A DNA stretch of 64,000 nt from Chthonomonas calidirosea T49 (GTDB taxonomy: Bacteria > Armatimonadota > Chthonomonadetes > Chthonomonadales > Chthonomonadaceae). Where the stretch lies: positions 2,563,325 to 2,627,324 of the forward strand of contig NC_021487.1 in NCBI RefSeq assembly GCF_000427095.1, read 5' to 3'. The notes under the pieces were generated by a model. That model was not told where the DNA came from. It searched no databases and was given only the letters and a program-made list of their open reading frames with translations. Positions within the stretch are counted from its first letter, which is position 1, and each line of letters opens with the position of its first letter. Positions 1 to 64,000 of this stretch are shown one piece after another. The position numbers and the translations under genes are program-made.

Positions 1-2243
1 CCATCCTTCGGACGAGGCTCGGCGCCGTGGTCGTTTGGCAGGTGGAAGTAGAGGAAACGAGGCATGCGGGCAGGGTCGTCAAAGCCATTGGCCTTCCAAT
101 CCGCCAAAAACTGATCAACACGGTACTGGTCGGGAATGTTGAGGTTAAACTGCGGGTAGGTGCGACACGTGTTGGCAAAGAGGGGAGCGGGCATGGGAAT
201 GTTGACGGTCTCGATGGCCCCTGTGGGCTTTTCCCCAGCGTCTTCCTCGACACCGGCAAACTCAAATCCCTCTCCGTAGTTGCGGAAGGGCACATGATGA
301 CGCGCTAAGTTGTCCCAAATGCTGCCGGCCTCCAAGTAGTCTTCTGGAGCCAACGAGGCGTTGCTTCCAAAAAGAGCACGTCGGCCAACCTCGTCCAGCC
401 CAAACGTGCTGTGCCCCCCATAGGCTTGCACGTAGTTAGTGGCCATCCAGGGGTTAGGATAGACGCCTACGAGCCAGCGATGTCCGTCGGCGGAGACATC
501 GCCGTCCGTGTAAAAGTTATCTGAAAGAGCGAAGCGCCGTGCGAGGGCGAGATGGTTTGGCATGACAATCACGTCAGGATAAGGGCCGTAGCGCGTCGGA
601 GCTCCAAAACGAGCCAGCTCTTGGAGGCCGTTAACGTTGGGAAGCGCCCCGAAAACCTCATCGAAAGTGCGATTCTCTTTTACAATCATCACCACATACT
701 TGATGTGGCTACGTAGCTGCGTAAGCGAGGGGAGAGCGGTGGCTTCCGGTGATGTGTGAGGCAACAGGCCATTGTTCTCGAGAACACGATGGGTATAGGC
801 CGTTAGTTCAGAGTCGGGTGGGAGTGAGATGCGCTCGATGACTCCTTGCAACAGATTGCCCACATAAGTTCCCTCTGGGCCCTCATGAAAGTTAGGACCA
901 GCGTTCGGGCCGGAGCCAAAGCCTTTTGAGCAGGCCACAAAAAGCGTTTTGCCATCTCCAGAGATCTGCAGTTTCGCCGGCCACCAGGCCACGGGGAGAT
1001 GGCCAAGCACCCGCCCTGTGTGGGCATCGAGAATACCCACCGCGTTGATTCCCGTTTCGGCCACGTAGAGCCGATTCTCATCTGGAGAGAGCGCGAGACC
1101 AAAGGGCATTACGCCGCGCCATCGAGCTGTAGCTGGCGTAAGCGTAATAAGCGTAGACCAGAGCCGTTTGCCGTTAGAGACATCGAACGCCTGCACCATA
1201 TCGTTGTTGGCATTAGAGACGAAGATGCGATTTTCGGTGGTCACCACCGCGCTCGGGGCGCTGCCGCCCACAGCAGGGAAGCCTTGTGGGGTCATTTGTC
1301 CGACAAGCCAGCCCGTCTTTATTTTTTGGACCACATGAGCGGTCGGAGGATTAGACACATCGAAACCCCAAACGCTGAAGCTTTCAGGCACATTGGGGTT
1401 GCCAAGCCCCGGTATAAAACGTCCCTCTATCTTGACGCCATCGCGCGCCGCTTTCGAGCCGAAAGCGAAGGGTGGAAAAGGCAGGCCGCGATGTCCATTG
1501 GCGGCTTCGGGGATGGGACTATAGGCAAACATACCTACGTTTACCACCCAGAGACGATCGCCTTTTGGGGTAAGGGCCAATCCAAAAGGATAGCGCCCCG
1601 TGGGCACGGAATGAAGGGCCTTACCGGTCGCTACGTCCATCACCACGAGACGAAAGTTGGCCTGGTCTACCACGTAAAGATAGCGGCCGTTTGGACTCAG
1701 GGCTATGTCACCGGCATAGCTATGCCGCCACTCATGTCCATCTGTGGGGCCGTCAAGATTCCAGCTCGACGCCAGCTGTTGTGTGCGAAGGTTGTATCGG
1801 AGGATGTTTCCCCTATCTCCGCCGGCCGCGTAGAGCCAGTCGCCGTCTGGGCTGAAGGCCAAGCCCATAAAAGCATCTTGGACAGGGACGGTATGATGTA
1901 TCGCAAGGCTCGTTTGAGGCCGTTCAAAGATTTCGAGCGTGAAAGGTCCTGTGCCGCTGCAGGAGGCAACCAGGAGATCTCCATCGGAGCGGAGGCAAAG
2001 CCCGTAGGGGTGTGGAGCAACGAGAGCCGTTTGCCCTATGGGGGTTATGAGGCGGCCGTTAGGCAAGATCGAGGTTCCGTTTGGGTTACGAAGGGCTGGG
2101 CGGTCCCCCGCGGGCGCCCTATAGTCCTCCAGAGCAAAAGTGGCTCTTTGTGCTCTCTGTGATCCGGGCCATGAAAATCCAAAAAAGCAGATCGTCCCAC
2201 CCGCTAACAGTCCTGTTAGCCCTGCAAGCACCCTTTTATTCAT
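1..2243 (-). CDS. YVTN beta-propeller / phosphoesterase (alkaline phosphatase-like) fusion protein, C-terminus beyond window
   Basis: The minus-strand frame opens at an ATG at 2243 and stays open to base 1, so about 747 N-terminal residues are seen and the end is missing. It begins MNKRVLAGLTGLLAGG, a signal peptide or membrane anchor. Residues about 60-450 form WD/YVTN-like propeller repeats (phrases such as LAFSPDGDWLYAAGG, ALSPNGRYLYVVD, LALSPDENRLYVAE). Then VVMIVKENRTFDEVFG marks the start of a PF04185-type phosphoesterase domain, followed by a metal-site-like SDNFYTDGDVSADGH stretch. Proteins of this architecture are annotated as bifunctional YVTN repeat/alkaline phosphatase family proteins; the natural substrate is unknown. 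It lies 39 bases after a small lipoprotein gene and downstream of a prepilin-like gene with a Pho-box-like operator, which would fit a phosphate-scavenging role (inference). Confidence 0.85.
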   Translation of the reverse strand, partial: MNKRVLAGLTGLLAGGTICFFGFSWPGSQRAQRATFALEDYRAPAGDRPALRNPNGTSILPNGRLITPIGQTALVAPHPYGLCLRSDGDLLVASCSGTGPFTLEIFERPQTSLAIHHTVPVQDAFMGLAFSPDGDWLYAAGGDRGNILRYNLRTQQLASSWNLDGPTDGHEWRHSYAGDIALSPNGRYLYVVDQANFRLVVMDVATGKALHSVPTGRYPFGLALTPKGDRLWVVNVGMFAYSPIPEAANGHRGLPFPPFAFGSKAARDGVKIEGRFIPGLGNPNVPESFSVWGFDVSNPPTAHVVQKIKTGWLVGQMTPQGFPAVGGSAPSAVVTTENRIFVSNANNDMVQAFDVSNGKRLWSTLITLTPATARWRGVMPFGLALSPDENRLYVAETGINAVGILDAHTGRVLGHLPVAWWPAKLQISGDGKTLFVACSKGFGSGPNAGPNFHEGPEGTYVGNLLQGVIERISLPPDSELTAYTHRVLENNGLLPHTSPEATALPSLTQLRSHIKYVVMIVKENRTFDEVFGALPNVNGLQELARFGAPTRYGPYPDVIVMPNHLALARRFALSDNFYTDGDVSADGHRWLVGVYPNPWMATNYVQAYGGHSTFGLDEVGRRALFGSNASLAPEDYLEAGSIWDNLARHHVPFRNYGEGFEFAGVEEDAGEKPTGAIETVNIPMPAPLFANTCRTYPQFNLNIPDQYRVDQFLADWKANGFDDPARMPRFLYFHLPNDHGAEPRPKD

Positions 2244-2282
2244 GCTGCAGCTCCTCCTCGGTAAACAGGATGCAGAACTAAA

Positions 2283-2480
2283 CTATTTCGGCCCCTGGCC
2301 TCGTTTCAGTATATCTGTTTTACCAAGGTCTTGATTAGGCAGACGGGCTGGTGGCGCTGTTGTGGCGTTTGGCGATTGCGGTGGCTCATCTCTATGGCAA
2401 CCAGGTAAAGCGTAAGCACCAAACAGCACAGGAAGCAGCAGCAAGAGGGCGCGTTTGAACCGATTGTCTCGGTAGCGCAT
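2283..2480 (-). CDS. Small lipoprotein, function unknown
   Basis: A 65-residue product starting MRYRDNRFKRALLLLLP. A positively charged N-terminus and a hydrophobic stretch are followed by ALPGC, a lipobox, so the mature protein would be an acylated peptide of about 40 residues rich in Pro, Ala and charged residues. I chose the ATG at 2480 because AAGGAGAG lies just upstream; the frame could open further upstream, but that part would run through the terminator hairpin of the preceding gene. It sits between a prepilin-like gene and a secreted phosphoesterase on the same strand. No family recognised. Confidence 0.6.
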   Translation of the reverse strand: MRYRDNRFKRALLLLLPVLFGAYALPGCHRDEPPQSPNATTAPPARLPNQDLGKTDILKRGQGPK

Positions 2481-2500
2481 TTTTCTCTCCTTATGTTTAG

Positions 2501-2539
2501 AAAAAAGGCCGCTATCTCCGCGTAAGCGGAGATAGCGGC
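2501..2539 (-). terminator. Intrinsic terminator after the prepilin-like gene
   Basis: A perfect 13-bp stem (2508-2520 with 2527-2539, arm GCCGCTATCTCCG) has a 6-base loop and is followed on the minus strand by six T residues (2506-2501). It lies between the prepilin stop at 2555 and the lipoprotein start at 2480. It would end or attenuate transcription before the lipoprotein and phosphoesterase genes. Confidence 0.85.
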
Positions 2540-2554
2540 GCAACAGCGTAGGGG

Positions 2555-3376
2555 CTAGGGGGAATGGGAAACGCCATCCCAAGTGGCGCTAAACCAGTAA
2601 CGATTGGGCACGACGGCGGGGGTGGTGACGCCCACATTGTAGGGGTCTACATAGGTGAGGTTGACCTTGAACCACTTCACGTGGCCGTCGGAAAAAGCGA
2701 AGTCGTTCCCGCCTTGATGGCGTGCACCGGTAGGCAGGTCGGAGTTCCAGCCGCTCGACGGGTTGCATCGCGGGTCGAACACCGCCGTATAGAGCGTTTG
2801 GCGGGGCGTGTCGCCGGTATCGCCCAGGAAAATAAATTGCGCTGGGAAGTTTACGGCGGCCAGGGAGCGGCCGGGCAATGTATTGGAACCTGTATCGGGC
2901 AGAACACAGCCGTCGCCTTGAAACCAAAGGCTATGCGGATTATCATGAGGCCCATAGCCGCTGCTCCAGTTGTAGCCGTAGCCCCAAACATGCTGGGTGC
3001 CTGTGCCCGGATTGCAGAAGTCCCCACTGGCCGGCACAAGCCGTTGACGGTCGGGACAGAAGAAGACATCGAAGTTCTTCACGTAGGGCTGAATGATCAC
3101 CACAATGTCGTTGTAGACCCAGGTGTCGGTTCCAAAGGGAATACCGGGCTGAGGCGGATAGCCGTTGCCGGTGACACAGGGGAAGGTCTCGTCGTAGTCT
3201 TGGGTGTACATTAGAACGCCTGTGGCGAGTTGTTTGAGATTAGAGACGCAAGAGGCTTTACGGGCGTCCTCGCGAGCTTGGGCGAAGACGGGAAACAGAA
3301 TAGCTGCAAGTATCGCTATAATAGCGATAACCACAAGCAGCTCAATGAGCGTAAACGCTCGGTTCCTGAAATTCAT
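2555..3376 (-). CDS. Prepilin-type N-terminal cleavage/methylation protein (DUF1559, H-X9-DG type)
   Basis: A 273-residue protein beginning [19 protein letters not shown], the class III prepilin signal: a short basic leader, FTLIEL with Glu at +5, then a hydrophobic helix. The predicted -1 residue is Ala rather than the commoner Gly. The C-terminal part has [18 protein letters not shown], which contains the H-X9-DG signature of DUF1559 proteins. These are type II-secretion or type IV pilin-like proteins that are numerous in Planctomycetes and Armatimonadota; their individual roles are unknown. A strong ribosome site (AAAGGAGAG) precedes the start. Its promoter region carries four TTAA repeats at 11-base spacing, suggesting control by a PhoB/PhoP-type regulator. 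A terminator follows. Confidence 0.88.
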
Positions 3377-3447
3377 TTTCTTAGCTCTCCTTTCGAGGGG
3401 TTTTGTCTACCTTAATGCGATTCGAGTCCACCTCTCTTCCCCTTATG

Positions 3448-3506
3448 CTTATAGAATACTGGGTGAAAATTAAGGCCATGTTAAGTCAGAATTAAATTTT
3501 GGTTAA
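3448..3506 (-). promoter_or_regulatory. Pho-box-like operator plus promoter
   Basis: On the minus strand TTAA occurs at 3506-3503, 3495-3492, 3484-3481 and 3473-3470, four copies at exactly 11-base intervals, extending to TTAACC, TTAATT, TTAACA and TTAATT. This is the layout of PhoP/PhoB/SphR boxes, tandem direct repeats on one helix face. A -10-like TATAAG lies at 3453-3448, about 9 bases after the last repeat unit, where activated pho promoters place it, and no good -35 is seen. It precedes the prepilin-like gene by about 70 bases. Confidence 0.65.
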
Positions 3507-3756
3507 GGAGCGGCCGTACACTCTCCACTGCTCGTCAGTCTGTTCAGCGAATTTCCGATGTCAACCCCCTGAGATGTAAGGGAGGAGAAGGCAAACGGGC
3601 TCTTCGTCATTTTTTGCTGGGGGACGTCTTTTTGGGGTATGGAGGGGCGCTGCTGTACCACGAAGATCTTTTAGGGGCTTTCTTGCTTATTGTGACCGTA
3701 AGCCTATCCCTTTTGCAGAATGGGTAGGGGAGCATAGTCGGCAAACATGCATGCGA
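3507..3756. other. Intergenic stretch, nothing recognised
   Basis: This lies between the Pho-box-like operator and the 3' end of the NAD kinase gene. I see no credible open frame with a ribosome site and no strong hairpin with a T tract. Together with the operator it makes the whole 3377-3756 gap gene-free. Confidence 0.5.
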
Positions 3757-4659
3757 TTAAGGCTCTGGGTCGAGACCGTCGGGCTCGTCGAGGCGTTCAC
3801 CGTAGAGATAGCGAGCGCGGACTTTTTGATAGAACGTGGCGTGATCGAGCACGATGAGCTTTGTCACAAATTGAGAGCGTCGAACCACCACGCGATCGTT
3901 GTGTTGAATGGGAAACGGGTCTACGCCATCCATCTTGAAGAGTACGTCGCCGCCGGAGTCCTCGATGTGAATTTCGATAACATCGTGACAAGGGATCACC
4001 ATGGGGCGAGCGCTGAGGGTATGGGGACAGATGGGGGTGAGGATGAGGGCGCCCATGGTGGGGGCTACGATGGGGCCGCCGGCGGAGAGCGAGTAGGCTG
4101 TAGAGCCGGTAGAGGTTGCGATGATCAGGCCATCGGCGGGGTAGGTGGCGAAAGGTGCACCGCCAAGCTGAAGGCGCAGATTCAGCAAGCTAGAGGTAGC
4201 GCTTTTCACGACGGCATCGTTAAGCCCGAGGTTGGTATGGACACATGTGCCATTACGCCAGACCTCCGCCTCGATCATCATACGCTCTTCGATGCGCACG
4301 TCACCGGCGAGGGCACGCCGCAGATCCGCATAAAGCGTTGAGGGATGCGACTCGGCGATGAAGCCGAACCGACCCATATAGACCCCCAAAACCGGCACAC
4401 CGTTGGGGGCAGCCATGCGTGCTGCCGAGAGAATGGTGCCGTCGCCTCCAAGAGTCACCACAAAATCCACGGCCTCCCAAACGGAGGCGCAACAGGAGAG
4501 ATCGGGGCGCTCCAAGCGTTTCGCGGTCTGCTCATCAAGCAAAACCTTCACGCCTGCCTCTTGCTGTAGCCAGGCGATAAGCTCCTTGCCCAACTGCCAC
4601 GCCTGGTGATTTGTGCGATGGACGGTGATACCCACCTGTCGCACAGACGTTAGTGCCAC
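3757..4659 (-). CDS. nadK: NAD kinase
   Basis: A 300-residue NAD+ kinase, which phosphorylates NAD+ to NADP+ with ATP or polyphosphate in the cytoplasm. Family signatures in order: VTLGGDGTILSAAR (nucleotide-binding GGDGT, residues about 69-82), GVYMGRFGFIAE, then the glycine-rich DGLIIATSTGSTAYSLSAGG and ICPHTLSARPMV of the C-terminal beta domain. Length is normal for bacterial NadK. It reads away from the LolA-like gene on the same strand with about 105 bases between them. Confidence 0.96.
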   Translation of the reverse strand: MALTSVRQVGITVHRTNHQAWQLGKELIAWLQQEAGVKVLLDEQTAKRLERPDLSCCASVWEAVDFVVTLGGDGTILSAARMAAPNGVPVLGVYMGRFGFIAESHPSTLYADLRRALAGDVRIEERMMIEAEVWRNGTCVHTNLGLNDAVVKSATSSLLNLRLQLGGAPFATYPADGLIIATSTGSTAYSLSAGGPIVAPTMGALILTPICPHTLSARPMVIPCHDVIEIHIEDSGGDVLFKMDGVDPFPIQHNDRVVVRRSQFVTKLIVLDHATFYQKVRARYLYGERLDEPDGLDPEP

Positions 4660-4764
4660 ATGAATACTCCTTTTCGGCTTCGGCGCCGGGTTTCAAGGAC
4701 TTTGTCGCGAGGAGATTGCGTCCACTCCGTTCACCTTATGAATGCATTCTACCTCACGCCCCTT

Positions 4765-5760
4765 TTAAGGGCGAATGATGCGCGCCTTGCGCCCGCGCAG
4801 CATATGGTGCAAATCGGTTTTCTGCATATTGCGTTGCAGATAGTCCAAAAGGTCTTGTGGGCTGTTCAGCGGCTGAAAGAGCAGTGCCCCTCGAGGAGGG
4901 GAAAAGTGGAACGCCTCTTTGGTAGGGGAAGAGCCGAACTTATTGTCGCAAACGAGCGCAAAAGCGGTTGAGGGGCTGTCTCCGGAGGAGACGGGGCGGC
5001 GAATAGCAAGTGCGTCCACGTCATCGCCAACGAGTGAGGGATCGTGAGAAGAGGAGAGCGGCAGCGTTTCAAAAACAATGCGGTAGATGAGATGGTTTTG
5101 GGGAGAGATGTAGAGGCGAATGAGATTTTTTGTGGTGTCTTCCTGCCAAATCTCCACCCCATCGAGAGGAGGCAACCCTTCAAGATGGAGAGGCGGAAGC
5201 AAACGAGCGCCATCAAAACGATCTTGAATGTTAGCGAAGGGGTTCTGACCAAGCAGCATCATCACTTCGGGAGCGCTCATATCCATGCCGGGCAGTTTGG
5301 CAAGACCGGCGAGGTCGGAAGGGGCCGGGTGTTTGGTATAGTAGTTTTTCTCACTGTTGTAGGTCCAAAACGTTGTGCCGTCGCAAACCCAGAGGGCTGT
5401 CTGGACTTTATTGTTGGTATCGGTGGTTTTCAGCTCCATCCGAAACAGGTTAGGTTTTAGCATGCTTAGGGTAAGCGTGCGCGCTACCGACTGGGGTTTT
5501 AAGCCATCCGGAATGTCCGCATGCACAGGCGCTCCAGGCGGGATCATCCAATTGTAGGCGCTAAACACCGTCTCTTCCTGCAGGCTAGAAAGCATTTTGT
5601 AGGTTTGGAGGGTTTCGTCAAGCAGTTGAAGGGCCTTGGGATCGAACGGGGAGGCCTGCTGATGGCCTTTTACCAGGGGAGTGGCGTTGGCAGAACAGAG
5701 GCTATGAAGCAGGAAAGCAAGACCAAAAAGCAGGCCAAGAGAGGGTGGTCGCGCGCACAT
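4765..5760 (-). CDS. Secreted LolA-like protein (DUF2092-like)
   Basis: 331 residues with a signal peptide (hydrophobic LGLLFGLAFLLHSLCSA, cut near Ala-Asn-Ala). The mature part has features of the LolA/DUF2092 fold: an outer helix (ALQLLDETLQTYKMLSSLQ), beta strands with LSMLKPNLFRMEL, then WVCDGTTFWTYNSEKNYYTK, the usual 'model parameter, test print, state shown' strands of LolA-like half-barrels. Such proteins bind lipids or lipoproteins in the periplasm, but the exact cargo cannot be told. It starts 3 bases after the cobalamin adenosyltransferase gene ends, so the two are probably one transcript. The family assignment rests on fold-like phrases, not a diagnostic motif. Confidence 0.6.
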   Translation of the reverse strand: MCARPPSLGLLFGLAFLLHSLCSANATPLVKGHQQASPFDPKALQLLDETLQTYKMLSSLQEETVFSAYNWMIPPGAPVHADIPDGLKPQSVARTLTLSMLKPNLFRMELKTTDTNNKVQTALWVCDGTTFWTYNSEKNYYTKHPAPSDLAGLAKLPGMDMSAPEVMMLLGQNPFANIQDRFDGARLLPPLHLEGLPPLDGVEIWQEDTTKNLIRLYISPQNHLIYRIVFETLPLSSSHDPSLVGDDVDALAIRRPVSSGDSPSTAFALVCDNKFGSSPTKEAFHFSPPRGALLFQPLNSPQDLLDYLQRNMQKTDLHHMLRGRKARIIRP

Positions 5761-5763
5761 AGG

Positions 5764-6351
5764 TCATCTCTCTCGACGAATCCAGGGAATATCTGCGTGT
5801 CCCTCGCGCTGGTTGGCCACGCGTGCCAACACGAAAAGAAGGTCGGACAGCCGATTAAGAAAAGGCAGTACGGTGGGATTCATGCCGTTCTCTTTGTCCT
5901 CACCAACAGCGTGCCATAGGCTTACACACCGTCGTTCCGCCCGTCTACAGACCACGCGCGCCCAATGAAGCGCTGCAGCAGCGAGGGAGCCTCCCGGCAG
6001 AATAAAGGTATTAAGCGGCGGAAGCTGCTCTTCAAAGTGGTCTATAAGGCGTTCTAAGTATTCCACCTCTTGGGGCTTGATGCGCTCGATCTGCACGCGC
6101 CCGCGCGTGGTCGCCTCTGTGCCCGGAGTGGCCAGATCGCCGCCAAGCACGAGCAGCAGCCCCTGCAGTTCTTGCAGGAGAGGAACGATCTCCGAATCGT
6201 TCCACTGGGCGCAGGCAAGGCCGATGGCTGCATTCAACTCGTCTACTGCGCCATAGGCTTCAACGCGCAGGTCATCTTTGTCAACGCGTGTGCCACCAAA
6301 AAGGCCGGTTTGTCCAGAATCGCCGGTACGAGTGTAGATTCGTAAACTCAT
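5764..6351 (-). CDS. Cob(I)yrinic acid a,c-diamide / cobalamin adenosyltransferase, PduO type
   Basis: 195 residues; transfers the adenosyl group of ATP to Co(I) corrinoid to make coenzyme B12. The N-terminal RIYTRTGDSGQTGLFGG is the PduO/MMAB ATP-binding loop, followed by EAYGAVDELNAAIGLA and near the C-terminus ARVVCRRAERR, the conserved Arg-rich helix. Length fits the family. The first gene of a pair with the LolA-like gene. I looked for a cobalamin riboswitch upstream (between 6352 and 6405) and the space is too short and lacks the B12 box, so any regulation is elsewhere. Confidence 0.94.
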   Translation of the reverse strand: MSLRIYTRTGDSGQTGLFGGTRVDKDDLRVEAYGAVDELNAAIGLACAQWNDSEIVPLLQELQGLLLVLGGDLATPGTEATTRGRVQIERIKPQEVEYLERLIDHFEEQLPPLNTFILPGGSLAAAALHWARVVCRRAERRCVSLWHAVGEDKENGMNPTVLPFLNRLSDLLFVLARVANQREGHADIPWIRRER

Positions 6352-6368
6352 GGTCTGTTATGGGAAGA

Positions 6369-6399
6369 AGAGGCCGAGTCTTGTTAACCCTCGGCCTCT
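6369..6399 (-). terminator. Hairpin after the ferredoxin gene
   Basis: A perfect 10-bp stem (AGAGGCCGAG at 6369-6378 with 6390-6399) has an 11-base loop. It lies between the ferredoxin stop (6406) and the adenosyltransferase start (6351). The T tract on the minus-strand side is poor, so termination may be partial. Confidence 0.5.
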
Positions 6400-6405
6400 G
6401 GGGTA

Positions 6406-6669
6406 CTACTTGTTACGATAGAAATCGGCGTTGATCTGGATGTAGTGTTGCCACTCTTTGGGCACGTCGCTATCCGCAAAGATCGCCGTAACTGGGCATT
6501 CCGGCTCGCAAAGGCCGCAGTCTATGCACTCATCCGGATTAATAAACAACATATCGTAAACCTTACCGTCCTCCGTGTAGACTCCCTCGTGAATGCAGTC
6601 CACAGGGCATACGGCCACGCAAGATTTGTCTTTCACTCCGATGCAAGGTTCGGTAATTACATAAGCCAT
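6406..6669 (-). CDS. fdxA: 7Fe ferredoxin ([3Fe-4S][4Fe-4S])
   Basis: An 87-residue electron carrier. Cysteines at 9, 17, 21 and 25 (CIGVKDKSCVAVCPVDC) and at 48, 51, 54 and 58 (CIDCGLCEPEC) follow the Azotobacter ferredoxin I pattern: the C-X7-C-X3-C spacing makes one cluster 3Fe-4S, and the C-X2-C-X2-C-X3-CP motif serves the 4Fe-4S site. Short C-terminal tail ending in DFYRNK, as in the FdxA group. AGAGGAGAAC precedes the start. A minus-strand TATAAT lies at 6734-6729 upstream. Redox partner cannot be inferred from neighbours. Confidence 0.94.
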   Translation of the reverse strand: MAYVITEPCIGVKDKSCVAVCPVDCIHEGVYTEDGKVYDMLFINPDECIDCGLCEPECPVTAIFADSDVPKEWQHYIQINADFYRNK

Positions 6670-7000
6670 CCTGTTGTTCTCCTCTGTTATGAATCTAAGA
6701 GTAGGGGTTGGAAACCCTTTGTGATAAAATTATACCTTTTTGTCCACAATTTTGGTTTCACTAGGAATATAAGAGTATTCTTAACCCGTTCCACCTCAAG
6801 CTTAGCTGGAGGGGCAGATTTCATTAGGGCGAACCGATTTTGCACCTTGTATGATACCCGCTAGCGGCACAAAGCCGTATTTTGCGCGTAGGCCTTTGCT
6901 TGTTAGAAAGGGTGTGCAGGAGAGCTTGGCGACTAAAAAGAAGGAACCAAACAGCTTGTGGCAAAATATAACAAGTAGATAGGTTTGACGGGTTAGGAGA
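6670..7000. promoter_or_regulatory. Divergent intergenic region
   Basis: A 331-base AT-rich gap between the ferredoxin (minus) and the membrane repeat protein (plus). A consensus -10 hexamer TATAAT is seen on the minus strand at 6734-6729, about 60 bases before the ferredoxin start, without a clear -35. No gene or RNA was recognised in the rest. Confidence 0.45.
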
Positions 7001-8194
7001 ATGGCTGCCATACCGCAACTCAGTGCCCATGATGTGGAGCGTCTCATTGCCCTCTGGAACTCGGAAAGAGAGCGGTGGCACGATCGCGTCTTTGCCTGGA
7101 CGACGCTCACGCTCATTACCTCACTCGTGGTGCTCATTGCCGGTTGGGAAGCTTTTGCCCTACTACCCCTTACGCTCTCGTTACTGTTCTACTTCACCGC
7201 ACCTTACATGTTGCCCCCGCGCCTTGAGCGGCTCTTGCGACAGTTGGCTGCCGTAGATAATCCGGAGTGCATTGGCCCTCTGGTAGATGCGCTCGGTCAG
7301 GGCAATCTACGTCTACAGGAGGCAGCCTCTTCTGCTTTAGTACGGCTGCTTCCGCGGCTGAGCGATACGGAGGCGCGCTCGTTAGGGCGTGGACGGTGGA
7401 ACATCCTCTGCACTTGTTTCGGCAACTTGCCGCTTCCCATGCAGCAGGCGCTCTACTTGGCGGTGCTGCGCAAGGTTCCTGCGGATGGCAACCCTGTGCC
7501 GCTAACGGTGGTAGCCCACTTGGTTGCCGCGGAACGCTCGCTCCACCTGCCTCAGGAGAGGCTGATTCAAGAGGAGGCCGAACGCTGTTTGGAACGTCTA
7601 TTAGACGCTTTTGACCCCCTTGCCGGAAAAACCCCTGAGGTGGCCATTACGTTCTGGTCGCGTAAAATTGTGGAGACCTACTACCCCACGAAGGCAGGAG
7701 CAGATGAGAGTCTGGCCATCCTAGCGCGCCCCGTTATTGCGCGGCTCTTGCGCCTGATATCGCCCGAATCGTTTCGCCAACTTCCTAAATCGGTGCGCCT
7801 CGTGCTCTATCAGGGGTTGCTGATAGATGTGTTTTACAGCGAGGTAGGAAGGTTGCACCTTAGCCGTTTAGGGGCGGACTATCCGGTGGCGCTGCTGCAG
7901 ATGGTACGCAAAACAGGCGATGTGGTCGCGTTGCCTTGGGTTCGGAACTTCATCGTAGAAAACATCGAAGCCCCACCCGAAGCTCATGAAGTGGCTAAAG
8001 AGCTTTTGCCTCAGCTTGAGGCGTTAGCAAAACGCAACAAGGAGAACGCCCTGCTGTTGCGTGCCGGGCAGGAGCCGAAGTGCCCTCCTCAGGAGATGCT
8101 TCGTCCCTCTACCGCGCATAAAACATCCGAAGAGAATCTACTACACATACCCGATCCCTCCTCTTCCAAGCCAAACAGCGTTGAAAGGCATTAA
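7001..8194 (+). CDS. Membrane-anchored helical-repeat protein, function unknown
   Basis: 397 residues. Near the N-terminus there are two adjacent hydrophobic segments (residues about 34-70, WTTLTLITSLVVLIAGW and LLPLTLSLLFYFTAPYML), then a long helical region with HEAT/armadillo-like features (IGPLVDALGQGNLRLQEAAS, SALVRLLPRL). The tail (from about residue 355) is polar and Pro/Ser-rich, probably disordered. The start is supported by AGGAG five bases upstream. The stop codon overlaps that of the convergent PHP gene by 4 bases. I do not recognise the family; the shape suggests an inner-membrane scaffold facing the cytoplasm. Confidence 0.6.
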   Translation: MAAIPQLSAHDVERLIALWNSERERWHDRVFAWTTLTLITSLVVLIAGWEAFALLPLTLSLLFYFTAPYMLPPRLERLLRQLAAVDNPECIGPLVDALGQGNLRLQEAASSALVRLLPRLSDTEARSLGRGRWNILCTCFGNLPLPMQQALYLAVLRKVPADGNPVPLTVVAHLVAAERSLHLPQERLIQEEAERCLERLLDAFDPLAGKTPEVAITFWSRKIVETYYPTKAGADESLAILARPVIARLLRLISPESFRQLPKSVRLVLYQGLLIDVFYSEVGRLHLSRLGADYPVALLQMVRKTGDVVALPWVRNFIVENIEAPPEAHEVAKELLPQLEALAKRNKENALLLRAGQEPKCPPQEMLRPSTAHKTSEENLLHIPDPSSSKPNSVERH

Positions 8195-9105
8195 AGGGGG
8201 CAGCGACGGCGGAGAAGAGAGCCATCTTCCGAGCGCTCCAGCGTCATAATGTGCGTAACGCCGTTGCGCAAAAGGTAAAGGCGTGCCTCTCTCAAACCCA
8301 TTCCCACCTCTGCGGGCCGGTGGCTGTCGTCGCCGAAGCAGAAAGGGATGCCCATCGCATGGGCGCGTTGCACGAGCCAGGGGGCCGGGTAAGGAGTGTC
8401 TAATCCCTTTCGCCAGCCGGCCGTGTTGAGATCGAGAATCGCGCCGTAGGCTCGGATGGCCTCCAAAGCCATCTCCGCGGCCGCTCTTATCTCTTGCGTC
8501 TCCAGGGCCTCTAGCGACAGACCAATAGCCCTTGCGTTTTTTCGGATCAGGTCAAGATGCCCTACGACCTCCGGTCGTAGGGCCTCCACCATCTCAGCAA
8601 CCTGCGCATAGTAACGTTTCGCGAAAGATACCACCCCACCGCACTCCTCCACAGCTTTTCGATAGTTTTCTGGAGACCCATCTATCTGAATCTCATAAAC
8701 ATAGTGAACGGAGCCGACCATGTAGTCGAAAGCAGGTCTTCCATTTTCAAGCTGCCGGATACGCAGGTTCCGCATGGTCTCTACATACGTCTGCTGTGGC
8801 ACGACCTCCGCTTCAAAGCCGCGCAACACCATGAGTTGTGGTGCAAACGCATCTGCCAGGGTGTTGATCGTGTGCATGTAGCGATGGAAGTCGGCGATCA
8901 GCTTTTCCGCATTCCATCCAAGGGCGCGCTCCTCCTCGTAAAGAAATGCTTCCGGACGTGGGGCATGCTCGCTCACGCCGAAGGTATGATATCCCGCTGC
9001 CACCGCCGCCTCGAGCATCTCTCTCAGCATGCCCTCCGCGTGGTCGCAAAACTCTCCGGAGTGTCCTCCGTGCAACGATATGTGCCAGCAAGGACGTTCC
9101 TTCAT
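8191..9105 (-). CDS. PHP-domain phosphoesterase, histidinol-phosphatase-like
   Basis: About 304 residues from MKERPCW, chosen because AAGGAG sits 7 bases upstream; an in-frame start at 9138 would overlap DedA more. The protein has PHP-family metal-site signatures: HISLHGGHSGEF near the N-terminus, FGVSEHAPRP, RGFEAEV, MVGSVHYV, VGHLDLIRKN and FGDDSHRPAEVG. This pattern is closest to HisJ/HisK-type histidinol-phosphatases, which remove phosphate in histidine synthesis; hisH and hisA lie 11 kb away. Other PHP substrates are possible. The ATG overlaps the DedA stop by 4 bases (ATGA), implying coupled translation. Confidence 0.75.
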   Translation of the reverse strand: MKERPCWHISLHGGHSGEFCDHAEGMLREMLEAAVAAGYHTFGVSEHAPRPEAFLYEEERALGWNAEKLIADFHRYMHTINTLADAFAPQLMVLRGFEAEVVPQQTYVETMRNLRIRQLENGRPAFDYMVGSVHYVYEIQIDGSPENYRKAVEECGGVVSFAKRYYAQVAEMVEALRPEVVGHLDLIRKNARAIGLSLEALETQEIRAAAEMALEAIRAYGAILDLNTAGWRKGLDTPYPAPWLVQRAHAMGIPFCFGDDSHRPAEVGMGLREARLYLLRNGVTHIMTLERSEDGSLLRRRCPL

Positions 9106-9743
9106 GCTTCTTCTCCTTGCAGGTGATGACGTATCCAAAATAGGAGGAGCACCAACAGAATAGCTACTATAAGCGCGTCGGCACCGTGAAAAACCGTTTT
9201 AATGCGCTCTAAGTTGCCGCCGACGAGAACGCCGAGCCAGGCTAGGGCAAGGCACCAGGGCAGCGAGCCGAGAAAGGTGAGAACGAGGAAGGAAATGAAT
9301 GGCATGCGGGCTACGCCTGCCGGCAGCGAAATGAAGGTGCGCACAACCGGCAAAAGACGAGAGACGAAGACCACAATGGCGCCTTGATGGGCGAACCATC
9401 GTTCTGCGCGCTCCAGGTCGCGCCGTCTCAGCAACACGTAGCGCCCATAGCGGAAGGCCACCTCACGTCCGCCGGTTGCCCCTATGCCGTAGGCCAAGGC
9501 GGAGCCCAGCACGCATCCAATGGCTCCAGCCAGGGCAACGAGGAAAAGGTTAAGCGTGGGGCGATGGTTTTGGGCGGCGATCCATTCTAGGGTCAAGGCC
9601 CCAGCAAACGGCATGATCACCTCGCTTGGCAATGGGATGCAGGCGCTCTCAAGAGCCATAAGTAACACAATGCCCCCATAGCCTCCACGAGCGATGACCG
9701 ATTCGATCCAAAGGCTCACAGTAGTTAACAGATGGGTGAACAC
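9102..9743 (-). CDS. DedA-family membrane protein
   Basis: 213 residues with the DedA/SNARE-associated (VTT) pattern: a helix, then LLMALESACIPLPSEVIMPFAGAL (the conserved E...P.PSE loop), a re-entrant G-rich segment (GAIGCVLGSALAYGIGATGG), FVSRLLPVVRTFISLPAG with the conserved Arg residues, and a last membrane helix. DedA proteins act in undecaprenyl phosphate or phospholipid flipping in the inner membrane. First gene of a two-gene unit with the PHP phosphatase. The family is sure; the transported lipid is not known. Confidence 0.92.
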   Translation of the reverse strand: MFTHLLTTVSLWIESVIARGGYGGIVLLMALESACIPLPSEVIMPFAGALTLEWIAAQNHRPTLNLFLVALAGAIGCVLGSALAYGIGATGGREVAFRYGRYVLLRRRDLERAERWFAHQGAIVVFVSRLLPVVRTFISLPAGVARMPFISFLVLTFLGSLPWCLALAWLGVLVGGNLERIKTVFHGADALIVAILLVLLLFWIRHHLQGEEA

Positions 9744-9838
9744 GTAGACTCCTCTTGTAGAACCAGACTGAATAGAAACACCCTTGCATCAAGGTGAAAT
9801 CCTCTAGGCAGCAACTCTCTGCGTTTTGTAGGGAGCGC

Positions 9839-11212
9839 TTACGGATGAGAGGTTATATCCATAGGCTCTCCCTTTGAGGTTGGCGTGGATGCGTTTCCCG
9901 AAGCATCTTCATAAAGAGCCTCCTGAGCCTCCCAATCCGGCCCATGTGGCATGACCTCCGGTTCCGGCATGCGTGGCGGTGGTGATAGTCTACGCGCCTC
10001 GGCATAGACTTCGAGCACTTTCTGAGCCATTTGGGAAGGAGTATAGCGCGACGCATTGCGTCGCGCCGCACGACGCATCCGTTCGGCAAGCGCTCTATCG
10101 GTCAGAAGACGCAACGCCCTATCGGCGAAGGCCTCAGCATCCCCTACGGGTACCACAAATCCATCCTCACCCTCACTCACGGTCTCCGGTGCTCCTCCAG
10201 CATTTACCACCACGCTGGGTAACCCAGCTGCCCTTGCCTCGCCTACTACTAGCCCTTGCGTCTCTGTGCTCGAAGGGAAGCAGAACACATCGGCAGCAGC
10301 ATAGATGGCGTCTAGCTCGTTTCGCGGAATGGGGCCGGGAAACCGCACAAATTCGGCAAGGCCTAGCTCTTGCGCTCGGGCTATGAGAGAAGGTTGTAAA
10401 GGCCCTTCGCCAACGAAGGCGAGCACGGCATTCGGGTAGGCCGCATGAACCCGTTGAAAGACCTCCAGTAACCACATCACATTCTTTTCAGACGCCAAAC
10501 GCCCCACATAGAGCAAAAGGGAGGTGTTCTCGGGAACCTCAAGCCTCTGACGTGCCCGTTGTACGGCCTCACCCTGCAGCTGCGCTTCCGGTGGCAAGGG
10601 GATGCCGGTGGGAATGATAGTGATCGGTCGGTTGACCCCAATGCTCCGCAAGGCGTTTTCGGTGACCTTTGATGGGCAGATAATGCAACTACAGTGGTTA
10701 TAATACCAGGGCAGATAGAGGTCGAGAAGCGTATTGGTAACCCCTTCTGGTAGGAAGGGCATGTAGTGTGCGTACTGCCAATAGAGGGTATGAAACGTGC
10801 TGACAAGCGGCACATGATGGCTTAGGGCAAGACGCGCTCCGGTAAGCCCTAGCACAAAGGGGGTGTGGGTATGGACGATGTCGAGCCGAAGATCGGCAAA
10901 CTGGCTAGAGAGCACAATGCGCGGCCAGAAAGGGTAGGCCAGAGGATAGCCTCGATTGAAGATGGAGACGAACGAGGGAAAGCGCATCACATCCGGCTCG
11001 TCAGGAGGTTGCTGGCTATGAGCGGGAGCGAAAATGCAGACATAGTGGCCTTGAGCACGAAGCTCTTGGGTGAGGGTCAGCAAGGAGATCGTAACTCCGT
11101 TGCGCACGGGCGCAAAGCTCTCGGAGAACATGCCGATCCGCCACGTGCGCGGCTGTTGCAAGCCTGTATCTTGAACGTTTACTTGAGAATGAGGTGCAGC
11201 TTGATTTGACAT
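9839..11212 (-). CDS. GT4-family glycosyltransferase (diacylglycerol glucosyltransferase-like)
   Basis: 457 residues. The Rossmann N-domain begins RIGMFSESFAPVRNGV, a phrase shared with PimB/alpha-glucosyl-diacylglycerol synthase-like GT4 enzymes, followed by DIVHTHTPFVLG. The C-domain has LLYVGRLASEKNVMWLLE, the G-R-x-x-x-x-K donor site, and STETQGLVVGEARAAG, which holds the E-X7-E motif. It transfers a sugar from a nucleotide sugar to a lipid or sugar acceptor, not identifiable here. A C-terminal tail of about 45 residues (Pro/Glu-rich) is extra. The assigned ATG has no ribosome site; a downstream start nearer RIGMF is possible. Confidence 0.85.
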   Translation of the reverse strand: MSNQAAPHSQVNVQDTGLQQPRTWRIGMFSESFAPVRNGVTISLLTLTQELRAQGHYVCIFAPAHSQQPPDEPDVMRFPSFVSIFNRGYPLAYPFWPRIVLSSQFADLRLDIVHTHTPFVLGLTGARLALSHHVPLVSTFHTLYWQYAHYMPFLPEGVTNTLLDLYLPWYYNHCSCIICPSKVTENALRSIGVNRPITIIPTGIPLPPEAQLQGEAVQRARQRLEVPENTSLLLYVGRLASEKNVMWLLEVFQRVHAAYPNAVLAFVGEGPLQPSLIARAQELGLAEFVRFPGPIPRNELDAIYAAADVFCFPSSTETQGLVVGEARAAGLPSVVVNAGGAPETVSEGEDGFVVPVGDAEAFADRALRLLTDRALAERMRRAARRNASRYTPSQMAQKVLEVYAEARRLSPPPRMPEPEVMPHGPDWEAQEALYEDASGNASTPTSKGEPMDITSHP

Positions 11213-11351
11213 TGTAACTGTTTTTACTTGACAGCCTATTGGGTAGATCCGTACTTGCTCTTTAACGCAAACTCTCGCTAGCTTTTTTGAGTTGTGAGTG
11301 GCCTATTTCTTATGGTTGGACGGCTTTGAGCGCTCTTTTGTGCCCAAACTT

Positions 11352-12263
11352 TTATACGTTCTTGTTATCTACAATACGGTCGGCGGCGATCTGCTCTGCG
11401 TAGGTTTCGATGAAGGCGAGAAGGGCAGAGAGCCGGAAGCGACGTTGGCGGGTCTCTTTCTTTTGGGAGGCCTGTGAGTGCTCTGGCTCCTTGCGATGGC
11501 ATACAAGCCAACCAAGGTTGGTGTAGCGTCTTACGGTAGTGGGGCAGACGTTCAAAAGGCGTGCCACATCTTCTAAGGAAAGTTCGGGGTCAAAAAGCCG
11601 CTCAATAAGCTCCGCACGGGTCTCCTGGAAGGGGCGTTTGTAGTAGCCCTGTACGGCTTCTTCTCGTTCAGGGGCTTGGAGAGCAAACATCTGCTGAGCG
11701 CGTTCAAAGAGGCGGCGATGAAGTGCGATAGCCGAAAGGGGATCCTCTGGTTGTGCGGAGGCCGCTGGTTTTGTTGACTCTGCTTTTCGTGGACGCTTTT
11801 TGGAAGGTTTTGCTGCGGGATGGTTTGAGGGCAGGAACTGGGCAAACTCGGGGATGTCCACCTCCAGAACGTCCGAATCGGAAGCGGAAGAAGGCTGGAG
11901 AGCGCGCTTGGCAATAGGGCTGTTGGAAGCTTGGCAGGTGGGGCGCTCGCTGTTAACAACAGGGAAGAGGGAGAGCGAACGATGCCGGTTGGCTTGGGCT
12001 ATCGCCTCCTCTTGGGGTGGTTTAGAGGGTTCCGTTGAAGGGGGAGCGGTTGCTGCAACGGGCATGGTCTCTATCATCGTAAGGGCGGTGTGGTTGGTTG
12101 TAACAGTCTCAGGGAGCGAGGAAGTTGGGGGGGCTTCCTGACCGTTTTCGGGCTCGGATGCGGTTTGTGTTGGTTCGGGCGTAGGATGTTTGATGAGCCG
12201 CTCTACCTCCTCTTCGTCCACAAAGCGGGCTTCCAGATATTTTTGCCACTCCTCAAGTCGCAC
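11352..12263 (-). CDS. Putative DNA-binding protein with C-terminal MerR-like helix-turn-helix and long disordered region
   Basis: 303 residues, GTG start with GGGAGAGAG upstream. Residues 1-27 form a charged helix (RLEEWQKYLEARFVDEEEVE). Residues 28-175 are low-complexity, rich in Pro, Thr, Ser and Ala. The C-terminal 100 residues hold LSLEDVARLLNVCPTTVRRY TNLGWL-type sequence, the helix-turn-helix of MerR/excisionase-like proteins, followed by RRFRLSALLAFIE. So it probably binds DNA with its C-terminus. It starts 24 bases after queA ends and is likely co-transcribed. Target unknown; the layout (N-terminal tether, C-terminal HTH) is unusual for a simple repressor. Confidence 0.6.
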   Translation of the reverse strand: MRLEEWQKYLEARFVDEEEVERLIKHPTPEPTQTASEPENGQEAPPTSSLPETVTTNHTALTMIETMPVAATAPPSTEPSKPPQEEAIAQANRHRSLSLFPVVNSERPTCQASNSPIAKRALQPSSASDSDVLEVDIPEFAQFLPSNHPAAKPSKKRPRKAESTKPAASAQPEDPLSAIALHRRLFERAQQMFALQAPEREEAVQGYYKRPFQETRAELIERLFDPELSLEDVARLLNVCPTTVRRYTNLGWLVCHRKEPEHSQASQKKETRQRRFRLSALLAFIETYAEQIAADRIVDNKNV

Positions 12264-12287
12264 GGTCTCTCTCCCACAAAAACGGAT

Positions 12288-13316
12288 TTACAGGATCAGC
12301 ATGGCATCGCCGAAGCTATAGAACCGATACTCTTTTTCTACGGCCTCTCGGTAGGCACGCAGCACGAGCTCCCGGCCGGCAAAGGCACTTACGAGCATCA
12401 GCAGGGTAGATTTAGGAAGGTGGAAGTTGGTGATGAGGGCGTCTACCGCGCGAAAGGTATAGCCCGGCGTAATAAAAAGATGGGTTTCGCCCTGGAACGG
12501 AGCGACGCGCTGGCCGGGGCGCGCGTGTTGTGCTGCCGTTTCGAGAGCGCGAACGCATGTAGTTCCCACCGCCACGATGCGTCCGGAAGCCTGATTAATG
12601 ACTTGTGCGGCCTCTTCTGAAAGCATCACCTGCTCACCATGCATCTTGTGCTCTTCCACGTTCTCTTCACGGACGGGGCGGAAGGTATCCACGCTGATAT
12701 GCAGCGTCAACTCTACCCGTTTTACCCCTTTGCGCGCGAGCGCATCCAAGAGAGCTTCATTAAAGTGCAGTCCCGCCGTAGGCGCCGCTGCGGAGCCAGG
12801 ACGATGACCGTAGACGGTTTGATAGCGCTCCTCGTCCTCAACGCTCTGATGAATGTAGGGCGGTAGCGGAATCTCGCCCCATGAGGCGATGCGGTCACGC
12901 CACTCTCTGTTAGGCAGTGAGAGAAGGCGACCTCCCTCCGGGGTCACGCCCACCACTATCGCCTCGACTCGATCGTCGTTGGGGCCAATGAGAGTTAACT
13001 TTCTACCGGGCTTTAAACCGGGGTGCACCAGCGCCTCCCAGTCCGTCTCTGCCACAGGGCGTAGCAGCAAAACCTCGGCAGGTTTTCCGTTCTCACGCTG
13101 TGCTTGAACTCGTCGGGCGGAGACGCGTGTATCATTGAGGACGAGCACATCCCCTTCTACAAGATAGTCTGGTAGGTCGCTGAATTTGCGATGTTCGATT
13201 CGTTCTTCTTTCCGGTGAAGCACTAGCAGACGCGATTCCCCGCGCGGCAGGGGTGTCTGGGCGATGAGATGCGGTGGAAGTTCGTAGTCAAAAAGTTCGG
13301 TGCGCATGGCGTTCAT
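12288..13316 (-). CDS. queA: S-adenosylmethionine:tRNA ribosyltransferase-isomerase
   Basis: 342 residues from MNAMRTELFDYELP. QueA moves the ribosyl part of SAM onto preQ1 in tRNA to form epoxyqueuosine. Signatures: FDYELPPHLIAQTPLPRGESRLLVL at the N-terminus (quoted here in part), VLVLNDTRVSARRV, AAPTAGLHF, ALITNFHLPKSTLLMLVSAF and YRFYSFGDAML at the end. Length equals the family norm when starting at 13316; the frame opens upstream to 13439 but that part is not QueA-like. An ATG at 13307 is the alternative. A TATACT hexamer lies at 13436-13431 on this strand. Confidence 0.95.
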   Translation of the reverse strand: MNAMRTELFDYELPPHLIAQTPLPRGESRLLVLHRKEERIEHRKFSDLPDYLVEGDVLVLNDTRVSARRVQAQRENGKPAEVLLLRPVAETDWEALVHPGLKPGRKLTLIGPNDDRVEAIVVGVTPEGGRLLSLPNREWRDRIASWGEIPLPPYIHQSVEDEERYQTVYGHRPGSAAAPTAGLHFNEALLDALARKGVKRVELTLHISVDTFRPVREENVEEHKMHGEQVMLSEEAAQVINQASGRIVAVGTTCVRALETAAQHARPGQRVAPFQGETHLFITPGYTFRAVDALITNFHLPKSTLLMLVSAFAGRELVLRAYREAVEKEYRFYSFGDAMLIL

Positions 13317-13670
13317 AACAAAAACCTTAAGTTTGATAGGCCTCCTTCCCTCACCATGGCGCTTGAGGCCCTTCAGTAGCCCAAGGAAGGAGGTTGTTTT
13401 CAATACACGGCGCTCTGTTACGTAGGAAGTATACCGCAATCTGTTGCGTGATTTCGACTTTTGTCCCCCCTTAGCTTCCTCGATGCTAGGGCAAGTTGGC
13501 AGGGCAGGGTCATCTTATCCGTCCCTGTCCGATCCTCCCTGGAGCGTCGGCTTGACATTGTTGGGTAGGAGGTTGCCATCGGCAAAGGCGCCGCTTGTAA
13601 GGGCGCTCACCGCTACATGCTCCGTTCCCTAAGGAATGGGTCATGGCTGTAGGTGTAAGAAACAACAAAA
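13317..13670. other. Intergenic stretch upstream of queA
   Basis: No gene is supported here. On the minus strand TATACT at 13436-13431 is a possible -10 for queA, with AGGAGG at about 13346 too far from the start to serve as its ribosome site. A plus-strand TTGACA at 13552 has no matching -10. Confidence 0.4.
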
Positions 13671-13702
13671 ACCTCCCTCATCTACATTATGATGAGGAAG
13701 GT
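13671..13702 (-). terminator. Intrinsic terminator after the aldo/keto reductase
   Basis: A 12-bp stem (ACCTTCCTCATC paired with GATGAGGGAGGT on the minus strand, one mismatch) with an 8-base loop is followed by TTTTGTTGTT. It lies 25 bases beyond the reductase stop. Confidence 0.8.
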
Positions 13703-13726
13703 ATCATCGTCGAAAATATAACTTTT

Positions 13727-14737
13727 TTAAGCGTAGATTTTCTGTATATCGAAACCATCGCGTTGAGAGACTTGAGGACTGACGGCTCCGATATTCTCCT
13801 CGAACGTTTGCAAATTACCCAGAGCGGTAACGCAGGTGTGGAAGATCGGCTTACCGTCGGGGCGCTTTCGCGAGAGCGTGTAACGAAGAAGCGCTCGCCC
13901 TGGCTGCCCCGGTGCATTCCACTCCTGCATGAACTGATCGTTGATTCGGCCATGACCATGATCGAAGACTTTCATGGCCGTCATGCCGATGCCGGCTTTG
14001 CTAGCTTCAGCAAACACCTTCTCGGTTTCCGGTGCTGTGCCGTAGCTAAACCACACCTGCATGGCATCAATATTGCCTCCCTCGATCTCGGCCGAGATGA
14101 TATCCGGATAGGGCACGTAGGGATGTTGAGAGACCCCGAAGTAGCGCACCTTGCCCTCTCTTTTGAGTCGTTTGAAGACCTGATAGGAGACGTTATGGAT
14201 GCGGTAGGCATCTACGGTTTTCCAGCCAAAGTGGGCGCGAAAGATGTCGTAGTACTTTAGCCCGTTCTGCTCGAGCGACGAAACCACCTGGTTGTAGGCT
14301 CGGTCGTAGTCGTCGGGATGATCGGGGGTATTGTCTACGGTGATATCACAGTAGAAGGACTCACGTGGCAGTCTCTTAATGACATCGGGGATGTTCTGTC
14401 CCCAGTAGCCCGCTTTGTGGATGAAGTTAATGCCCAACGCGAGGGCAGGAGCAAAGAGTTCCGGGTTCCAGTCGTAGCAGATGCAAACGGGGGTTACCAT
14501 CATGTGTCCGAGGCGAGTACCGAAGGGCCGTTTCGGCAGCTTACCGAAGGCCGCCACGATGGCCTCTGCGGCCTCAGCGCGCTGACTACGGGTGAGGGAG
14601 ATACCGGAAAGTGTGGCCGAAATGAGGCCAGGGCCGGCAGCGGTTGCAACCGTGAGGGCACGCATGAACTCGCGTCGCGTTAGCGGTCTTTCCTTGCTCT
14701 TCTCACGAAGATGGGAAAGCAGTTCTGGATCCTGCAT
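13727..14737 (-). CDS. Tat-exported aldo/keto reductase family protein
   Basis: 336 residues from MQDPELL, chosen for AGGAGGAACG upstream. Residues about 17-50 are a twin-arginine signal (RPLTRREFMRALTVATAAG, then a hydrophobic stretch ending AEA), so the folded enzyme goes outside the inner membrane. The rest is an aldo/keto reductase barrel: FGTRLGHMMVTPV, INFIHKAGYWGQN (the conserved Tyr region), YYDIFRAHFGW, GKVRYFGVSQH, and TAMKVFDHG. Periplasmic reductases of this kind are known from twin-arginine families, but their substrates are largely unknown. Preceded by a consensus promoter at 14901-14929, with a leader of about 155 bases. Confidence 0.86.
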   Translation of the reverse strand: MQDPELLSHLREKSKERPLTRREFMRALTVATAAGPGLISATLSGISLTRSQRAEAAEAIVAAFGKLPKRPFGTRLGHMMVTPVCICYDWNPELFAPALALGINFIHKAGYWGQNIPDVIKRLPRESFYCDITVDNTPDHPDDYDRAYNQVVSSLEQNGLKYYDIFRAHFGWKTVDAYRIHNVSYQVFKRLKREGKVRYFGVSQHPYVPYPDIISAEIEGGNIDAMQVWFSYGTAPETEKVFAEASKAGIGMTAMKVFDHGHGRINDQFMQEWNAPGQPGRALLRYTLSRKRPDGKPIFHTCVTALGNLQTFEENIGAVSPQVSQRDGFDIQKIYA

Positions 14738-14900
14738 AATCGTTCCTCCTTTGTCAATCCTCTTGCGGGGTTCCGAATAGGAGTGTAGCCCTCGGCAAGA
14801 GCGAAAGAAGCGTTTGTTAAAAAGCAGCTCGATTAGGATAATAGCGCCCTTATGCCTTAAATTAAAAAAGAAAAAGTGCTCCAAAACCGATCACACTATT

Positions 14901-14929
14901 ATTGTAACGTACGTGCACGCAATTGTCAA
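14901..14929 (-). promoter_or_regulatory. Sigma-70 promoter of the aldo/keto reductase
   Basis: Minus strand: TTGACA at 14929-14924, exactly 17 bases, then TACAAT at 14906-14901. The predicted start near 14894 gives a leader of about 155 bases before the ATG at 14737. The promoter faces away from mutS, which has its own. Confidence 0.85.
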
Positions 14930-14988
14930 GTTCTTGCAATTGTCGACTCGCCGAGTTCCTTCGAAAAGTCCAAACCGGCGATCCCAAC

Positions 14989-15017
14989 TTGACGTTTTCC
15001 TTGTGAATAAGTAGAAT
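14989..15017 (+). promoter_or_regulatory. Sigma-70 promoter placing the mutS ATG at the transcript start
   Basis: TTGACG at 14989-14994, 17-base spacer, TAGAAT at 15012-15017. The transcription start should fall at about 15023-15025, and the mutS ATG is at 15025. There is no purine-rich ribosome site between, so the mRNA looks leaderless. Confidence 0.75.
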
Positions 15018-15024
15018 ACGCAGC

Positions 15025-17709
15025 ATGTCGGACTCAGATGTTTTGCCCACTTCGGAAAAAGCGACGGTAGAGCCGTTCCCGTCGAACTATGTAGGGCGCA
15101 CGCCGCTGTTAAAGCAGTATTTTACTACCCGTAGCGAGCGTCCGGGGGTCATTTTGCTGATGCGTGTAGGCGACTTCTTCGAGGCCTACGGGGAGGACGC
15201 GGAGATCATTGCGCATGAGCTGCAGATCGCCCTTACGGGTCGTGATGACGGAGGCGTACGGGTGCCGATGGCCGGTGTGCCCTATCACTCTGTGGAACGC
15301 TATATTGCTCGGCTCATCGCGCGGGGCCATCGTGTGGCCCTCATGGATCAGGTAGAGGACCCCCGATTTGCCAAAGGGCTGGTGAAGCGGAAGGTCACGC
15401 GGGTCGTTACCCCCGGCACCGTGCTGGAAGACGCCATGCTCGATTCGCGCAGCAACAACTACCTTGTGGCGGCCGTTATCGGAGACCCGGTGGCCGGGGT
15501 GGGCGTGGTGGATGTCTCTACAGGGGAGTTTCTTACCACAGAGATCGAAGGAGAGCGACGCAAGGAGCGACTTCTTGAGGAGATCGCACGACTTGAGCCG
15601 GCGGAGATTTTAGTGCCAGAGGGGGTAGATGCGGAGCTGATTGAGGCCATCAAGGCCACCTGCACCGGTTCAGTAACTGTTATGCCGAGATCGGAGGGAG
15701 GGCAACGCTCCACCAGCACGGATAGTCGGCAGCTGCTGTTGGCCCATTTCCAAACGCAGTCGCTGCGCGGCTTCGGCTGTGAGGAGTATACGGCTGGCAT
15801 AGATGCCTGCGCGCTCATTCTGCGCTACCTCCGCCAGACACAAATGGGGGCACTGGCGCATATTCGTAGCCTCGCCACTTACTCCACCGAGGAGTTCATG
15901 ACGCTAGACTCGGCAGCACGACGTCATCTTGAACTTCTCGCCCCCATGGGCGATGGTGGTAGGCAACGCACGTTATTGGGCGTTTTAGACGAGACCCTCA
16001 CCCCCATGGGAGGCCGTCTGCTGAAGCGATGGATCGAGGAGCCGCTGCTGGAAGTGGGGCGTATTCAACGGCGCCAAGAAGCTGTGGAGGAGCTGGTGCG
16101 GGACCCCATTCGCAGAGGAGATCTACGCGATCTTCTGAGAGGAATGGGCGACATCGAGCGTCTTGTGAGCCGTGCGGCCGCGGGGCTGGCTAACGCCCGC
16201 GATCTGGTGGCCTTGCGCAATGCGCTGCTTCGGCTACCCAACATCGCTACCGTGCTCGCTGGTGCCCGCAGCGAAAAACTGCGCGATCTGGCCTCTCGTC
16301 TCGCGTGCCCGCTGGACATCGTGGAGCGAATCGGTCGAGCTATTCAAGACGACCCTCCGGCCGGCTTGCGCGAGGGAGGGCTTATCCGTCCCGGCTATCA
16401 TGCGGAGCTAGACAAACTGCGCGCTGTCTCCGCCGATGCGAAGGGCTATATCGCCAACTTGGAGGCCACCGAGCGGGAACGTACCGGCATCGCTTCGTTG
16501 AAAGTCGGCTACAACGCTGTGTTCGGCTACTACATCGAGGTGACCAAGGCCAACCTCTCCAAAGTGCCAAGCAACTACCTACGCAAGCAGACCACGGTGA
16601 ACGCCGAGCGCTACATCACACCTGAACTCAAGGAGTATGAAGCGCTTGTTTTGGGAGCTGAGGAAAAGGCGATTGAACTGGAGTATGAGCTGTTTCTCGG
16701 CGTACGCGAGCGGGTTGGTGAAGCGGCTCCCGAAGTGCTGGCTGTAGCGCGCGCGGTGGCCGAGCTCGATGTGCTGGCAAGCTTTGCCGAAACGGCCGTA
16801 CGCCACCGTTATGTGCGTCCGGAAGTACATGAGGGCGACTCGATCCATATTCTCGGCGGACGCCACCCCGTCATCGAGCGCATCGGCCTCGGAGGCGACT
16901 ACATTCCCAACGATTGTCACCTTGATGAAGAGAACCGGTTGCTCATCATCACAGGCCCCAACATGAGCGGAAAATCCTCTTACCTCCGTCAAACCGCTTT
17001 GATCGTGCTTCTAGCCCAGATCGGCAGCTTCGTGCCGGCCGACTCGGCCTCCATCGGCATTGTAGATCGCATCTTCACTCGCGTGGGCGCCCATGATGAG
17101 CTTGCTAGCGGCCAATCCACGTTTATGGTGGAGATGAGCGAGACGGCCAACATTTTGAACAATGCCACCGCCCGCAGTCTCGTGATCCTGGATGAGATAG
17201 GGCGTGGCACCAGCACCTACGATGGCCTCTCTATCGCGTGGGCGGTAGCAGAATATCTCGTGCAGATCGGCTGTAAAACACTCTTCGCTACACACTACCA
17301 TCATCTCAACGAGCTGGCCAATCGCTATCCGGTGGTAAAGAACTTTCGGGTGGCCGTTCGGGAACAAGGAGAGCATATTATTTGGTTAAGAAAATTAGTA
17401 CCGGGCGGAACCGATAAGAGCTATGGGATTCAGGTAGCCCGTATGGCCGGTGTGCCCCTAGAGGTGGTAGAGCGGGCAAAAGAGATACTCAAAAGCCTTG
17501 AAAAGGGTAGCGCCGGGGTCACACGCGATATTGTGGATAGTGGTCAACAGGTTCCTGAACGCAAGCAGAAGCTGCAGCTTACGCTGTTTGAACCCGAGCG
17601 GCATCCCATTCTAGAGGAGTTGGAGGCGCTCGACATCACCACAATGACCCCGATGGAAGCGCTGATGAAGATAGAGGCATGGCGTCGGCAGTTGAAACAG
17701 GGGAGATAG
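15025..17709 (+). CDS. mutS: DNA mismatch repair protein MutS
   Basis: 894 residues; the mismatch sensor of post-replicative repair, an ATPase dimer that recruits MutL. The mismatch-binding domain has the Phe-x-Glu motif as GDFFEAYGEDA (residues about 50-60). The C-terminal ABC ATPase carries Walker A GPNMSGKSSYLRQ, the signature STFMVEMSETANIL, Walker B LVILDEIGRGTSTYDG and ATHYHHL. The final stretch has LTLFEPERHP and a helical tail ending in WRRQLKQGR, as in full-length MutS. No upstream ribosome site, so leaderless translation is likely. The ECF sigma gene begins 35 bases after the stop, possibly by read-through. Confidence 0.97.
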   Translation: MSDSDVLPTSEKATVEPFPSNYVGRTPLLKQYFTTRSERPGVILLMRVGDFFEAYGEDAEIIAHELQIALTGRDDGGVRVPMAGVPYHSVERYIARLIARGHRVALMDQVEDPRFAKGLVKRKVTRVVTPGTVLEDAMLDSRSNNYLVAAVIGDPVAGVGVVDVSTGEFLTTEIEGERRKERLLEEIARLEPAEILVPEGVDAELIEAIKATCTGSVTVMPRSEGGQRSTSTDSRQLLLAHFQTQSLRGFGCEEYTAGIDACALILRYLRQTQMGALAHIRSLATYSTEEFMTLDSAARRHLELLAPMGDGGRQRTLLGVLDETLTPMGGRLLKRWIEEPLLEVGRIQRRQEAVEELVRDPIRRGDLRDLLRGMGDIERLVSRAAAGLANARDLVALRNALLRLPNIATVLAGARSEKLRDLASRLACPLDIVERIGRAIQDDPPAGLREGGLIRPGYHAELDKLRAVSADAKGYIANLEATERERTGIASLKVGYNAVFGYYIEVTKANLSKVPSNYLRKQTTVNAERYITPELKEYEALVLGAEEKAIELEYELFLGVRERVGEAAPEVLAVARAVAELDVLASFAETAVRHRYVRPEVHEGDSIHILGGRHPVIERIGLGGDYIPNDCHLDEENRLLIITGPNMSGKSSYLRQTALIVLLAQIGSFVPADSASIGIVDRIFTRVGAHDELASGQSTFMVEMSETANILNNATARSLVILDEIGRGTSTYDGLSIAWAVAEYLVQIGCKTLFATHYHHLNELANRYPVVKNFRVAVREQGEHIIWLRKLVPGGTDKSYGIQVARMAGVPLEVVERAKEILKSLEKGSAGVTRDIVDSGQQVPERKQKLQLTLFEPERHPILEELEALDITTMTPMEALMKIEAWRRQLKQGR

Positions 17710-17744
17710 TCTTTCGCCGGGCCGATAGCAGGAACGCATAGAGA

Positions 17745-18305
17745 ATGGATCTTTTTAGCAAAAGTCGGAGTCGTCGTTTTGAGCAGTTAGCAAAACCGCT
17801 TTTTAAACCACTCTATCAAGCGGCCCTCAGAATGACGCGCAACCGCGAATGGGCGGAAGATATAACCCAAGAAACGCTGATTCGAGCCTACGAACGCTTC
17901 GATCAGTTTGAAGAGGGAACCAATTTTCGTGCATGGTTGTTTACTATTCTGACAAGAGTTTATATTAACGATTATGAGCGCGGCAAGCGAAGGCCGCTGA
18001 CCACCTCTTTCGATTCGGGGGTGGAGGGCAGTACGTGGGATTTCCCCGCACCGCCGCAGAGCGACCCCGCCGTCCTCCTTACGGAGAACCTTTTAGATGA
18101 AAAGCTCCAAAAAGCGCTCGACAGCTTGCCGGAAGAGTATCGAACGGTCGTGCTGCTGGTAGATGTGGAAGAGCTGAGCTATCAGGAAACGGCGGATGCC
18201 CTCAACATCCCTGTGGGAACGGTGCGTTCCCGTGTGTCGCGAGGACGAGCGTTGTTGCGCCAAATGCTGACCGGTACGGAGCCGACGGCGCGCAAACAAT
18301 CGTGA
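17745..18305 (+). CDS. RNA polymerase sigma factor, ECF type
   Basis: 186 residues. Region 2 (residues about 20-85) has LYQAALRMTRNREWAEDITQ ETLIRAY-type sequence with the DITQET core motif and FRAWLFTILTRVYIND. Region 4 (about 120-175) has LDSLPEEYRTVVLLVDVEEL and a helix-turn-helix ALNIPVGTVRSRVSRGRALL. It directs polymerase to a small stress-type regulon. Followed after 52 bases by a zinc-type anti-sigma factor, the usual partner arrangement. Downstream of mutS by 35 bases. I cannot tell the signal sensed. Confidence 0.93.
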   Translation: MDLFSKSRSRRFEQLAKPLFKPLYQAALRMTRNREWAEDITQETLIRAYERFDQFEEGTNFRAWLFTILTRVYINDYERGKRRPLTTSFDSGVEGSTWDFPAPPQSDPAVLLTENLLDEKLQKALDSLPEEYRTVVLLVDVEELSYQETADALNIPVGTVRSRVSRGRALLRQMLTGTEPTARKQS

Positions 18306-18357
18306 GCTGTAAAATACAAGGAAAGCACGCACTACTACGTGTCGTTATCAGAAGACC

Positions 18358-19194
18358 ATGAGTCACAATGAGAATGAGGCCGAGGCGATGAAGGGTTCGT
18401 GCGGGGAAATGCACGACCTCCTCGCTGCCTACGTGGACGGAGCGCTACCGGAAGACCTCCACGAACAAGTGAAGAAGCACCTAGAGGTATGCTCCTCCTG
18501 TTATGAGGAGTCGAAAGGCCTCGCAGAGATACGTCAGCACCTGCGTGCCCTTCGTGTTCATCAACGCCACATCGAGCCGGCTCCGCATGTGTGGCGCGAA
18601 GCCCAACGCGTTTGGAGACGCAGAGAGCGGCTTGAACGCGCGCGATTCGCCTGGCGTCCAGCACTAGCCTTCTCCATGTTACTGCTTGCCATCTTTAGCT
18701 TTGTCTGGGCACGCCTTAATAGCCCCGATATCTTCCCCGTGCGCGCCGCTCTTCAGGACTTTGAGCAGGTGGAGCGAACGGTGGTTCAACCGGCCTTTGC
18801 GCAGCCAAACCCCGACCGCGCTGCGGTTTGGCTGCGCGATCGCCTGCACGCCAACGTCCCGCCTATTAACCTTTCACTCTCGCGTGGAGAGCTCTTGGGG
18901 GCCGATGTCGTCTCTCTCGATGGTGTGGCCGCTGCTCGTCTGCTCTACCGCACCCCACATGGGCTTGTGGGCATCTACATTGTGCCCCATCACGGGCGGT
19001 TCGGCTCCTCGCTAAGCACCTTGGCATTAAATCGGAGGCGATTTTACACTATGTCTCCGCCAAAAGGCCCTGTGCTTTACGCCTGGTCGCGCGATGGCAC
19101 TGGCTATGCCCTGCTTGTGGATCGGCATAGTGTGCCGCGCGACACGTTGCTCAATGCGGCGCAGGCCACCGATCCGCCTGGCTCGACACCCTAA
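18358..19194 (+). CDS. Anti-sigma factor with zinc-binding (ZAS) domain and one membrane helix
   Basis: 278 residues. The N-terminal CGEMHDLLAAYVDGALP and later HLEVCSSC give the H-X3-C-X2-C zinc motif of anti-sigma domains that hold an ECF sigma factor inactive. A charged linker is followed by a membrane helix (residues about 100-118, LAFSMLLLAIFSFVW) and a C-terminal region of about 155 residues facing outside the membrane. The ATG at 18358 has no clear ribosome site; the ATG at 18388 (GAGG eight bases upstream) is a good alternative and would remove 10 residues. Co-transcribed with the sigma gene; the outer part presumably senses an envelope signal (inference). Confidence 0.88.
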   Translation: MSHNENEAEAMKGSCGEMHDLLAAYVDGALPEDLHEQVKKHLEVCSSCYEESKGLAEIRQHLRALRVHQRHIEPAPHVWREAQRVWRRRERLERARFAWRPALAFSMLLLAIFSFVWARLNSPDIFPVRAALQDFEQVERTVVQPAFAQPNPDRAAVWLRDRLHANVPPINLSLSRGELLGADVVSLDGVAAARLLYRTPHGLVGIYIVPHHGRFGSSLSTLALNRRRFYTMSPPKGPVLYAWSRDGTGYALLVDRHSVPRDTLLNAAQATDPPGSTP

Positions 19195-19206
19195 GGTAAG
19201 GCATAG

Positions 19207-20217
19207 CTAAAGCGTCACAGGCACACGCTGTCCTTTAGTGGCCGACTCGATCGCTGCAAACACCATGGCAAGGCTTTTGATGTTATCGTGGCACTCGCCC
19301 ATAGGAGGCAAGCCCGTTTCAAGGGCGCGCAAAAAATCCCTTAAGGAGCCCGCGATGCCCCCCGGCTCCGGCTCTATGGCAACAGTGCGCTCCTCCGTTT
19401 TAGAGAAAAAGCCGTTCGGCTCGACCACCACTTCGGCCACGATCTGGTCGTGGCCGTTCCATGTGGCGGTGCCCTTCGGGCCCACGGCGCGCCACTCCGC
19501 CTCCCATGAGGTCATTCGCCCCTCAGCACACCAAGAACCCCGATAGGTATAGCGCAACCCACCCGTCATCTCGAAGCAGGCATTGGCACAGGCCGCCCCA
19601 CGGTACCAACTCCAAGAAGGGTTGAACTCCTCACAATACACCGAAACGGGATCGGCTCCGCTGAGATAGCGCGCGGCGTCGAACGTGTGAATGGCCATAT
19701 CGAGCAGCAGCACATGATCCATCTCATCACGAAAGCCACCGAAGTGAGGGCCGAGATAGAAATCCGAATTGAGAATCTCGATGGGGCCCAGGTTCTCATG
19801 AATAAGCCTACGATAGGCTGCAATGCGCGCGTCGTAACGTCGACTTTGGCTCACCATATAGAGTTTCCCGGTGCGTTCCGCAACCGCCACCATCTCGCGG
19901 GCGGCCTCCATCGAGTGGGCCATGGGCTTTTCGCCCAACACCGGTAGGCCAGCCTCAAGCGCCGTAATGGTCACATCATGATGCGCTTCGGGGACGGTTA
20001 CATCTACCACGAAGTCCGGCTTCGTGGCCTCAATGGCCTTCTTGAGGTCGTCCCCAATGTAGATGTCGGAAAGCTCTAGCTCTTGGGCGCCCTGTTCGGC
20101 TGCTTCTGGCCGAATGTCCACCCAACCCACCAGTGTCGTCTGATCGCACTCCGTGAGATTGCGCGCCCAAGCGCGCCCCATGCCGCCAGCGCCCACCAAA
20201 AGCGCCTTTTTCACCAT
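19207..20217 (-). CDS. Gfo/Idh/MocA-family oxidoreductase
   Basis: 336 residues with the Rossmann motif VGAGGMGRAWARNL, then VDVTVPEAHHDV and LGEKPMAHSMEAAREM, the EKP motif whose Lys is catalytic in this family, and the C-terminal domain with HVLLLDMAIHTFDAARYL, containing D-x-x-x-H at the active site. An NAD(P)-dependent sugar or inositol dehydrogenase is the family norm; the substrate is not predictable. Convergent with the anti-sigma gene (13-base gap) and divergent from hisH. A cluster of TTAGAA-like hexamers lies just upstream at about 20236-20272. One of three paralogues in this window. Confidence 0.9.
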   Translation of the reverse strand: MVKKALLVGAGGMGRAWARNLTECDQTTLVGWVDIRPEAAEQGAQELELSDIYIGDDLKKAIEATKPDFVVDVTVPEAHHDVTITALEAGLPVLGEKPMAHSMEAAREMVAVAERTGKLYMVSQSRRYDARIAAYRRLIHENLGPIEILNSDFYLGPHFGGFRDEMDHVLLLDMAIHTFDAARYLSGADPVSVYCEEFNPSWSWYRGAACANACFEMTGGLRYTYRGSWCAEGRMTSWEAEWRAVGPKGTATWNGHDQIVAEVVVEPNGFFSKTEERTVAIEPEPGGIAGSLRDFLRALETGLPPMGECHDNIKSLAMVFAAIESATKGQRVPVTL

Positions 20218-20382
20218 ACGATCCCTCTCACTCTGTTTCTAATTCCTCATTTCTAACTTCTAATTCTTAGAAAGACCGCTTCTATGCTACCTCAAGGGCC
20301 TGTTTTTCTTATAGGCTCTCGTTCTATGCTAAGATTCTTTAGGGAGGTTTTGCGAGAACGTTTCGTGGAGACAGAAAAACCT

Positions 20383-21006
20383 ATGATTGCTATTGTAGAC
20401 TATGGTATGGCCAATCTACGCAGCGTGGAGAAGGCATTGCAGCGTGTGGGCGGGGATGCCAAGATCACCTCTGACCCCGATGTTATTGCGCGGGCCGAGA
20501 AGGTGGTGTTGCCCGGAGTAGGGGCTTTTTGTGCAGCGATGAGCAACTTACAGCGTAGCGGCCTGCAGGAGGCCGTTATGCAACATATCCGTAGCGGCAA
20601 ACCGTTCTTAGGGATCTGCCTCGGACTTCAGATGCTGTTTGAGGAGAGCACGGAGATGGGCACAACGAGCGGTTTAGGGGTGCTTCCGGGACGAGTGAGG
20701 GCCTTTTTTGAGGACGGAGGGTATTCCGATGTGTCGAGATTAAAGGTGCCTCACATCGGGTGGAACGCCCTGCACCTCACGCGCCCATCGAAGCTGCTAT
20801 GTGGCCTACAGGAGGGGGATAGGGTCTATTTTGTTCACTCCTACTTTCCCTGCCCGGCCGATCCCTCTGTGGTTATCGCCACAAGCACATATGGGGAGGA
20901 GTTCTGCTGTGCCGTCGAGAAAGAGAATGTGGCCGCGACGCAGTTTCACCCGGAAAAGAGCGGAGCCGTTGGGCTGCGCATTTTGCAGAACTTTGTGAAC
21001 TGGTAG
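20383..21006 (+). CDS. hisH: Imidazole glycerol phosphate synthase, glutaminase subunit
   Basis: 207 residues starting MIAIVDYGMANLRSVEKAL, the conserved HisH N-terminus, which is why I placed the start at 20383 though the frame opens 99 bases earlier. Class-I glutaminase triad: nucleophile Cys in FLGICLGLQMLFEES, and His/Glu in TQFHPEKSG. It feeds ammonia to HisF for the fifth step of histidine synthesis; HisF is not in the window. hisA follows 29 bases later. The run hisH-hisA-dehydrogenase-E2 on one strand looks like a single transcript, at least through the dehydrogenase. Confidence 0.95.
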   Translation: MIAIVDYGMANLRSVEKALQRVGGDAKITSDPDVIARAEKVVLPGVGAFCAAMSNLQRSGLQEAVMQHIRSGKPFLGICLGLQMLFEESTEMGTTSGLGVLPGRVRAFFEDGGYSDVSRLKVPHIGWNALHLTRPSKLLCGLQEGDRVYFVHSYFPCPADPSVVIATSTYGEEFCCAVEKENVAATQFHPEKSGAVGLRILQNFVNW

Positions 21007-21035
21007 ACTTCAAGAGGCGAAAGAGAGGATTTTAC

Positions 21036-21779
21036 ATGGACATCTATCCGGCAATTGACTTGAAAGGTGGGAAGTGCGTGCGCCTCAGCCAGGGGCAGTT
21101 CGCACAGATCACAACCTATTCGGAAGACCCCTTAAAGATGGCCAAAAGATGGAAGGCGGAAGGCGCTCAACGGTTACATATTGTAGACCTCGATGGGGCG
21201 CGCAAGGGCAGTCCAGACCCAACGAACCTTGAAGTGCTACGCCAAATCGTGCGGCAGGTGGGGTTACCCATACAGTTTGGCGGCGGGGTGCGTAGTGGAG
21301 AAGTAGTGGAAAGGATGTTGCGCCTCGGTGTGGAGCGGGTGGTGGTGGGCACGACGGCGGCCACTGAGGAGAAACTTATCGAAGGGTTGTTTACCGTGTA
21401 TGGCGACAAGATCGTCGTTGGGGTAGATGCACGGGATGGTATGGTGGCCATTCAGGCCTGGCAGATGCAGGTAAACGAACCAGCTCTCAGCTTCATCGGG
21501 CGAATGGTGAAATTAGGCGCTAAACGGTTTGTGTTTACCGACATCTCAAAAGACGGCATGCTTGAAGGGGTGAATTTAGAGGCCATTCGCAATGCGGCCC
21601 AGGCAGCTCAGGGGCGGCCGCTTATCGCCTCCGGAGGCGTTACCAGTATGAAGGATATTGAGGCCCTCCTCCAGTTGCGTCAGCAACATCCTAACGTCGA
21701 AGGGGCGATTATCGGAAAGGCGTTATACGCCGGCACGCTATCGCTGCCGGAGGTCATTGCGCGTGTGAAAGCAGGATAG
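21036..21779 (+). CDS. hisA: Phosphoribosylformimino-5-aminoimidazole carboxamide ribotide isomerase
   Basis: 247 residues, a beta/alpha barrel isomerase of histidine synthesis. YPAIDLKGGKCVRLSQG carries the catalytic Asp8-type residue; IQFGGGVRSGEVVE, VVGVDARDGMVA and FVFTDISKDGMLEGVN (second catalytic Asp) and LIASGGVTSM complete the HisA pattern. Length and order match bacterial HisA rather than HisF. hisF, hisG and the others are not nearby, so the pathway genes are scattered, as in many non-Proteobacteria. The following gene starts 10 bases after the stop. Confidence 0.96.
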   Translation: MDIYPAIDLKGGKCVRLSQGQFAQITTYSEDPLKMAKRWKAEGAQRLHIVDLDGARKGSPDPTNLEVLRQIVRQVGLPIQFGGGVRSGEVVERMLRLGVERVVVGTTAATEEKLIEGLFTVYGDKIVVGVDARDGMVAIQAWQMQVNEPALSFIGRMVKLGAKRFVFTDISKDGMLEGVNLEAIRNAAQAAQGRPLIASGGVTSMKDIEALLQLRQQHPNVEGAIIGKALYAGTLSLPEVIARVKAG

Positions 21780-21789
21780 AGGAACGGCA

Positions 21790-22839
21790 ATGTCGGAGAA
21801 GATGCTGGCTTTGGTCAACTATGCGAAGCATGCCGGCGCGGTAGAGTTGCGCGAAGTGCCCGTGCCCAGCATAGGAGAAGAGGACGTTCTGCTGGAGGTG
21901 AAGGCGGTAGGCATTTGTGGGAGCGATCTGCATCAGTATCACGCCACCCACAGCTGGAAGGTGAACTATCCGGTGATTCTTGGCCATGAGTATGCCGGTG
22001 TGGTAGTGGCTAAGGGAGCACGAGTTCGTCGGTTTCAGGAGGGCGATAGGGTAACCGGTGAAACGGCGGCTGTGATCGATCCCGACTCCCCAATGACTCG
22101 GCGCGGGCTTTACAATCTCGACCCTGCACGGCTTGGTTTCGGTTATGGAGTAGACGGCGCCATGGCGCGCTATGTGCGAGTGCCTGAACGCTGCCTTCAT
22201 TCTCTGCCCGAATCGCTTCCCTTCGAGCATGCGGCGCTTACCGAGCCGTGTTGTGTGGCCTATAACGCCGTCTGTATGAACGTCCGCATCCGCCCCGGCG
22301 ACGCTGTGGCCGTGCTAGGGCCTGGGCCTATTGGCATTCTCTGCACGCTCATGGCGCGTCTCAATGGCGCCAATCCTCTCGTCGTCTACGGACTACCGGC
22401 TGACCGGCATCGCCTTGAGGCAGCACGGGCCGTGGGAGCAACGCACGTGTTCGCGCTGCCTCCTCAAGAGATGGCCGATACCGCTAAGCTTTTTACCGAT
22501 GGGTACGGCTTTGATGTGGTGGTGGATGCCTCCGGCGTCAGTGCCTCCCTGCAAACGGCTCTGCAGCTGGCTCGCCCCACAGCTCAGATCGTGAAGGTTG
22601 GCTGGGGACCGCAGCCCTGCGACTACTCGCTTGACCCTGTGGTGGCTAAAAACCTAACAATACAAGGCTCGTTTAGTCACAATTGGCCGATTTGGGAGCG
22701 CGTTTTGGCCATGTTGGCCTCCAGTCAAATCGATCTAAAACCGGTATTAAACCGCGTTGCCCCGCTCCCGCAGTGGCGCGAATGTTTTGAGGCCATGGCT
22801 TGTGGGGAGGTGGTAAAGGCCGTGCTTACACCCGTGTAA
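21790..22839 (+). CDS. Medium-chain zinc-dependent alcohol/polyol dehydrogenase lacking the structural zinc loop
   Basis: 349 residues. Catalytic zinc ligands are present: GICGSDLH (Cys) and GHEYAGVV (His-Glu), followed by GDRVTGE. The nucleotide-binding site is VAVLGPGPIGILC, so it is an MDR enzyme like threonine or sorbitol dehydrogenase. The four-Cys structural zinc loop normally near residues 90-115 is absent: the region reads RGLYNLDPARLGFGY with no cysteine. Substrate unknown. It begins 10 bases after hisA, so shares its transcript, though no histidine-related role is evident. Confidence 0.87.
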   Translation: MSEKMLALVNYAKHAGAVELREVPVPSIGEEDVLLEVKAVGICGSDLHQYHATHSWKVNYPVILGHEYAGVVVAKGARVRRFQEGDRVTGETAAVIDPDSPMTRRGLYNLDPARLGFGYGVDGAMARYVRVPERCLHSLPESLPFEHAALTEPCCVAYNAVCMNVRIRPGDAVAVLGPGPIGILCTLMARLNGANPLVVYGLPADRHRLEAARAVGATHVFALPPQEMADTAKLFTDGYGFDVVVDASGVSASLQTALQLARPTAQIVKVGWGPQPCDYSLDPVVAKNLTIQGSFSHNWPIWERVLAMLASSQIDLKPVLNRVAPLPQWRECFEAMACGEVVKAVLTPV

Positions 22840-22891
22840 GCGCTACGGCGCACCCTGGCGTTATGTTTTTTTATAAGAGAGGACAAGAAAC

Positions 22892-24265
22892 ATGGCACAG
22901 CTGATCGTGATGCCCCAGCTTGGCAATACCATGGAGGAGGGTACTATCCTTCGTTGGCTGAAAGCAGAGGGTGAAGAGGTTCGTAAAGGTGAGCCGTTGT
23001 TAGAGGTGGAGACCGACAAGGCCTCTATGGAGGTAGAAGCAGAGGCCGACGGCGTTCTGTTGAAGATTCTCGCTCAACCTAACACCACCGTTCCCATTCG
23101 CCAGCCTATTGCCATTGTGGGCGCACCTGGGGAGGACGTCTCTTCCCTCCTCTCCTCAGAGCTGCGGCAAAGCAGCGTTCTATCTGTAGAGGCAGCCGTA
23201 CCAGCATCGGTCGCTTCCGTAGCCGAGCCCTCTGCTTCCGTGATTGCTGAGGGTGGGTCGCTGCGCATCTCTCCGAGAGCGCGACGCCTTGCTGAGGCGA
23301 AGGGCGTACCGCTTGCAGCGTTAGAGGGGCGTGGTTCTGGGCCGGAGGGGCGCATCATCGAGCGCGATGTGCAGGCCTATCTTGCCGCGGAGTTGCAAGT
23401 GTCCGCGCCGCGTCCACCACGATTTACCCCTCTTGCGGCTCGCCTCGCCGACGACTTGGGCGTAGCTGCCGATGTCGTGGCTGCGGCGTCCTCTGGATCC
23501 CGTGTACGCAGCGACGACGTTAGGCGCCATGTGGAGGCCCGGCAGAGCCAACCCTCCTCAGCAGAGCAGACCCAAGATTTTGAGGAGATTCCGTTGGCTG
23601 GCATGCGGCGCCGCATTGCCGATAACATGGTGCGCTCTGCCTTTTCCGCCCCTCATGTTACTCTAGTTACCGAGGTAGATATGAGCGCATGTTCGGAGCT
23701 TCGCAGCCGCCTTTTGCCGGAAGTAGAGCGCATTTACGGAGTGCGCCTATCGTTTACCGATATGTTGGTCAAGGCGGTGGCACGCGCTCTCGAGGAGCAT
23801 CCGCGCCTCAACGCCACGCTGCAAGGCGATGTTATCCGCCTGCATAAGTCAAAAAACATCGGCGTGGCCGTTGCACTGGAAGAGGGTCTGGTAGTGCCCG
23901 TCTTAAAGCATGTTGAGAGTTTGACACTCGGACAGGTGGCGGCACAACTAAAGCCTCTCATCGAACGTGTGCGCAGCGGAAAGTTCAGCCCGGAGGATGT
24001 AAGCGACGGAACGTTCACCATTACCAATCTCGGTCCGTTTCATGTGGATAGCTTCAACCCGATTCTTGTACCGGGACAGGCGGCCATACTTGGAGTCGGG
24101 CGCATTCAGGAAAAGCCGGTGGTTCGCAATGGAGCCATCGAGGTTCGACCATGTATGAATCTCTGTCTCTCGTTCGACCATCGTCAGGTAGACGGTGCGC
24201 CGGCGGCCCTGTTCCTTCAGCGGCTCTGTGAAATCCTCGAATCGCCCTACAGCCTGCTCATTTAG
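22892..24265 (+). CDS. Dihydrolipoamide acyltransferase (E2 component)
   Basis: 457 residues. Order: lipoyl domain with the acceptor Lys43 in EVETDKASMEVEAEAD (residues about 1-80), an Ala/Ser/Val-rich linker, a peripheral-subunit-binding domain (about 125-165, LRISPRARRLAEAKGV and GRGSGPEGRI), a second degenerate one (about 175-215, RFTPLAARLADDLGV) and the acyltransferase core from about 230 with FDHRQVDGAP, His-Arg-x-x-Asp-Gly active site, near the end. It passes an acyl group from lipoyl to CoA in a 2-oxoacid dehydrogenase complex. No E1 or E3 gene is adjacent, so the complex (pyruvate, branched-chain or other) is not decided. Confidence 0.92.
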   Translation: MAQLIVMPQLGNTMEEGTILRWLKAEGEEVRKGEPLLEVETDKASMEVEAEADGVLLKILAQPNTTVPIRQPIAIVGAPGEDVSSLLSSELRQSSVLSVEAAVPASVASVAEPSASVIAEGGSLRISPRARRLAEAKGVPLAALEGRGSGPEGRIIERDVQAYLAAELQVSAPRPPRFTPLAARLADDLGVAADVVAAASSGSRVRSDDVRRHVEARQSQPSSAEQTQDFEEIPLAGMRRRIADNMVRSAFSAPHVTLVTEVDMSACSELRSRLLPEVERIYGVRLSFTDMLVKAVARALEEHPRLNATLQGDVIRLHKSKNIGVAVALEEGLVVPVLKHVESLTLGQVAAQLKPLIERVRSGKFSPEDVSDGTFTITNLGPFHVDSFNPILVPGQAAILGVGRIQEKPVVRNGAIEVRPCMNLCLSFDHRQVDGAPAALFLQRLCEILESPYSLLI

Positions 24266-24526
24266 GGAGAGTCCTTAGCGTGCTCTCCGCCCTCATCCCT
24301 CCCATTGGGGAGCGGGACGCCGTTGCAGATAGCAGGCTCCTCGCTAAACAATGCGCCCCCATTCAAGGCGATCCTGTTGGTGGTGCTTACCAAATATTTT
24401 GAACATTTCTCCTATCGCTTGCGTCTCTATACTCGGAACGGCCACGAGAGACCAAAACTAAAGAGGATGACCGTTTCAAAAAGCGAAAATCCAGACATTG
24501 AAAGTGTAAGGAGGAAATCTCAACAA

Positions 24527-24835
24527 ATGATCTCTACCCAAAAGACTCGAATGCTGCTTGCAGGGGCAGGTTTTGTGAGCCTGCTAGGGCTTGGGGCGTT
24601 CGTTCAAAACTCTTTCGCCCAGAGCCAACCGCCGGCTCACCGACCTAACCATCGCCCAATGGCTCGAACCGAGAAGCACCCCGAGATTCGCCATGCGCTC
24701 TTTGCGCTCAATCGCGCCAAGATGTTCCTGTCGAAAGCGCAGCATGACTTCGGTGGCCATCGCGAGAAGGCACTTGACCTTACTCAGCAGGCCATAAGAG
24801 AGTGCCAACTCGCCCTGCAGTACGACAAACACTAA
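24527..24835 (+). CDS. Small secreted helical protein, function unknown
   Basis: 102 residues from MISTQKTRM, placed by GGAGGAAATC upstream; the open frame continues upstream to 24305 but without a ribosome site. A signal peptide (LLAGAGFVSLLGLGAFVQNSFA, cut after Ala) is followed by a Pro/His-rich linker (PPAHRPNHRP) and a two-helix segment IRHALFALNRAKMFLSKA... with ALDLTQQAIRECQLAL. No family recognised. A hairpin terminator follows. It may be a periplasmic helical protein, as the helices are amphipathic. Confidence 0.6.
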   Translation: MISTQKTRMLLAGAGFVSLLGLGAFVQNSFAQSQPPAHRPNHRPMARTEKHPEIRHALFALNRAKMFLSKAQHDFGGHREKALDLTQQAIRECQLALQYDKH

Positions 24836-24862
24836 TCCGGAATAGCCTCTAAGGCCCTCAGC

Positions 24863-24892
24863 GCCCCTGTAGAAAATGCTTTCTGCAGGGGC
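24863..24892 (+). terminator. Hairpin after the small secreted protein
   Basis: A 13-bp stem (GCCCCTGTAGAAA with TTTCTGCAGGGGC, one G-T wobble) with a 4-base loop. The downstream tract is only weakly T-rich. It lies 28 bases after the stop at 24835. Confidence 0.6.
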
Positions 24893-25111
24893 GTCTGCTC
24901 GCACTTTTCACCCCTTATCTCCCGTCTATCTTTTTGGAAACGTAACACTAGGCACGACCATCGGCTCACGTTTCCTCTTCGGTTTCGTTAAACCACACTA
25001 AGCCTGTAGGGAAACAGGCATCCCAAGCAAGGAAGCGATCGGTAAAGTGGTGATTGTTTTCGTCTATTTGCTGTCATCGAAATTAATTCGGAAAGGGCCA
25101 GAGTGTAAGGT

Positions 25112-25750
25112 ATGTGGTTAGACAGGGCGATAAGCTGGACGAGGTGCATCCTCACTAGCATTTTTGGGGTCGGCTTTTGCTATCTACTGTTCAGTGTACA
25201 GGCTGCCCGCGCTGATCTCATTTTCGACTCGAATACGCCTCATAAGGAGATTTGGCAGCAGGTCTACGATTCGCTTCCAAGCGCTTTAAAGACTCAAAAA
25301 GCGGTGGTGGTAGAGGTGGTATCAGCCAAGACAATGCAGCAACTGTTTGAGAAGACGATGGGGCAGCCCTGTTCGGATGTGGTAGACGGTTGTTACTATT
25401 CGGGAGGGGATCGTATTGATGCCGATGCCACAATCCTGCTCCTAGATACCCTTCAGGGCGATCGAGCACGCATGGTTTTCGCCCACGAGTACGGCCATTT
25501 CGTTTGGGATCAGCTTCTTACTTCGGCGGAGCGCGACGCTTACAAGGCCGTGTGGCAGCGGCAGCTTCGGAAGCACTGTTTAGTAAGCACCTATGCCTCG
25601 ACCTCGGTGGAGGAGGGTTTTGCCGAGGCTTTTTCGGCGTATGTATGTGCACGTCAAAAACTCGATACCTGCGACGTGCTTTCCGAGAAGTTCCTCAACA
25701 AGCTGGTTTCACGAAGAACCGATCCATCACAAGTGGCTACCTCCTCTTAG
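25112..25750 (+). CDS. Secreted zinc metalloprotease-like protein (HEYGH)
   Basis: 212 residues. An N-terminal membrane segment or signal (CILTSIFGVGFCYLLFSVQAA, ending ARA) exports it. The catalytic helix is RMVFAHEYGHFVW, with the H-E-x-x-H zinc motif, and the expected third ligand glutamate is in SVEEGFAEAFSAYV, 45 residues on, a gluzincin-like pattern. Cysteines in GQPCSDVVDGCYY and later could form disulphides. I cannot assign a peptidase family. A start at ATG 25112 is preceded by GTAAGG. No neighbour gives a function; the protein could equally be a non-peptidase of the same fold. Confidence 0.65.
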   Translation: MWLDRAISWTRCILTSIFGVGFCYLLFSVQAARADLIFDSNTPHKEIWQQVYDSLPSALKTQKAVVVEVVSAKTMQQLFEKTMGQPCSDVVDGCYYSGGDRIDADATILLLDTLQGDRARMVFAHEYGHFVWDQLLTSAERDAYKAVWQRQLRKHCLVSTYASTSVEEGFAEAFSAYVCARQKLDTCDVLSEKFLNKLVSRRTDPSQVATSS

Positions 25751-25868
25751 CCTAAGTTTTGGCTAGTTACTTTGTCCTGCTGTTAAGTAGGTACATCTTG
25801 TCGGGTAGAACGCCTGCGAATTACTGTATAATACACAGAAGACTTCCCCATAGAGGCGATGGCAGGCG

Positions 25869-28160
25869 ATGGATGAAACCGTAAAACCGGCAGAACCCCC
25901 TTTTTCACAACCCGATGCGAACTCGGAGGCCCAACAGGCTACGCAGGAACGACTGCTGCAAGGGCTGAACCCCGTTCAACGTGAGGCTGTTTTGCACGCT
26001 GAGGGGCCTCTGCTGCTCTTTGCCGGAGCGGGCAGCGGTAAAACGCGTGTCCTGACCCACCGTATCGCCTATCTTACCGCTGTGCGTAGGGTGCCGCCTC
26101 AGCGCATTCTGGCCGTTACCTTTACCAATAAAGCTGCGAAAGAGATGAAAGAGCGCCTCGATCACCTCGTGGGAGGAAAGGTGGGCAAGAAGCTATGGGT
26201 GGGCACTTTCCATGCCATCTGTGCACGCCTCCTGCGCGAGTTTGCCCCAGAGGCCGGCCTCTCTCACGAGTTCGTGGTCTACGACGATAGCGACCAAGTG
26301 AGCCTGGTAAAGGAGTGTCTGCGCGCTATCAACCTTGATGAAAGTAAGTTTCCACCGCGTACGATGCTCGACCGGATCAGTCGAGCAAAAGAAAGTCTGA
26401 TTCCGCCGGAAGAGTGGGATAAACACTATTCGGGCTATCTTGAGGAGATCGCTGGGCGCATCTATAGGCTCTATCAACAGAAACTGCGCCAAAATAACGC
26501 CCTCGATTTTGATGATCTGTTAACCGAAACAGTCCGTTTGCTTCAAAACAATACGGGCGTGCTTCAGCATCTACAAGACCGTTGGCGCTATCTCCTGGTG
26601 GACGAGTACCAGGATGTTAACCTCGTTCAGTATCTGCTCTTAAAGCTGCTGGCACAGAAGCACCGAAACCTTTGTGTGGTGGGCGACGATGATCAGTCCA
26701 TCTATAGCTGGCGCGGAGCCGATGTGAACCTGATCCTGCGCTTTGAGAAGGACTACCCAGACGCGAAGGTGCTGAAGCTAGAGCAGAACTATCGCTCTAC
26801 ACGCCGTATCCTTGATGCGGCCTATGCGGTTGTAAGCAACAACAAGGGGCGCAAAGAGAAGCGGCTATGGACGGAAAACCCTGAAGGGCCGCCGCTCACG
26901 AAATACGAGGCGGCCACCGAGCGCCTGGAAGCGGAGTGGGTGGTGAATACCATCACCATGCAGGTGCAAAGCGGAAAAAGAAAGTGGTCGGATTTTGCGG
27001 TGCTCTATCGCACCAATGCCCAATCGCGTGTATTAGAGGAGATGCTACGGGCTTGGGCGGTACCCTATCGCATCGTGGGTGGACTGCGCTTTTACGACCG
27101 CAAAGAGATCAAAGATGCCCTCGCCTATCTTCGCGTTGTCCATAACCCCAACGACAGCGTAAGCTTGAAGCGGATCATCAATGTGCCCGCACGCGGCATC
27201 GGAAATACAACGCTAGCAAAACTAGAGGCGGAGACCCTTCTTGCCGGTTCTAGCCTATGGGAAGTTCTAGGAAATGAGCAGGTGCTCACTGAGTTCAACA
27301 CACGTACCCGCAAGAATCTCTCTGAGTTTCGAGAGCTTATTCTAGGGCTACGGGCATTACGCGACACGCTGAGCGTACACGACCTACTTAAAACGACGCT
27401 GGAACGTTCTGGCTATCTGCAGGCGCTCCATGAGGAGAACTCGTTGGAGGCTCAGGGACGGCTGGAAAACCTGGCGGAGCTTTTGCAGGCGGCTGTCGAG
27501 TTTGAAGCCACCACCGAATCGCCCACTCTTGCCGCTTTCTTGGAGAGCACGGCACTTGTCTCCGATATAGACAGTTTGGAGGAGGGGGTGCCTGCTGTAA
27601 CCCTCATGACCCTGCATGCGGCAAAAGGGCTTGAGTTTCCAGTGGTCTTCCTTACCGGTTTGGAGGAGGGCGTCTTTCCTCATATGCGCTCGTTAGAAAA
27701 GAGCGAGCAGCTTGAGGAGGAGCGTCGTCTCTGTTACGTGGGCATAACACGGGCGAAAGAGGAGTTGTATCTAAGTTGTGCTCGCCAACGTTCCCAGTTT
27801 CTGGGCACCGCCTATAACCCGCCATCGCGTTTCTTAAAGGAGATTCCCGAAACGCTTTTTGCCTTCAACAAAAAGCCATGCAGCCGTTCCTCGCTCTCCA
27901 CGTTTGACCCCGATCGAGAGGCGGGAGGCATGCCTAGCCGTCTTTGGCAGGAGGGGCCGCGCCCTCCAAGTGAGGCCGTACGACAGCAAGGAGAGGCTTT
28001 CTACCGAGCGGGACAGCGAGTGCGGCATCCCCAGTTCGGTGAAGGAGTCGTGCTACGGGTGAGCGGAGAGGGCGACGATGCCATCATCGAGATCGCGTTT
28101 CCCAACGTGGGTCCGCGCAGGTTGATGCTTTCCTATGCAAAGCTAGAAAGGGTTCGTTGA
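25869..28160 (+). CDS. pcrA: ATP-dependent DNA helicase PcrA/UvrD
   Basis: 763 residues, a superfamily 1A 3'-5' helicase. Motifs in order: Q-motif LNPVQREAVLHAEG, motif I LLFAGAGSGKTRVLTHR, motif Ia AVTFTNKAAKEMKERL, motif II LLVDEYQDVN, motif III GDDDQSIYSWRGA, motif IV QNYRSTRRIL, motif V TLMTLHAAKGLEFPVVF and motif VI ERRLCYVGITRAKEEL. The C-terminus (FGEGVVLRVSG...) is the PcrA Tudor-like tail that binds RNA polymerase. A TATAAT lies at 25827-25832, giving a short leader. The gene ends in overlap with the mbfA-like gene's TTG codon. Confidence 0.96.
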   Translation: MDETVKPAEPPFSQPDANSEAQQATQERLLQGLNPVQREAVLHAEGPLLLFAGAGSGKTRVLTHRIAYLTAVRRVPPQRILAVTFTNKAAKEMKERLDHLVGGKVGKKLWVGTFHAICARLLREFAPEAGLSHEFVVYDDSDQVSLVKECLRAINLDESKFPPRTMLDRISRAKESLIPPEEWDKHYSGYLEEIAGRIYRLYQQKLRQNNALDFDDLLTETVRLLQNNTGVLQHLQDRWRYLLVDEYQDVNLVQYLLLKLLAQKHRNLCVVGDDDQSIYSWRGADVNLILRFEKDYPDAKVLKLEQNYRSTRRILDAAYAVVSNNKGRKEKRLWTENPEGPPLTKYEAATERLEAEWVVNTITMQVQSGKRKWSDFAVLYRTNAQSRVLEEMLRAWAVPYRIVGGLRFYDRKEIKDALAYLRVVHNPNDSVSLKRIINVPARGIGNTTLAKLEAETLLAGSSLWEVLGNEQVLTEFNTRTRKNLSEFRELILGLRALRDTLSVHDLLKTTLERSGYLQALHEENSLEAQGRLENLAELLQAAVEFEATTESPTLAAFLESTALVSDIDSLEEGVPAVTLMTLHAAKGLEFPVVFLTGLEEGVFPHMRSLEKSEQLEEERRLCYVGITRAKEELYLSCARQRSQFLGTAYNPPSRFLKEIPETLFAFNKKPCSRSSLSTFDPDREAGGMPSRLWQEGPRPPSEAVRQQGEAFYRAGQRVRHPQFGEGVVLRVSGEGDDAIIEIAFPNVGPRRLMLSYAKLERVR

Positions 28161-28162
28161 CG

Positions 28163-29305
28163 ATGGCCGGCAAGGAAAAGGTAATTACGGCGTTACGGGC
28201 AGCCTGGCAACGCGAGATAGAGGCTGCCCGCCTCTATCGCCTGCTTGCCGAACAGCTGCAAGACGAGCGGCGTGGGCAGCTGCTTCTGCGCCTCGCCCGC
28301 GCGGAGGAGGAGCATGCGCAGCGCTTTGCCGACCGTATTCTTGCCTTGGGCGGTGTCCCCCCTTCCGAAAGCTTGGAGCCGACGTCGGCCCAGCGCTTTC
28401 TTGTGCAGACTTTGGGAGTGGAGGCGACGCTGCGTCGCATTGAGGCTGAAGAGCAGCGCAATGCACGGCTTTTTGCTCACCACGCGCAGGCCCTTCAGGA
28501 GGATGCCGAATCGCACGCCCTTTTTCGGCAAATAGAGGATGAAGAGGAGCAGCACACCCTGCTTCTCCAACAGCTCAAAACGCGTGAAGAGCCACGCACT
28601 CGGCTCGAGGCCATTCTCAAAGGGGAGCGCTGGCATGCGACTACAGGGAGTTGGATAGGCGATGCTATCTACGGATTGAACGACGGGCTAGGTGCCGTAT
28701 TTGGGGTGGTGAGCGGAATGGCGGGCGCGGCCGGAGGTGGGCGTGTCGTACTAGTGGCTGGTCTTATCGCTATGCTAGCCTCCGCCCTTTCGATGGGAGC
28801 CAGTGCCTTTATGGCGGCCAAATCGGAGCGGGAGGTCTACCAGGCGGAGATGGGGCGGGAGAAGCAGGAGATCGAGCAGTCGCCAGAGCATGAGAAAGAG
28901 GAGCTGGCGCTTATCTATCAACTGAAGGGCTTCTCCGAGCAAGAGGCCGTTGCCATGACCGAGCGGCTAGCTGCCCAGCCGGAGCAGTTTTTGAAAACGA
29001 TGGCGCAAGAGGAGTTGGGGCTGAGTGAGGCGCGCTTTCCAAACCCCTTCGTTGCAGCTCTAACGGCCACCGCCTCCACGGCTATCGGAGGCTTTATTCC
29101 GGTTATTCCTTTTCTGTTTACCCATGGTAATGCGGCAGTGCTTTGGGCAGCTGTCATCGGCATGGCGGCTCACTTCGCCGTAGGTGCGGCCAAAAGCATG
29201 GTGACGGCGCGCTCGTGGTGGAAAAGCGGCTTGGAGATGACCCTCATCGCCGTTCTCTGCGGCGTTACAACCTATGCGCTCGGTCGCCTGTTTCATATTG
29301 GGTAG
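28163..29305 (+). CDS. Ferritin-like / VIT1-type iron transporter fusion (MbfA-like)
   Basis: About 380 residues. Residues 1-140 form a ferritin-like/rubrerythrin di-iron domain: AAWQREIEAARLYRLLAEQ, ARAEEEHAQRFADRI and RQIEDEEEQHTLLLQQ, with the Glu and Glu-x-x-His ligands. Residues about 160-382 are a VIT1/CCC1 domain with GLNDGLGAVFGVVSGMAG, a cytoplasmic Glu-rich loop and three more membrane segments. This fusion corresponds to MbfA of alpha-proteobacteria, which exports iron and protects against peroxide and iron stress. A TTG at 28157 could also start it. It overlaps the pcrA 3' end and is probably translated from the same mRNA. Confidence 0.88.
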   Translation: MAGKEKVITALRAAWQREIEAARLYRLLAEQLQDERRGQLLLRLARAEEEHAQRFADRILALGGVPPSESLEPTSAQRFLVQTLGVEATLRRIEAEEQRNARLFAHHAQALQEDAESHALFRQIEDEEEQHTLLLQQLKTREEPRTRLEAILKGERWHATTGSWIGDAIYGLNDGLGAVFGVVSGMAGAAGGGRVVLVAGLIAMLASALSMGASAFMAAKSEREVYQAEMGREKQEIEQSPEHEKEELALIYQLKGFSEQEAVAMTERLAAQPEQFLKTMAQEELGLSEARFPNPFVAALTATASTAIGGFIPVIPFLFTHGNAAVLWAAVIGMAAHFAVGAAKSMVTARSWWKSGLEMTLIAVLCGVTTYALGRLFHIG

Positions 29306-29376
29306 AACGACGCAATTTGAACCTATCCACAGCTTTATAGGAACTCAAGGAATTCGATGGAGGCGCGCAGCAGCTC

Positions 29377-29724
29377 CTAAGGCGCACCTGAATTGGAGGG
29401 GAGGCGGAGCGTATACTCGTTTGGGCGGAGGTAGCCAAGTTCGCGTGCGGCTCGCTCGATGCCGGCAGGAGTCTGTAGTGCCTGAAGTTCCAACTCGCGC
29501 CGTTGATTTTGTAGGCGCAGCGTTTGCAGCTGTTGATAGAGCTTCTCATTGGCCTCATGCCACTGTTTTGCGGACGAGTAGGGTGCCGATGCCATTAGTC
29601 CGAGCCAGGTGCAGAGGACGCAAAAAAGGAGCAGCATCAGGGCTGGCAGCAGCTTTCCTGCTTTTACCTGCGGGGAGGCATTCTTTTGAACCAGATTTGA
29701 CGATACACACTCTCTCGTTGGCAC
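29377..29724 (-). CDS. FtsB/DivIC-family septum formation protein
   Basis: 115 residues, GTG start. One membrane helix (residues about 27-45, LLPALMLLLFCVLCTWLGL) is followed by a coiled coil (QWHEANEKLYQQLQTLRLQNQRRELELQAL) and the conserved end AARELGYLRPNEYTLRLP of the FtsB/DivIC family. These form a trimeric complex with FtsL and FtsQ in cell division. It follows enolase and a small unknown gene; enolase next to ftsB/divIC is a recurring bacterial arrangement. Gap to the preceding gene is 2 bases, so they are coupled. A Pro/Asn-rich N-terminus is unusual. Confidence 0.85.
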   Translation of the reverse strand: MPTRECVSSNLVQKNASPQVKAGKLLPALMLLLFCVLCTWLGLMASAPYSSAKQWHEANEKLYQQLQTLRLQNQRRELELQALQTPAGIERAARELGYLRPNEYTLRLPSNSGAP

Positions 29725-29726
29725 TC

Positions 29727-30026
29727 TTAGGAGCGCTCTCCATCGCCGTTTTCTAATAGAGGCGGGAAGCCTTCAAGGCTTCCCGATTCCTCTGCCATGC
29801 CGATCAGGAGGGCACGAATCATCGGATCGGATCGGACACGTTGCTGCATCTGCGCACGTAGGTTCGGATCTAGAGTTTCAAGCGCATTGTTTGCCTCGGC
29901 CTCCTGCAGCCTAAGAGCGTGTTGTTGCATCTCGTGCCAGTATGCCTCAAACAGCTCAAAGGGCATCGGTTCACGCCCAAGCCGTTCACAGCCAATGCAG
30001 TACCAGCGATACTCTTGATCTAACAT
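29727..30026 (-). CDS. Conserved-looking small protein, function unknown
   Basis: 99 residues starting MLDQEYRWYCIGCERLGREP. A CIGC pair, then a helical stretch (FELFEAYWHEMQQHALRLQEAEANNALE) and an acidic end. No membrane segment. Only one Cys pair is present, so a zinc ribbon would need more ligands. It is flanked by eno (56 bases upstream) and the ftsB-like gene (2 bases downstream), which suggests a small division or translation accessory, but nothing in the sequence proves that. Ribosome site weak (AAGAGCAAG). Confidence 0.55.
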   Translation of the reverse strand: MLDQEYRWYCIGCERLGREPMPFELFEAYWHEMQQHALRLQEAEANNALETLDPNLRAQMQQRVRSDPMIRALLIGMAEESGSLEGFPPLLENGDGERS

Positions 30027-30081
30027 TTCTTGCTCTTGGAAGGAGAAGGAGATATCGCCCTCCCCTTCCGTCTTATCGAGA

Positions 30082-31449
<1,368 letters not shown>

Positions 31450-31514
31450 CATTCACTTGTAGGGACTTAAGTTTTTTGTGTTCTTACGCGTTTTATCGCT
31501 GTGCTGGCATTTGC

Positions 31515-33125
31515 CTACATTCTAAAAACACCAAAGCGAGTGGGTGGAATGGGGGCGTAACGCGCTGCAGCTAGCCCCAATCCTACAGCGACCCGGGTGT
31601 GTATTGGGTCAAGAATGCCATCGTCCCAGAGGCGAGCCGTGCTATAGTAGGGGTTTCCCTCGCGCTCGTAGGATTCGAGAATGGGGCGTTTGAAGGCCTC
31701 AGCCTCCTCTTCCGGCATCGTCTGCCCGCGTGCGGCAAGTTGGTCTTTTTTGATCTGAAGCAGCACGTCGGCCGCCTGTTGGCCGCCCATCACCGAGATG
31801 CGGGCGTTTGGCCACATCCATAGCAGGCGAGGGCTGTAGGCGCGTCCGCACATGCCGTAGTTGCCAGCTCCAAACGAGCCACCGATGATCACGGTGAACA
31901 TGGGCACCTGTGCACAGGCCACCGCCATCACCATCTTCGCGCCATGGCGGGCAATGCCCTCCTGCTCATAACGTTTTCCCACCATGAACCCCGTTATATT
32001 TTGAAGAAAGACCAGGGGAATGCGCCGTTGGCAGCAGAGTTCGATGAAGTGCGTGGCCTTCTGAGCGCTTTCGGAAAAGAGCACGCCGTTATTGGCGATG
32101 ATCCCCACTAAAAACCCCATCCAACGGGCGAAGCCGCAGACGATGGTCGGGCCAAAACGCGGCTTGAACTCGTGAAAGCGGCTTCCATCTACAATTCGGG
32201 CGATGACTTCCCGAATCTCGAAGGGCTGGCGAATGTCTCTGGGCACGATGCCGTAAAGCTCCTGCGGGTCGTAATAAGGCTCTTCAGGGGATGTGTAGTC
32301 TAGCACAGGGGTTTGCGGAGCCGGCAGTCCCTCCACAATCTCCCTTACGATGCGAAGGGCATCGGCGTCGTTTTCGGCGAGGTAGTCGGCCACACCGCTT
32401 AAGCGCGTGTGCACATCGGCACCGCCAAGCTCCTCGGCATCTACCACCTCGCCAGTAGCTGCACGTACCAAAGGGGGGCCGCCCAGAAAGATGGTTCCGG
32501 TGCCTCGTACGATGACCGCCTGGTCGGCCATTGCGGGCACATAAGCCCCGCCCGCCGTGCAACTGCCCATAACGGCGGCGATCTGGGGAATGCCCATCGC
32601 CGACATCTGCGCCTGATTGTAGAAGATACGTCCAAAATGGTTGCGGTCGGGAAACACCTCGGCCTGAAGCGGAAGGAAGGCCCCACCAGAATCGACGAGG
32701 TAGATGCACGGCAGGTGGTTTTCGCGCGCGATCTCTTGGGCGCGAAGGTGCTTCTTTACCGTAATAGGGAAGTAGGTGCCTCCTTTCACGGTGGCATCGT
32801 TGGCCACTATCACGCACTCGCGCCCACTTACCAGACCGATTCCGGTTACGATCCCTGCGGAGGGTGCCTCTCCGTCGTACATCTCCCAAGCGGCCAACGG
32901 GCTGAGCTCGAGAAAGGGTGTGTTTGGGTCGAGTAGCGCTTCAATGCGCTCGCGAGCCGTCATTTTGCCTCGTGCGCGATGCTTGGCCACCGCCTCCGGT
33001 CCACCACCCTGTTTTACTCGCTCCAACGCCTCCCTCAGTTGAGCCACAAGGGCCAGGTTGTGGGCTCGATTCTCCTGAAATTCCGCGCTTTGTGCCTGAA
33101 CCTGTGTTGATAACCGTTGCACCAA
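31515..33125 (-). CDS. Acyl-CoA carboxylase, carboxyltransferase (beta) subunit
   Basis: 536 residues. Crotonase-like double fold of biotin-dependent carboxyltransferases: [13 protein letters not shown] near the N-terminus, [89 protein letters not shown] and [20 protein letters not shown]. The last and QNITGFMVG are closest to methylcrotonyl-CoA carboxylase (leucine breakdown), although propionyl- or geranyl-CoA enzymes are alternatives. No alpha subunit is adjacent. The start is either TTG at 33125 or GTG at 33122, both served by AGGAGG. Divergent from comEA. Confidence 0.9.
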
Positions 33126-33180
33126 TTGTCCCTCCTCGCCTCCCTCATTTCGCCGTGAACAACGCTCTCTCCTGCTCTTT

Positions 33181-33189
33181 TGCTATAAT
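33181..33189 (+). promoter_or_regulatory. Extended -10 promoter for comEA
   Basis: TGCTATAAT (33181-33189) is a perfect extended -10 hexamer with no clear -35. The predicted start at about 33196 leaves a leader of roughly 14 bases containing the GAGGAGAAGG ribosome site before the GTG at 33210. Confidence 0.75.
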
Positions 33190-33209
33190 GATGACTGAGG
33201 AGAAGGACG

Positions 33210-33917
33210 GTGGAAACGATAACGCGACGGCAATGGATAGGGATCGGGCTGTTATTGGCCATGCTGGCTTTTGGCGTAGCGTGGTTTTCGGTGCGCGAGC
33301 TGCACCCGGAAGCCAATCGCTTATCGATACAAGGCATGCCGAGCCGGGTCGGCTCTTCGCCCACACCGTCCACCGAAAACCCTTTAGGAGCGCCAACGGC
33401 CTCTCCCGGCCGCATTGCGGTCCATGTGGCCGGAGCGGTGAAGCATCCTGGAGTCTACTATCTGCCGATAGGCGCCCGCAACCTAGATGCACTTAAGGCC
33501 GCCGGAGGGCCGACGGCGCAAGCGAACACGGATGCTGTAAACCTGGCGGCCTACGCTCAGGATGCCTCTCAGCTCTATATTCCCACGAAGGCCGCGCTCG
33601 GCACCGGCACGTCTTTCGATGCAAACGCGCAAGGGGCCAGTGAAACGGTCTCGAATGAGACTGGAGGCCATTCTCATGGCCATCGCGGTGGTAGGGCAAA
33701 TAAGCTAAGGTCGCCTTCAGAGGGACAGGTGGGCCTTAATACGGCCGATGCGGAGGAGCTAGAGCGCGTGCCGGGCATTGGTCCGTCGCTCGCGGCCCGC
33801 ATCCTCGCTTTTCGGCAGCAAAACGGCCCCTTTCAACGACTGGAAGATCTCATGCAGGTTTCGGGCATTGGCCCCAAAAAGTTCGCCAAAATGCGCCCTT
33901 TTCTACGTCTGCATTGA
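33210..33917 (+). CDS. comEA: ComEA-like DNA uptake protein
   Basis: 235 residues, GTG start. An N-terminal membrane anchor (IGIGLLLAMLAFGVAWF), then an SLBB-like beta-grasp domain (residues about 70-125: IAVHVAGAVKHPGVYYLP, DALKAAGGPTAQA), a polar linker, and a C-terminal helix-hairpin-helix domain LNTADAEELERVPGIGPSLA and QVSGIGPKKFAKMRPF. This is the architecture of the competence protein that binds double-stranded DNA at the membrane. The 3' end overlaps the convergent oxidoreductase gene by 15 bases. No other com gene is nearby. Confidence 0.93.
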   Translation: METITRRQWIGIGLLLAMLAFGVAWFSVRELHPEANRLSIQGMPSRVGSSPTPSTENPLGAPTASPGRIAVHVAGAVKHPGVYYLPIGARNLDALKAAGGPTAQANTDAVNLAAYAQDASQLYIPTKAALGTGTSFDANAQGASETVSNETGGHSHGHRGGRANKLRSPSEGQVGLNTADAEELERVPGIGPSLAARILAFRQQNGPFQRLEDLMQVSGIGPKKFAKMRPFLRLH

Positions 33918-34985
33918 GGGCGTCGTCTCGGCTTGATAGATAGAACGCACCTCCACAACGCTCCCTGTGTCGGCAGCCTGCATGGCGGCGAAGGTGAGGG
34001 CAAGGGTGTTCAGGTTATCGCGGCCGCTCGTCTCCGGTTCCACCCCCGCCTCAATGCAGGCGCGCCAATGGTAGAGGTCATAATGGTGTCCGGCAGCCCC
34101 GATCGGCGGCGCCCAAATGGGCTCTCCCCAAAGCTCCGGCAAGGGAGTAAAGAAGTGCTGTTCGGTGTATTGAGATAGGTCGGCATTTTGGCGGAAGAGC
34201 CGAATCGGGCCCCAGTCGTCTCTTGGGTTCCAAACGATGGAGCCGCGCGAACCGGTGAAAGTCCAGCGGCCATTCCAACCCGTATCACATCCCGGAGAGG
34301 CAAAGGAGCCGGAATAGTTCACGCGGACACCGTTCTCGAACTCGATCCACACAAAAGCGCACATATCTCCTCGGGTATTGCTCACGGGCGGGTTCCAGGT
34401 CATGGCCTGCACGCGCACAGCGTTACAGCCCAGGAAGTAGCGCATGAGGTCGAAATGGTGAATGGCCATGTCGAGCAGGAAGGGATGGCGCATGGTTTGG
34501 CGCCAACCGAAAAGCAGTCCCTGAATCTGGAACTCCACCACAAGATGGTCAAGTTGTCCGATATGCCCCTCTACAAGAAGGTTGCGGATGCAACGCGGCT
34601 GATCGTAGTAGCGGTACTGCTGGGTCACCATCAGCACACGATGGCACTCGTCTGCCACTCGAACCATATCCTGTGCAGCGGCCATCGAATCGGCCAGAGG
34701 CTTTTCGCACAGCACATGCAGCCCAGCTCGAAGGGCTGTTGTGGTTGTGGCGTGGTGGCACGGAGCCGGGGTGCAGTCAATAAAGCCGTCGGCCTCTACC
34801 TTTGACAGAGCTTCCTCCACTGTTGTGAACTGCCGTTCTGGTGGCACGCCGGCGATCTCACCGGCGGCGCGCAGGGCGCCCAAATTGGTATCTACAAGGG
34901 CCACATGCTCGAAGCCCTCGCACTCTCGCGCGGTATATATCCATGAACTACCGAAGCCGCCCACTCCGGCTTGTATCAATCGCAT
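33903..34985 (-). CDS. Gfo/Idh/MocA-family oxidoreductase
   Basis: 360 residues beginning MRLIQAGVGGFGSSWIYTA (Rossmann G-x-G-x-x-G). LHVLCEKPLADSMAAAQDMV carries the catalytic EKP Lys. The C-domain has HPFLLDMAIHHFDLMRYFLG, with the active-site D-x-x-x-H. A sugar-type dehydrogenase of unknown substrate. It is the promoter-side gene of a block with a glycosidase, a dioxygenase and an L-fucose isomerase, all on the same strand but in at least two transcripts. A 10-base palindrome AATACGTATT lies 91 bases upstream at 35076-35085 and may be an operator. Confidence 0.9.
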   Translation of the reverse strand: MRLIQAGVGGFGSSWIYTARECEGFEHVALVDTNLGALRAAGEIAGVPPERQFTTVEEALSKVEADGFIDCTPAPCHHATTTTALRAGLHVLCEKPLADSMAAAQDMVRVADECHRVLMVTQQYRYYDQPRCIRNLLVEGHIGQLDHLVVEFQIQGLLFGWRQTMRHPFLLDMAIHHFDLMRYFLGCNAVRVQAMTWNPPVSNTRGDMCAFVWIEFENGVRVNYSGSFASPGCDTGWNGRWTFTGSRGSIVWNPRDDWGPIRLFRQNADLSQYTEQHFFTPLPELWGEPIWAPPIGAAGHHYDLYHWRACIEAGVEPETSGRDNLNTLALTFAAMQAADTGSVVEVRSIYQAETTPSMQT

Positions 34986-35198
34986 GTTTGATTCCTTCCT
35001 AACATCCTAAAGACGATAGAAAGAGAGAAGCGTGAGACGCATGTGGCGCCCGCTCCTCTCGATAGCTTACTTAATAATACGTATTCACTGAGAAGGAAAT
35101 AAGCATTGCAGTTAAAGTTTACATCATCTCTTCGATAGCTTTCGACGGGATTCCTGCTTCTCATGAAAAAACCCATACTTTTAGCAGAATCGAAAAAT

Positions 35199-37025
35199 TC
35201 AGGGCACGCGCTGCAAACGGATGTTACGAAAGAGCACCAGACCCGTATTTCTTTTGCTAATCAGGTTCACCCTTAAGAAATCGGCGTCTTTAGGCACGCT
35301 GCCTTCAACGGTGAAGGTGCGCCAGCCATTGGTGCTACCGGTAACGCTTTCTGTGGTAGGCCCACCGAGCCAGCTCCAGCCCGGCCCTCCAAGAAAGAGT
35401 ATCTGCGCATCGTTTTCACCTGTGGCCTCTTTTGTAAGGATCTCCACGGTAAGTCGGTAACGTTCTCCTGGCATCACGGGCACCGACCACGACTGCCAGA
35501 GCGCATCGGTGGTGTTCGTAAGCGCTAAGGCGTGCTCTTCGGGGAACGTAGCAAAAGTGCCTCTGTCGGCTCCGCCATAGAAAACCCCTTTGTGCCAACC
35601 GTAGGCGCCCTTGGCATCTATCTGCTGTAGGTCACCGTTGACAACCCACTGGGATGGAGCAGGGAGGGTGTGCGTGATAGTCAACGGCTTGAGAAAGGCG
35701 CGGGCAACATCGGTGATAAAGAGAGGTGTTTCACTAAGGGTAAGAGCGCCCTGCGCCGTATCGGCCTTGAGGCTGCTCTCCGTTGGCTGGTCGGGGCTTG
35801 TGTAGAAGAGGGGGATGAGCTTTGCGTTGGGGCGTAGCGGGGGCAGCGTGGCTGTCTGTCCTCGATAAGCCCATGCGATCAGTCGCTCCACACGTCCTTT
35901 GCGAAAAAGATAGCCGATCCCGTTATCCAGAGGCACATAGCCCACAAAATGACAACCATCCAGAAACGCGGCGATCTGGCGATAGGCATCGAAGGTAAGT
36001 TTTGGATGCATGTCCGGAGAGAGCAGCCCCCAGCCCTGCAGCTTTCCGCCTTCTGTCCAGTCTTGCTCGTTAAACCAAAAGAGGTGTTGAACGCCCTCTG
36101 CCGCGGCAATGGTGTAAGATTGAACTAAGTAGATAGCGGCACGCTGCATGCTTTGTAGGTTTTCGATGGAGGACGTCCAGCCCATCTCGGTGATCCAGAT
36201 CGGCAGGTTGGGACGGCCGTGCGCAGATAGAAACCGACGCACGTTCTCTAACTGTTGGGCAAGATACATCTGTTCGGGACCGTCGGACATGGAGTAGGGA
36301 TGGATGCTCACAGCATCCATGTAGGAAAGTCCTCCATGGTCGGCAATGGCTTCGAGCCAGTTGATATCGGTTTCGTTTGCAGCGGCACCCACGATCACAC
36401 AATGGGGGTCGGCCCGATGGGCGGCGAGATAGGCGGCTTTCAACAGCTCCGTGTAGGCGGCCGCGTCGGGGTGCGGTTTCCAAAAGGCGGGGATATTCGG
36501 TTCGTTCCAAATTTCCCAGCAGTGGATCTGTTTATGATAGCGGGATACAACATGCGCGACAAAATCGGCAAACTGTGCGAAATCTTCGGGGGTATGGGGC
36601 GATTGATGCATCCAGGCGGCCTGATAGCAGAGGATAGGCAGCATACGGATGTGATGACGAGTGTAGAAAGAGACAAGCCAATCGGCTTGGTCCCATTTCC
36701 AAACACCGGGTTGCGGCTCAATGGTGCCCCACCAGAAGTCAAAACGATCCCATTTAGCGCCGGCCCGTTCCAACCACTGCATCTTTTGCTGTGCGGTTTG
36801 GTGGGCGTTAGGGGCATTAAGATAGTGAAAATAGCCTATGCCATTAAGGCCAAAAAGCGAATAAGAGGTGTCGGCACAAGCGGAAAGAGGGCTAAAACAA
36901 AAGCAGAGGAGGGCAACAAGCAACGCTGCCCCCCTACTAAGAAGGGAGAAGGAAAGTCTACTCGTGCAAGAACCCGTTTTCAAGACGTCCTTCCATAGCG
37001 ATAGTCGGTTTGCCCTCTTGTTCAC
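35199..37025 (-). CDS. Secreted clan GH-A glycoside hydrolase with C-terminal carbohydrate-binding-like domain
   Basis: Up to 608 residues. A signal-like segment (ALLVALLCFCFSPLSACA) is followed by a TIM-barrel glycosidase: CWEIWNEPNIPAF has the acid/base Glu (WNEP) and LPIWITEMGWTSS the nucleophile Glu, as in GH39/GH5-like clan A enzymes. The C-terminal 150 residues (from about 455, WVVNGDLQQ) resemble a carbohydrate-binding sandwich ending in FRNIRLQRV. The listed ATG overlaps the upstream PhyH gene by 68 bases. A TTG within GCAGCGTTGCTT at about 36928 is an alternative, but would shorten the signal peptide. Substrate probably a plant polysaccharide; family not settled. Confidence 0.8.
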   Translation of the reverse strand: MNKRANRLSLWKDVLKTGSCTSRLSFSLLSRGAALLVALLCFCFSPLSACADTSYSLFGLNGIGYFHYLNAPNAHQTAQQKMQWLERAGAKWDRFDFWWGTIEPQPGVWKWDQADWLVSFYTRHHIRMLPILCYQAAWMHQSPHTPEDFAQFADFVAHVVSRYHKQIHCWEIWNEPNIPAFWKPHPDAAAYTELLKAAYLAAHRADPHCVIVGAAANETDINWLEAIADHGGLSYMDAVSIHPYSMSDGPEQMYLAQQLENVRRFLSAHGRPNLPIWITEMGWTSSIENLQSMQRAAIYLVQSYTIAAAEGVQHLFWFNEQDWTEGGKLQGWGLLSPDMHPKLTFDAYRQIAAFLDGCHFVGYVPLDNGIGYLFRKGRVERLIAWAYRGQTATLPPLRPNAKLIPLFYTSPDQPTESSLKADTAQGALTLSETPLFITDVARAFLKPLTITHTLPAPSQWVVNGDLQQIDAKGAYGWHKGVFYGGADRGTFATFPEEHALALTNTTDALWQSWSVPVMPGERYRLTVEILTKEATGENDAQILFLGGPGWSWLGGPTTESVTGSTNGWRTFTVEGSVPKDADFLRVNLISKRNTGLVLFRNIRLQRVP

Positions 37026-37815
37026 GCCAAATGCCGCAGGGGCCGCCGCCTTCGCTCACGCCCAAAGGAACCTCTGTGCCGTCCATGCGCAGCACAGGAT
37101 GATAGTATTGCGCCACCTTTTGGGCATCGCCCACAATATAGTGGCCAATAAGGGCGCGGCGGAAACGATCTTTCGAGGTGTTGGGGAAGCTACCGTGCAC
37201 TACAGAGCCGTTGAAGAAGAGCACATCGCCAGCATCCATGATCATGGGGCGTATCTCGCAGCCTTCCGGCAAAGGCACGGTGACATCGGTGAAGCTTACC
37301 GTCGTATCGGCCTTAATGGGGCAGAGGATAGGCCAAAGATGACTGCCGGGGACCACTTGCATGCATCCGTTTTCTTCATCGCAGGGATCGAGAGCGAGCC
37401 ATGCGGCCATGCAGGTGCCGGGTTGCACCCTTAGGTAGAACTGATCCTGATGGAGCGCTTGGCCGCGCGCTCCGGCGGGCTTGAAGTAGAGCATGGTTTG
37501 CACCGCATAAGGCTCTTTGCCCATAAGGGCGGTTAGCCAGAGATTAAGACGCGGATCAAGCAGCCATTCAAGGCTCAATTTGTCCCAGCGATGCATATGA
37601 ATCATGCGGGGATAACGTTTCAAAGGGTCAGGGCTGTTGAGATCTATGCCGGAAAAGTCTCCTGGTTTCGCCCCCTCCTCTCTCAGACGCATAAAGTGTT
37701 CGCGATAGCGTGCTACTTCCTCCTGGGAGAACAGCCCTCGCGCGATAACGTAGCCATTGGCAGCGTAAAACGCCTTAGCCTCTTCTATATCCTGCGGTCG
37801 CACTGATACGGTCAT
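36958..37815 (-). CDS. Phytanoyl-CoA dioxygenase family (PhyH) protein
   Basis: 285 residues. 2-oxoglutarate/Fe(II) dioxygenase: ALHQDQFYLRVQPGTC holds the H-x-D iron ligands, AAWLALDPCDEENGCMQVVPGSHLWP is a typical PhyH stretch, and NGSVVHGSFPN carries the third iron His. Such enzymes hydroxylate diverse small molecules; the substrate is unknown. Co-transcribed with the downstream glycosidase (overlapping start) and preceded by a promoter at 37874-37903. With L-fucose isomerase nearby, sugar-acid or glycolipid metabolism is possible, but this is inference. Confidence 0.9.
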   Translation of the reverse strand: MTVSVRPQDIEEAKAFYAANGYVIARGLFSQEEVARYREHFMRLREEGAKPGDFSGIDLNSPDPLKRYPRMIHMHRWDKLSLEWLLDPRLNLWLTALMGKEPYAVQTMLYFKPAGARGQALHQDQFYLRVQPGTCMAAWLALDPCDEENGCMQVVPGSHLWPILCPIKADTTVSFTDVTVPLPEGCEIRPMIMDAGDVLFFNGSVVHGSFPNTSKDRFRRALIGHYIVGDAQKVAQYYHPVLRMDGTEVPLGVSEGGGPCGIWREQEGKPTIAMEGRLENGFLHE

Positions 37816-37873
37816 AGTGAGTTATCCTCCGACAACCGGCTCTCGGTTATTAAAGAGCACAGCTTACATTAAT

Positions 37874-37903
37874 ATTATACCGTTCTATGTAGAGTTATTT
37901 CAG
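37874..37903 (-). promoter_or_regulatory. Promoter for the PhyH-glycosidase pair
   Basis: Minus strand: TATAAT at 37879-37874, preceded after 18 bases by CTGAAA at 37903-37898 (4 of 6 with the -35 consensus). It precedes the dioxygenase start by about 58 bases. Confidence 0.6.
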
Positions 37904-37920
37904 CCTCTCTGCTGTTTCGT

Positions 37921-39726
37921 TTAGGCGTAGAGAGGGCCGAGGTGGCTGCAGGCACGAAAATCGGCATCGGTAGATGCAAATCCGCCGTGGCGCGCCCAGT
38001 AGGTAGGGCGAAAGACGCGCTCAACCGGCACATTGTGCATGTCTACCGGAATGCGCAAGAGGGCTGCGAGCGCGAGAAGATCGCCTCCAATATGCCCATA
38101 GCAGATAGCTCCGTGGTTGGCACCCCAATGGTTCATCACGTCGTAAACGCTACGGAAAGCCCCATCGCCGGTTAAGTTGGGTACGAACCAAGTAGTAGGC
38201 CAGGAGGGGTTGGTGCGCTTGTCCAAAATGTCGTGCACCTGTGAGGGCAGGTCTACGGTGTAGCCCTCGGCGATCTGCAGCACCGGCCCCAATCCCTGCA
38301 CAAGGTTAAGCCGACACATGGTCACCGGCATCTCTCCGCGCGTGAGAAAATCGGTGGAGAACCCGCCACCGCGGAAATACTCCAAAACGGCGGGACACCA
38401 ACGGGTTGCTTCCAAACATCGTTTTGCCTCTTCCTCAGTGACCTCCCACCAGGGCTTTATAGCGGGTTTGCCATCAACGGTCTGTTCGCCAGTCCAGTCG
38501 AGTGCTGCAGGACCAGAGTTAATGAGATGGATAATGCCGTTCTCCGCACGCCCCTGTAAGGTGTAGCCGGTTACGCGTTTCACCGCATCAGGGCTCCAGT
38601 AGGTGCGTACATCCGCAAAAAGCTGTGCGGTGCCGGTAAGGAGGTGCCCGAACAGCATGGAGACCCCATTAAGGGCATCGTTTTCAGTAGCAATGATGTA
38701 GGGTTGGCGAATACCGCTCCAATCGAAGCTAGTGTTAAGAATGGCCTCAAGGAAGTCGCCGTTGGGAAAATGGTCTGTCCATTGGCGTTGACCCTGAAAA
38801 CCGCCCACCAAGGCGTTGTGGCCTTCGGCCTCTTCGGGGAAGCCGCGTTCGGCGAGACGTGGGTTTCCATTCATAAGATCGCGAGCAATGAGCGCCATTT
38901 TTACACAGGTTTCCCAGTCACGATCAAGCTGCTGCCGGCTACGACGTTTTTCTGGTGGGTTATAGTCGGTGCCCTCGTGGCAGTGCTCTTTTACCCATTG
39001 AAGGGCCTGCTGGTACTCCTGTTCATCGTAGATGCCCTCCTCCATACGCCGCACAAACTCGGTCATATCCACCGTTTCGGTGCGCATGCCCAAGTAGCGC
39101 TGAAAAAAGTCATGATCTACGATCGAGCCGGCGATACCCATCGAGACGCCGCCCATGGCGAGATAGGAGGCACCGCGCATGGTGGCCACCGCCAGACCGG
39201 CACGGGCGAAGCAAAGCATTTTCTGCTGCACATCGGGTGGTATAGTGGTATCTCCGGCATCCTGCACATCCTGTCCGTAGATACCGAAGGCAGGAATCCC
39301 CTTTTGGTTATGTCCGGCCAAAGTGGCGGCGAGGTAGACAGCACCTGGTCGCTCGGTTCCGTTGAACCCCCAAATCGCTTTGGGAATGAGAGGGTCCATG
39401 TCCATGGTTTCCGCACCGTAGCACCAGCAAGGGGTCACGGTAAGCGAGACCCCTACGCCTTCGCGTGCGAACTTTTCGGCGCACTTGGCGGCCTCGGAGA
39501 CGCCGCCGATGCAGGTATCTGCAATGATGCACTCCACAGGCAAGCCGCTGGGGTGACGAAGGTTCTCTTGAAGAAATTGGGCGGTGCTGCGTGCCAGGGC
39601 CATCACCTGTTCCTCAAGCGACTCGCGCACCCCGCCGTAGCGCCCATCAATGGTAGGGCGTATGCCAATTTTGGGTGGGGCCGATCGTAGACGGTGTGTG
39701 GGTGGATGCTTATGAAATGCGGCCAC
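37921..39726 (-). CDS. fucI: L-fucose isomerase
   Basis: 601 residues, closely matching the E. coli FucI layout throughout: [97 protein letters not shown] and [11 protein letters not shown]. The metal-site Glu and Asp positions are kept. It interconverts L-fucose and L-fuculose (also D-arabinose/D-ribulose). The start is a GTG with AGGAGGAG upstream. It is the lone fuc gene here; fucK and fucA are not in the window, so the pathway continues elsewhere or a different route is used. Confidence 0.96.
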
Positions 39727-39956
39727 AGCGTTCTGTTCTCCTCCTGGGGTAATTTAACACAACATAAAATTTCCTCCGGCCTGGCCAGATTCCTGCCTGC
39801 TTAAGCCTATCGCAGGAGATGGAGAGTGGACGAGGAAACAGCTGGTTAAATTACTGGCCTCTCCTCTTCTGCAAAATGAGGGAGGGGGTAGGGTTTGTAA
39901 GCAGGCAGGCGTACTCCATATACCTGCGATTTGAAGCAAGGAAGGAGCCCATCATC

Positions 39957-39988
39957 AAAAAGCCCTCAACCCCGAAGGGGGCTGAGGG
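39957..39988 (-). terminator. Intrinsic terminator after katA
   Basis: On the minus strand CCCTCAGCCCCC pairs with GGGGTTGAGGG, then TTTTT (39961-39957). It lies 27 bases after the katA stop. The rest of 39727-40014 holds no gene. Confidence 0.85.
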
Positions 39989-40014
39989 AATGGCAGGGTA
40001 GGATCAGGTCTCTG

Positions 40015-41508
40015 TTAGCGAGCGGTAGTGGCGCTTACAAGGCCAGGGATTTCGGAAGGATCAATGCCTAGCTTTTGGGCTACCCGGCGTCCATAATCTT
40101 CATCCGCGCGGAAGAAGTGAGCGAGCTGGCGCAGCTGCACCTCTTTGCGGGCTTGGCCCAGCGCTTTGGCAATGGCCGTAGTAAGTCGCTCACGTTGTCC
40201 CTCGTCGAAAAGGCGGTAGAGGTTGCCGGGCTGTGTGTAGTCGTCGTGGTCTTTAGTGGAGTCGTACCGATCTACCGTCACGTCACCAAGGTACCAGGCT
40301 GGTTCCTTATACTCGGGCGCGGGTTGCGGTGTGCCCTCGCGTGAATTGGGGAAGTAGTTTGGCGCAGCACCGTACTCTCCGTGCGTCATAAATCCGTCAC
40401 GCTGGTAGTTTTTTACCGGGCAGCGCGGACGGTTGACCGGCAGTTGATGGTAGTTGTTGCCGACGCGATAGCGATGCGCATCCGCATAGCTCATGAGGCG
40501 GGCCTGCAGCATTTTGTCCGGGCTCCAACTGATGCCTGGCACGATGGCGCTAGGACTAAAGGCGGCCTGTTCTACCTCCGCAAAGTAGTTTTCTGGGTTG
40601 CGGTTCAGTTCGAGAATGCCGACCTCAATGAGCGGGTACTCGGCATGCGGCCAGACTTTGGTGAGGTCGAAGGGGTTCCAGCGGAAGTTCTTCGCTTGTT
40701 CGTCTGTCATGACCTGGATATACATCTTCCAGCGCGGAAACTCGCCGCGTTCGATGGTCTCAAAAAGATCGCGTTGGTGGCTCTCACGATCCTTGCCGAT
40801 GATTCGCTCGGCCTCCTCGTCGGTGAGGCATTGAATGCCCTGCATCGTTTTTATGTGGAACTTGCACCATACCCGCTCGCCTTTCTCATTGATGAGGCTA
40901 TAGGTGTGGCTGCCATATCCGTTCATGTGGCGATAGCTGCGTGGAATCCCACGGTCGGAGAAGAGGATGGTAACCTGGTGCAGCGATTCGGGGCAGAGCG
41001 ACCAGAAGTCCCACTGCATATCCATATCGCGGAGGTTGGTACGCGGATCGCGCTTTTGCGTGTGGATAAACATTTGAAACTTGTAGGGGTCGCGCACGAA
41101 GAAGACGGGAGTGTTGTTGCCCACGAGGTCCCAGTTGCCTTCCTCCGTGTAGAATTTAATGGCAAAGCCTCGAACGTCGCGCTCCGCATCGGCTGCACCG
41201 CGCTCACCGGCTACCGTGGAGAAACGAATAAAGATGGGTGTCTGCTTGCCGACCTCAGAGAAGAGCTTGGCTTTAGAGTAGCGAGTAATGTCGTTGGTAA
41301 CGGTAAAGGTGCCGTAGGCGCCGGAGCCTTTTGCGTGAACGACCCGCTCAGGGATGCGCTCTCGATTGAAGTGCTGCATCTGTTCGAGCAGCTGGATGTC
41401 TTGCATCAGCAGGGGGCCACGCGGCCCGGCGGTGAGGGCATTTTGGTTGTCGGCGATAGGGGCGCCGTCGGCGGTGGTAAGAATGGGGTGTTCTTTGTCT
41501 TCAGGCAT
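40015..41508 (-). CDS. katA: Catalase (haem, monofunctional)
   Basis: About 497 residues from MPEDKEHP, selected because AGGAGG sits upstream; the frame opens 12 residues earlier. Breaks H2O2 to water and oxygen. Catalytic His in [13 protein letters not shown], distal Asn in [14 protein letters not shown] and haem-ligating Tyr in [13 protein letters not shown]; length fits clade 3 small-subunit catalases. Divergently transcribed from oxyR; its promoter abuts the OxyR-type site. Between promoter and start is a leader of about 140 bases with a stable hairpin. Confidence 0.97.
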
Positions 41509-41542
41509 GTTGTGTTTTGACCTCCTCAGTAAATTTAGAGAC

Positions 41543-41582
41543 AAAGCTCTTTAGGCGACATCGTGGTCGCCTAAGAGCTTTT
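41543..41582 (-). promoter_or_regulatory. Strong hairpin in the katA leader
   Basis: On the plus strand AAAGCTCTTTAGGCGAC (41543-41559) pairs with GTCGCCTAAGAGCTTT (41565-41580) with one bulged T and a 5-base loop. It lies about 35 bases before the katA start, inside the transcript, and just upstream of the ribosome site. It could be an mRNA stabiliser or attenuator. Confidence 0.5.
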
Positions 41583-41654
41583 TCGAGCGAAGGCGGAAAG
41601 CGGAATACCCTAAAAAGGAGAAGCGCTCTTTTTCCGCTCTCGCCGCTCATTGTC

Positions 41655-41684
41655 AGTATAAGACGAAGGAGGTATTATTGTCAA
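41655..41684 (-). promoter_or_regulatory. katA promoter
   Basis: Minus strand: TTGACA at 41684-41679, 18 bases, TATACT at 41660-41655. It is the best -35/-10 pair in the katA/oxyR gap. The -35 ends one base from the OxyR-type site (41685 onwards), as expected for contact-type activation. Predicted start is about 41648. Confidence 0.8.
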
Positions 41685-41721
41685 AGACTTTTTTTCTATA
41701 GAAACGATAGGAAAAACCTAT
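41685..41721. promoter_or_regulatory. OxyR-type binding site
   Basis: Ladder of four tetranucleotides with 7-base spacers: AGAC (41685-41688, imperfect), CTAT (41696-41699), ATAG (41707-41710) and CTAT (41718-41721). Three of the four match the ATAG-N7-CTAT-N7-ATAG-N7-CTAT consensus of OxyR at perfect phase. It overlaps the oxyR start codon (41720) and lies upstream of the katA -35, consistent with autorepression of oxyR and activation of katA. Confidence 0.7.
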
Positions 41722-42634
41722 GGAAATGCACCAACTACGTTACTTTGTAGCCGTAGCCGAGACGGGGAGCTTTAGTCGGGCTGCGGAGCGATGCTATGTA
41801 AGCCAGCCTTCTCTCAGTCTGCAGATCAAAAAGCTTGAGGAGGAGTTAGGCCAGACACTTTTCGATAGGCTCCGTCGTGGGGTGGCCTTGACAGATGCTG
41901 GGAAGCTTTTGCTGCCGCGAGCTAAGCAGATTTTGCAGCAGGCGCGCGAGGTTGAGGAGCAGTTAAAGCGCCAGCAGTCGATAGAGGACGTGCCGCTGGC
42001 AGTGGGCGTTTTACCGACCATCGCGCCCTATCTGCTGCCTCTTGTGGTGAGGAGGATGCTGACGAGCCATCCACAATGTCAGCTTCAGATCCGTGAAGAC
42101 CTGACGGAACGACTTTTGGAGGCGTTGGTGAATAACGAAATAGATTGTGCCCTTGTGAGCCTACCGGCGGAACATGAGCTTGTCGAGATCGAGATACTAG
42201 CTCATGAGCGGCTCTTGCTCATAGTGCCAGATAGCCCAAGCTGGCCTCAGGAAAGCTGTGCGCTAAAGGCGATACAGGATTTTCCTGTTATCACCCTGCA
42301 TGAGATGCACTGTTTGGGGCAACAGATTGATGGCTTTTGTGCTCAACAGGCCCTCCAGCGCCGTATTGTGTGCCGAAGCACAGAGCTGAGCACTCTGCAG
42401 ACTCTTGTAGCGATGGGGTTAGGGGTGTCTCTAGTGCCAGAGATGTGCGCGAGCCGTGCTCCGGTAGAAGGCTGTCGGTATCTGCTGCTGACCGAGGAGG
42501 GGATTCAACGTGCGATTGCCGTGGCCTGGCGACGTGATCGTTCTCGTGGACATCTTGCCCATCATTTCGTAGAGCAGGTACGAGACGTGCTGCAGTCAGG
42601 AGCTTTGCGCTACGAGCCTACCCCAGCCCTTTAG
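41720..42634 (+). CDS. oxyR: OxyR-type hydrogen peroxide sensor (LysR family)
   Basis: 304 residues. N-terminal winged helix-turn-helix QLRYFVAVAETGSFSRAA then CYVSQPSLSLQIKKLEEEL (LysR type). The effector domain contains LHEMHCLGQQIDGFC, matching the OxyR redox pair with the two cysteines 9 residues apart, as Cys199 and Cys208 of E. coli. It is divergent from katA and carries the operator at its start. Start at ATG 41720 or the next ATG (41726); AGGA sits seven bases upstream of the first. Its stop overlaps the convergent oxidoreductase gene by 17 bases. Confidence 0.92.
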   Translation: MEMHQLRYFVAVAETGSFSRAAERCYVSQPSLSLQIKKLEEELGQTLFDRLRRGVALTDAGKLLLPRAKQILQQAREVEEQLKRQQSIEDVPLAVGVLPTIAPYLLPLVVRRMLTSHPQCQLQIREDLTERLLEALVNNEIDCALVSLPAEHELVEIEILAHERLLLIVPDSPSWPQESCALKAIQDFPVITLHEMHCLGQQIDGFCAQQALQRRIVCRSTELSTLQTLVAMGLGVSLVPEMCASRAPVEGCRYLLLTEEGIQRAIAVAWRRDRSRGHLAHHFVEQVRDVLQSGALRYEPTPAL

Positions 42635-43772
42635 GCAAGGCCCTGCGGACGCCATGGAAACGGTGCAGCAGCGCGGCGATGTCGGGGAAACGGCGTAGGG
42701 GCAGGCTTACCTTGTTCTGCTCGCAAGCCGATACATAGGCAGCATGAACGGCATCCAAGACGACCCTTGCCGTATGCGGCCCGATCTCAGGTTCTTCTTG
42801 TTGGCGCACACAGGCCGCAAAATGCTGCAGGAGACGTCGGATGCGTACGGCGGAGGGAGAAAGCGCTTGCTCTTCGGGGGCTAAGTCTACATTGACCCTA
42901 GATGCATGTTCGCCGACACGTTGAAGTGTAAGGTAGGGCAGCGGCAGGTTCGTTGCGGTAGAGGCGCCCACGCCCGCAATAAGCTCGGCGTTGCCGTGGC
43001 TTCCAGTGAGAAAATAGCGCTCCTCAGGGCGCACGGAGAGCGTGCGCATAAACTGATGAATGGAGCGGCCGTGCGGGTGCGTCACGAGAAGAATGGCTAA
43101 GGCGTCGGCCTGTGCTTTTTTACCTTTCGGACACGGCGCTCCCATCAGTTGCGCCATCTCCATATCGGCGCTTACGGCGAACCCTTCCCCCTGCCACCAG
43201 AAACAGAGGTCGAGGCTTTGGCATGCCAGATACTGCCAATGCGCGTTCCACCCCCCACTGACGCCGTCACCCGATGGAAGGTCGGTCTCCTGCGGCAAGC
43301 CCCATGTACAACGTAGCTGCTCTGGGGTGCCCAGTGCATTTTCCTGGACGATCTGGTGTAGTTTCCTGAAGGAGGGGTCGAAGCGACGAGGGAGGGCCGG
43401 CATAAGCAGTCGGTCGCTGCGAGAGGCCAACACAAGGAGGTCATCCATATCGGCGAGGTGCAGGGCAAAAGGCACTTCCGCAAGAACCGGAAGATCGGCT
43501 CGGAGGGCATCTGCGATGGCCTGTGCGCGTAAAGCCAGAGGCGTGGTTACCAGCACGGCGTCGAGCGGCTGATCAAGTAGGTCCAGAGTATCCGCACAAA
43601 CGGTGGGGCGTCCCCCGATTTGTCGTGCCCATATGCGGGCTAATCGCGGATCGGGATCGGTTACGGCCGTCACGCGAAGTTGGGGCGTTGCCACCAGGGC
43701 CGTATGATAACGCATCCTTGCGATCTCGCAGCCGATCACTCCTATGCGTAGTGGCTCCATTGCAGCTCTCAT
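42618..43772 (-). CDS. Gfo/Idh/MocA-family oxidoreductase, divergent member
   Basis: 384 residues. The N-terminus LRIGVIGCEIARMRYHT lacks the usual second Gly spacing but keeps V-I-G-C; VLAEVPFALHLADMDDL replaces the EKP motif with EVP, so the catalytic Lys is missing. The C-domain WWQGEGFAVSADMEM is atypical. So it may be a non-catalytic or altered family member. It begins with ATGA overlapping the thyX stop by 4 bases, so translation is coupled to thyX; an internal ATG at 43760 is an alternative. Substrate unknown. Confidence 0.75.
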   Translation of the reverse strand: MRAAMEPLRIGVIGCEIARMRYHTALVATPQLRVTAVTDPDPRLARIWARQIGGRPTVCADTLDLLDQPLDAVLVTTPLALRAQAIADALRADLPVLAEVPFALHLADMDDLLVLASRSDRLLMPALPRRFDPSFRKLHQIVQENALGTPEQLRCTWGLPQETDLPSGDGVSGGWNAHWQYLACQSLDLCFWWQGEGFAVSADMEMAQLMGAPCPKGKKAQADALAILLVTHPHGRSIHQFMRTLSVRPEERYFLTGSHGNAELIAGVGASTATNLPLPYLTLQRVGEHASRVNVDLAPEEQALSPSAVRIRRLLQHFAACVRQQEEPEIGPHTARVVLDAVHAAYVSACEQNKVSLPLRRFPDIAALLHRFHGVRRALPKGLG

Positions 43773-44686
43773 ACTTTCCGAAAAGCGGTATCTAGCCCAA
43801 AAGTGCCGTCCGGAAAGGTCACAACTTGATAATCCTCGAACAGGATCGGCTCAATGGCAACTAAACAACGGTAGACAAGAAACGCCAGCGCCCTTATCTC
43901 AATTTCGGCATGAACGTTAGCCCGCATCTCCAAAAAGTGGCGCCACGCCCGTGCATTGCCGGTTACCACCAGGGGCGCTTCGGCTTCATTAGGCAGCAAC
44001 GAACGCGCTGCTTGCTGTACCTTTTTGCGGAGATCGGTGCGCATGTCGGCCGAGAGCAGCGGCTGGCCTGCCTGCTGTGCTTCCAGAAGCCGCTCTACCG
44101 TGCGCTCGTAGTCGGCTGCCGCTCGGTCTATGCGCTCCAGAAATTCGGCGTGGAGCGTAGGATTTTGCTGATACTCAGGCCGTTCTACAAAGCGCAGAAC
44201 TCGCCCCGATACGTAGCGCTGCGATATCTGAGAATAGGAGAAGTGGCGATGACGCACGAGTTCGTGGGTAACCGAGCGGCTAACGCCGTAGCAGAGCAGG
44301 CTAAAGTTGGCGTGTTCGAGCACGCTACCATGTCCCGATTCTTTAATATTGTCGAAGTAGCGTTTGGCGTCTCGATTCCAGGTGCGCTTTGGGCCAAAGG
44401 AGGCATAGCAAAGCTGCCCGGCCGTTTTGCAAAGCTGGGTTCCCGGATCGAGACGCACGGGGTCTTGCAGATAGGTGGCAAAGCCCAAATCGGGGTCAAA
44501 GCCCTGCAGGAAAGGCTCGATGCCCTGAATATCGGTTGTCGTGCGCCCAATGAGCACAACCCCAGGATGACACAGGTAGGGTGTTCCTTTTGCGGTATGA
44601 CAAACCGGTGAGTGAATGGCCGGAAATCCCTTTTCGGTGCCCGTTATCTTGATTTCGCGCCAATCCGTGTGCCATTCGGCCGACAT
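43769..44686 (-). CDS. thyX: Flavin-dependent thymidylate synthase
   Basis: 305 residues; makes dTMP from dUMP with methylenetetrahydrofolate and FAD/NADPH. The diagnostic RHRHFSYSQIS (RHR-X7-S) is present, as are SVLEHANFSLLCYGVSR and ALVVTGNARAWRHFLEMR-type sequence of ThyX (conserved Arg-Asn-Arg). It is longer than the usual 220-250 residues by about 50 N-terminal residues. First gene of a coupled pair with the divergent oxidoreductase. GAGGAG precedes the start. I saw no thyA in the window. Confidence 0.95.
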   Translation of the reverse strand: MSAEWHTDWREIKITGTEKGFPAIHSPVCHTAKGTPYLCHPGVVLIGRTTTDIQGIEPFLQGFDPDLGFATYLQDPVRLDPGTQLCKTAGQLCYASFGPKRTWNRDAKRYFDNIKESGHGSVLEHANFSLLCYGVSRSVTHELVRHRHFSYSQISQRYVSGRVLRFVERPEYQQNPTLHAEFLERIDRAAADYERTVERLLEAQQAGQPLLSADMRTDLRKKVQQAARSLLPNEAEAPLVVTGNARAWRHFLEMRANVHAEIEIRALAFLVYRCLVAIEPILFEDYQVVTFPDGTFGLDTAFRKV

Positions 44687-45052
44687 AGATGCTCCTCAAG
44701 CCGACGCTCAGCTGCTCTGATGCTGGTCGGCAATGTAGAATACCACAGTGTGCTGTATGCTCATTGTTGTACCCCAATTTTGTGGGGCATCGAACCAGAT
44801 GGAGGGCGAAATGTCGTTTGGAGGAGGGGTTAAGCCCTCTTTCGCTACCGCTTTAAGAGAAAGGGAGGTTCGCTTTTCCTTCAAGCTCAGCCTGTTGTCC
44901 GAGCTACCTCAAAAACTGGCGCTAGGGATATGAGTACATTCTCTTAGCTGACTCTTTGAGGCTAAACGGCCTGCCATCTAGGTGCTACAGGAGAGCGCTG
45001 AAGCAACAGATAATCTATCTGGTTCGACAAGATCCTTGCCGATGCACACAAG
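44687..45052. other. Intergenic region, no gene recognised
   Basis: 366 bases between divergent thyX and the second prepilin-like gene. A small hairpin with CCCCA/TGGGG arms lies at 44771-44786. No ribosome site precedes the prepilin ATG, and I see no convincing -10/-35 pair for either gene. Confidence 0.4.
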
Positions 45053-45964
45053 ATGGCAACGATGAAAAAACAGGTTTCTAGTTTCCAACGCCAGCGCCTT
45101 CCGGTGGCATTTAGCCTTGTAGAGCTTTTGGTTATTGTATCCATTATAGCCATATTAGCGTCGCTTCTGGCGCCTGCGCTCGTTCAGGTGCGGGAACAGG
45201 TGCGTAGCACCCTCTGCCTCTCTAATTTGCGCCAACTGGGAATGGGGGTTATGCTCTATGCCGAAGACTACGACGCCATGTATGCCAGCCCCGGCTACCT
45301 GCCGGGCACATGGCCAATGGATTTACATCAGCCCTATCTCTCCGCAGGGTGGCGCGTTTGGGTTTGCCCCTCCGATAGTCTAGCACGCGTTTGGGACGGT
45401 TCGGTGAACAGCCCCTCTTTCCTACGTCGCACCAGCTACATTTGGAACGCCTATGTTTTCCGTGGCGACCCTTCGGATTGGCGTCGTGCCATCTCCTCTG
45501 CCGCCGTGCCAACGCCCGGCACACTGCCCATATGGGGTGAGGGCTATGCCAACCCAGGATGGGTTGCCGATGCCACTCCCCTCACCGACCCTTCCGTGAG
45601 AGATGCCTACATCCACGATGCCTACGGCGATAGCCTAAACACCCTGCCCAATGACCCCTTTGCCGCTCACTGCCCCTATCGTCCGCTCTATTTCGGCGTG
45701 CGCCCTCCGGATAGACGCCATAATGGGGGTGGGAACTATGTGTTTAGTGACGGTCACGCACACTGGTTCTTCCCTGACGACTTTCGTGTGGCAGCTCTTT
45801 ACGCCTCCGGTGGGCGTATTGTGGACGATCGAACCGATCCGTTCGTTACCAACGGGGCTCGTATGGCCGCAATCTCAGGGGCGGCGCTTTGCCCGGTGTT
45901 CTGCTGCCCTCGGAACTTTGGCATGCCTCCCGGAGATGGCGAGCGCCCTTGGTTTCGTCCCTAG
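45053..45964 (+). CDS. Prepilin-type protein (DUF1559, H-X9-DG type)
   Basis: 303 residues. Leader MATMKKQVSSFQRQRLPVA, cleaved before FSLVELLVIVSIIAILAS with Glu at +5, the class III prepilin signal. Later VREQVRSTLCLSNLRQLGMG resembles the first prepilin's [11 protein letters not shown], and RRHNGGGNYVFSDGHAHWF has the H-X9-DG signature near the end. A C-terminal extension with four cysteines (CPVFCCP) follows. No ribosome site is visible at ATG 45053; ATG 45062 is an alternative. Function unknown; it is a paralogue of the protein at 2555-3376. Confidence 0.82.
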   Translation: MATMKKQVSSFQRQRLPVAFSLVELLVIVSIIAILASLLAPALVQVREQVRSTLCLSNLRQLGMGVMLYAEDYDAMYASPGYLPGTWPMDLHQPYLSAGWRVWVCPSDSLARVWDGSVNSPSFLRRTSYIWNAYVFRGDPSDWRRAISSAAVPTPGTLPIWGEGYANPGWVADATPLTDPSVRDAYIHDAYGDSLNTLPNDPFAAHCPYRPLYFGVRPPDRRHNGGGNYVFSDGHAHWFFPDDFRVAALYASGGRIVDDRTDPFVTNGARMAAISGAALCPVFCCPRNFGMPPGDGERPWFRP

Positions 45965-45974
45965 TCCTTCGACC

Positions 45975-46003
45975 TTGACAGCTCCCTTAGAAGGTGTTAA
46001 AAT
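45975..46003 (+). promoter_or_regulatory. Sigma-70 promoter for endonuclease IV
   Basis: TTGACA at 45975-45980, exactly 17 bases, TAAAAT at 45998-46003. It leaves a leader of about 43 bases to the ATG at 46053 with AAGGA as ribosome site. Confidence 0.85.
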
Positions 46004-46052
46004 AAGCAAATCGTGCATTGAAAGGGTTGCTTTCCGATGCTAAAGGATAGCG

Positions 46053-46997
46053 ATGAGCGATAGCGCCTCTGAGAGCCTGCCCATAGGCCTCTGTAATGAG
46101 TTGGAAACGCAGCCGCTGCCACGGCTCCTTGGCGCCCATATGCCCACTTCCGGCGGGTTGGCCAATAGCCTTATTAACGGAAAGGCCATCGGATGTACAG
46201 CCGTACAGCTTTTTACGAGCAGTCCACGCCAATGGTCACATCCTCCTCTTACCCCTGAAGAGATCGAGGCCTTTGAGGCCGCCAAAGAGCAGACCCAAAT
46301 CTCCTTTATCATCGCCCATGATTCTTATCTTATCAACCTTGCAGCGCCGGCTGCGGATGTGTTGGAGCGCTCGCGAAGCGCCTTTCGGCATGAGCTAGAT
46401 CGTGCGGAACAGCTCGGTTTACTTTGGGTGGTTACCCATATGGGAGCCCACCTAGGGCAAGGCGAAGAGCCCGCCATGCAACGTTTGGTGGAAAGCCTGA
46501 TCATGATTTTGGAGGCGACCGACACGGCGAACTATCGGGTAGGCATCGCGCTAGAGACCACTGCCGGACAGGGCACCGGTTTGGGGTGGCGTTTCGAACA
46601 GCTCGGCGCCATTCTCGAAAAGATTGGGCCCCACCCTAGGCTGGGGGTTTGCATGGATACCTGTCATATCTTTGTGGCGGGTTACGACATTCGCACACCG
46701 GAGACCTATGAGGCCACCATCGTCGAGTTCGATCGACTTGTTGGGCTGCATCGGCTGAAGGTATTACACATTAACGATGCCAAGAAGGGACTTGGAAGCC
46801 GAGTGGACAGGCACGAACACATTGGGAAGGGCGAGATAGGCGATGCCGCGTTTCGACGTCTGCTCACCGACCCACGCCTTCTCAACGTGCCCGCTTTAAT
46901 AGAGACACCGGAGGCCGAGACCATGCACGCGGTGAATCTAAGCCATCTCCGTCGGCTTATCAGCGGCTGTTCTGCGGAAGCAGGGGAGTCCTCCTAA
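46053..46997 (+). CDS. nfo: Deoxyribonuclease IV (endonuclease IV)
   Basis: 314 residues. Cuts DNA at abasic sites and removes blocked 3' ends. LGAHMPTSGGLANSLINGKAIG opens the barrel (quoted in part), GCTAVQLFTSSPRQW follows, with zinc ligands in IAHDSYLINLAAP, VTHMGAHLGQGEE, ALETTAGQGTGLG, LGVCMDTCHIFVAGYD, VLHINDAKKGLGSRVDRHEHIGKGEIG and LIETPEAE (in part). The N-terminus (about 25 residues) is an extra Ser/Glu-rich stretch. Own consensus promoter upstream. Base-excision repair role next to no related gene. Confidence 0.95.
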   Translation: MSDSASESLPIGLCNELETQPLPRLLGAHMPTSGGLANSLINGKAIGCTAVQLFTSSPRQWSHPPLTPEEIEAFEAAKEQTQISFIIAHDSYLINLAAPAADVLERSRSAFRHELDRAEQLGLLWVVTHMGAHLGQGEEPAMQRLVESLIMILEATDTANYRVGIALETTAGQGTGLGWRFEQLGAILEKIGPHPRLGVCMDTCHIFVAGYDIRTPETYEATIVEFDRLVGLHRLKVLHINDAKKGLGSRVDRHEHIGKGEIGDAAFRRLLTDPRLLNVPALIETPEAETMHAVNLSHLRRLISGCSAEAGESS

Positions 46998-47242
46998 GGC
47001 GTCGTAAAAGTTACGGCATATCCTTGTCGAAGCGGGTGATAAGTTGTCTACCGATTACGTAGTGAAGGTTGAGATAGGAAAACCCGTACTTAAGAAGGGG
47101 ACAATGGGTAGAATTTTGTATCCATCTTGGAGAAACTTACCTCTATCGCTATCCGTAGATTAGAGTTATACAGAGAGCCCACCCGTTTTGTAAGCGGCGA
47201 AAGCAGCGATAACCCTGTGGGATCGAGGAGAGTGGAACACCC

Positions 47243-49048
47243 ATGCGAAAAGATCGCGACCAACGTAGCTTTTCCGACAACGACGACTACGCAGAAAACG
47301 ACCTCAATGAGAACGAAGGCTCTGGCGAGCTGCAGATTCGGGCGCTCTGGTTACTCGACGAGATCATCCGCATGACGCCGCGCAACGATGCGCGAATGGG
47401 CTATCTTTTGGCGTTACGCGAGCAGTTGGTCTCCGATGAGGAGGCGATGGAGCAGGCCAAGAAGGTGATCGCCGAATTCGAGGAGGCCTACAACAAGCTC
47501 ACTTCGCCCGCAAACCGCATCGCTGTGTTTTTGGGGAAAGTGGATCCGGAGGAACCGAGGCCTAAAGCGCGCCGCCGCCAGGACGCAATGGAGGCAGGAA
47601 AGAGCGGCCAAGAAGAAAAGACGGATTTGGTGGTGCGTATCGCGATTGGAGATCAAGAATACATTGCCAACGTAGACCCCAAACTGGAAAAGACCGACTT
47701 TAAGGTGGGCACCCAGGTGAAAGTGAACGAGGCCTTCGCCGTTATTGGAGACCTGGGATATGCCAAAGGTGGCCCCATTGTAAAGGTCAGCGAGGTGCTT
47801 GAAGATGGGCGTTTGCGTGTCTCTATGGATGCTCAGGGGTTGCAATCGCGTGTGGTCTATCGCAGCGACGATCTGTTGCACGAGCCGTTGAAGCCCGGAT
47901 CAGAGGTGCGCATGGAGCCTAACTTCAAAGTCGCGTTGGAGCACTTCCCCGCTCGCGAAACAACGGACTACTACCTTGAGGAGGTACCTGAGCTACCTTG
48001 GAGCAAGATCGGGGGCCAGGAAGAGGCTATAGGGGTTATCAAAGACGCCATTGAGATGCCGCTTCTCTACCCGGAACTGTTCACACGTTTTGGCAAGCGG
48101 CCGCCCAAAGGTATTCTGCTCTACGGTCCACCGGGCTGCGGTAAAACCCTTATAGGGAAAGCAACGGCCTATAACCTCACAAAGGAGTACAGCAAGCGCC
48201 AGGGCAAAGAGGTTAAAGAGTACTTTATGTACATCAACGGCCCCAAAATCCTCAACATGTGGCTCGGTGAGTCGGAACGACAGGTGCGAGAGATTTTCGC
48301 GCAGGCGCGAGAGAAGGCCAAAGAGGGACGCCTTGTGTTTATCTTTATTGATGAGGCCGAATCGCTATTACGAACGCGAAGCAGTGGCCGCTACCTCAAC
48401 ATCTCTAACACCCTCGTCCCTCAGTTCTGTGCGGAGATGGACGGTCTGGTAAGCCTGCAAAACGTGGTGGTGATGCTTACCTCCAACCGACCCGACTACA
48501 TAGACCCCGCTGTGCTACGCCCCGAACGCATTGACCGTAAGGTTAAGGTGGCCCGACCGGATCGGCGGGCTGCACGCGACATCTATCGAATCTATTTAAG
48601 CGACGTGCCCTTGGATCCGGCCCTCATACGAGAGCATAAAGGGGACGTAGAGGCGGCTCTGGATGAGCTGCTCGACCTCGCCACCGATTACACCTTCCGA
48701 ACGGATCCGGAGATGGAGTTTTTGGAGGTCTATCTGCGCAACGGCGGTACGGAGACTCTCTATTGGAAAGACCTTCTAAGTGGCGCGCTGATCAAATCGG
48801 TGGTGGAGCGCGCAAAGGACTTTGCCATACGGCGATGCATCGTCAACAACACCTCAGATGAGGGCATTGGAATTGACGACATTCAGAAGGCTCTACGCAT
48901 CGAGTTCCGCGAGAACGAAATTTTCCCGAAGGGCGATTCGTTAGAAGATTGGTTGAAGCTGCTCGACTACGAGCCAGAGAACGTGGCGACCATTCGCCCC
49001 ATCCGTGCCAGGAAAGGCACGCCGCACTCTCAGCACAACATCATCTAA
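47243..49048 (+). CDS. mpa: Proteasome-associated AAA+ ATPase (Mpa/ARC)
   Basis: 601 residues. Unfolds tagged proteins and feeds them to the 20S core. N-terminal coiled coil (residues about 28-88), then OB-type interdomain strands (about 125-235), and an AAA+ module: Walker A GPPGCGKTLIGKA (295-302 core), Walker B LVFIFIDEAE and a second-region-of-homology RPERIDRKVKVARPDR. The C-terminus ends SQHNII, so the penultimate Tyr of the QYL-type docking motif in Mpa is absent. First gene of the proteasome operon, 28 bases ahead of dop. GGAG precedes the ATG by 12 bases. Confidence 0.95.
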   Translation: MRKDRDQRSFSDNDDYAENDLNENEGSGELQIRALWLLDEIIRMTPRNDARMGYLLALREQLVSDEEAMEQAKKVIAEFEEAYNKLTSPANRIAVFLGKVDPEEPRPKARRRQDAMEAGKSGQEEKTDLVVRIAIGDQEYIANVDPKLEKTDFKVGTQVKVNEAFAVIGDLGYAKGGPIVKVSEVLEDGRLRVSMDAQGLQSRVVYRSDDLLHEPLKPGSEVRMEPNFKVALEHFPARETTDYYLEEVPELPWSKIGGQEEAIGVIKDAIEMPLLYPELFTRFGKRPPKGILLYGPPGCGKTLIGKATAYNLTKEYSKRQGKEVKEYFMYINGPKILNMWLGESERQVREIFAQAREKAKEGRLVFIFIDEAESLLRTRSSGRYLNISNTLVPQFCAEMDGLVSLQNVVVMLTSNRPDYIDPAVLRPERIDRKVKVARPDRRAARDIYRIYLSDVPLDPALIREHKGDVEAALDELLDLATDYTFRTDPEMEFLEVYLRNGGTETLYWKDLLSGALIKSVVERAKDFAIRRCIVNNTSDEGIGIDDIQKALRIEFRENEIFPKGDSLEDWLKLLDYEPENVATIRPIRARKGTPHSQHNII

Positions 49049-49075
49049 GGGATGTAACAACTTAGGAAGTTAGTC

Positions 49076-50599
49076 ATGAACCGACTGTTCGGCATCGAGA
49101 CGGAATACGGCATTGTGGTGGAGGGGCTAAACACGGGCGATTGGCTTACCGAAAGTATGGCCGTGGTCCGCAGCTGTGAAGGGCCGTGGGTGAGCGGTTG
49201 GAACTACCGGGGAGAGGACCCTCGGCGTGATATGCGCGGTTTTACGGTGCAAAACCTCTCCACAAACCCTGACGATGCCCAATTTGACCCTCCCGGTGGT
49301 CCCACAATGAGCCGCGAGGAGGAGCGCAGCGATAGGGTGTTGCCCAATGGGGCGCGGCTCTATAACGATCATGGCCACCCAGAATACTCCACACCGGAGT
49401 GCCGCTCCCTTTGGGACCTCGTGGCGCACGATCGTGCCGGAGAGCGCATTGTGTTGGCTGCAGCCCGTCGCCGCGCTGCGGAGACCGGCCGAGCGGTTAC
49501 GATCTACAAAAACAACACCGATTTCCATGGAGCCAGCTATGGCACCCATGAGTGCTATCTTATGCGGCGCGATGTGCCCACCGAGACCCTTATTCTCATG
49601 CTTCTGCCCTTCTTCGCCTCACGCTGCATCTACGCCGGAGCCGGCAAAGCGGGGGTAGAAAACAACGGTTTAGGGCGCTCCGATCTCTTCCAGCTTTCCC
49701 AGCGTGCCGATTTCTTCTCCGTGGAGGCGAGCGTAGATACCCTGCATAATCGCCCTTTGGTCAACACGCGCGACGAGCCGCACGCAACCCCGCGAACCTA
49801 TCGGCGTCTCCATGTGATCTGTGGGGATGCCAACATGAGCGAGTATGCCACGGCATTAAAGGTGGGCACTACCTGCTTAGTTTTGTCGTTGTTGGAGCAG
49901 GGAAGGCAACCCCCCTTGCGTTTGGCAAACCCAGTACAGGCCGCTAAGGCCATCTCGCGTGATATCACTCTGAAACGCACCGTAGAAAGGGCCGATGGAA
50001 AGCCGCCAATTACGGCGTTGGAGATTCAGCGGCTCTACCTCGCCGAAGCGCAAAAATACCTGCAAAACAGCGATGAAGAGACCGACTGGGTGCTCACCGA
50101 ATGGCAGCAGATTCTCGACGATCTGGAAAAAGACCCCCTTATGGCCGCCGACCGGTTGGATTGGGTCGCGAAGTATCAGCTTCTGGAACCGTTTCGCCAG
50201 GCAGAGGGGCTGAAATGGAACGATCCGCACATGCAAAGCCTTGATCTTGCCTATCACAACATAGACCCGGAGGAGGGGCTTTACTATGGTCTTGAACAGG
50301 CCGGGCAGATGTGCACCCTGGTAACGGAGACGCGTATTCAGGCGGCCATGTCGTGTCCCCCCATAGATACACGAGCCGCCCTACGTGGGCTGTTTGTACA
50401 GCGCTTCGCCTCAGCCGTGCGAAGCATTGGGTGGAATGGGGTGCTGTTTCGGTATAACGACGAGGACTATCTTTTCGATATGAACCCATTGGTTGAGGAG
50501 AACGTGCGGCTCCTCAACGAGGAGTTTGCCACGGCACGCACCTTAGAGGATGTCATCGCTCTCCTTCAAAGCCAACCCGGTGCGGAGGAGACCGTATAA
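49076..50599 (+). CDS. dop: Dop-like depupylase / deamidase of the UBact system
   Basis: 507 residues, of the carboxylate-amine ligase family shared with PafA and glutamine synthetase. LFGIETEYGIVVE starts the ATP/Mg site (Glu8), and NGARLYNDHGHPEYS carries Asp98, the nucleophile position in Dop. Residues about 40-85 (WNYRGEDPRRDMRGFTVQ) match the Dop-specific loop that PafA lacks, which is why I call this the depupylase rather than a second ligase. KNNTDFHGASYGTHECYL and QLSQRADFFSVE follow. It would remove the tag from targets. Its upstream neighbour is mpa, downstream is the tag gene. Confidence 0.92.
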   Translation: MNRLFGIETEYGIVVEGLNTGDWLTESMAVVRSCEGPWVSGWNYRGEDPRRDMRGFTVQNLSTNPDDAQFDPPGGPTMSREEERSDRVLPNGARLYNDHGHPEYSTPECRSLWDLVAHDRAGERIVLAAARRRAAETGRAVTIYKNNTDFHGASYGTHECYLMRRDVPTETLILMLLPFFASRCIYAGAGKAGVENNGLGRSDLFQLSQRADFFSVEASVDTLHNRPLVNTRDEPHATPRTYRRLHVICGDANMSEYATALKVGTTCLVLSLLEQGRQPPLRLANPVQAAKAISRDITLKRTVERADGKPPITALEIQRLYLAEAQKYLQNSDEETDWVLTEWQQILDDLEKDPLMAADRLDWVAKYQLLEPFRQAEGLKWNDPHMQSLDLAYHNIDPEEGLYYGLEQAGQMCTLVTETRIQAAMSCPPIDTRAALRGLFVQRFASAVRSIGWNGVLFRYNDEDYLFDMNPLVEENVRLLNEEFATARTLEDVIALLQSQPGAEETV

Positions 50600-50653
50600 A
50601 ACATGTAGAACGATACCGAAGAGAAAGCGCCAAGCAACGAAGGAGCAAGAACC

Positions 50654-50848
50654 ATGAGCGATCTATTTCGTATGGAAGAGCGACGGCAGATGCCTATACT
50701 GCCTACAGAGCCCGCCCGTAAAGAGGGGGATGGGGGCGGCCCTCAGAAGCCGGATGTGAAACGGCCGGATACCAGCGATCTGCTGCGCCGTATGAAGCGT
50801 GTAGATCCCGATGCGGCCCGTCGCTACCGACAACGAAGCGGAGAGTAA
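50654..50848 (+). CDS. UBact, Pup-like ubiquitin-type protein
   Basis: 64 residues. After MSDLFRMEERRQMPILP and a Gly/Asp-rich linker comes KPDVKRPDTSDLLRRMKRV and the end DAARRYRQRSGE. The terminal RQRSGE with final Glu is the signature of UBact, the Pup homologue reported from Gram-negative phyla with proteasomes, including Armatimonadetes; mycobacterial Pup ends GGQ instead. A final Glu can be joined to lysine directly by PafA without deamidation. AAGGAG sits 8 bases before the ATG. It is followed 2 bases later by prcB. Confidence 0.92.
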   Translation: MSDLFRMEERRQMPILPTEPARKEGDGGGPQKPDVKRPDTSDLLRRMKRVDPDAARRYRQRSGE

Positions 50849-50850
50849 CG

Positions 50851-51654
50851 TTGTTTGAACCGGCAGCAGATCTTTGGACCCTCTTGGAGCGGAGCGGTCA
50901 TCCTCTAACGCGCCCGCTGACCGCTCCGTCTTTCAAAGGGGATTCGCGGGACACACAGGCGCTTACGGAGGTACACGGCACGACGGTGATCGCGGTAAAG
51001 TTCGATCGTGGCGTGATCAACGTGGGAGACCGCCGCGCTACCGCCAACTTTGCCGTAATGTACGATCGCGCCGAAAAGGTGTTGGCCGTTGATGACTATA
51101 CTCTGCTTGCCATATCCGGCTCTTATGCACGTGCAATGGAGGTGGTACGCTATCTGAGAACGGCCTTTAAGCTCTACGAGCGTACCTATCTCCAACCGAT
51201 GAGCCTAGAGGGCAAACTGGCTGAACTGGCCAAGGTAGTGCGGGCAGGCCTGCCGGAGGCTTTGCAAGGTATCGGTGGATTCCTGCCCCTGCTAAGTATC
51301 TACGACCGTGAGTTGGAGGAGGGGCGCATCTTCTTTTACGACGGCATGGGCGCCCGGTTCGAGAGCGCCGAGTTCGGTGCAGCTGGCAGCGGTTCGCTGC
51401 AGATTCGAGGAGTTTTTGACTATATCGTTAAAACCAAAAAACCCTTTCATCTGATGACACGAGAAGAGGCGCTCAGGGAGGCCCTGCTGCTGCTCGACAT
51501 CGCCGCCGATCTCGACACGGCTACAGGGGGTTGGTCTAAAGTGCTTCCGCTGGCCAAAACGATCACCGCCGAAGGCATAGAGGATGTGCCCGAGGAGGAG
51601 CTGCGTGCCTTGGTAGAGAGCATCGAGACAACCACCAGCGCGCACACTCCATGA
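50851..51654 (+). CDS. prcB: Proteasome beta subunit
   Basis: 267 residues. A 43-residue propeptide ends at HG, and cleavage would expose Thr44 in GTTVIAVKF, the N-terminal nucleophile. NVGDRRATANFAVMYDRAEKV and LLAISGSYARAMEVV are Ntn-fold core phrases of beta subunits. The start is TTG at 50851, 2 bases after the ubact stop, with GGAGAG over the end of that gene, so the tag and the protease subunit are translated as a pair. The C-terminal 25 residues are acidic and extra. Confidence 0.93.
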   Translation: MFEPAADLWTLLERSGHPLTRPLTAPSFKGDSRDTQALTEVHGTTVIAVKFDRGVINVGDRRATANFAVMYDRAEKVLAVDDYTLLAISGSYARAMEVVRYLRTAFKLYERTYLQPMSLEGKLAELAKVVRAGLPEALQGIGGFLPLLSIYDRELEEGRIFFYDGMGARFESAEFGAAGSGSLQIRGVFDYIVKTKKPFHLMTREEALREALLLLDIAADLDTATGGWSKVLPLAKTITAEGIEDVPEEELRALVESIETTTSAHTP

Positions 51655-51679
51655 TAAGATTCGAAATTTCGAGGTTTTT

Positions 51680-52477
51680 ATGTACACACCTTTCGACATT
51701 AACGAGGCCGTCGCTCAACGTCGTGAATTTGTAGAGGAGGGGCTGCGCACGGGAAGCCCAGTGGTGGGGCTTCGCTATAAAGGCGGACTCTTGCTTTTCA
51801 CTGTGCGTAGAGCCCAGCGTAAGATCTATGAGATATACGACCGACAGATGTTCTCGGCCATAGGCCGCCAGTCCGACATCGAAAATGTGCGTCTAGCCGC
51901 TATTCAAACCGCCCATCAAGAGGGTTTTGAGCGTAGCCCAGACGATGTCTCCTTGCACCGCCTCGTGGGCTTTGCGCTCAGCCCTACCCTAAAACGCGCC
52001 TTTGGTGACCCCATGTATATCCCCATCGTGATTCGAGCTCTCTTTGCCGAACTTGGCAAATCGGCCAAAAACGATGTGTTTGTAACACTAAACTACGATG
52101 GGGAGTATCGTCAAACACAGGACGTCGCCGTCATCGCGGGCACCCAGATCGCTGAAGACCGCATGCTGGAACGCCTGGAGGGAACCGATCCGGACCAGAG
52201 CCTGCATGAGGCCTTAGAGAGGGCTTTGCTCGCCTGGGCGGCAGGGATGCGCGAAGCCTTGCGAGGCGGACGCGGCATTAAAACCCGTGAAGAAGAGGAG
52301 GAATCCGAGCGGTTTCGTCTTATCGAAGAGGCCGACTCGGAGAGAGCTTTTCTGCGGGATGAGCTCAAAACCGGTACGATTGAGGCGGCCGTGCTAGAAC
52401 GCGACGTGCGTCGAGAAAGCCGTTTTCGTTTGCTTACGGAAAAGGAGTTCGAGCCTCTACTGCGCGAGTATCGCTAA
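51680..52477 (+). CDS. prcA: Proteasome alpha subunit
   Basis: 265 residues. MYTPFDINEAVAQRREFVEEG is the alpha-subunit gate helix, VGLRYKGGLLLFTVRR the first strands, SDIENVRLAAIQTAHQEGF the H1 helix. No N-terminal Thr is expected because alpha subunits form the gate rings. After the core the protein has a long charged C-terminal helix (from about residue 200, TREEEEESERFRLIEEADSE). Coupled to pafA, whose ATG is one base past the stop. The ribosome site (GAGG) is 9 bases from the ATG. Confidence 0.92.
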   Translation: MYTPFDINEAVAQRREFVEEGLRTGSPVVGLRYKGGLLLFTVRRAQRKIYEIYDRQMFSAIGRQSDIENVRLAAIQTAHQEGFERSPDDVSLHRLVGFALSPTLKRAFGDPMYIPIVIRALFAELGKSAKNDVFVTLNYDGEYRQTQDVAVIAGTQIAEDRMLERLEGTDPDQSLHEALERALLAWAAGMREALRGGRGIKTREEEEESERFRLIEEADSERAFLRDELKTGTIEAAVLERDVRRESRFRLLTEKEFEPLLREYR

Positions 52478-52478
52478 A

Positions 52479-53951
52479 ATGGAAAAACGAATTTTTGGCA
52501 TCGAAACCGAGTTTGGTTGCATGGTGCGAGATCCTTCAGTTGGCACACCTGAAGAGATCGTTGAGCAGGTGAAAGACTATGCCTTCTACGACAGGCGCTA
52601 TGGGCTTATTGACCTTCACGCACGTGACTATGCCTTTGAACCGGCCCGCGCCGGAGGTTTTCTGCGCAACGGAGGTCGCCTTTACATAGATGCCGTCGGT
52701 AGTCATGAAGAGTATGCCACCCCTGAATGCTGTGATCTGCTAGACCTCGTGCGCTACGATAGGGCTGGGCGTATTCTGCTGTCGCGCTTATTGAAAGACC
52801 TGCAGCTGAGCCCAGTGGTTAGCTTTCATAACAACAGCATAGACCACTTCGGTGGGCATACCTTCGGTTGCCACGAAAACTACCTGGTGCAGCTCGAAGA
52901 TCGCTTCTTTACCGATGCTCTATCGAGCCTGTTGCCGTTTCTGGTAACGCGCCAAATTTTTGCTGGTGTTGGGCGTGTGGGCGGACACCGGCTAACTCGC
53001 CCCTCTAGCAAAAACAACATCATGACTCTCAGCGAGCATGAGGTAGACTACGTTTGGGTCTCCAACTTCTATGGGGTCGAGATAGACCCCACGGTCAATT
53101 TTCAGCTTTCGCAGCGTGCCGATCACATCGTGAAAACCATCAGCTCGCGCGTCCGCTTTAACAGAGCGATCATCAATCCCAAATGGGATAGCTACTACTC
53201 CTACTCCAACCTGCATCGGCTGCATGTGCTCTTCGGCGAAAGCAACATGAGCGAATATGCCCTGATGTTAAAAGTGGGCACAACCTGTTTGGTGCTTGAC
53301 CTCATCGAGGACGGGATCGCTCCGCCGGATGTGGAGGTGGCCGATCCGTTAGAGACTTTGCGCTCGGTCTCGCGCGATCCCACGATGAAATGGATAGTGC
53401 GTTTACGCAACGGACGCACCATTTCGGCCATTGACCTGCAACGTCGTTATCTTGATGCGGCGAAACGCTACCTTTATCGTCGCGACCCACAAACCGATCT
53501 GGTGCTTAGGGAGTGGGAGACTATTTTGGACGATCTCGAGCGAGACCCACTTTCGACGGCCGACCGCCTCGACTGGGCTGCGAAGTTTGTGCTCTATCGT
53601 CAGTACATGGAAGAGACCGGGGCAAGCTGGCAAGACGACGTGATGCAGAGCCTCGACTTGGAGTATCATAATGCGACACCGGAAGAGGGGCTGTTCTATG
53701 GTTTGGAGCAGGCCGGCCTGATGCGGCGCCTTGTTACTGACGAACAGGTGGAGGAGGCGTTGACCAATCCGCCCGAAAACACGCGCGCCTATGGACGCGG
53801 GCTTATTGTGGCGCAACTATTGGCACATCCGGGGCTGCGTTACGTGATCGATTGGGATGCGATCTATATCGAGCGCAATCGGCAGCTTGACCTGAAAAAT
53901 CCGTTCCACACCTACGAGAAAGAGGCTATGCGCTTCTTACGCGGCGTGTAA
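52479..53951 (+). CDS. pafA: Pup/UBact-protein ligase PafA
   Basis: 490 residues. IFGIETEFGCMV starts the ligase Mg/ATP site; NGGRLYIDAVGSHEEYATPEC carries Asp71 at the catalytic position and lacks the Dop loop seen in the gene at 49076. HNNSIDHFGGHTFGCHENYL, QLSQRADHIVKTIS, RLHVLFGESNMSEYALMLKVG and LDWAAKFVLYRQY (in parts) follow the family pattern. It joins the tag C-terminal Glu to lysines. No ribosome site is near, and the 1-base gap from prcA suggests reinitiation. Confidence 0.93.
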   Translation: MEKRIFGIETEFGCMVRDPSVGTPEEIVEQVKDYAFYDRRYGLIDLHARDYAFEPARAGGFLRNGGRLYIDAVGSHEEYATPECCDLLDLVRYDRAGRILLSRLLKDLQLSPVVSFHNNSIDHFGGHTFGCHENYLVQLEDRFFTDALSSLLPFLVTRQIFAGVGRVGGHRLTRPSSKNNIMTLSEHEVDYVWVSNFYGVEIDPTVNFQLSQRADHIVKTISSRVRFNRAIINPKWDSYYSYSNLHRLHVLFGESNMSEYALMLKVGTTCLVLDLIEDGIAPPDVEVADPLETLRSVSRDPTMKWIVRLRNGRTISAIDLQRRYLDAAKRYLYRRDPQTDLVLREWETILDDLERDPLSTADRLDWAAKFVLYRQYMEETGASWQDDVMQSLDLEYHNATPEEGLFYGLEQAGLMRRLVTDEQVEEALTNPPENTRAYGRGLIVAQLLAHPGLRYVIDWDAIYIERNRQLDLKNPFHTYEKEAMRFLRGV

Positions 53952-53980
53952 GGTTTTGGTGCGCCTACACTCTCTACATT

Positions 53981-54005
53981 TAGGGCGGGCCTAAAACCCG
54001 CCCTA
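53981..54005 (+). terminator. Hairpin after pafA
   Basis: A 9-bp GC-rich stem (TAGGGCGGG with CCCGCCCTA) and 7-base loop lies 30 bases after the pafA stop. No T tract follows, so it may only pause or trim the transcript. Confidence 0.5.
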
Positions 54006-54074
54006 TCATCATGGGGGAACTTAGGAGAAGCCATCGAGTCGTACGAAAGTAAAAAGGAAAAGAGGAACGGCGTT

Positions 54075-54764
54075 ATGATTCCAATGCGTGCTCATTTTGA
54101 GGCCGAGCTGAATAGCCTGCGTGAAACGATGCTGGAGATGGCCACCTGCGCCGACAATATGTTGGCGCAGGCGGTAGAGGCACTGATGAGCGGCAACCTA
54201 GAGCTCGTGCAAAAGGTAATAGCTCAAGACGATACGGTAGACCGCTACGACATTGAGATCGAGAACAAATGTTTACGCCTCATTGCCACGCAACAGCCTG
54301 TGGCTCGCGATCTGCGCACCATTGGAACAGCTTTGAAGGCCATTACCGATGTGGAGCGTATTGGAGACTATGCGGTGGATATCGCAAAGATCGGGCGAAG
54401 GCTGGCGCGTGCTCAGCAGATTTATCGGCCCCTTGTGGACATTCCGCGCTTGGCCCATCTTAGCCGCGTGATGTTACAGGATGCGCTCCAGGCTTTTATT
54501 CATCACGATCTCAACCTCGTTGAGAAAGTTATTCGCGATGACGACGAAGTCGATCGCCTCTACCATGCCATGCGAGAGCGCCTCACCCAAGAGATCGTAG
54601 AGCACCCCTCTTGTGCTCTTTTGGCGCTAAATATTATGTTCGCGGCCAAATATCTCGAACGGGTGAGCGATCATGTGGTGAACATCGCCGAGCGCGTATG
54701 GTTTGTGGAGACCGGCGAACTCAAGCCGGCGCGTGAGTTTCTCAACGAAGAAGATTCACCTTAA
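54075..54764 (+). CDS. phoU: Phosphate signalling protein PhoU
   Basis: 229 residues in two three-helix repeats, each with the E/D-x-x-x-D metal motifs: DDTVDRYDIEIENKCLRLIA and DDDEVDRLYHAMRERLTQEI, joined with TALKAITDVERIGDYAVDIA and AAKYLERVSDHVVNIAERVW. It dampens PhoR/PhoB signalling from the Pst transporter. No pst genes are nearby. It starts in a short leader with GAGGAACGGC. I see no Pho box upstream of it. The neighbouring proteasome operon is upstream on the same strand, separated by a hairpin. Confidence 0.95.
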   Translation: MIPMRAHFEAELNSLRETMLEMATCADNMLAQAVEALMSGNLELVQKVIAQDDTVDRYDIEIENKCLRLIATQQPVARDLRTIGTALKAITDVERIGDYAVDIAKIGRRLARAQQIYRPLVDIPRLAHLSRVMLQDALQAFIHHDLNLVEKVIRDDDEVDRLYHAMRERLTQEIVEHPSCALLALNIMFAAKYLERVSDHVVNIAERVWFVETGELKPAREFLNEEDSP

Positions 54765-54936
54765 GCAGCTGCCGACCACGTCAGCAATAGCCTCTTGCAT
54801 TTGAACGATGCGTTCCTCCTAGAGGGCGATCCGTTCGGTGTATCCGAGTTCCACCTTCTCCTGACAAACCGGCAGCAGACTATCGCAATTCGTACAACTT
54901 GGAGTTTGCTAGGAGTAGCAAAGCGATCGCTGACCC

Positions 54937-54986
54937 AAAAACCCCCGTAGGAGCCGACCTGCTAGGTTGCTCCTACAGGGGTTTTT
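54937..54986. terminator. Bidirectional terminator between phoU and the squalene synthase-like gene
   Basis: AAAAACCCC/GTAGGAGC on one side pairs with GCTCCTAC/GGGGTTTTT on the other (one extra C and one A bulge), with A and T tracts at each end. It serves both phoU (plus) and the synthase gene (minus, ending 55008). The rest of 54765-55007 has no supported gene. Confidence 0.9.
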
Positions 54987-55007
54987 CTCTTCCAAATTGG
55001 GGAGAGC

Positions 55008-55916
55008 TTAGGAGAGGGGACGAAAAAGGCGTTTGAAGAGAAGAGCGAGTTGTCGGCTTTTAGGAATGGCCGGGCGTCGCGACAGCACGTCATAACCCTG
55101 CGATTCGATACGGCGTAAGACCTCCAAACCGCCTTGCGTGAACATGGCGATATCCAACCGAAGCCGTTTGTCTACCATGTTGCAGAGCGCTTGTCCTTCT
55201 AAAAACAGCGCGCGTGTACGTTCGACCTCAAAGCGCATTAACTCGGCAAATGCAGGGGTGAACTTGCGCGCTTGAAGTTCCGTTTCCGAGTAACCAAAAC
55301 GAGCCATATCCTCTAGAGGGATGTAGATCCGCCCTTTGTCGAGATCGCGTGCCACATCCTGCCAGAAATTGGCGAGTTGAAGGGCTGTGCAGGTTTTATC
55401 GGCCAAAGCGAACCGCTCTGCATCCCGATAGCCAGCCAGATAGAGCACCAGGTGACCTACCGGATTGGCCGAGTAGCGGCAGTAGCCCAGCAGGTCGTCG
55501 TAGGTAGCGTAGCGTGTGCAGATTTGGTCTTGGCGAAAGGCCTGTAACAGATGGCGGAACGGCTCGGACGGAATTTGGAATCGCTTGACGGTCTCTTCCA
55601 GCGCGACGAAGACGGGATGGCGCGGCTTTCCATCGTACATGGCATCGAGTTCCGTTTCCCACCAATCCAGCAGGGCGAGCGATTGTTGGGGATCGCCGAT
55701 CTCATCACCAAGGTCATCGCTAATACGACAGTAGGCATAGATATTATAGAAATGTTGGCGTAACGCGCGGGGACAAAAGAGAGTGGCCACCAGAAAGTTT
55801 TCGTAGTGCGATTTGGCGAGGCGAGCGCAGTATCGCCGCGCCTCCTCCAAAGTTGGTTGGCCCTCATAACGATAAGGATGGCTAAGAGAGAGCGAATCGC
55901 TGGTACTTGTGTTCAT
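55008..55916 (-). CDS. Squalene/phytoene synthase family (HpnC-like)
   Basis: 302 residues. Joins two C15 or C20 prenyl diphosphates. The region HYENFLVATLFCPRALRQHF is like the HpnC subgroup of hopanoid gene clusters (HYENF), and the two Asp-rich sites are YCRISDDLGDEIGD (about residues 60-72) and ANFWQDVARDLDKGRIYIP. HpnC makes hydroxysqualene in a three-enzyme route with HpnD and HpnE. Those partners are not adjacent here, so a plain phytoene or squalene synthase remains possible. First-strand promoter not identified; the gene follows two YbjQ-like genes after 43 bases. Confidence 0.85.
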   Translation of the reverse strand: MNTSTSDSLSLSHPYRYEGQPTLEEARRYCARLAKSHYENFLVATLFCPRALRQHFYNIYAYCRISDDLGDEIGDPQQSLALLDWWETELDAMYDGKPRHPVFVALEETVKRFQIPSEPFRHLLQAFRQDQICTRYATYDDLLGYCRYSANPVGHLVLYLAGYRDAERFALADKTCTALQLANFWQDVARDLDKGRIYIPLEDMARFGYSETELQARKFTPAFAELMRFEVERTRALFLEGQALCNMVDKRLRLDIAMFTQGGLEVLRRIESQGYDVLSRRPAIPKSRQLALLFKRLFRPLS

Positions 55917-55959
55917 ATACAGAATAATACCTCAGTCGCATCGTGTGACCATGAGGTTG

Positions 55960-56784
55960 TTAGCCATTTAGCGGCAACACCAGTTGAGGGCTCTGGATGG
56001 TGTGCTCTTTGGAAATAGAGGTAACGGCGGTGCCGACGGCAAAAAACTCGATGGTATGGCTGCCCCAACTATAGTTGCTTTCAGTGACTCGGGTGCCGAC
56101 GATGCCTTCTGCCTGCTCTGCCTCCGCTTCGGCTTGCATCCGCGATAGAGCCAGCTCACGAGCGTCGTAGAGCGCCTGTGTGTAGTTTTGCAGCTCCACG
56201 TTGCGCCCCATCTGATTAAGGGCTTGCAGAAAGCCGCGATAGGCCACATGATAGACGCAGACGCCCATTACCAGCGAGATAGGACGATAGCCGGCTTTCA
56301 GCAGCGTCCAAAACTCTTGGCCGCTGAGGTCGGAGGTAAACGGCCGATTACGGTGCGTGCGATAGTGCTCTCCGGTACGATGACGAATGGCGGTGCCGAT
56401 GGCGATGAATTCGGCGATGCCCTCGCCCCAAGCAGATTGGCTTGCCTCAAGGCGTACGCCCACAATGCCATCGGCGCCTAGCAGGTCGGCCTCTTCTTCC
56501 ATACGCGTCATGGCCAGCTCGCGTGCCTGATACATGGCCTGTGTTAGCACGGTCATCTCCTGATTTTGGAAGACACGAGCAAACTGAAAGCCGATGTGGT
56601 AGATGGAGCTGCCCATGACAAAGCCAACGGGGTCGAAGCCGGCCTCACGGACAAGAAGAAACTCATTAACGGAGAGGTCACTGGTAAAAAAGGCGCGTTT
56701 TTCTGCGGTACCGCGCATTTCCAAGAGACGCTGCCGGGCGGCCTCAGGAAGTCCGGCTTGAGAGCCGGGGGTATAGTCGCTCAT
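55960..56784 (-). CDS. YbjQ-like (heavy-metal-binding domain) double-domain protein
   Basis: 274 residues with two tandem YbjQ/DUF74-type units. Domain A (about 25-130): FFTSDLSVNEFLLVREAG, FVMGSSIYHIGFQ, and LAMTRMEEEADLLGADGIVGV then AEFIAIGTAI. Domain B (about 145-262): FTSDLSGQEFWTLLKAG, LVMGVCVYHVAY and AEGIVGTRVTES then IEFFAVGTAV. YbjQ proteins form small pentamers; their role is uncertain despite the metal-binding name. The next gene (56790-57734) is a paralogue with the same A-B order, only 5 bases upstream, so an ancient doubling preceded a gene duplication. Confidence 0.85.
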   Translation of the reverse strand: MSDYTPGSQAGLPEAARQRLLEMRGTAEKRAFFTSDLSVNEFLLVREAGFDPVGFVMGSSIYHIGFQFARVFQNQEMTVLTQAMYQARELAMTRMEEEADLLGADGIVGVRLEASQSAWGEGIAEFIAIGTAIRHRTGEHYRTHRNRPFTSDLSGQEFWTLLKAGYRPISLVMGVCVYHVAYRGFLQALNQMGRNVELQNYTQALYDARELALSRMQAEAEAEQAEGIVGTRVTESNYSWGSHTIEFFAVGTAVTSISKEHTIQSPQLVLPLNG

Positions 56785-56789
56785 CTGTG

Positions 56790-57734
56790 TTAACCTCCAC
56801 GGAGTTGTTGGGCTGTATCGGTCATCATAAGTTGCAGATCAATTTGTGGCGTTATATCGGGAGCTGGGTAAGGCGCGATGGCGGTGCCGAGAGCGGTAAA
56901 GTAGTGGATAACCGCAGGGTTCCGATACTGATCTCCTGCAATAAAATCGTGATGCACCTCGATATCGCTTCCTATAACGCCGGTAGCCTGTACGGCAAGA
57001 GCTTCGTGTACCATGCGCTCCATGGCGCGCTCTCGCGCTTGGTAGAGAGATTGGGTAAAGTCGGTGAGCTCTTGGTTCATCCAGCCGGTACCAAAAGGGC
57101 TGCTGGCCATTTGGGTGCGCCAGGTGGCCACTTGGCAAAACACACAGCAGCCAAAGGCGAAACCAACTGGTCGGAACCCCGCTTGGTGCAGGGTGTAGTA
57201 GTCGTGACCGGAGAGATCGCTTACAAAGGGCAGGTTGCCAGGCTGATGGTAGGTGCGGATAGGCTCCTTGATGGCCGTGCCGAAGGCGAGGAATTCAAGC
57301 ACGGAGTTTTCAAGGGCACGACGGACGATCTGCATTCCTACAACGCCATGGGCACCTAGTAGAGCGGCCTCCTGCTGCATACGGTTAAGGGCGAGATGGC
57401 GAGCTGCATAGTAGGCCTCGCTAAGGGCGGTAAGCTCCATGGAGTTGCCCGACCAAGAGGGAAGATACTGAAACCCGATCTGGTAGATGGAGCTACCCAT
57501 CACCTGCCCGAGAACCTCCACGCCGATACCACGCAACAGAAGCTGCTCGTTAATGGAGAGCGTAGAGGAGAAACCTCTATGGGCATTTGCGATAGTCGTG
57601 GCCTGTTCGCGCAATCGTTCCACAGCGTTAAGCGGCAGTCCACCACCGGCCAGGCTTCTGAGGCTCTCTTGCTTGCGCTGGGCTGCGTTCGGATCGTCTG
57701 GTTGTCCAGGTTGTCCAAGGTTAAAAAAACGCAT
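56790..57734 (-). CDS. YbjQ-like double-domain protein, paralogue of the neighbour
   Basis: 314 residues. Starts MRFFNLGQPGQPDDPNAAQR. Domain A (about 55-175): FSSTLSINEQLLLRGIGVE, QVMGSSIYQIGFQYLP and MQQEAALLGAHGVVGMQI then LEFLAFGTAI. Domain B (about 185-300): FVSDLSGHDYYTLHQAGF, AFGCCVFCQVATW (with three Cys absent from the paralogue), AVQATGVIGSDIEVHHD and IHYFTALGTAI. Same A-B order as the gene 5 bases downstream, so both are translated from one mRNA. The tnpB relic lies just upstream. Function unknown. Confidence 0.85.
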   Translation of the reverse strand: MRFFNLGQPGQPDDPNAAQRKQESLRSLAGGGLPLNAVERLREQATTIANAHRGFSSTLSINEQLLLRGIGVEVLGQVMGSSIYQIGFQYLPSWSGNSMELTALSEAYYAARHLALNRMQQEAALLGAHGVVGMQIVRRALENSVLEFLAFGTAIKEPIRTYHQPGNLPFVSDLSGHDYYTLHQAGFRPVGFAFGCCVFCQVATWRTQMASSPFGTGWMNQELTDFTQSLYQARERAMERMVHEALAVQATGVIGSDIEVHHDFIAGDQYRNPAVIHYFTALGTAIAPYPAPDITPQIDLQLMMTDTAQQLRGG

Positions 57735-57765
57735 TGTTTTGGTTCCTAGGGGTTAGGATAGGCCA

Positions 57766-57799
57766 GTGAACCTCTACGAGGACAAGCCCCGTGGCTTCT
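57766..57799 (-). repeat. Right-end-like sequence of an IS200/IS605-type element
   Basis: On the minus strand GAAGCCACGGGG, then CTTGT, then CCTCGTAGAGGTTCAC. ACGGGG pairs with CCTCGT (one G-T wobble) round a short loop and the segment ends TTCAC, the usual form of an IS605 right end beyond tnpB. It lies 31 bases after the tnpB relic's stop. Confidence 0.6.
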
Positions 57800-57829
57800 G
57801 ACTTCATTCTTCATTGAGAACCGCTTGCC

Positions 57830-58105
57830 CTACCAAACCTGACGTTCCCTCCTTCCGCCTTTAGCGTCTCCGACATTCAAAAGGCGTAACCCTTCCGACA
57901 GAATGTTTTTGGCAGCGTTCGTATCGTGGTCGTATACCCCACCACAACCTCTACACACCCACTCCAAGGCCGACGCCCTGCCCCTCCCCTGTCAGAAAGT
58001 TCCGAATCCTCAACATTCCCGCAGTTATGGTAGGTTTTAATGAGCGGGTAGAATCGGTTCACCTTTACCGCTTGCCCGCTGAAACTCTTAACGAGGAGGT
58101 TTTCT
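57830..58105 (-). pseudogene. tnpB: tnpB relic (IS200/IS605-type), frameshifted C-terminal fragment
   Basis: Minus strand. An upper segment (about 58104-57985) reads VKVNRFYPLIKTYHNCGN, like the TnpB VKVNRFYPSSKTCSxCG core but with the first zinc-ribbon Cys changed to Tyr. The reading frame then shifts: the lower segment (57970-57830) reads ALEWVCRGCGG, VYDHDTNAAKNILSEGLRLL, then a short tail and TAG. It keeps the second CxxC pair and the RuvC-III-type Asp region (D-x-N-A-A-K-N-I). About 98 bases separate the two frames, not a multiple of three. No tnpA is left. Confidence 0.85.
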
Positions 58106-58111
58106 TGCTTT

Positions 58112-58516
58112 TTATCCTATAAATTTGGCAAGGGCGTTGCGCGCTGCCGCGCTCTTACGGACGCGTTCACCGATCTCTTGATCAAGCGCCGTTACCCACT
58201 CTTCCACCGGTATCTCCTCGGTTTTTAAAGCGATGCCTCTTACAATACGAGTCCGTGTGGCGCGGAGATTTCCCCGACCAGGGTCTTCTAGGGTATAGCT
58301 CCACTCGCCGAGCTGAACACGAATTTGGTGAACGCTTTTGCGCGCGCTAAACAGTCCTCCCTTGTATTTCACCTCTGTCTCTTGCGGCAGCACCTGGGTG
58401 AGCATGGAGGCGAGCAGGTCTAGAAAGGCACGCTGGTCACGGGCGTACTGTTGAGATAGAGAGGCAGCAACCCCAAATTTCAACCATTCTGGCTCATCAT
58501 CTAGTTGGTCGCTCAA
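58112..58516 (-). CDS. Small protein associated with the YbjQ-like genes, function unknown
   Basis: 134 residues: MSDQLDDEPEWLKFGVAASL, then helical QRAFLDLLASMLTQVLP, and beta-like ETEVKYKGGLFSARKSVHQI, YTLEDPGRGNL and TRIVRGIALKTEEIPVEEW, ending with a helix ALDQEIGERVRKS. I do not recognise a named family. It sits on the same strand as, and upstream of, the two YbjQ-like genes, with the tnpB relic between; before that insertion the three could have been one operon. No promoter assigned. Confidence 0.6.
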   Translation of the reverse strand: MSDQLDDEPEWLKFGVAASLSQQYARDQRAFLDLLASMLTQVLPQETEVKYKGGLFSARKSVHQIRVQLGEWSYTLEDPGRGNLRATRTRIVRGIALKTEEIPVEEWVTALDQEIGERVRKSAAARNALAKFIG

Positions 58517-58714
58517 CTTAGGTTTCTCCTCCCTCTCATTTTAATGTCTCTTTCTGCATAGACGTTAGAAACTCCTGCAACGTTTCTGAATTGGAGCGTT
58601 CGAGGGGTCACAGCCGCAAGAAGGGGACGTTTCAGAAAAGGGAAAGCGCTATGGGGTAGAATGCATTCACCACTCAAAGTCAAGCGCGGTTTCAGAAGAA
58701 AAAAGGAAAATTCT

Positions 58715-60103
58715 ATGCGGTGGAAGCCACGGAGAAAACTTTCAATTTGCACAGTTTATTGGTTGTTTGGTTTGATGGGTTTATTTTTGGGGGCTTCGCG
58801 TTGTGGGTGGGCGAAGGATATTGTTGAGTCGCTTTTCCATGAGGAGATAGCGCATGCGGCAGAGGCGATGGAGTGGCATGGAGAGCCCTTATCTCGTGAT
58901 ACCCTTTATGCGCTTGCCGCAACGGGGATTTCTTGGGAGCCATTTTGGGGCCGTGCGCACCTCTTTTGGATGGGGTGGGCTCGCTGCGATAGAAAGGATC
59001 TGCTCGACAAGAAGAACAAGCAGGTGGGCCAGCGGTTCGCGGAGATAGAGGCCAGTTACGCCTCCCAGGATTGGGGACACGTGGTCGATCTAGCGACAAG
59101 AGATTTCTCCTTTCGCGCTATCACCTGCAATCCCGATCTGAAGCTTGCCGTGGGCGAGAGCTTTTTGCAGCTAGATCGTCCGGAGCGGGCTTTTCCGGTG
59201 TTGGCATCGGCCTATCAGGCGGAACGAATGGGGCGTGGAGGCGACGCGATCCTAGAGGAGACTGACTGGAAAATACGTCGCGGCGCCTTCGAGGCCGCAC
59301 GTGCAGCCCATTTGACGAAGGAGGCTGTTGTTTTTGGACTTTCTCTGCTGTTTCAACCCTCTGCCGAAAACTCACAGGTAGACCATGAGGTATTGACCTA
59401 CTTAGAGCAGCAGGGTGTCAGTATCGAGCGCGTAGCGTTGGGGATCTTACAAGCACCGGCACGGCTAACCGGCTTACCGGCCTACAGCTACGTGGCGGCC
59501 GATCTGTTAGCGATGCGTCCGCGTCCAGAGTTACTGCCAGTGTTTATGGCGATGTCACAGAGCGGGGATGTCTACTTACGGGCGCGGGCGCTTATCGGCT
59601 TAGCGGCGCTCGCCTACCAACCGAACTCCAACATGCAAGAGAACCCCTTTGGAGAGGCTCTACCCTTTACACCTACGGTAACCGGTTTATCGGCCGATCA
59701 ACGCGCGCAGATTGAGGATATGGCTTTGCGGGCTATCCATGATGGAAACTACCGTCTGCGCGCTGCTGGCGTCCTGGCACTGGGGTTAATTGGTGGGGAA
59801 GAGAACCGTGCGTCCATAGTAAAGTTGGAGCGCGACCCTGCTTGCTACGTCATTCCCACGGGTGTGCGAGGGCTAGAGCAGCTGCGGTTTCCCGTGCGAG
59901 AGGCCGTGGCGTTAGCCCTAAAGCGCTGGGGGGTGACCTTCGATCCGGGAGATGGTACCTATTCAGGAAGGGCGCTTGTGGAAGCACGGCGCCGCACCCG
60001 AGATGTAACCCACGATTTTGGGGGCATCAATCGCTCTATGGTGAGCGCCCTGTTGGTTTTTCCGTTTGATACACCTTTGCCACTTAGCCCAGTTCGTTTT
60101 TGA
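58715..60103 (+). CDS. Secreted HEAT-repeat-like protein, function unknown
   Basis: 462 residues from MRWKPRRKL, chosen for AAAAAGGA upstream. A signal or anchor (VYWLFGLMGLFLGAS) is followed by an all-helical protein. Repeat-like segments near the end (about 290-400) read YLRARALIGLAALAYQP and NYRLRAAGVLALGLIGGEENRAS and FPVREAVALALKRWG, HEAT-like units. Nothing catalytic recognised. A divergent start to the minus-strand unit at 58516. The helical repeats suggest a scaffold in the periplasm. Confidence 0.6.
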   Translation: MRWKPRRKLSICTVYWLFGLMGLFLGASRCGWAKDIVESLFHEEIAHAAEAMEWHGEPLSRDTLYALAATGISWEPFWGRAHLFWMGWARCDRKDLLDKKNKQVGQRFAEIEASYASQDWGHVVDLATRDFSFRAITCNPDLKLAVGESFLQLDRPERAFPVLASAYQAERMGRGGDAILEETDWKIRRGAFEAARAAHLTKEAVVFGLSLLFQPSAENSQVDHEVLTYLEQQGVSIERVALGILQAPARLTGLPAYSYVAADLLAMRPRPELLPVFMAMSQSGDVYLRARALIGLAALAYQPNSNMQENPFGEALPFTPTVTGLSADQRAQIEDMALRAIHDGNYRLRAAGVLALGLIGGEENRASIVKLERDPACYVIPTGVRGLEQLRFPVREAVALALKRWGVTFDPGDGTYSGRALVEARRRTRDVTHDFGGINRSMVSALLVFPFDTPLPLSPVRF

Positions 60104-60172
60104 AGTGGGGGCTTGCTAGACTTTTGGAAGATAGAACCGGCTTCGCAGAGTTTCTCTTGAACTTCATGAAGG

Positions 60173-60202
60173 AAAAAGGAGGCATCAAATAGATGCCTCC
60201 TT
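60173..60202 (-). terminator. Intrinsic terminator after the GH13-family gene
   Basis: A perfect 11-bp stem (AAGGAGGCATC with GATGCCTCCTT) and 5-base loop are followed on the minus strand by TTTTT. It lies 36 bases past the stop at 60238. Confidence 0.9.
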
Positions 60203-60237
60203 AAAGCGTTAAGGTTTGCGCTGGGATGGAAGAGAAC

Positions 60238-63200
60238 TTAAAGAGCGCCTTGCCCGCTTTTTACGGTGATCTGTGGGGTGACGGGTTGCGAGGCACGGTA
60301 ACGCAACACGAACGAAAGTTTTGTTCCTTGCGGAACATCGTTTTCGGATATCAGCAAGGTGGGCGTGCCGAATTGGAGCATGCTATAGCCCGTCGCATTC
60401 TGAAGGGAGACCCCCTGAGGCAGCTTAACCAGGAGATGGACTGGTCCGTTGAGGTTGGTTAGCGCCGTAAGCGTTCCATTTTGAATATAGAGTTTGCGGT
60501 TTGAATCGAAGGTCGGCGCTGAGAGGGCAAGGGTGTAACTGGAAGAGGCCACCGTTTGAGCAAACTGGAAGGTATAGGTAACCGCGTTTTGGAGGGTAAC
60601 GCTTGACGTGCCTGGGTCGGGCACGTTGTTGCCCGGCAGCGGTGGAAGGAACTGATTGGTTAAGTAGGGAACCGGCGTAGGCCGACTGCCTAGAGTGCCT
60701 CGACGGGCATCGGTAGACAAGAAGATGGTGCCCGATTCCCCCGTCGTTCGCAGGCACGCGACCATGCCGATAGTGGTGGTAGTGGTCATTCCTTTTGGAA
60801 AGAGCACGGTAAGCGGAATGGCCACCTCGAGGCCTGTTACAGGATTGGAGAAGGGGCCGGGGCGCGGCTGCCAAGCGATCTCGGAAGGCATAGGAACGAG
60901 CTGATTCGCATGGAACACGTCAATGTAGTAGAGGCCTGCTGCAGCGCCTACCGGTGTTGGGCGTGTAGGCTGACTGGCAAAAGGCGCCTCTGGGGAAGAG
61001 AAGAGATTGTTGAGACGTAACACCCCCACGCCAAAATTCGCTTTGAAGCCAGGAGGCAGCGTGATAGGGGCGTTGGAGAGCAGGCGACCAGCGGGGCCTG
61101 TATCGTCATGAAGTGTAGCAAGGTTGTTGACGCCTAGCCCTGTGTGGGTATCAAGGTAGAGCGCCACACCGTTGGTGAAGTTCTCTGATGGATCTACGCT
61201 ACCTGCCAAGCCAATATAGAGATTGTGATCGTCGTTCTTAACAAAAAGACCATCAAGTCGGTTGGAGTTCGAGGTGGGTGTTTGGGTTTGATAGACCAGC
61301 GCCGGCGGATAGTTCGAGAGGTTTCCGGTGGGAGGAGGGCCAAAGATAGGCCTGTTGAGCACGAAAAAGGCCGTAAACTGGTTGAAGACGCCAGGCCGAT
61401 TGCCTGTATTGGCAAAAACCCGAACTCGGATCACATGCAGACCGTTGGACAGGAGGGTGAGATCGATCCCACGCAACACAAACTGTCCGTTCTGCAGTTT
61501 TGTCATGGGCACATAGCCATCCGCCAATCCCTCCGGCGTGTTGGAAAGCGGCTTCTGTCCCGCCACCGGTAGGCCGTTGTCGAGCTGGAGCACGGCAGAG
61601 TTGCCCATGGCATCGGTGGTAACCTTCACATCCATGAGGTCGGTGCTGACCGTGGCAAAGGAGTAGGTGAGATTCTGTCCTTGAGCATACTGCCCGGTGG
61701 GGTCAAGATGGGTCTGAAAGCCGATGGTCTGTTCAGGCGAGGTTTCGGCGTCCAACAGTTGAATGGGGGGTGTGTTTGGCAATGGTTGTGGGGCTTGTTG
61801 AACGTAGAGAACATAGCCGGTGCCATTAGCGTAACCTGTAGTGCCGTTGGCAGGGATGGTGATGGTGACGCTGCCGTTGGACTGAACGGTTACCGGAGGC
61901 TCTTGGCCGGTGAGATCGGTGAGGATAGCCCCGGCAGGAAAGGCGGTCTGCACCGTTTGGGTAAGCGCAACCCCATCATCGCGGATGTTAATGCCGGCAA
62001 GCAGCAGCGACTGTCCATTGACCTGACGCTCATAGATAAGAAGGTTAGAGCTGCTATAGCGGATCACCATATTACCCCGCGCATAACGGTCATGCGCATC
62101 GAGGAGGGTTAGAAGAAGGTTGTCGCCTGTGCCTACAGCGTCGAATCGGCCGGCGCGCGGGAAGTCGGTATAGTCGTTAGGCTTTTGGTTATTGCCGTCG
62201 TAATAGACAACGGGTCGTTCTGGCCCGGTGAGCGTGAAGGTATAGGCCTGATTACTGGCAGCTGGAGGGCCTTGATCGGCGCTTTGCACGAAGCTGACAC
62301 CAAGGCTTGGCTCTAGTCCTCCGAAAGAGAAAGCGAGGCCGGTAGCGCTATCGGTGCCAAGTGTGTTGCCAAGAGTGGCACCTATGTTCCCTAAACCACT
62401 GGAGTTAAACACACTATCGAGATTGTCTTTAAGCGGGAAGTCCAACAGGTTCATTCCAACCTTGCCATACTCTCGTAGCTCGTAGTTGGGGTTGACATTT
62501 GGGAAGTCCTCGCCAAAAACGTAGAGATTGGGGTTAAGCCCATACAGATAGGAGAGCCAGCCCTGACCGGAGACGATGGGGCCGGGCTGGTAGTTAGAGA
62601 TGGGTTGGAAGAAGGCGGGTGGAATGTAGCGAACAGCATCGAGGCGGAAGCCGTCGAAACCGAAGAAGGTTGTGAGCCACCACCCCCATCGCTTGAGGTA
62701 CTGTCGCACATCTTCCGCCACCGGCTGCCTGTTAGGGTAGAGGAAGGGGTCGAGAGGTTGCCGAACGAAGGTCGGTTTACCATAGGCGTTGAAGGTGGCA
62801 TAGGAGGGCAGATTAAAGGGGCCGGTTTCCGCGTCGTTGCCATCCTCTTGCGCGATATCGGCCATGCCGAGAAGGTCGAAATCGAGGGTTTGATGGGCGA
62901 ACGGCGGCGTATTGTTGAAATCAACCCCGTTGTTGTTGGTATTTGAGGAGGAGAAGATATGGAAGTCCTCTGGGATCATATCGGGGTACTGGTTAATGGG
63001 GGTGGAGGCGCGATTATCGTTATGGTTGAGCACGGTGTCTTCATAGACGCTGAGGCCAAGGCGATGGGCTAGCTGGATGAGTTGAAAGAGGTCTTGTGCG
63101 GTTCCATAGTTCGTATCGAGCGAGCCGGACTGAAACCGATCGCCGAAGTCGAAACGGTCGAAGGGGTTATAGCCAACCGAAAGTCCACCTCCACCAGCTT

Positions 63201-63774
63201 TTTCACCGGGCGGCAGCCACAGGGCGCCATAGCCTGCGTTAACGACCTCGGGTAGGCGTTGCAAAATGATGTTATAGGGCGTATCGAACCACTCCAGGAT
63301 AGGTGAGGACAGCGGGGGCGGCATGTGGCGCACGTAGAAGCCGAAGTTTTGGAAGTTGTTGTTGTCGTAGGCCACGGAGCCGTCGGTGCCAACGGCCTTA
63401 ATATAGAATTGCACATTGGTGTTAGGTGGGAATTGAGGCAGCACAAGGAACCAGTGGGTATTACTGCTGTCGTTGTAGTCGAAGGAGAACGGGTAGGCTG
63501 TAACATGAGCGAAGTTGTCGGTTGTAACCTCCGCATAGACGCTTTGACCAAAAGCGATGGGATAGGTTTGGGTAACGACGGTAACGGTTTGTGTGGGCTC
63601 TACAAAGGCACCCTGTGTAGGAAGACCGCCTGGAACGCCGGTGAGAAAAAGTGCAGTGTTGCCGACCCACTGCACGATGGCAGCATTGGTGATGGAGAGG
63701 GCGAAGAGCAGGAGTGCCAGTGTTGTACTAAGAACGAGCAGGCCTCGCGCTTTAGGTTGTTGAGATCTAGGCAT
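60238..63774 (-). CDS. Large secreted GH13-family (alpha-amylase-like) protein with DOMON-like C-terminus
   Basis: About 1178 residues from MPRSQQPK, where GGGAG precedes and a promoter lies 46 bases up. A signal segment (GLLVLSTTLALLLFALSITNA) and an N-terminal strand-rich domain come first. GH13 regions: I YEDTVLNH, II GFRLDAVRY (nucleophile Asp), III FGEDFP (acid/base Glu), and region IV FVQSADQG, in which the usual N-H of FxxNHD is S-A. Residues about 800-1100 (LDGLFVKNDDHNLYIGLAGS) form a DOMON-like sandwich as in glucodextranase C-ends, then a beta domain. It acts on alpha-glucans outside the cell if active. Confidence 0.88.
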   Translation of the reverse strand: MPRSQQPKARGLLVLSTTLALLLFALSITNAAIVQWVGNTALFLTGVPGGLPTQGAFVEPTQTVTVVTQTYPIAFGQSVYAEVTTDNFAHVTAYPFSFDYNDSSNTHWFLVLPQFPPNTNVQFYIKAVGTDGSVAYDNNNFQNFGFYVRHMPPPLSSPILEWFDTPYNIILQRLPEVVNAGYGALWLPPGEKAGGGGLSVGYNPFDRFDFGDRFQSGSLDTNYGTAQDLFQLIQLAHRLGLSVYEDTVLNHNDNRASTPINQYPDMIPEDFHIFSSSNTNNNGVDFNNTPPFAHQTLDFDLLGMADIAQEDGNDAETGPFNLPSYATFNAYGKPTFVRQPLDPFLYPNRQPVAEDVRQYLKRWGWWLTTFFGFDGFRLDAVRYIPPAFFQPISNYQPGPIVSGQGWLSYLYGLNPNLYVFGEDFPNVNPNYELREYGKVGMNLLDFPLKDNLDSVFNSSGLGNIGATLGNTLGTDSATGLAFSFGGLEPSLGVSFVQSADQGPPAASNQAYTFTLTGPERPVVYYDGNNQKPNDYTDFPRAGRFDAVGTGDNLLLTLLDAHDRYARGNMVIRYSSSNLLIYERQVNGQSLLLAGINIRDDGVALTQTVQTAFPAGAILTDLTGQEPPVTVQSNGSVTITIPANGTTGYANGTGYVLYVQQAPQPLPNTPPIQLLDAETSPEQTIGFQTHLDPTGQYAQGQNLTYSFATVSTDLMDVKVTTDAMGNSAVLQLDNGLPVAGQKPLSNTPEGLADGYVPMTKLQNGQFVLRGIDLTLLSNGLHVIRVRVFANTGNRPGVFNQFTAFFVLNRPIFGPPPTGNLSNYPPALVYQTQTPTSNSNRLDGLFVKNDDHNLYIGLAGSVDPSENFTNGVALYLDTHTGLGVNNLATLHDDTGPAGRLLSNAPITLPPGFKANFGVGVLRLNNLFSSPEAPFASQPTRPTPVGAAAGLYYIDVFHANQLVPMPSEIAWQPRPGPFSNPVTGLEVAIPLTVLFPKGMTTTTTIGMVACLRTTGESGTIFLSTDARRGTLGSRPTPVPYLTNQFLPPLPGNNVPDPGTSSVTLQNAVTYTFQFAQTVASSSYTLALSAPTFDSNRKLYIQNGTLTALTNLNGPVHLLVKLPQGVSLQNATGYSMLQFGTPTLLISENDVPQGTKLSFVLRYRASQPVTPQITVKSGQGAL

Positions 63775-63819
63775 CGTTGCATCTCCCAGGTGAGAATTCG
63801 TATTCACAACTCCGATTCT

Positions 63820-63848
63820 ATTGTATCAAAGTTGTTCCCCGATGTCAA
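63820..63848 (-). promoter_or_regulatory. Sigma-70 promoter of the GH13-family gene
   Basis: Minus strand: TTGACA at 63848-63843, 17 bases, TACAAT at 63825-63820. Predicted start is about 63812, giving a leader of some 37 bases before the ATG at 63774. This supports that ATG over the GTG at 63807. The remaining 63849-64000 holds no gene that I can support. Confidence 0.85.
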
Positions 63849-64000
63849 TATGCAATTTTACCGGAAGTGATTGTCCTTTATGGAAAGCAGACCACTAGCC
63901 TGACAACAGATGGTGGTTGTCTTTCGGCAAAAGAGCTGTTTCGCGAGAAGAGATGGGAAGGCTCTACAGCAACTAACTTGTATTAGTATAAATAGCCTTA

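Follow-up and report, generated by a model that had tools for sequence, protein, structure and literature searches.

The prepilin gene at 2555-3376 is very probably controlled by a Pho box, an array of four TTAA units found in a 64,000-nucleotide window of the Chthonomonas calidirosea T49 chromosome (the whole stretch of DNA that we analysed, positions 2563325-2627324). The array points at the gene, stands at a fixed distance from a -10 hexamer, is of a kind that precedes phosphate genes in this genome and in its relatives, and is retained before prepilin orthologues. To judge from their sequences, relatives across the phylum use the same switch for phosphate-uptake genes, phosphatases, many pilin-like genes and a small RNA.

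The array and its promoter

The preliminary description of this DNA claimed four TTAA repeats at exact 11-base spacing, and we found them as claimed, at 3470, 3481, 3492 and 3503 (Table 1). TTAA is itself a palindrome, and the direction of the array is given by the bases that flank each unit. On the minus strand eight of eight flanking positions are pyrimidines (CTTAACC, TTTAATT, CTTAACA and CTTAATT), versus none of eight on the plus strand, and the array is thus directed toward the prepilin gene, which lies on the minus strand. Read in this direction, the promoter is CTTAACCAAAA TTTAATTCTGA CTTAACATGGC CTTAATTTTCACCCAG TATTCT, followed by AAAGGAGAG and by the ATG at 3376.

We compared this geometry with that of 54 arrays of this genome and its relatives, which were read and oriented by their pyrimidine flanks. 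The consensus of their units is YTTAAYA. In 28 of them a TANNNT hexamer begins exactly 11 nt past the last TTAA, any other offset being seen in 0-6 arrays. TATTCT fits this geometry. The TATAAG at 3448-3453, originally proposed as the -10, had to be abandoned because it is out of register with the 54 arrays. The array thus placed has the build of a Pho box: direct repeats with an 11-nt period (four perfect units, at least two being expected), about 10 nt upstream of a sigma-70-type -10.

Table 1. Features of the window, and small RNA genes and predicted short transcripts behind the same or a similar type of box
Feature	Position	Strand	Basis or remark
Pho box, four direct repeats YTTAAY-N5, 11-bp period	3470..3506	minus	motif and geometry common to 54 arrays
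Pho box units	3503-3506, 3492-3495, 3481-3484, 3470-3473	minus	oriented toward the prepilin gene
-10 hexamer TATTCT	3453..3458	minus	exactly 11 nt after the last TTAA
Shine-Dalgarno-like AAAGGAGAG	3385..3393	minus	8 nt before the ATG; sequence
Prepilin-like protein, 273 aa, DUF1559 (PF07596), DGH C-terminal motif	2555..3376	minus	leader MNFRNRA before FTLIELL
Intercistronic hairpin with T-run, 14-bp stem	2508..2539	minus	between the prepilin and small lipoprotein genes
Small lipoprotein, 65 aa, LPGC lipobox	2283..2480	minus	sequence
Secreted beta-propeller and phosphoesterase protein (PF04185)	3..2243	minus	runs past the left window end; 911 aa in the genome
PhoU, phosphate signalling protein, 229 aa	54075..54764	plus	family match
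Small RNA loci of relatives	L104, L105, L108, L109, L115, L119, L123, L127, L148, L150, L152, L154		always directly behind a Pho box
Predicted short transcripts of the own genome	L017:9990-10130 (about 158,850), L058:1490-1640 (about 154,700)		one on either side of a 16S rRNA gene

Genes behind the arrays

The exact 11-bp four-unit pattern occurs in 22 of 41 genomes, this one included, while a control pattern with 12-bp spacing was found in one place and a backwards control in none. Counting prepilin starts frame by frame, we found a DUF1559 prepilin start within 450 nt downstream of 19 of the 54 oriented arrays. The corresponding counts were zero upstream, zero on the opposite strand and 1/184 in distant windows of the same strand (p = 6e-13). 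Behind ten arrays lies a pst operon, reached in five cases through a porin-like first gene; three precede genes for PhoX, a phytase and a Pit-type phosphate transporter, and eight precede a conserved small RNA. The likeness to PhoP, PhoB and SphR boxes that had been suggested for the array is therefore supported: similar arrays stand near phosphate genes in this genome and in its relatives (pst, PhoX, phytase and Pit), and repeatedly before DUF1559 prepilins.

The motif precedes known phosphate genes of both the genome and its clade. The pst operon of C. calidirosea, which NCBIfam models assign as PstS, a fused PstC-PstA and PstB, has CTTAACATTCTCTTAATATTTTGCGGGTTATAAT in front, with the same type of promoter; its pstS gene is at 3295322. 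The fusion is a 691-aa protein (L055:11008-13083), and a gene for a BON-domain protein (L055:13088-13495) lies between it and pstB. Among 19 pstS genes chosen by HMM, eight have an array scoring at least 14.25 within about 400 nt; three (in this genome, G001 and G011) have two perfect units and a -10, and in three more cases the array stands before a porin gene that precedes pstS. Only one of 90 control genes reached a score of 14, and it was the prepilin gene at 2555-3376 itself. A Pho box followed by an SLH- or other porin-like gene and then by pstS was read at L099, L100, L101, L129 and L135; the pst operon of several relatives thus opens with a putative outer-membrane porin. In a scan of named genomes, where genes were recognised by eye from protein starts and not by model search, Planctomycetota, Elusimicrobia and Ignavibacteria were among the groups in which the same box preceded pst genes, and in Thermocrinis it preceded a PhoX-like gene. 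No Pho box was found before phoU in the window. Directly upstream of phoU we read by eye a proteasome-type cluster, the whole stretch covering 47243-54764, with an ATPase, two Dop/PafA-like ligases and two proteasome-like subunits.

The product of the gene behind the box scores above the gathering thresholds of both PF07963 and PF07596 and carries the invariant motif of 24 protein letters, which makes it a DUF1559 prepilin-like protein. Its score with the GspG model TIGR01710 is 33.2 bits against a cut-off of 88.85; it is pilin-like, and not a GspG. The predicted structure, of moderate confidence, combines a long N-terminal helix with a small alpha/beta head. A structure search with this model gave no global match, the N-terminal helix alone matching solved pilins. 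The gene is followed by the hairpin at 2508-2539, which is either a terminator, an attenuator or a 3'-end stabiliser, and then by the small lipoprotein gene. The PQSPNATTAPPARLP stretch of this lipoprotein is shared, with matching tails, by the small lipoprotein that follows the prepilin orthologues in G001 and G011. Such pairs are frequent in the phylum: a small lipoprotein or one-helix protein follows 39 of 88 DUF1559 genes versus 18 of 342 control genes, and a small protein with a lipobox follows 21 versus 2 of the same sets. We examined 24 prepilin/small-protein gaps and found a strong hairpin in most of them, as a rule lacking a T-run. A DUF1559 prepilin and a small lipoprotein or one-helix protein, with a hairpin between them, thus look like a general two-gene module.

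Whether the phosphoesterase shares a transcript with the prepilin and the lipoprotein is uncertain, because the strong 14-pair hairpin with its T-run follows the prepilin gene; in G001 and G011 the phosphoesterase does not adjoin the prepilin orthologue. The full-length protein is a predicted enzyme, with a PF04185 match of 57.8 bits against a gathering score of 23. Its orthologues have a box directly in front in G027, the clearest case, and weaker two-unit boxes in G001, G003, G008, G011 and G030; in G006, and more weakly in G026, they lie behind a boxed prepilin. To judge by these boxes, their own or those of prepilins before them, the phosphoesterase is probably itself a member of the Pho regulon. 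Elsewhere in the genome (L059:1-1456, at about 1,871,000) another PF04185 phosphoesterase is encoded, which has a two-unit Pho box and a -10 to itself.

The small RNA gene is marked by its core GCTCACTCTCCGAGCGACGATCACCC, by a 5' hairpin whose loop contains CUCUCC, and by a terminator. Of 17 genomes of the same family, 12 have a single copy of it, and it was not found in the 184 other genomes searched. Four of the copies escaped the array search and came to light through the RNA pattern, and a TTAA array stands in front of all four. An Rfam search with the small RNA matched no family. The core GCTCACTCTCCGAGCGACGATCACCC is absent from the genome of C. calidirosea itself, where we predict two short terminated transcripts with CUCUCUCCUA or UUCUCUCCUA, near 154,700 and 158,850. 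The one near 158,850 lies behind a one-mismatch TTAA array and the one near 154,700 behind a two-unit box, and both contain (C/U)UCUCUCCUA. A cobalamin riboswitch (Rfam RF00174) was noted at L017:17237-17376.

Chance, other regulators and other programmes

The core of the repeat is short and contains no base other than A and T, as might be expected of a chance array within an AT-rich intergenic stretch. The window is 56% G+C, and 100 dinucleotide shuffles of it produced no array of even three units. From its TTAA frequency, 5e-5 four-unit arrays are expected in the genome, a single contig of 3.44 Mb, versus three present, and every one of the three lies directly before a DUF1559 prepilin gene. 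A fourth, with one mismatch, precedes another DUF1559 prepilin gene followed by a metallophosphoesterase gene. The array is also kept before orthologues of the prepilin. In G001 and G011 (80-81% identity, orthologues chosen by protein similarity) 15 and 14 of the 16 array bases are conserved, and 14-16 of 16 are found before the best prepilin matches in G002, G003, G004, G006, G008, G010, G015, G027, G028 and G033. There is no array before the best matches in G005, G009 and G013, among others. This conservation refutes chance, to which we assign a negligible probability. Two further one-mismatch arrays, at 2,442,250 and 2,958,872, were dropped as having no sensible gene behind them. The loose two-unit pattern matches nine times in the genome versus four for its backwards control, and single two-unit matches are therefore only leads (a porin-like gene, a small protein of unknown family and the transcript near 154,696).

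If the array is a genuine binding site, its ligand might still be another regulator of the OmpR family answering a signal other than phosphate. Some CtrA-, MtrA- and RpaB-type regulators use TTAA-like repeats one helix turn apart, the motif of CtrA itself being TTAA-N7-TTAA. The genome encodes three OmpR-type regulators, besides three proteins of more than 1000 aa with the same domain. One of the three is followed by a PAS-domain kinase, which lies near 1,898,000 (the L138 pair). Its best NCBIfam match is the PhoB model TIGR02154 (267 bits, cut-off 296), and the kinase is nearest to PnpS and PhoR (best match PnpS, 370 against a cut-off of 400), so that the two form a probable PhoB and PnpS/PhoR pair, although both fall slightly below the equivalog cut-offs. 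E. coli PhoB structures are the best PDB matches of the effector domain, and the recognition helices are near-identical (DERTVDVHIRWLR here versus EDRTVDVHIRRLR in E. coli PhoB). No Pho box was found before this pair. Of the other two regulators, whose nearest families are of the copper/silver and MtrA types, neither has a PhoB-like recognition helix; no CtrA orthologue was found in the genome, none of the OmpR-type regulators having CtrA as its best family. With pst, PhoX, phytase and Pit genes behind the arrays, control by one of these other regulators is very improbable.

A less easily dismissed alternative accepts the box as real and places the prepilin in a wider programme of starvation or envelope remodelling with no special tie to phosphate scavenging, paralogues having been captured more or less randomly by Pho boxes. 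The prepilins are indeed a large family here, of about 43-46 genes, and DUF1559 genes of R. baltica respond to salt, cold and heat (PMC2754498). When we scored the upstream regions of 43 prepilin genes of the genome, four reached at least 16.25 and the rest 13 or less; a fifth gene (2416330) has two perfect units only. The boxed prepilins other than the one at 2555-3376 are those at 176748, 2723310 and 3111709. The box thus marks a subset, 4 of 43 genes and perhaps 5, about 38 of the 43 being without it. On a tree of 65 prepilins the presence of the box changes nine times, hence several gains or losses, but boxed members are clustered, shuffled labels giving 16.6 changes (0/500 shuffles). The prepilin at 2555-3376 falls in a group of nine, eight of them boxed (SH-aLRT 99), although many other branches are poorly supported. 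Random capture also fits poorly with the retention of the box before orthologues in many genera, and with the recurrence of a boxed prepilin followed by a propeller-phosphoesterase in G006, G026 and the loci of G027 and G033. We consider this alternative unlikely, if well short of negligible.

A possible phosphate-responsive pseudopilus and its relation to known systems

The reading that we prefer, control of the prepilin by a Pho box, suggests the following mechanism. When phosphate is scarce, the PhoR/PnpS-like kinase would phosphorylate the PhoB-like response regulator, which would bind where a -35 would otherwise lie, two dimers in tandem covering the four head-to-tail 11-bp units, and bring RNA polymerase to the -10 TATTCT. 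We infer that this regulator is the protein that binds the array, that phosphate limitation is the inducing condition and that transcription reads through the hairpin. Prepilin would then be made in quantity, with less of the small lipoprotein and propeller-phosphoesterase past the intercistronic hairpin. This hairpin may pass only part of transcription, or may protect the prepilin message, so that prepilin would exceed lipoprotein and enzyme; such a role is supported by the frequency of small-protein partner genes and by the strong hairpins in most of the gaps. The prepilin could assemble into a pseudopilus of the envelope, or into a secretion fibre, and so help to expose or release phosphate-scavenging enzymes. 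This purpose, suggested by analogy with phosphate-controlled secretion in Pseudomonas and Caulobacter, is a guess that we hold with somewhat less than even confidence. More tentatively still, the whole may be a phylum-wide envelope programme of phosphate starvation. Dedicated DUF1559 pseudopilins, often with a small lipoprotein or one-helix partner behind a stoichiometry-setting hairpin, would form a fibre or secretion device for phosphatases, and a Pho-induced small RNA would repress translation of other genes through its CUCUCC loop and its GAUCACCC stretch.

A Pho box of this type is of an already known kind; the prepilin regulon and the small RNA appear to be undescribed. In the open-licence literature we found nothing on a Pho regulon of Armatimonadota and nothing linking DUF1559 prepilins to phosphate or to a Pho box. 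PhoB/PhoR and 79 pseudopilin (PulG-type) genes are mentioned for Fimbriimonas, with no connection drawn between them (PMC4072686). Genomes of Armatimonadota and Planctomycetes encode tens of DUF1559 proteins (46 matches in this genome, 74 genes in R. baltica; PMC2754498), a family without an established function. For a defined subset of them, a defined inducer, presumably low phosphate, offers a first handle for a functional test, and the box can serve directly to trace the phosphate regulon of a little-studied phylum, together with a small RNA family beyond the Rfam models.

The closest known counterpart is the Pho box of cyanobacterial SphR, CTTAACCT, with repeats of 8 bp and a 3-bp linker, at least three in tandem (PMC1906773). 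The repeat sequence, the 11-bp period and the head-to-tail arrangement before pst and phosphatase genes are the same. Here, however, the phylum is a different one, the main class behind four-unit arrays is that of DUF1559 prepilins, and the PhoB-like regulator is of its own lineage. The PhoP boxes of Bacillus subtilis are TTAACA-like repeats. They have an 11-nt repeat structure (PMC4415409). These boxes share with ours the type of repeat, the helix-turn period and the position before phosphate genes, and differ in that the spacing is here exactly 11 bp, with the -10 fixed 11 nt past the last TTAA, and in the content of the regulon. In the PhoB box of E. coli, at least two 11-nt units lie some 10 bp ahead of the -10 (PMC4415409, PMC1906773). 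Both systems have tandem 11-nt units where a -35 would be, and their recognition helices are near-identical, whereas the half-site is CTGTCAT there and CTTAAC here, where there are often four units.

As for the secretion of phosphate-scavenging enzymes, Pseudomonas aeruginosa has the Hxc type II secretion system with LapA, a case of phosphate-controlled secretion. ElpS of Caulobacter crescentus is likewise linked to secretion under phosphate starvation (PMC2996285). As in these systems, a secretion or envelope apparatus would here be tied to phosphate starvation, together with a phosphatase and a lipoprotein. We noticed no secretion ATPase or secretin in the prepilin loci that we read. A whole secretion system is at work in those bacteria, whereas here the prepilins occur singly, as members of a large family of paralogues, and often together with a small lipoprotein or one-helix protein.

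Follow-up and report, generated by a model that had tools for sequence, protein, structure and literature searches.

A near-consensus promoter abutting the mutS start codon predicts a leaderless mRNA in Chthonomonas calidirosea and in most mutS genes compared across its order

Leaderless genes are well known as a kind, the 5'-AUG/70S route of initiation on their mRNAs is established, and they prefer AUG as the start codon. They are usually described as the genome-wide habit of a phylum, whereas the case reported here is specific to one gene, mutS, which sets the mutation rate. In Deinococcus-Thermus, genes with a "-10 region adjacent to ORF" carry TANNNT about 6 to 7 bp before the start codon, lack a ribosome site, and give leaderless mRNA; this type makes up almost a third of the genes of D. 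radiodurans, with no pathway bias (PMC12340547). About one quarter of Mycobacterium smegmatis transcripts are leaderless, according to a paper that surveys 260 prokaryotes (PMC5397173). The M. smegmatis gene nucS has a transcription start that coincides with its translation start by 5' RACE, and the nucS level drops in stationary phase (PMC12649562). The main text of the Deinococcus-Thermus paper mentions neither "mutS" nor "Armatimon," and neither term occurs in the main text of the survey. Moreover, among the open-licence papers listed for leaderless genes together with mutS, Armatimonadetes, Chthonomonas, or Fimbriimonas, no title or abstract start described such a mutS start.

The window is a stretch of 64,000 nucleotides, positions 2563325 to 2627324 of the single-contig genome (3437861 bases) of C. 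calidirosea T49, a bacterium of hot soil. The genome is described as having 3,437,861 bp, 54.41% G+C, and 2,877 genes (PMC4959169), and G+C was 54% in our gene-called sample. An earlier note on this DNA had proposed that mutS is leaderless and sits beside a divergent consensus promoter that drives an aldo/keto reductase gene. The features at issue, in window positions, are as follows.

14989..14994, forward strand: -35 box of the mutS promoter, TTGACG (sequence and promoter scan)
15012..15017, forward strand: -10 box of the mutS promoter, TAGAAT, followed by 7 nt (ACGCAGC) and then ATG 15025
15023..15025, forward strand: predicted mutS transcription start, leader of 0 to 2 nt, estimated from the typical distance between -10 box and +1
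15025..17709, forward strand: mutS coding sequence, 894 aa; five MutS domains, the complete set in Pfam
14901..14929, reverse strand: divergent promoter of the aldo/keto reductase, TTGACA-N17-TACAAT, -35 box at 14929-14924 and -10 box at 14906-14901, 11/12 consensus
14738..14894, reverse strand: predicted reductase leader of about 157 nt, from the promoter-to-ATG distance
14745..14752, reverse strand: Shine-Dalgarno (SD) sequence of the reductase, AAAGGAGG, -12.1 kcal/mol
13727..14737, reverse strand: aldo/keto reductase coding sequence, ATG 14737, 336 aa; PF00248
14920..14942, reverse strand: near-palindrome CAATTGTCAAGTTCTTGCAATTG, covering the reductase -35 box; possible operator

The TTGACG-N17-TAGAAT promoter that the earlier note had read ahead of mutS spans 14989 to 15017 and stops 7 nt short of the ATG. 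In a scan of 13500 to 16500, it matched consensus at 10 of 12 positions with a 17-nt spacer, and it and the divergent reductase promoter took the top two scores; the scan returned four promoter-like sites, compared to 1.4 +/- 1.2 in shuffles. The note's claim that mutS lacks a ribosome site also held, as judged by duplex energy with the 16S tail: no SD site lies upstream of ATG 15025, where the duplex reaches only -1.3 kcal/mol. That value is among the weakest tenth of sampled starts, and 92% of 334 sampled genes reach -1.3 kcal/mol or stronger. Both 16S genes of the genome retain the complete anti-SD tail GGATCACCTCCTTTCT. The predicted start at ATG 15025 is well fixed, because the reading frame has a stop 21 nt upstream and only one other in-frame start, an SD-less TTG at 15043, six codons in, precedes the conserved MutS domain I.

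How unusual such a start is for this genome was estimated from the window plus 20 spaced stretches, together 464 of 3438 kb and 334 genes, called with a home-made gene caller that places starts by codon use alone. The earlier note had proposed counting leaderless genes genome-wide. In the sample, a promoter of at least 9/12 lay 3 to 12 nt ahead of the start in three of the 334 genes: mutS, a squalene/phytoene synthase gene preceded by an SD, and a Rex-like gene with a doubtful start. No enrichment of -10 boxes close to starts was seen across the 334 genes, with 0.86 per position at 5 to 11 nt versus 3.4 per position at 25 to 59 nt. An SD duplex of -5 kcal/mol or better was found at 64% of sampled starts versus 27 to 28% of background positions. 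Across the whole genome, the pattern TTGAC-N17-19-TAxxxT-N5-10-ATG, which would miss leaderless genes with a weak -35 box outside the 464-kb sample, had 28 matches versus 13 for the reversed pattern, and open reading frames (ORFs) of more than 200 aa followed three of the 28: mutS, the Rex-like gene, and an ABC ATPase. Nine relatives in the order gave a similar picture, with abutting promoters at 7 of 459 sampled genes, five of the seven being mutS, although that sample was sited on contigs of known length, mostly those bearing mutS. Three relatives (G001, G026, and G032) had mutS inside a sampled stretch, yet it was not among the matches, and in G008 mutS lay at a stretch edge. Two further genomes of the phylum gave 2 of 88, with mutS in neither.

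Three other genes were considered. The Rex-like gene (L128; Rex by eye) was rejected as a second conserved leaderless gene, as its orthologs seem to start about 24 codons later. Among 28 loci from relatives, most offered no usable start before about residue 24 to 28, where the start codon was mostly TTG or GTG and often had an SD-like duplex, and a -10 box preceded one alternative GTG only in G022, G023, and G026, with a -35 of 2/6. An 88-aa cold-shock-like ORF (L136) was also set aside, as by eye it appears leadered with an internal ATG start. Separately, an ABC-transporter ATPase gene (by eye; L139, contig C1 near 347712 of the same genome) has TTGACT-17-TAAAAT 7 nt before its ATG, and none of the nearby starts has an SD. 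It may be a second leaderless gene of the genome.

Perhaps the mutS promoter is real but transcription starts further upstream, and the resulting leadered mRNA is translated by a route other than an SD, such as S1 or a lack of structure around the start. Another promoter-like site, weaker than the first (14814 to 14842, 9/12), is consistent with such a leader, and leadered genes without an SD probably exist in this genome, given that 36% of sampled starts have duplexes weaker than -5 kcal/mol. Promoters of leadered genes, however, need not sit at any fixed distance from the start, and of the 30 promoter-like sites found up to 100 nt from sampled starts, 19 were at 30 to 59 nt upstream and just three at 5 to 9 nt. 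The orthologs described next, in which the -10 box is 6 to 10 nt from the ATG in all 19 box-bearing genes, further argue against this alternative, and we consider it unlikely.

Forty-one genomes were searched for mutS, 31 of them Chthonomonadales, counting that of C. calidirosea, and seven genomes of the order (G006, G009, G014, G016, G023, G027, and G030) were left out because they offered no usable mutS N-terminal start. A TAxxxT -10 box lay 6 to 10 nt ahead of the ATG in 19 of the 24 mutS genes of the order whose upstream DNA could be read. Promoter-abutting mutS occurred in 12 of 16 genera and in three families. A TTGACG or TTGACC -35 box at 17 to 18 bp accompanied the -10 box in 16 of the 24, all scoring at least 9/12, and the other three of the 19 scored 8/12 (one gene) and 7/12 (two); the -35 box was poor in G004, G022, and G026, the last scoring 7/12. 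Across 15 nonredundant genomes, the boxes were 87% and 86% identical and the spacer was 31% identical, values in which box identity is inflated, and part of the contrast with the spacer arises by construction, because the hexamers were picked for consensus likeness. Such picking does not explain the shared nonconsensus G that closes the -35 box.

A promoter-like string might simply have fallen beside mutS in one genome by chance, and hexamer matches are common enough that the reversed pattern finds 13 in the genome. The same layout in 18 further genomes contradicts this account. Moreover, when each of the 19 chosen upstream sequences was shuffled 500 times, preserving base content only, a -10-like hexamer appeared 5 to 11 nt from the start in 5.2% of shuffles and a promoter of at least 9/12 in 0.2%, compared to 19 and 16, respectively, of 24 real orthologs. 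We regard chance as hardly credible.

Placement of ortholog starts bears on these counts. Seven of the 24 starts were first placed automatically at an internal ATG (G005, G008, G017, G019, G021, G026, and G029); all were reset by hand except that of G008, which was inspected, and in G029 the start was open to genuine choice. The start codon was ATG in all 19 leaderless-type genes and non-ATG in three of the five others (P = 0.005), in a comparison in which starts were picked by hand and genomes of one order are not independent, so that this and the other Fisher P values ignore relatedness. In G024, a GTG directly precedes the chosen ATG. In G015, G021, G024, and G029, duplex energies of -4.9 to -6.4 were due to G-rich sequence within or upstream of the -10 box, which would amount to a weak SD were transcription to start farther upstream.

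The five mutS genes without an abutting promoter (G001, G003, G008, G011, and G028; loci L009, L011, L012, L013, and L028) share another arrangement, in which an ORF upstream terminates close to the mutS start codon, its stop lying anywhere from 15 nt ahead of that codon to 5 nt past it. Three of the five start with GTG or TTG, and in G001 an SD-like AAGGA lies 6 nt ahead of the GTG. Judged by eye, four of the upstream ORFs resemble bioY and the fifth resembles miaB.

The second mismatch repair gene served as a control. An abutting promoter of at least 8/12 was present at 17 of 24 mutS genes versus 1 of 28 mutL genes (Fisher P = 2e-7, relatedness ignored). In 10 of the 28 cases, mutL follows closely after mutS in the same orientation and needs no promoter of its own, and among the mutL genes not so placed the count was 1 of 18 (P = 2e-5, relatedness ignored). 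The idea of mutL as a second leaderless mismatch repair gene was dropped, with the layout in just 1 of 28. That lone gene (L275, in G006) has TACACT 9 nt before its ATG and a -35 box of 5/6. We note that no true mutS was found in G006, a genome 87% complete. On these comparisons, the predicted layout is a property of mutS in Chthonomonadales, kept while its neighbors change.

The divergent side of the locus is as the earlier note described it: the reductase promoter was located, the predicted leader is long, and the two -35 elements, said to be about 60 bases apart, are separated by 59 nt. The leader also carries a strong SD near its end. The promoter is real, but its pairing with mutS looks incidental. 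Adjacency of the reductase to mutS was found in no locus but this one among 113, a set in which some genomes are duplicated across collections and some flanks are short, and clear reductase orthologs lay on contigs other than that of mutS or, in G001, about 26 kb away. Strong SD duplexes were present at the reductase in 9 of 12 loci, the one in the window included. Divergent pairing was likewise rejected as the cause of the mutS layout, as neither the reductase nor the genes on the far side of mutS were found beside mutS in other loci. Those genes, at 17745 to 19194, encode an ECF sigma factor and a zinc-finger protein (a probable anti-sigma factor); they lie in the same orientation as mutS, starting 35 nt past its end, and might be cotranscribed with it. 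Their adjacency to mutS was not found in the other mutS loci compared, and the ECF sigma query gave two weak matches only (L052 and L100, 29 to 32% identity).

Further features of the reductase side are recorded here. The N terminus of the reductase has RREFM followed by a hydrophobic stretch and is Tat-like by eye. The near-palindrome over its -35 box has one genomic copy at up to three mismatches; alternatively, the region can be read as GCAATTGTC repeated directly at a distance of 17 bp. The leader was rejected as an RNA element, as Rfam had no matches in the window and folding was ordinary (z = -0.67, first codons included).

Leaderless-type starts are more frequent in another genome of the phylum. 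In the Fimbriimonadales genome G041 (loci L205 to L219), a -10 box lay 5 to 11 nt ahead of the start in 40 of 236 sampled genes, with a peak at 6 to 9 nt, where the box was often GGTACAAT or GGTATAAT. Among mutS loci titled Fimbriimonadales, Fimbriimonadia, or Fimbriimonas, seven of nine evaluated had TATAAT 8 to 11 nt before the ATG, the exceptions without the layout being L061 and L065. In Meiothermus, Thermus, and Thermaceae, 12 of 12 evaluated mutS genes had a TAxxAT box 6 to 7 nt before the ATG, some with an SD-like duplex as well. The -35 matches were 1 to 2 of 6 in the seven Fimbriimonadales loci and 2 to 4 of 6 in Thermaceae. Other Armatimonadota were mixed, with a box in L029, L059, and L111 and none in L055, L056, and L058. 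The trait may be old, because mutS also carries close -10 boxes in Fimbriimonadales and Thermaceae. In Chthonomonadales, the leaderless-type mutS start may have been kept, with a stronger -35 box, while most other genes did not keep theirs, or it may have been regained.

Perhaps, then, leaderless starts were common in the ancestor and mutS merely kept one that has no present function. Such a relic is compatible with a leaderless mutS and competes instead with the view that selection maintains it. The abundance of such starts in G041 and the close boxes in Fimbriimonadales-type and Thermaceae mutS are what a relic predicts. A relic should decay, however, as it apparently has in other genes, yet mutS retains the layout in three families. 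Moreover, most Chthonomonadales mutS genes of this type carry a complete TTGACG -35 box, whereas the -35 is poor in the Fimbriimonadales and Thermaceae loci, so that the layout is not simply a frozen copy, and it is missing from L061 and L065 and patchy in other Armatimonadota. A relic is quite possible, but on balance we doubt it.

We conclude that the earlier note's "leaderless mutS" is the best reading of the locus and is strengthened by a promoter and spacing conserved in most of the mutS genes compared across the order. Very probably, mutS is transcribed leaderless from its abutting promoter and selection on mutS itself has kept the layout, an interpretation drawn from sequence comparison. 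Selection on how mutS is expressed is suggested by the persistence of a leaderless-type start on this one gene across an order in which the other sampled genes lack it. A near-consensus housekeeping promoter would abut the start codon, the mRNA would begin at or within about 2 nt of the AUG, and it would presumably be read by the 5'-AUG/70S route rather than by SD contact. Selection probably acts on the amount and steadiness of the MutS made.

Why mutS should be expressed in this way invites speculation. Transcription-heavy, translation-light expression is a known route to steady supply, and small RNAs act on the mutS leader in Escherichia coli. We tentatively suggest, while thinking it rather improbable, that mismatch repair in this order makes functional use of the leaderless start: a strong promoter with SD-independent initiation would give many transcripts and small translation bursts, and so a small, steady supply of MutS in every cell, even when SD-dependent initiation is throttled, with no leader for small RNAs to act on. 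The start would then be a conserved means of holding the mutation rate steady. Under stress, leaderless translation reportedly holds up well in M. tuberculosis (PMC8485053). The consequences of the mutS start type should be measurable, because mutS expression differs between E. coli cells (PMC7200632) and Hfq destabilizes the E. coli mutS transcript (PMC12649562). Chthonomonadales offer a natural contrast, both between mutS and mutL and between leaderless and stop-codon-adjacent mutS in sister genera.

Compared to the known systems, the start of mutS is of a familiar type but its gene-specific setting is unusual, and the arrangement is real and conserved. It resembles the Deinococcus-Thermus genes in having a box close to the start, no ribosome site, and a leaderless mRNA, here predicted, but it differs from them in that the layout is rare, occurs in an SD-using lineage, is conserved on mutS, and mostly includes a full TTGACG -35 box. 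Like nucS, it is a mismatch repair recognition gene with a leaderless start, predicted in the case of mutS. The proteins are unrelated, however, and NucS replaces MutS/MutL in mycobacteria. The nucS case implies nothing gene-specific, because leaderless mRNAs are common in mycobacteria, and the idea of constant supply is weakened because the leaderless nucS falls in stationary phase. A third comparison is with the Fimbriimonadales of the same phylum, in which mutS often has a -10 box 8 to 11 nt before the ATG as well; unlike in Chthonomonadales, many of their genes are leaderless type and the mutS -35 box is poor.
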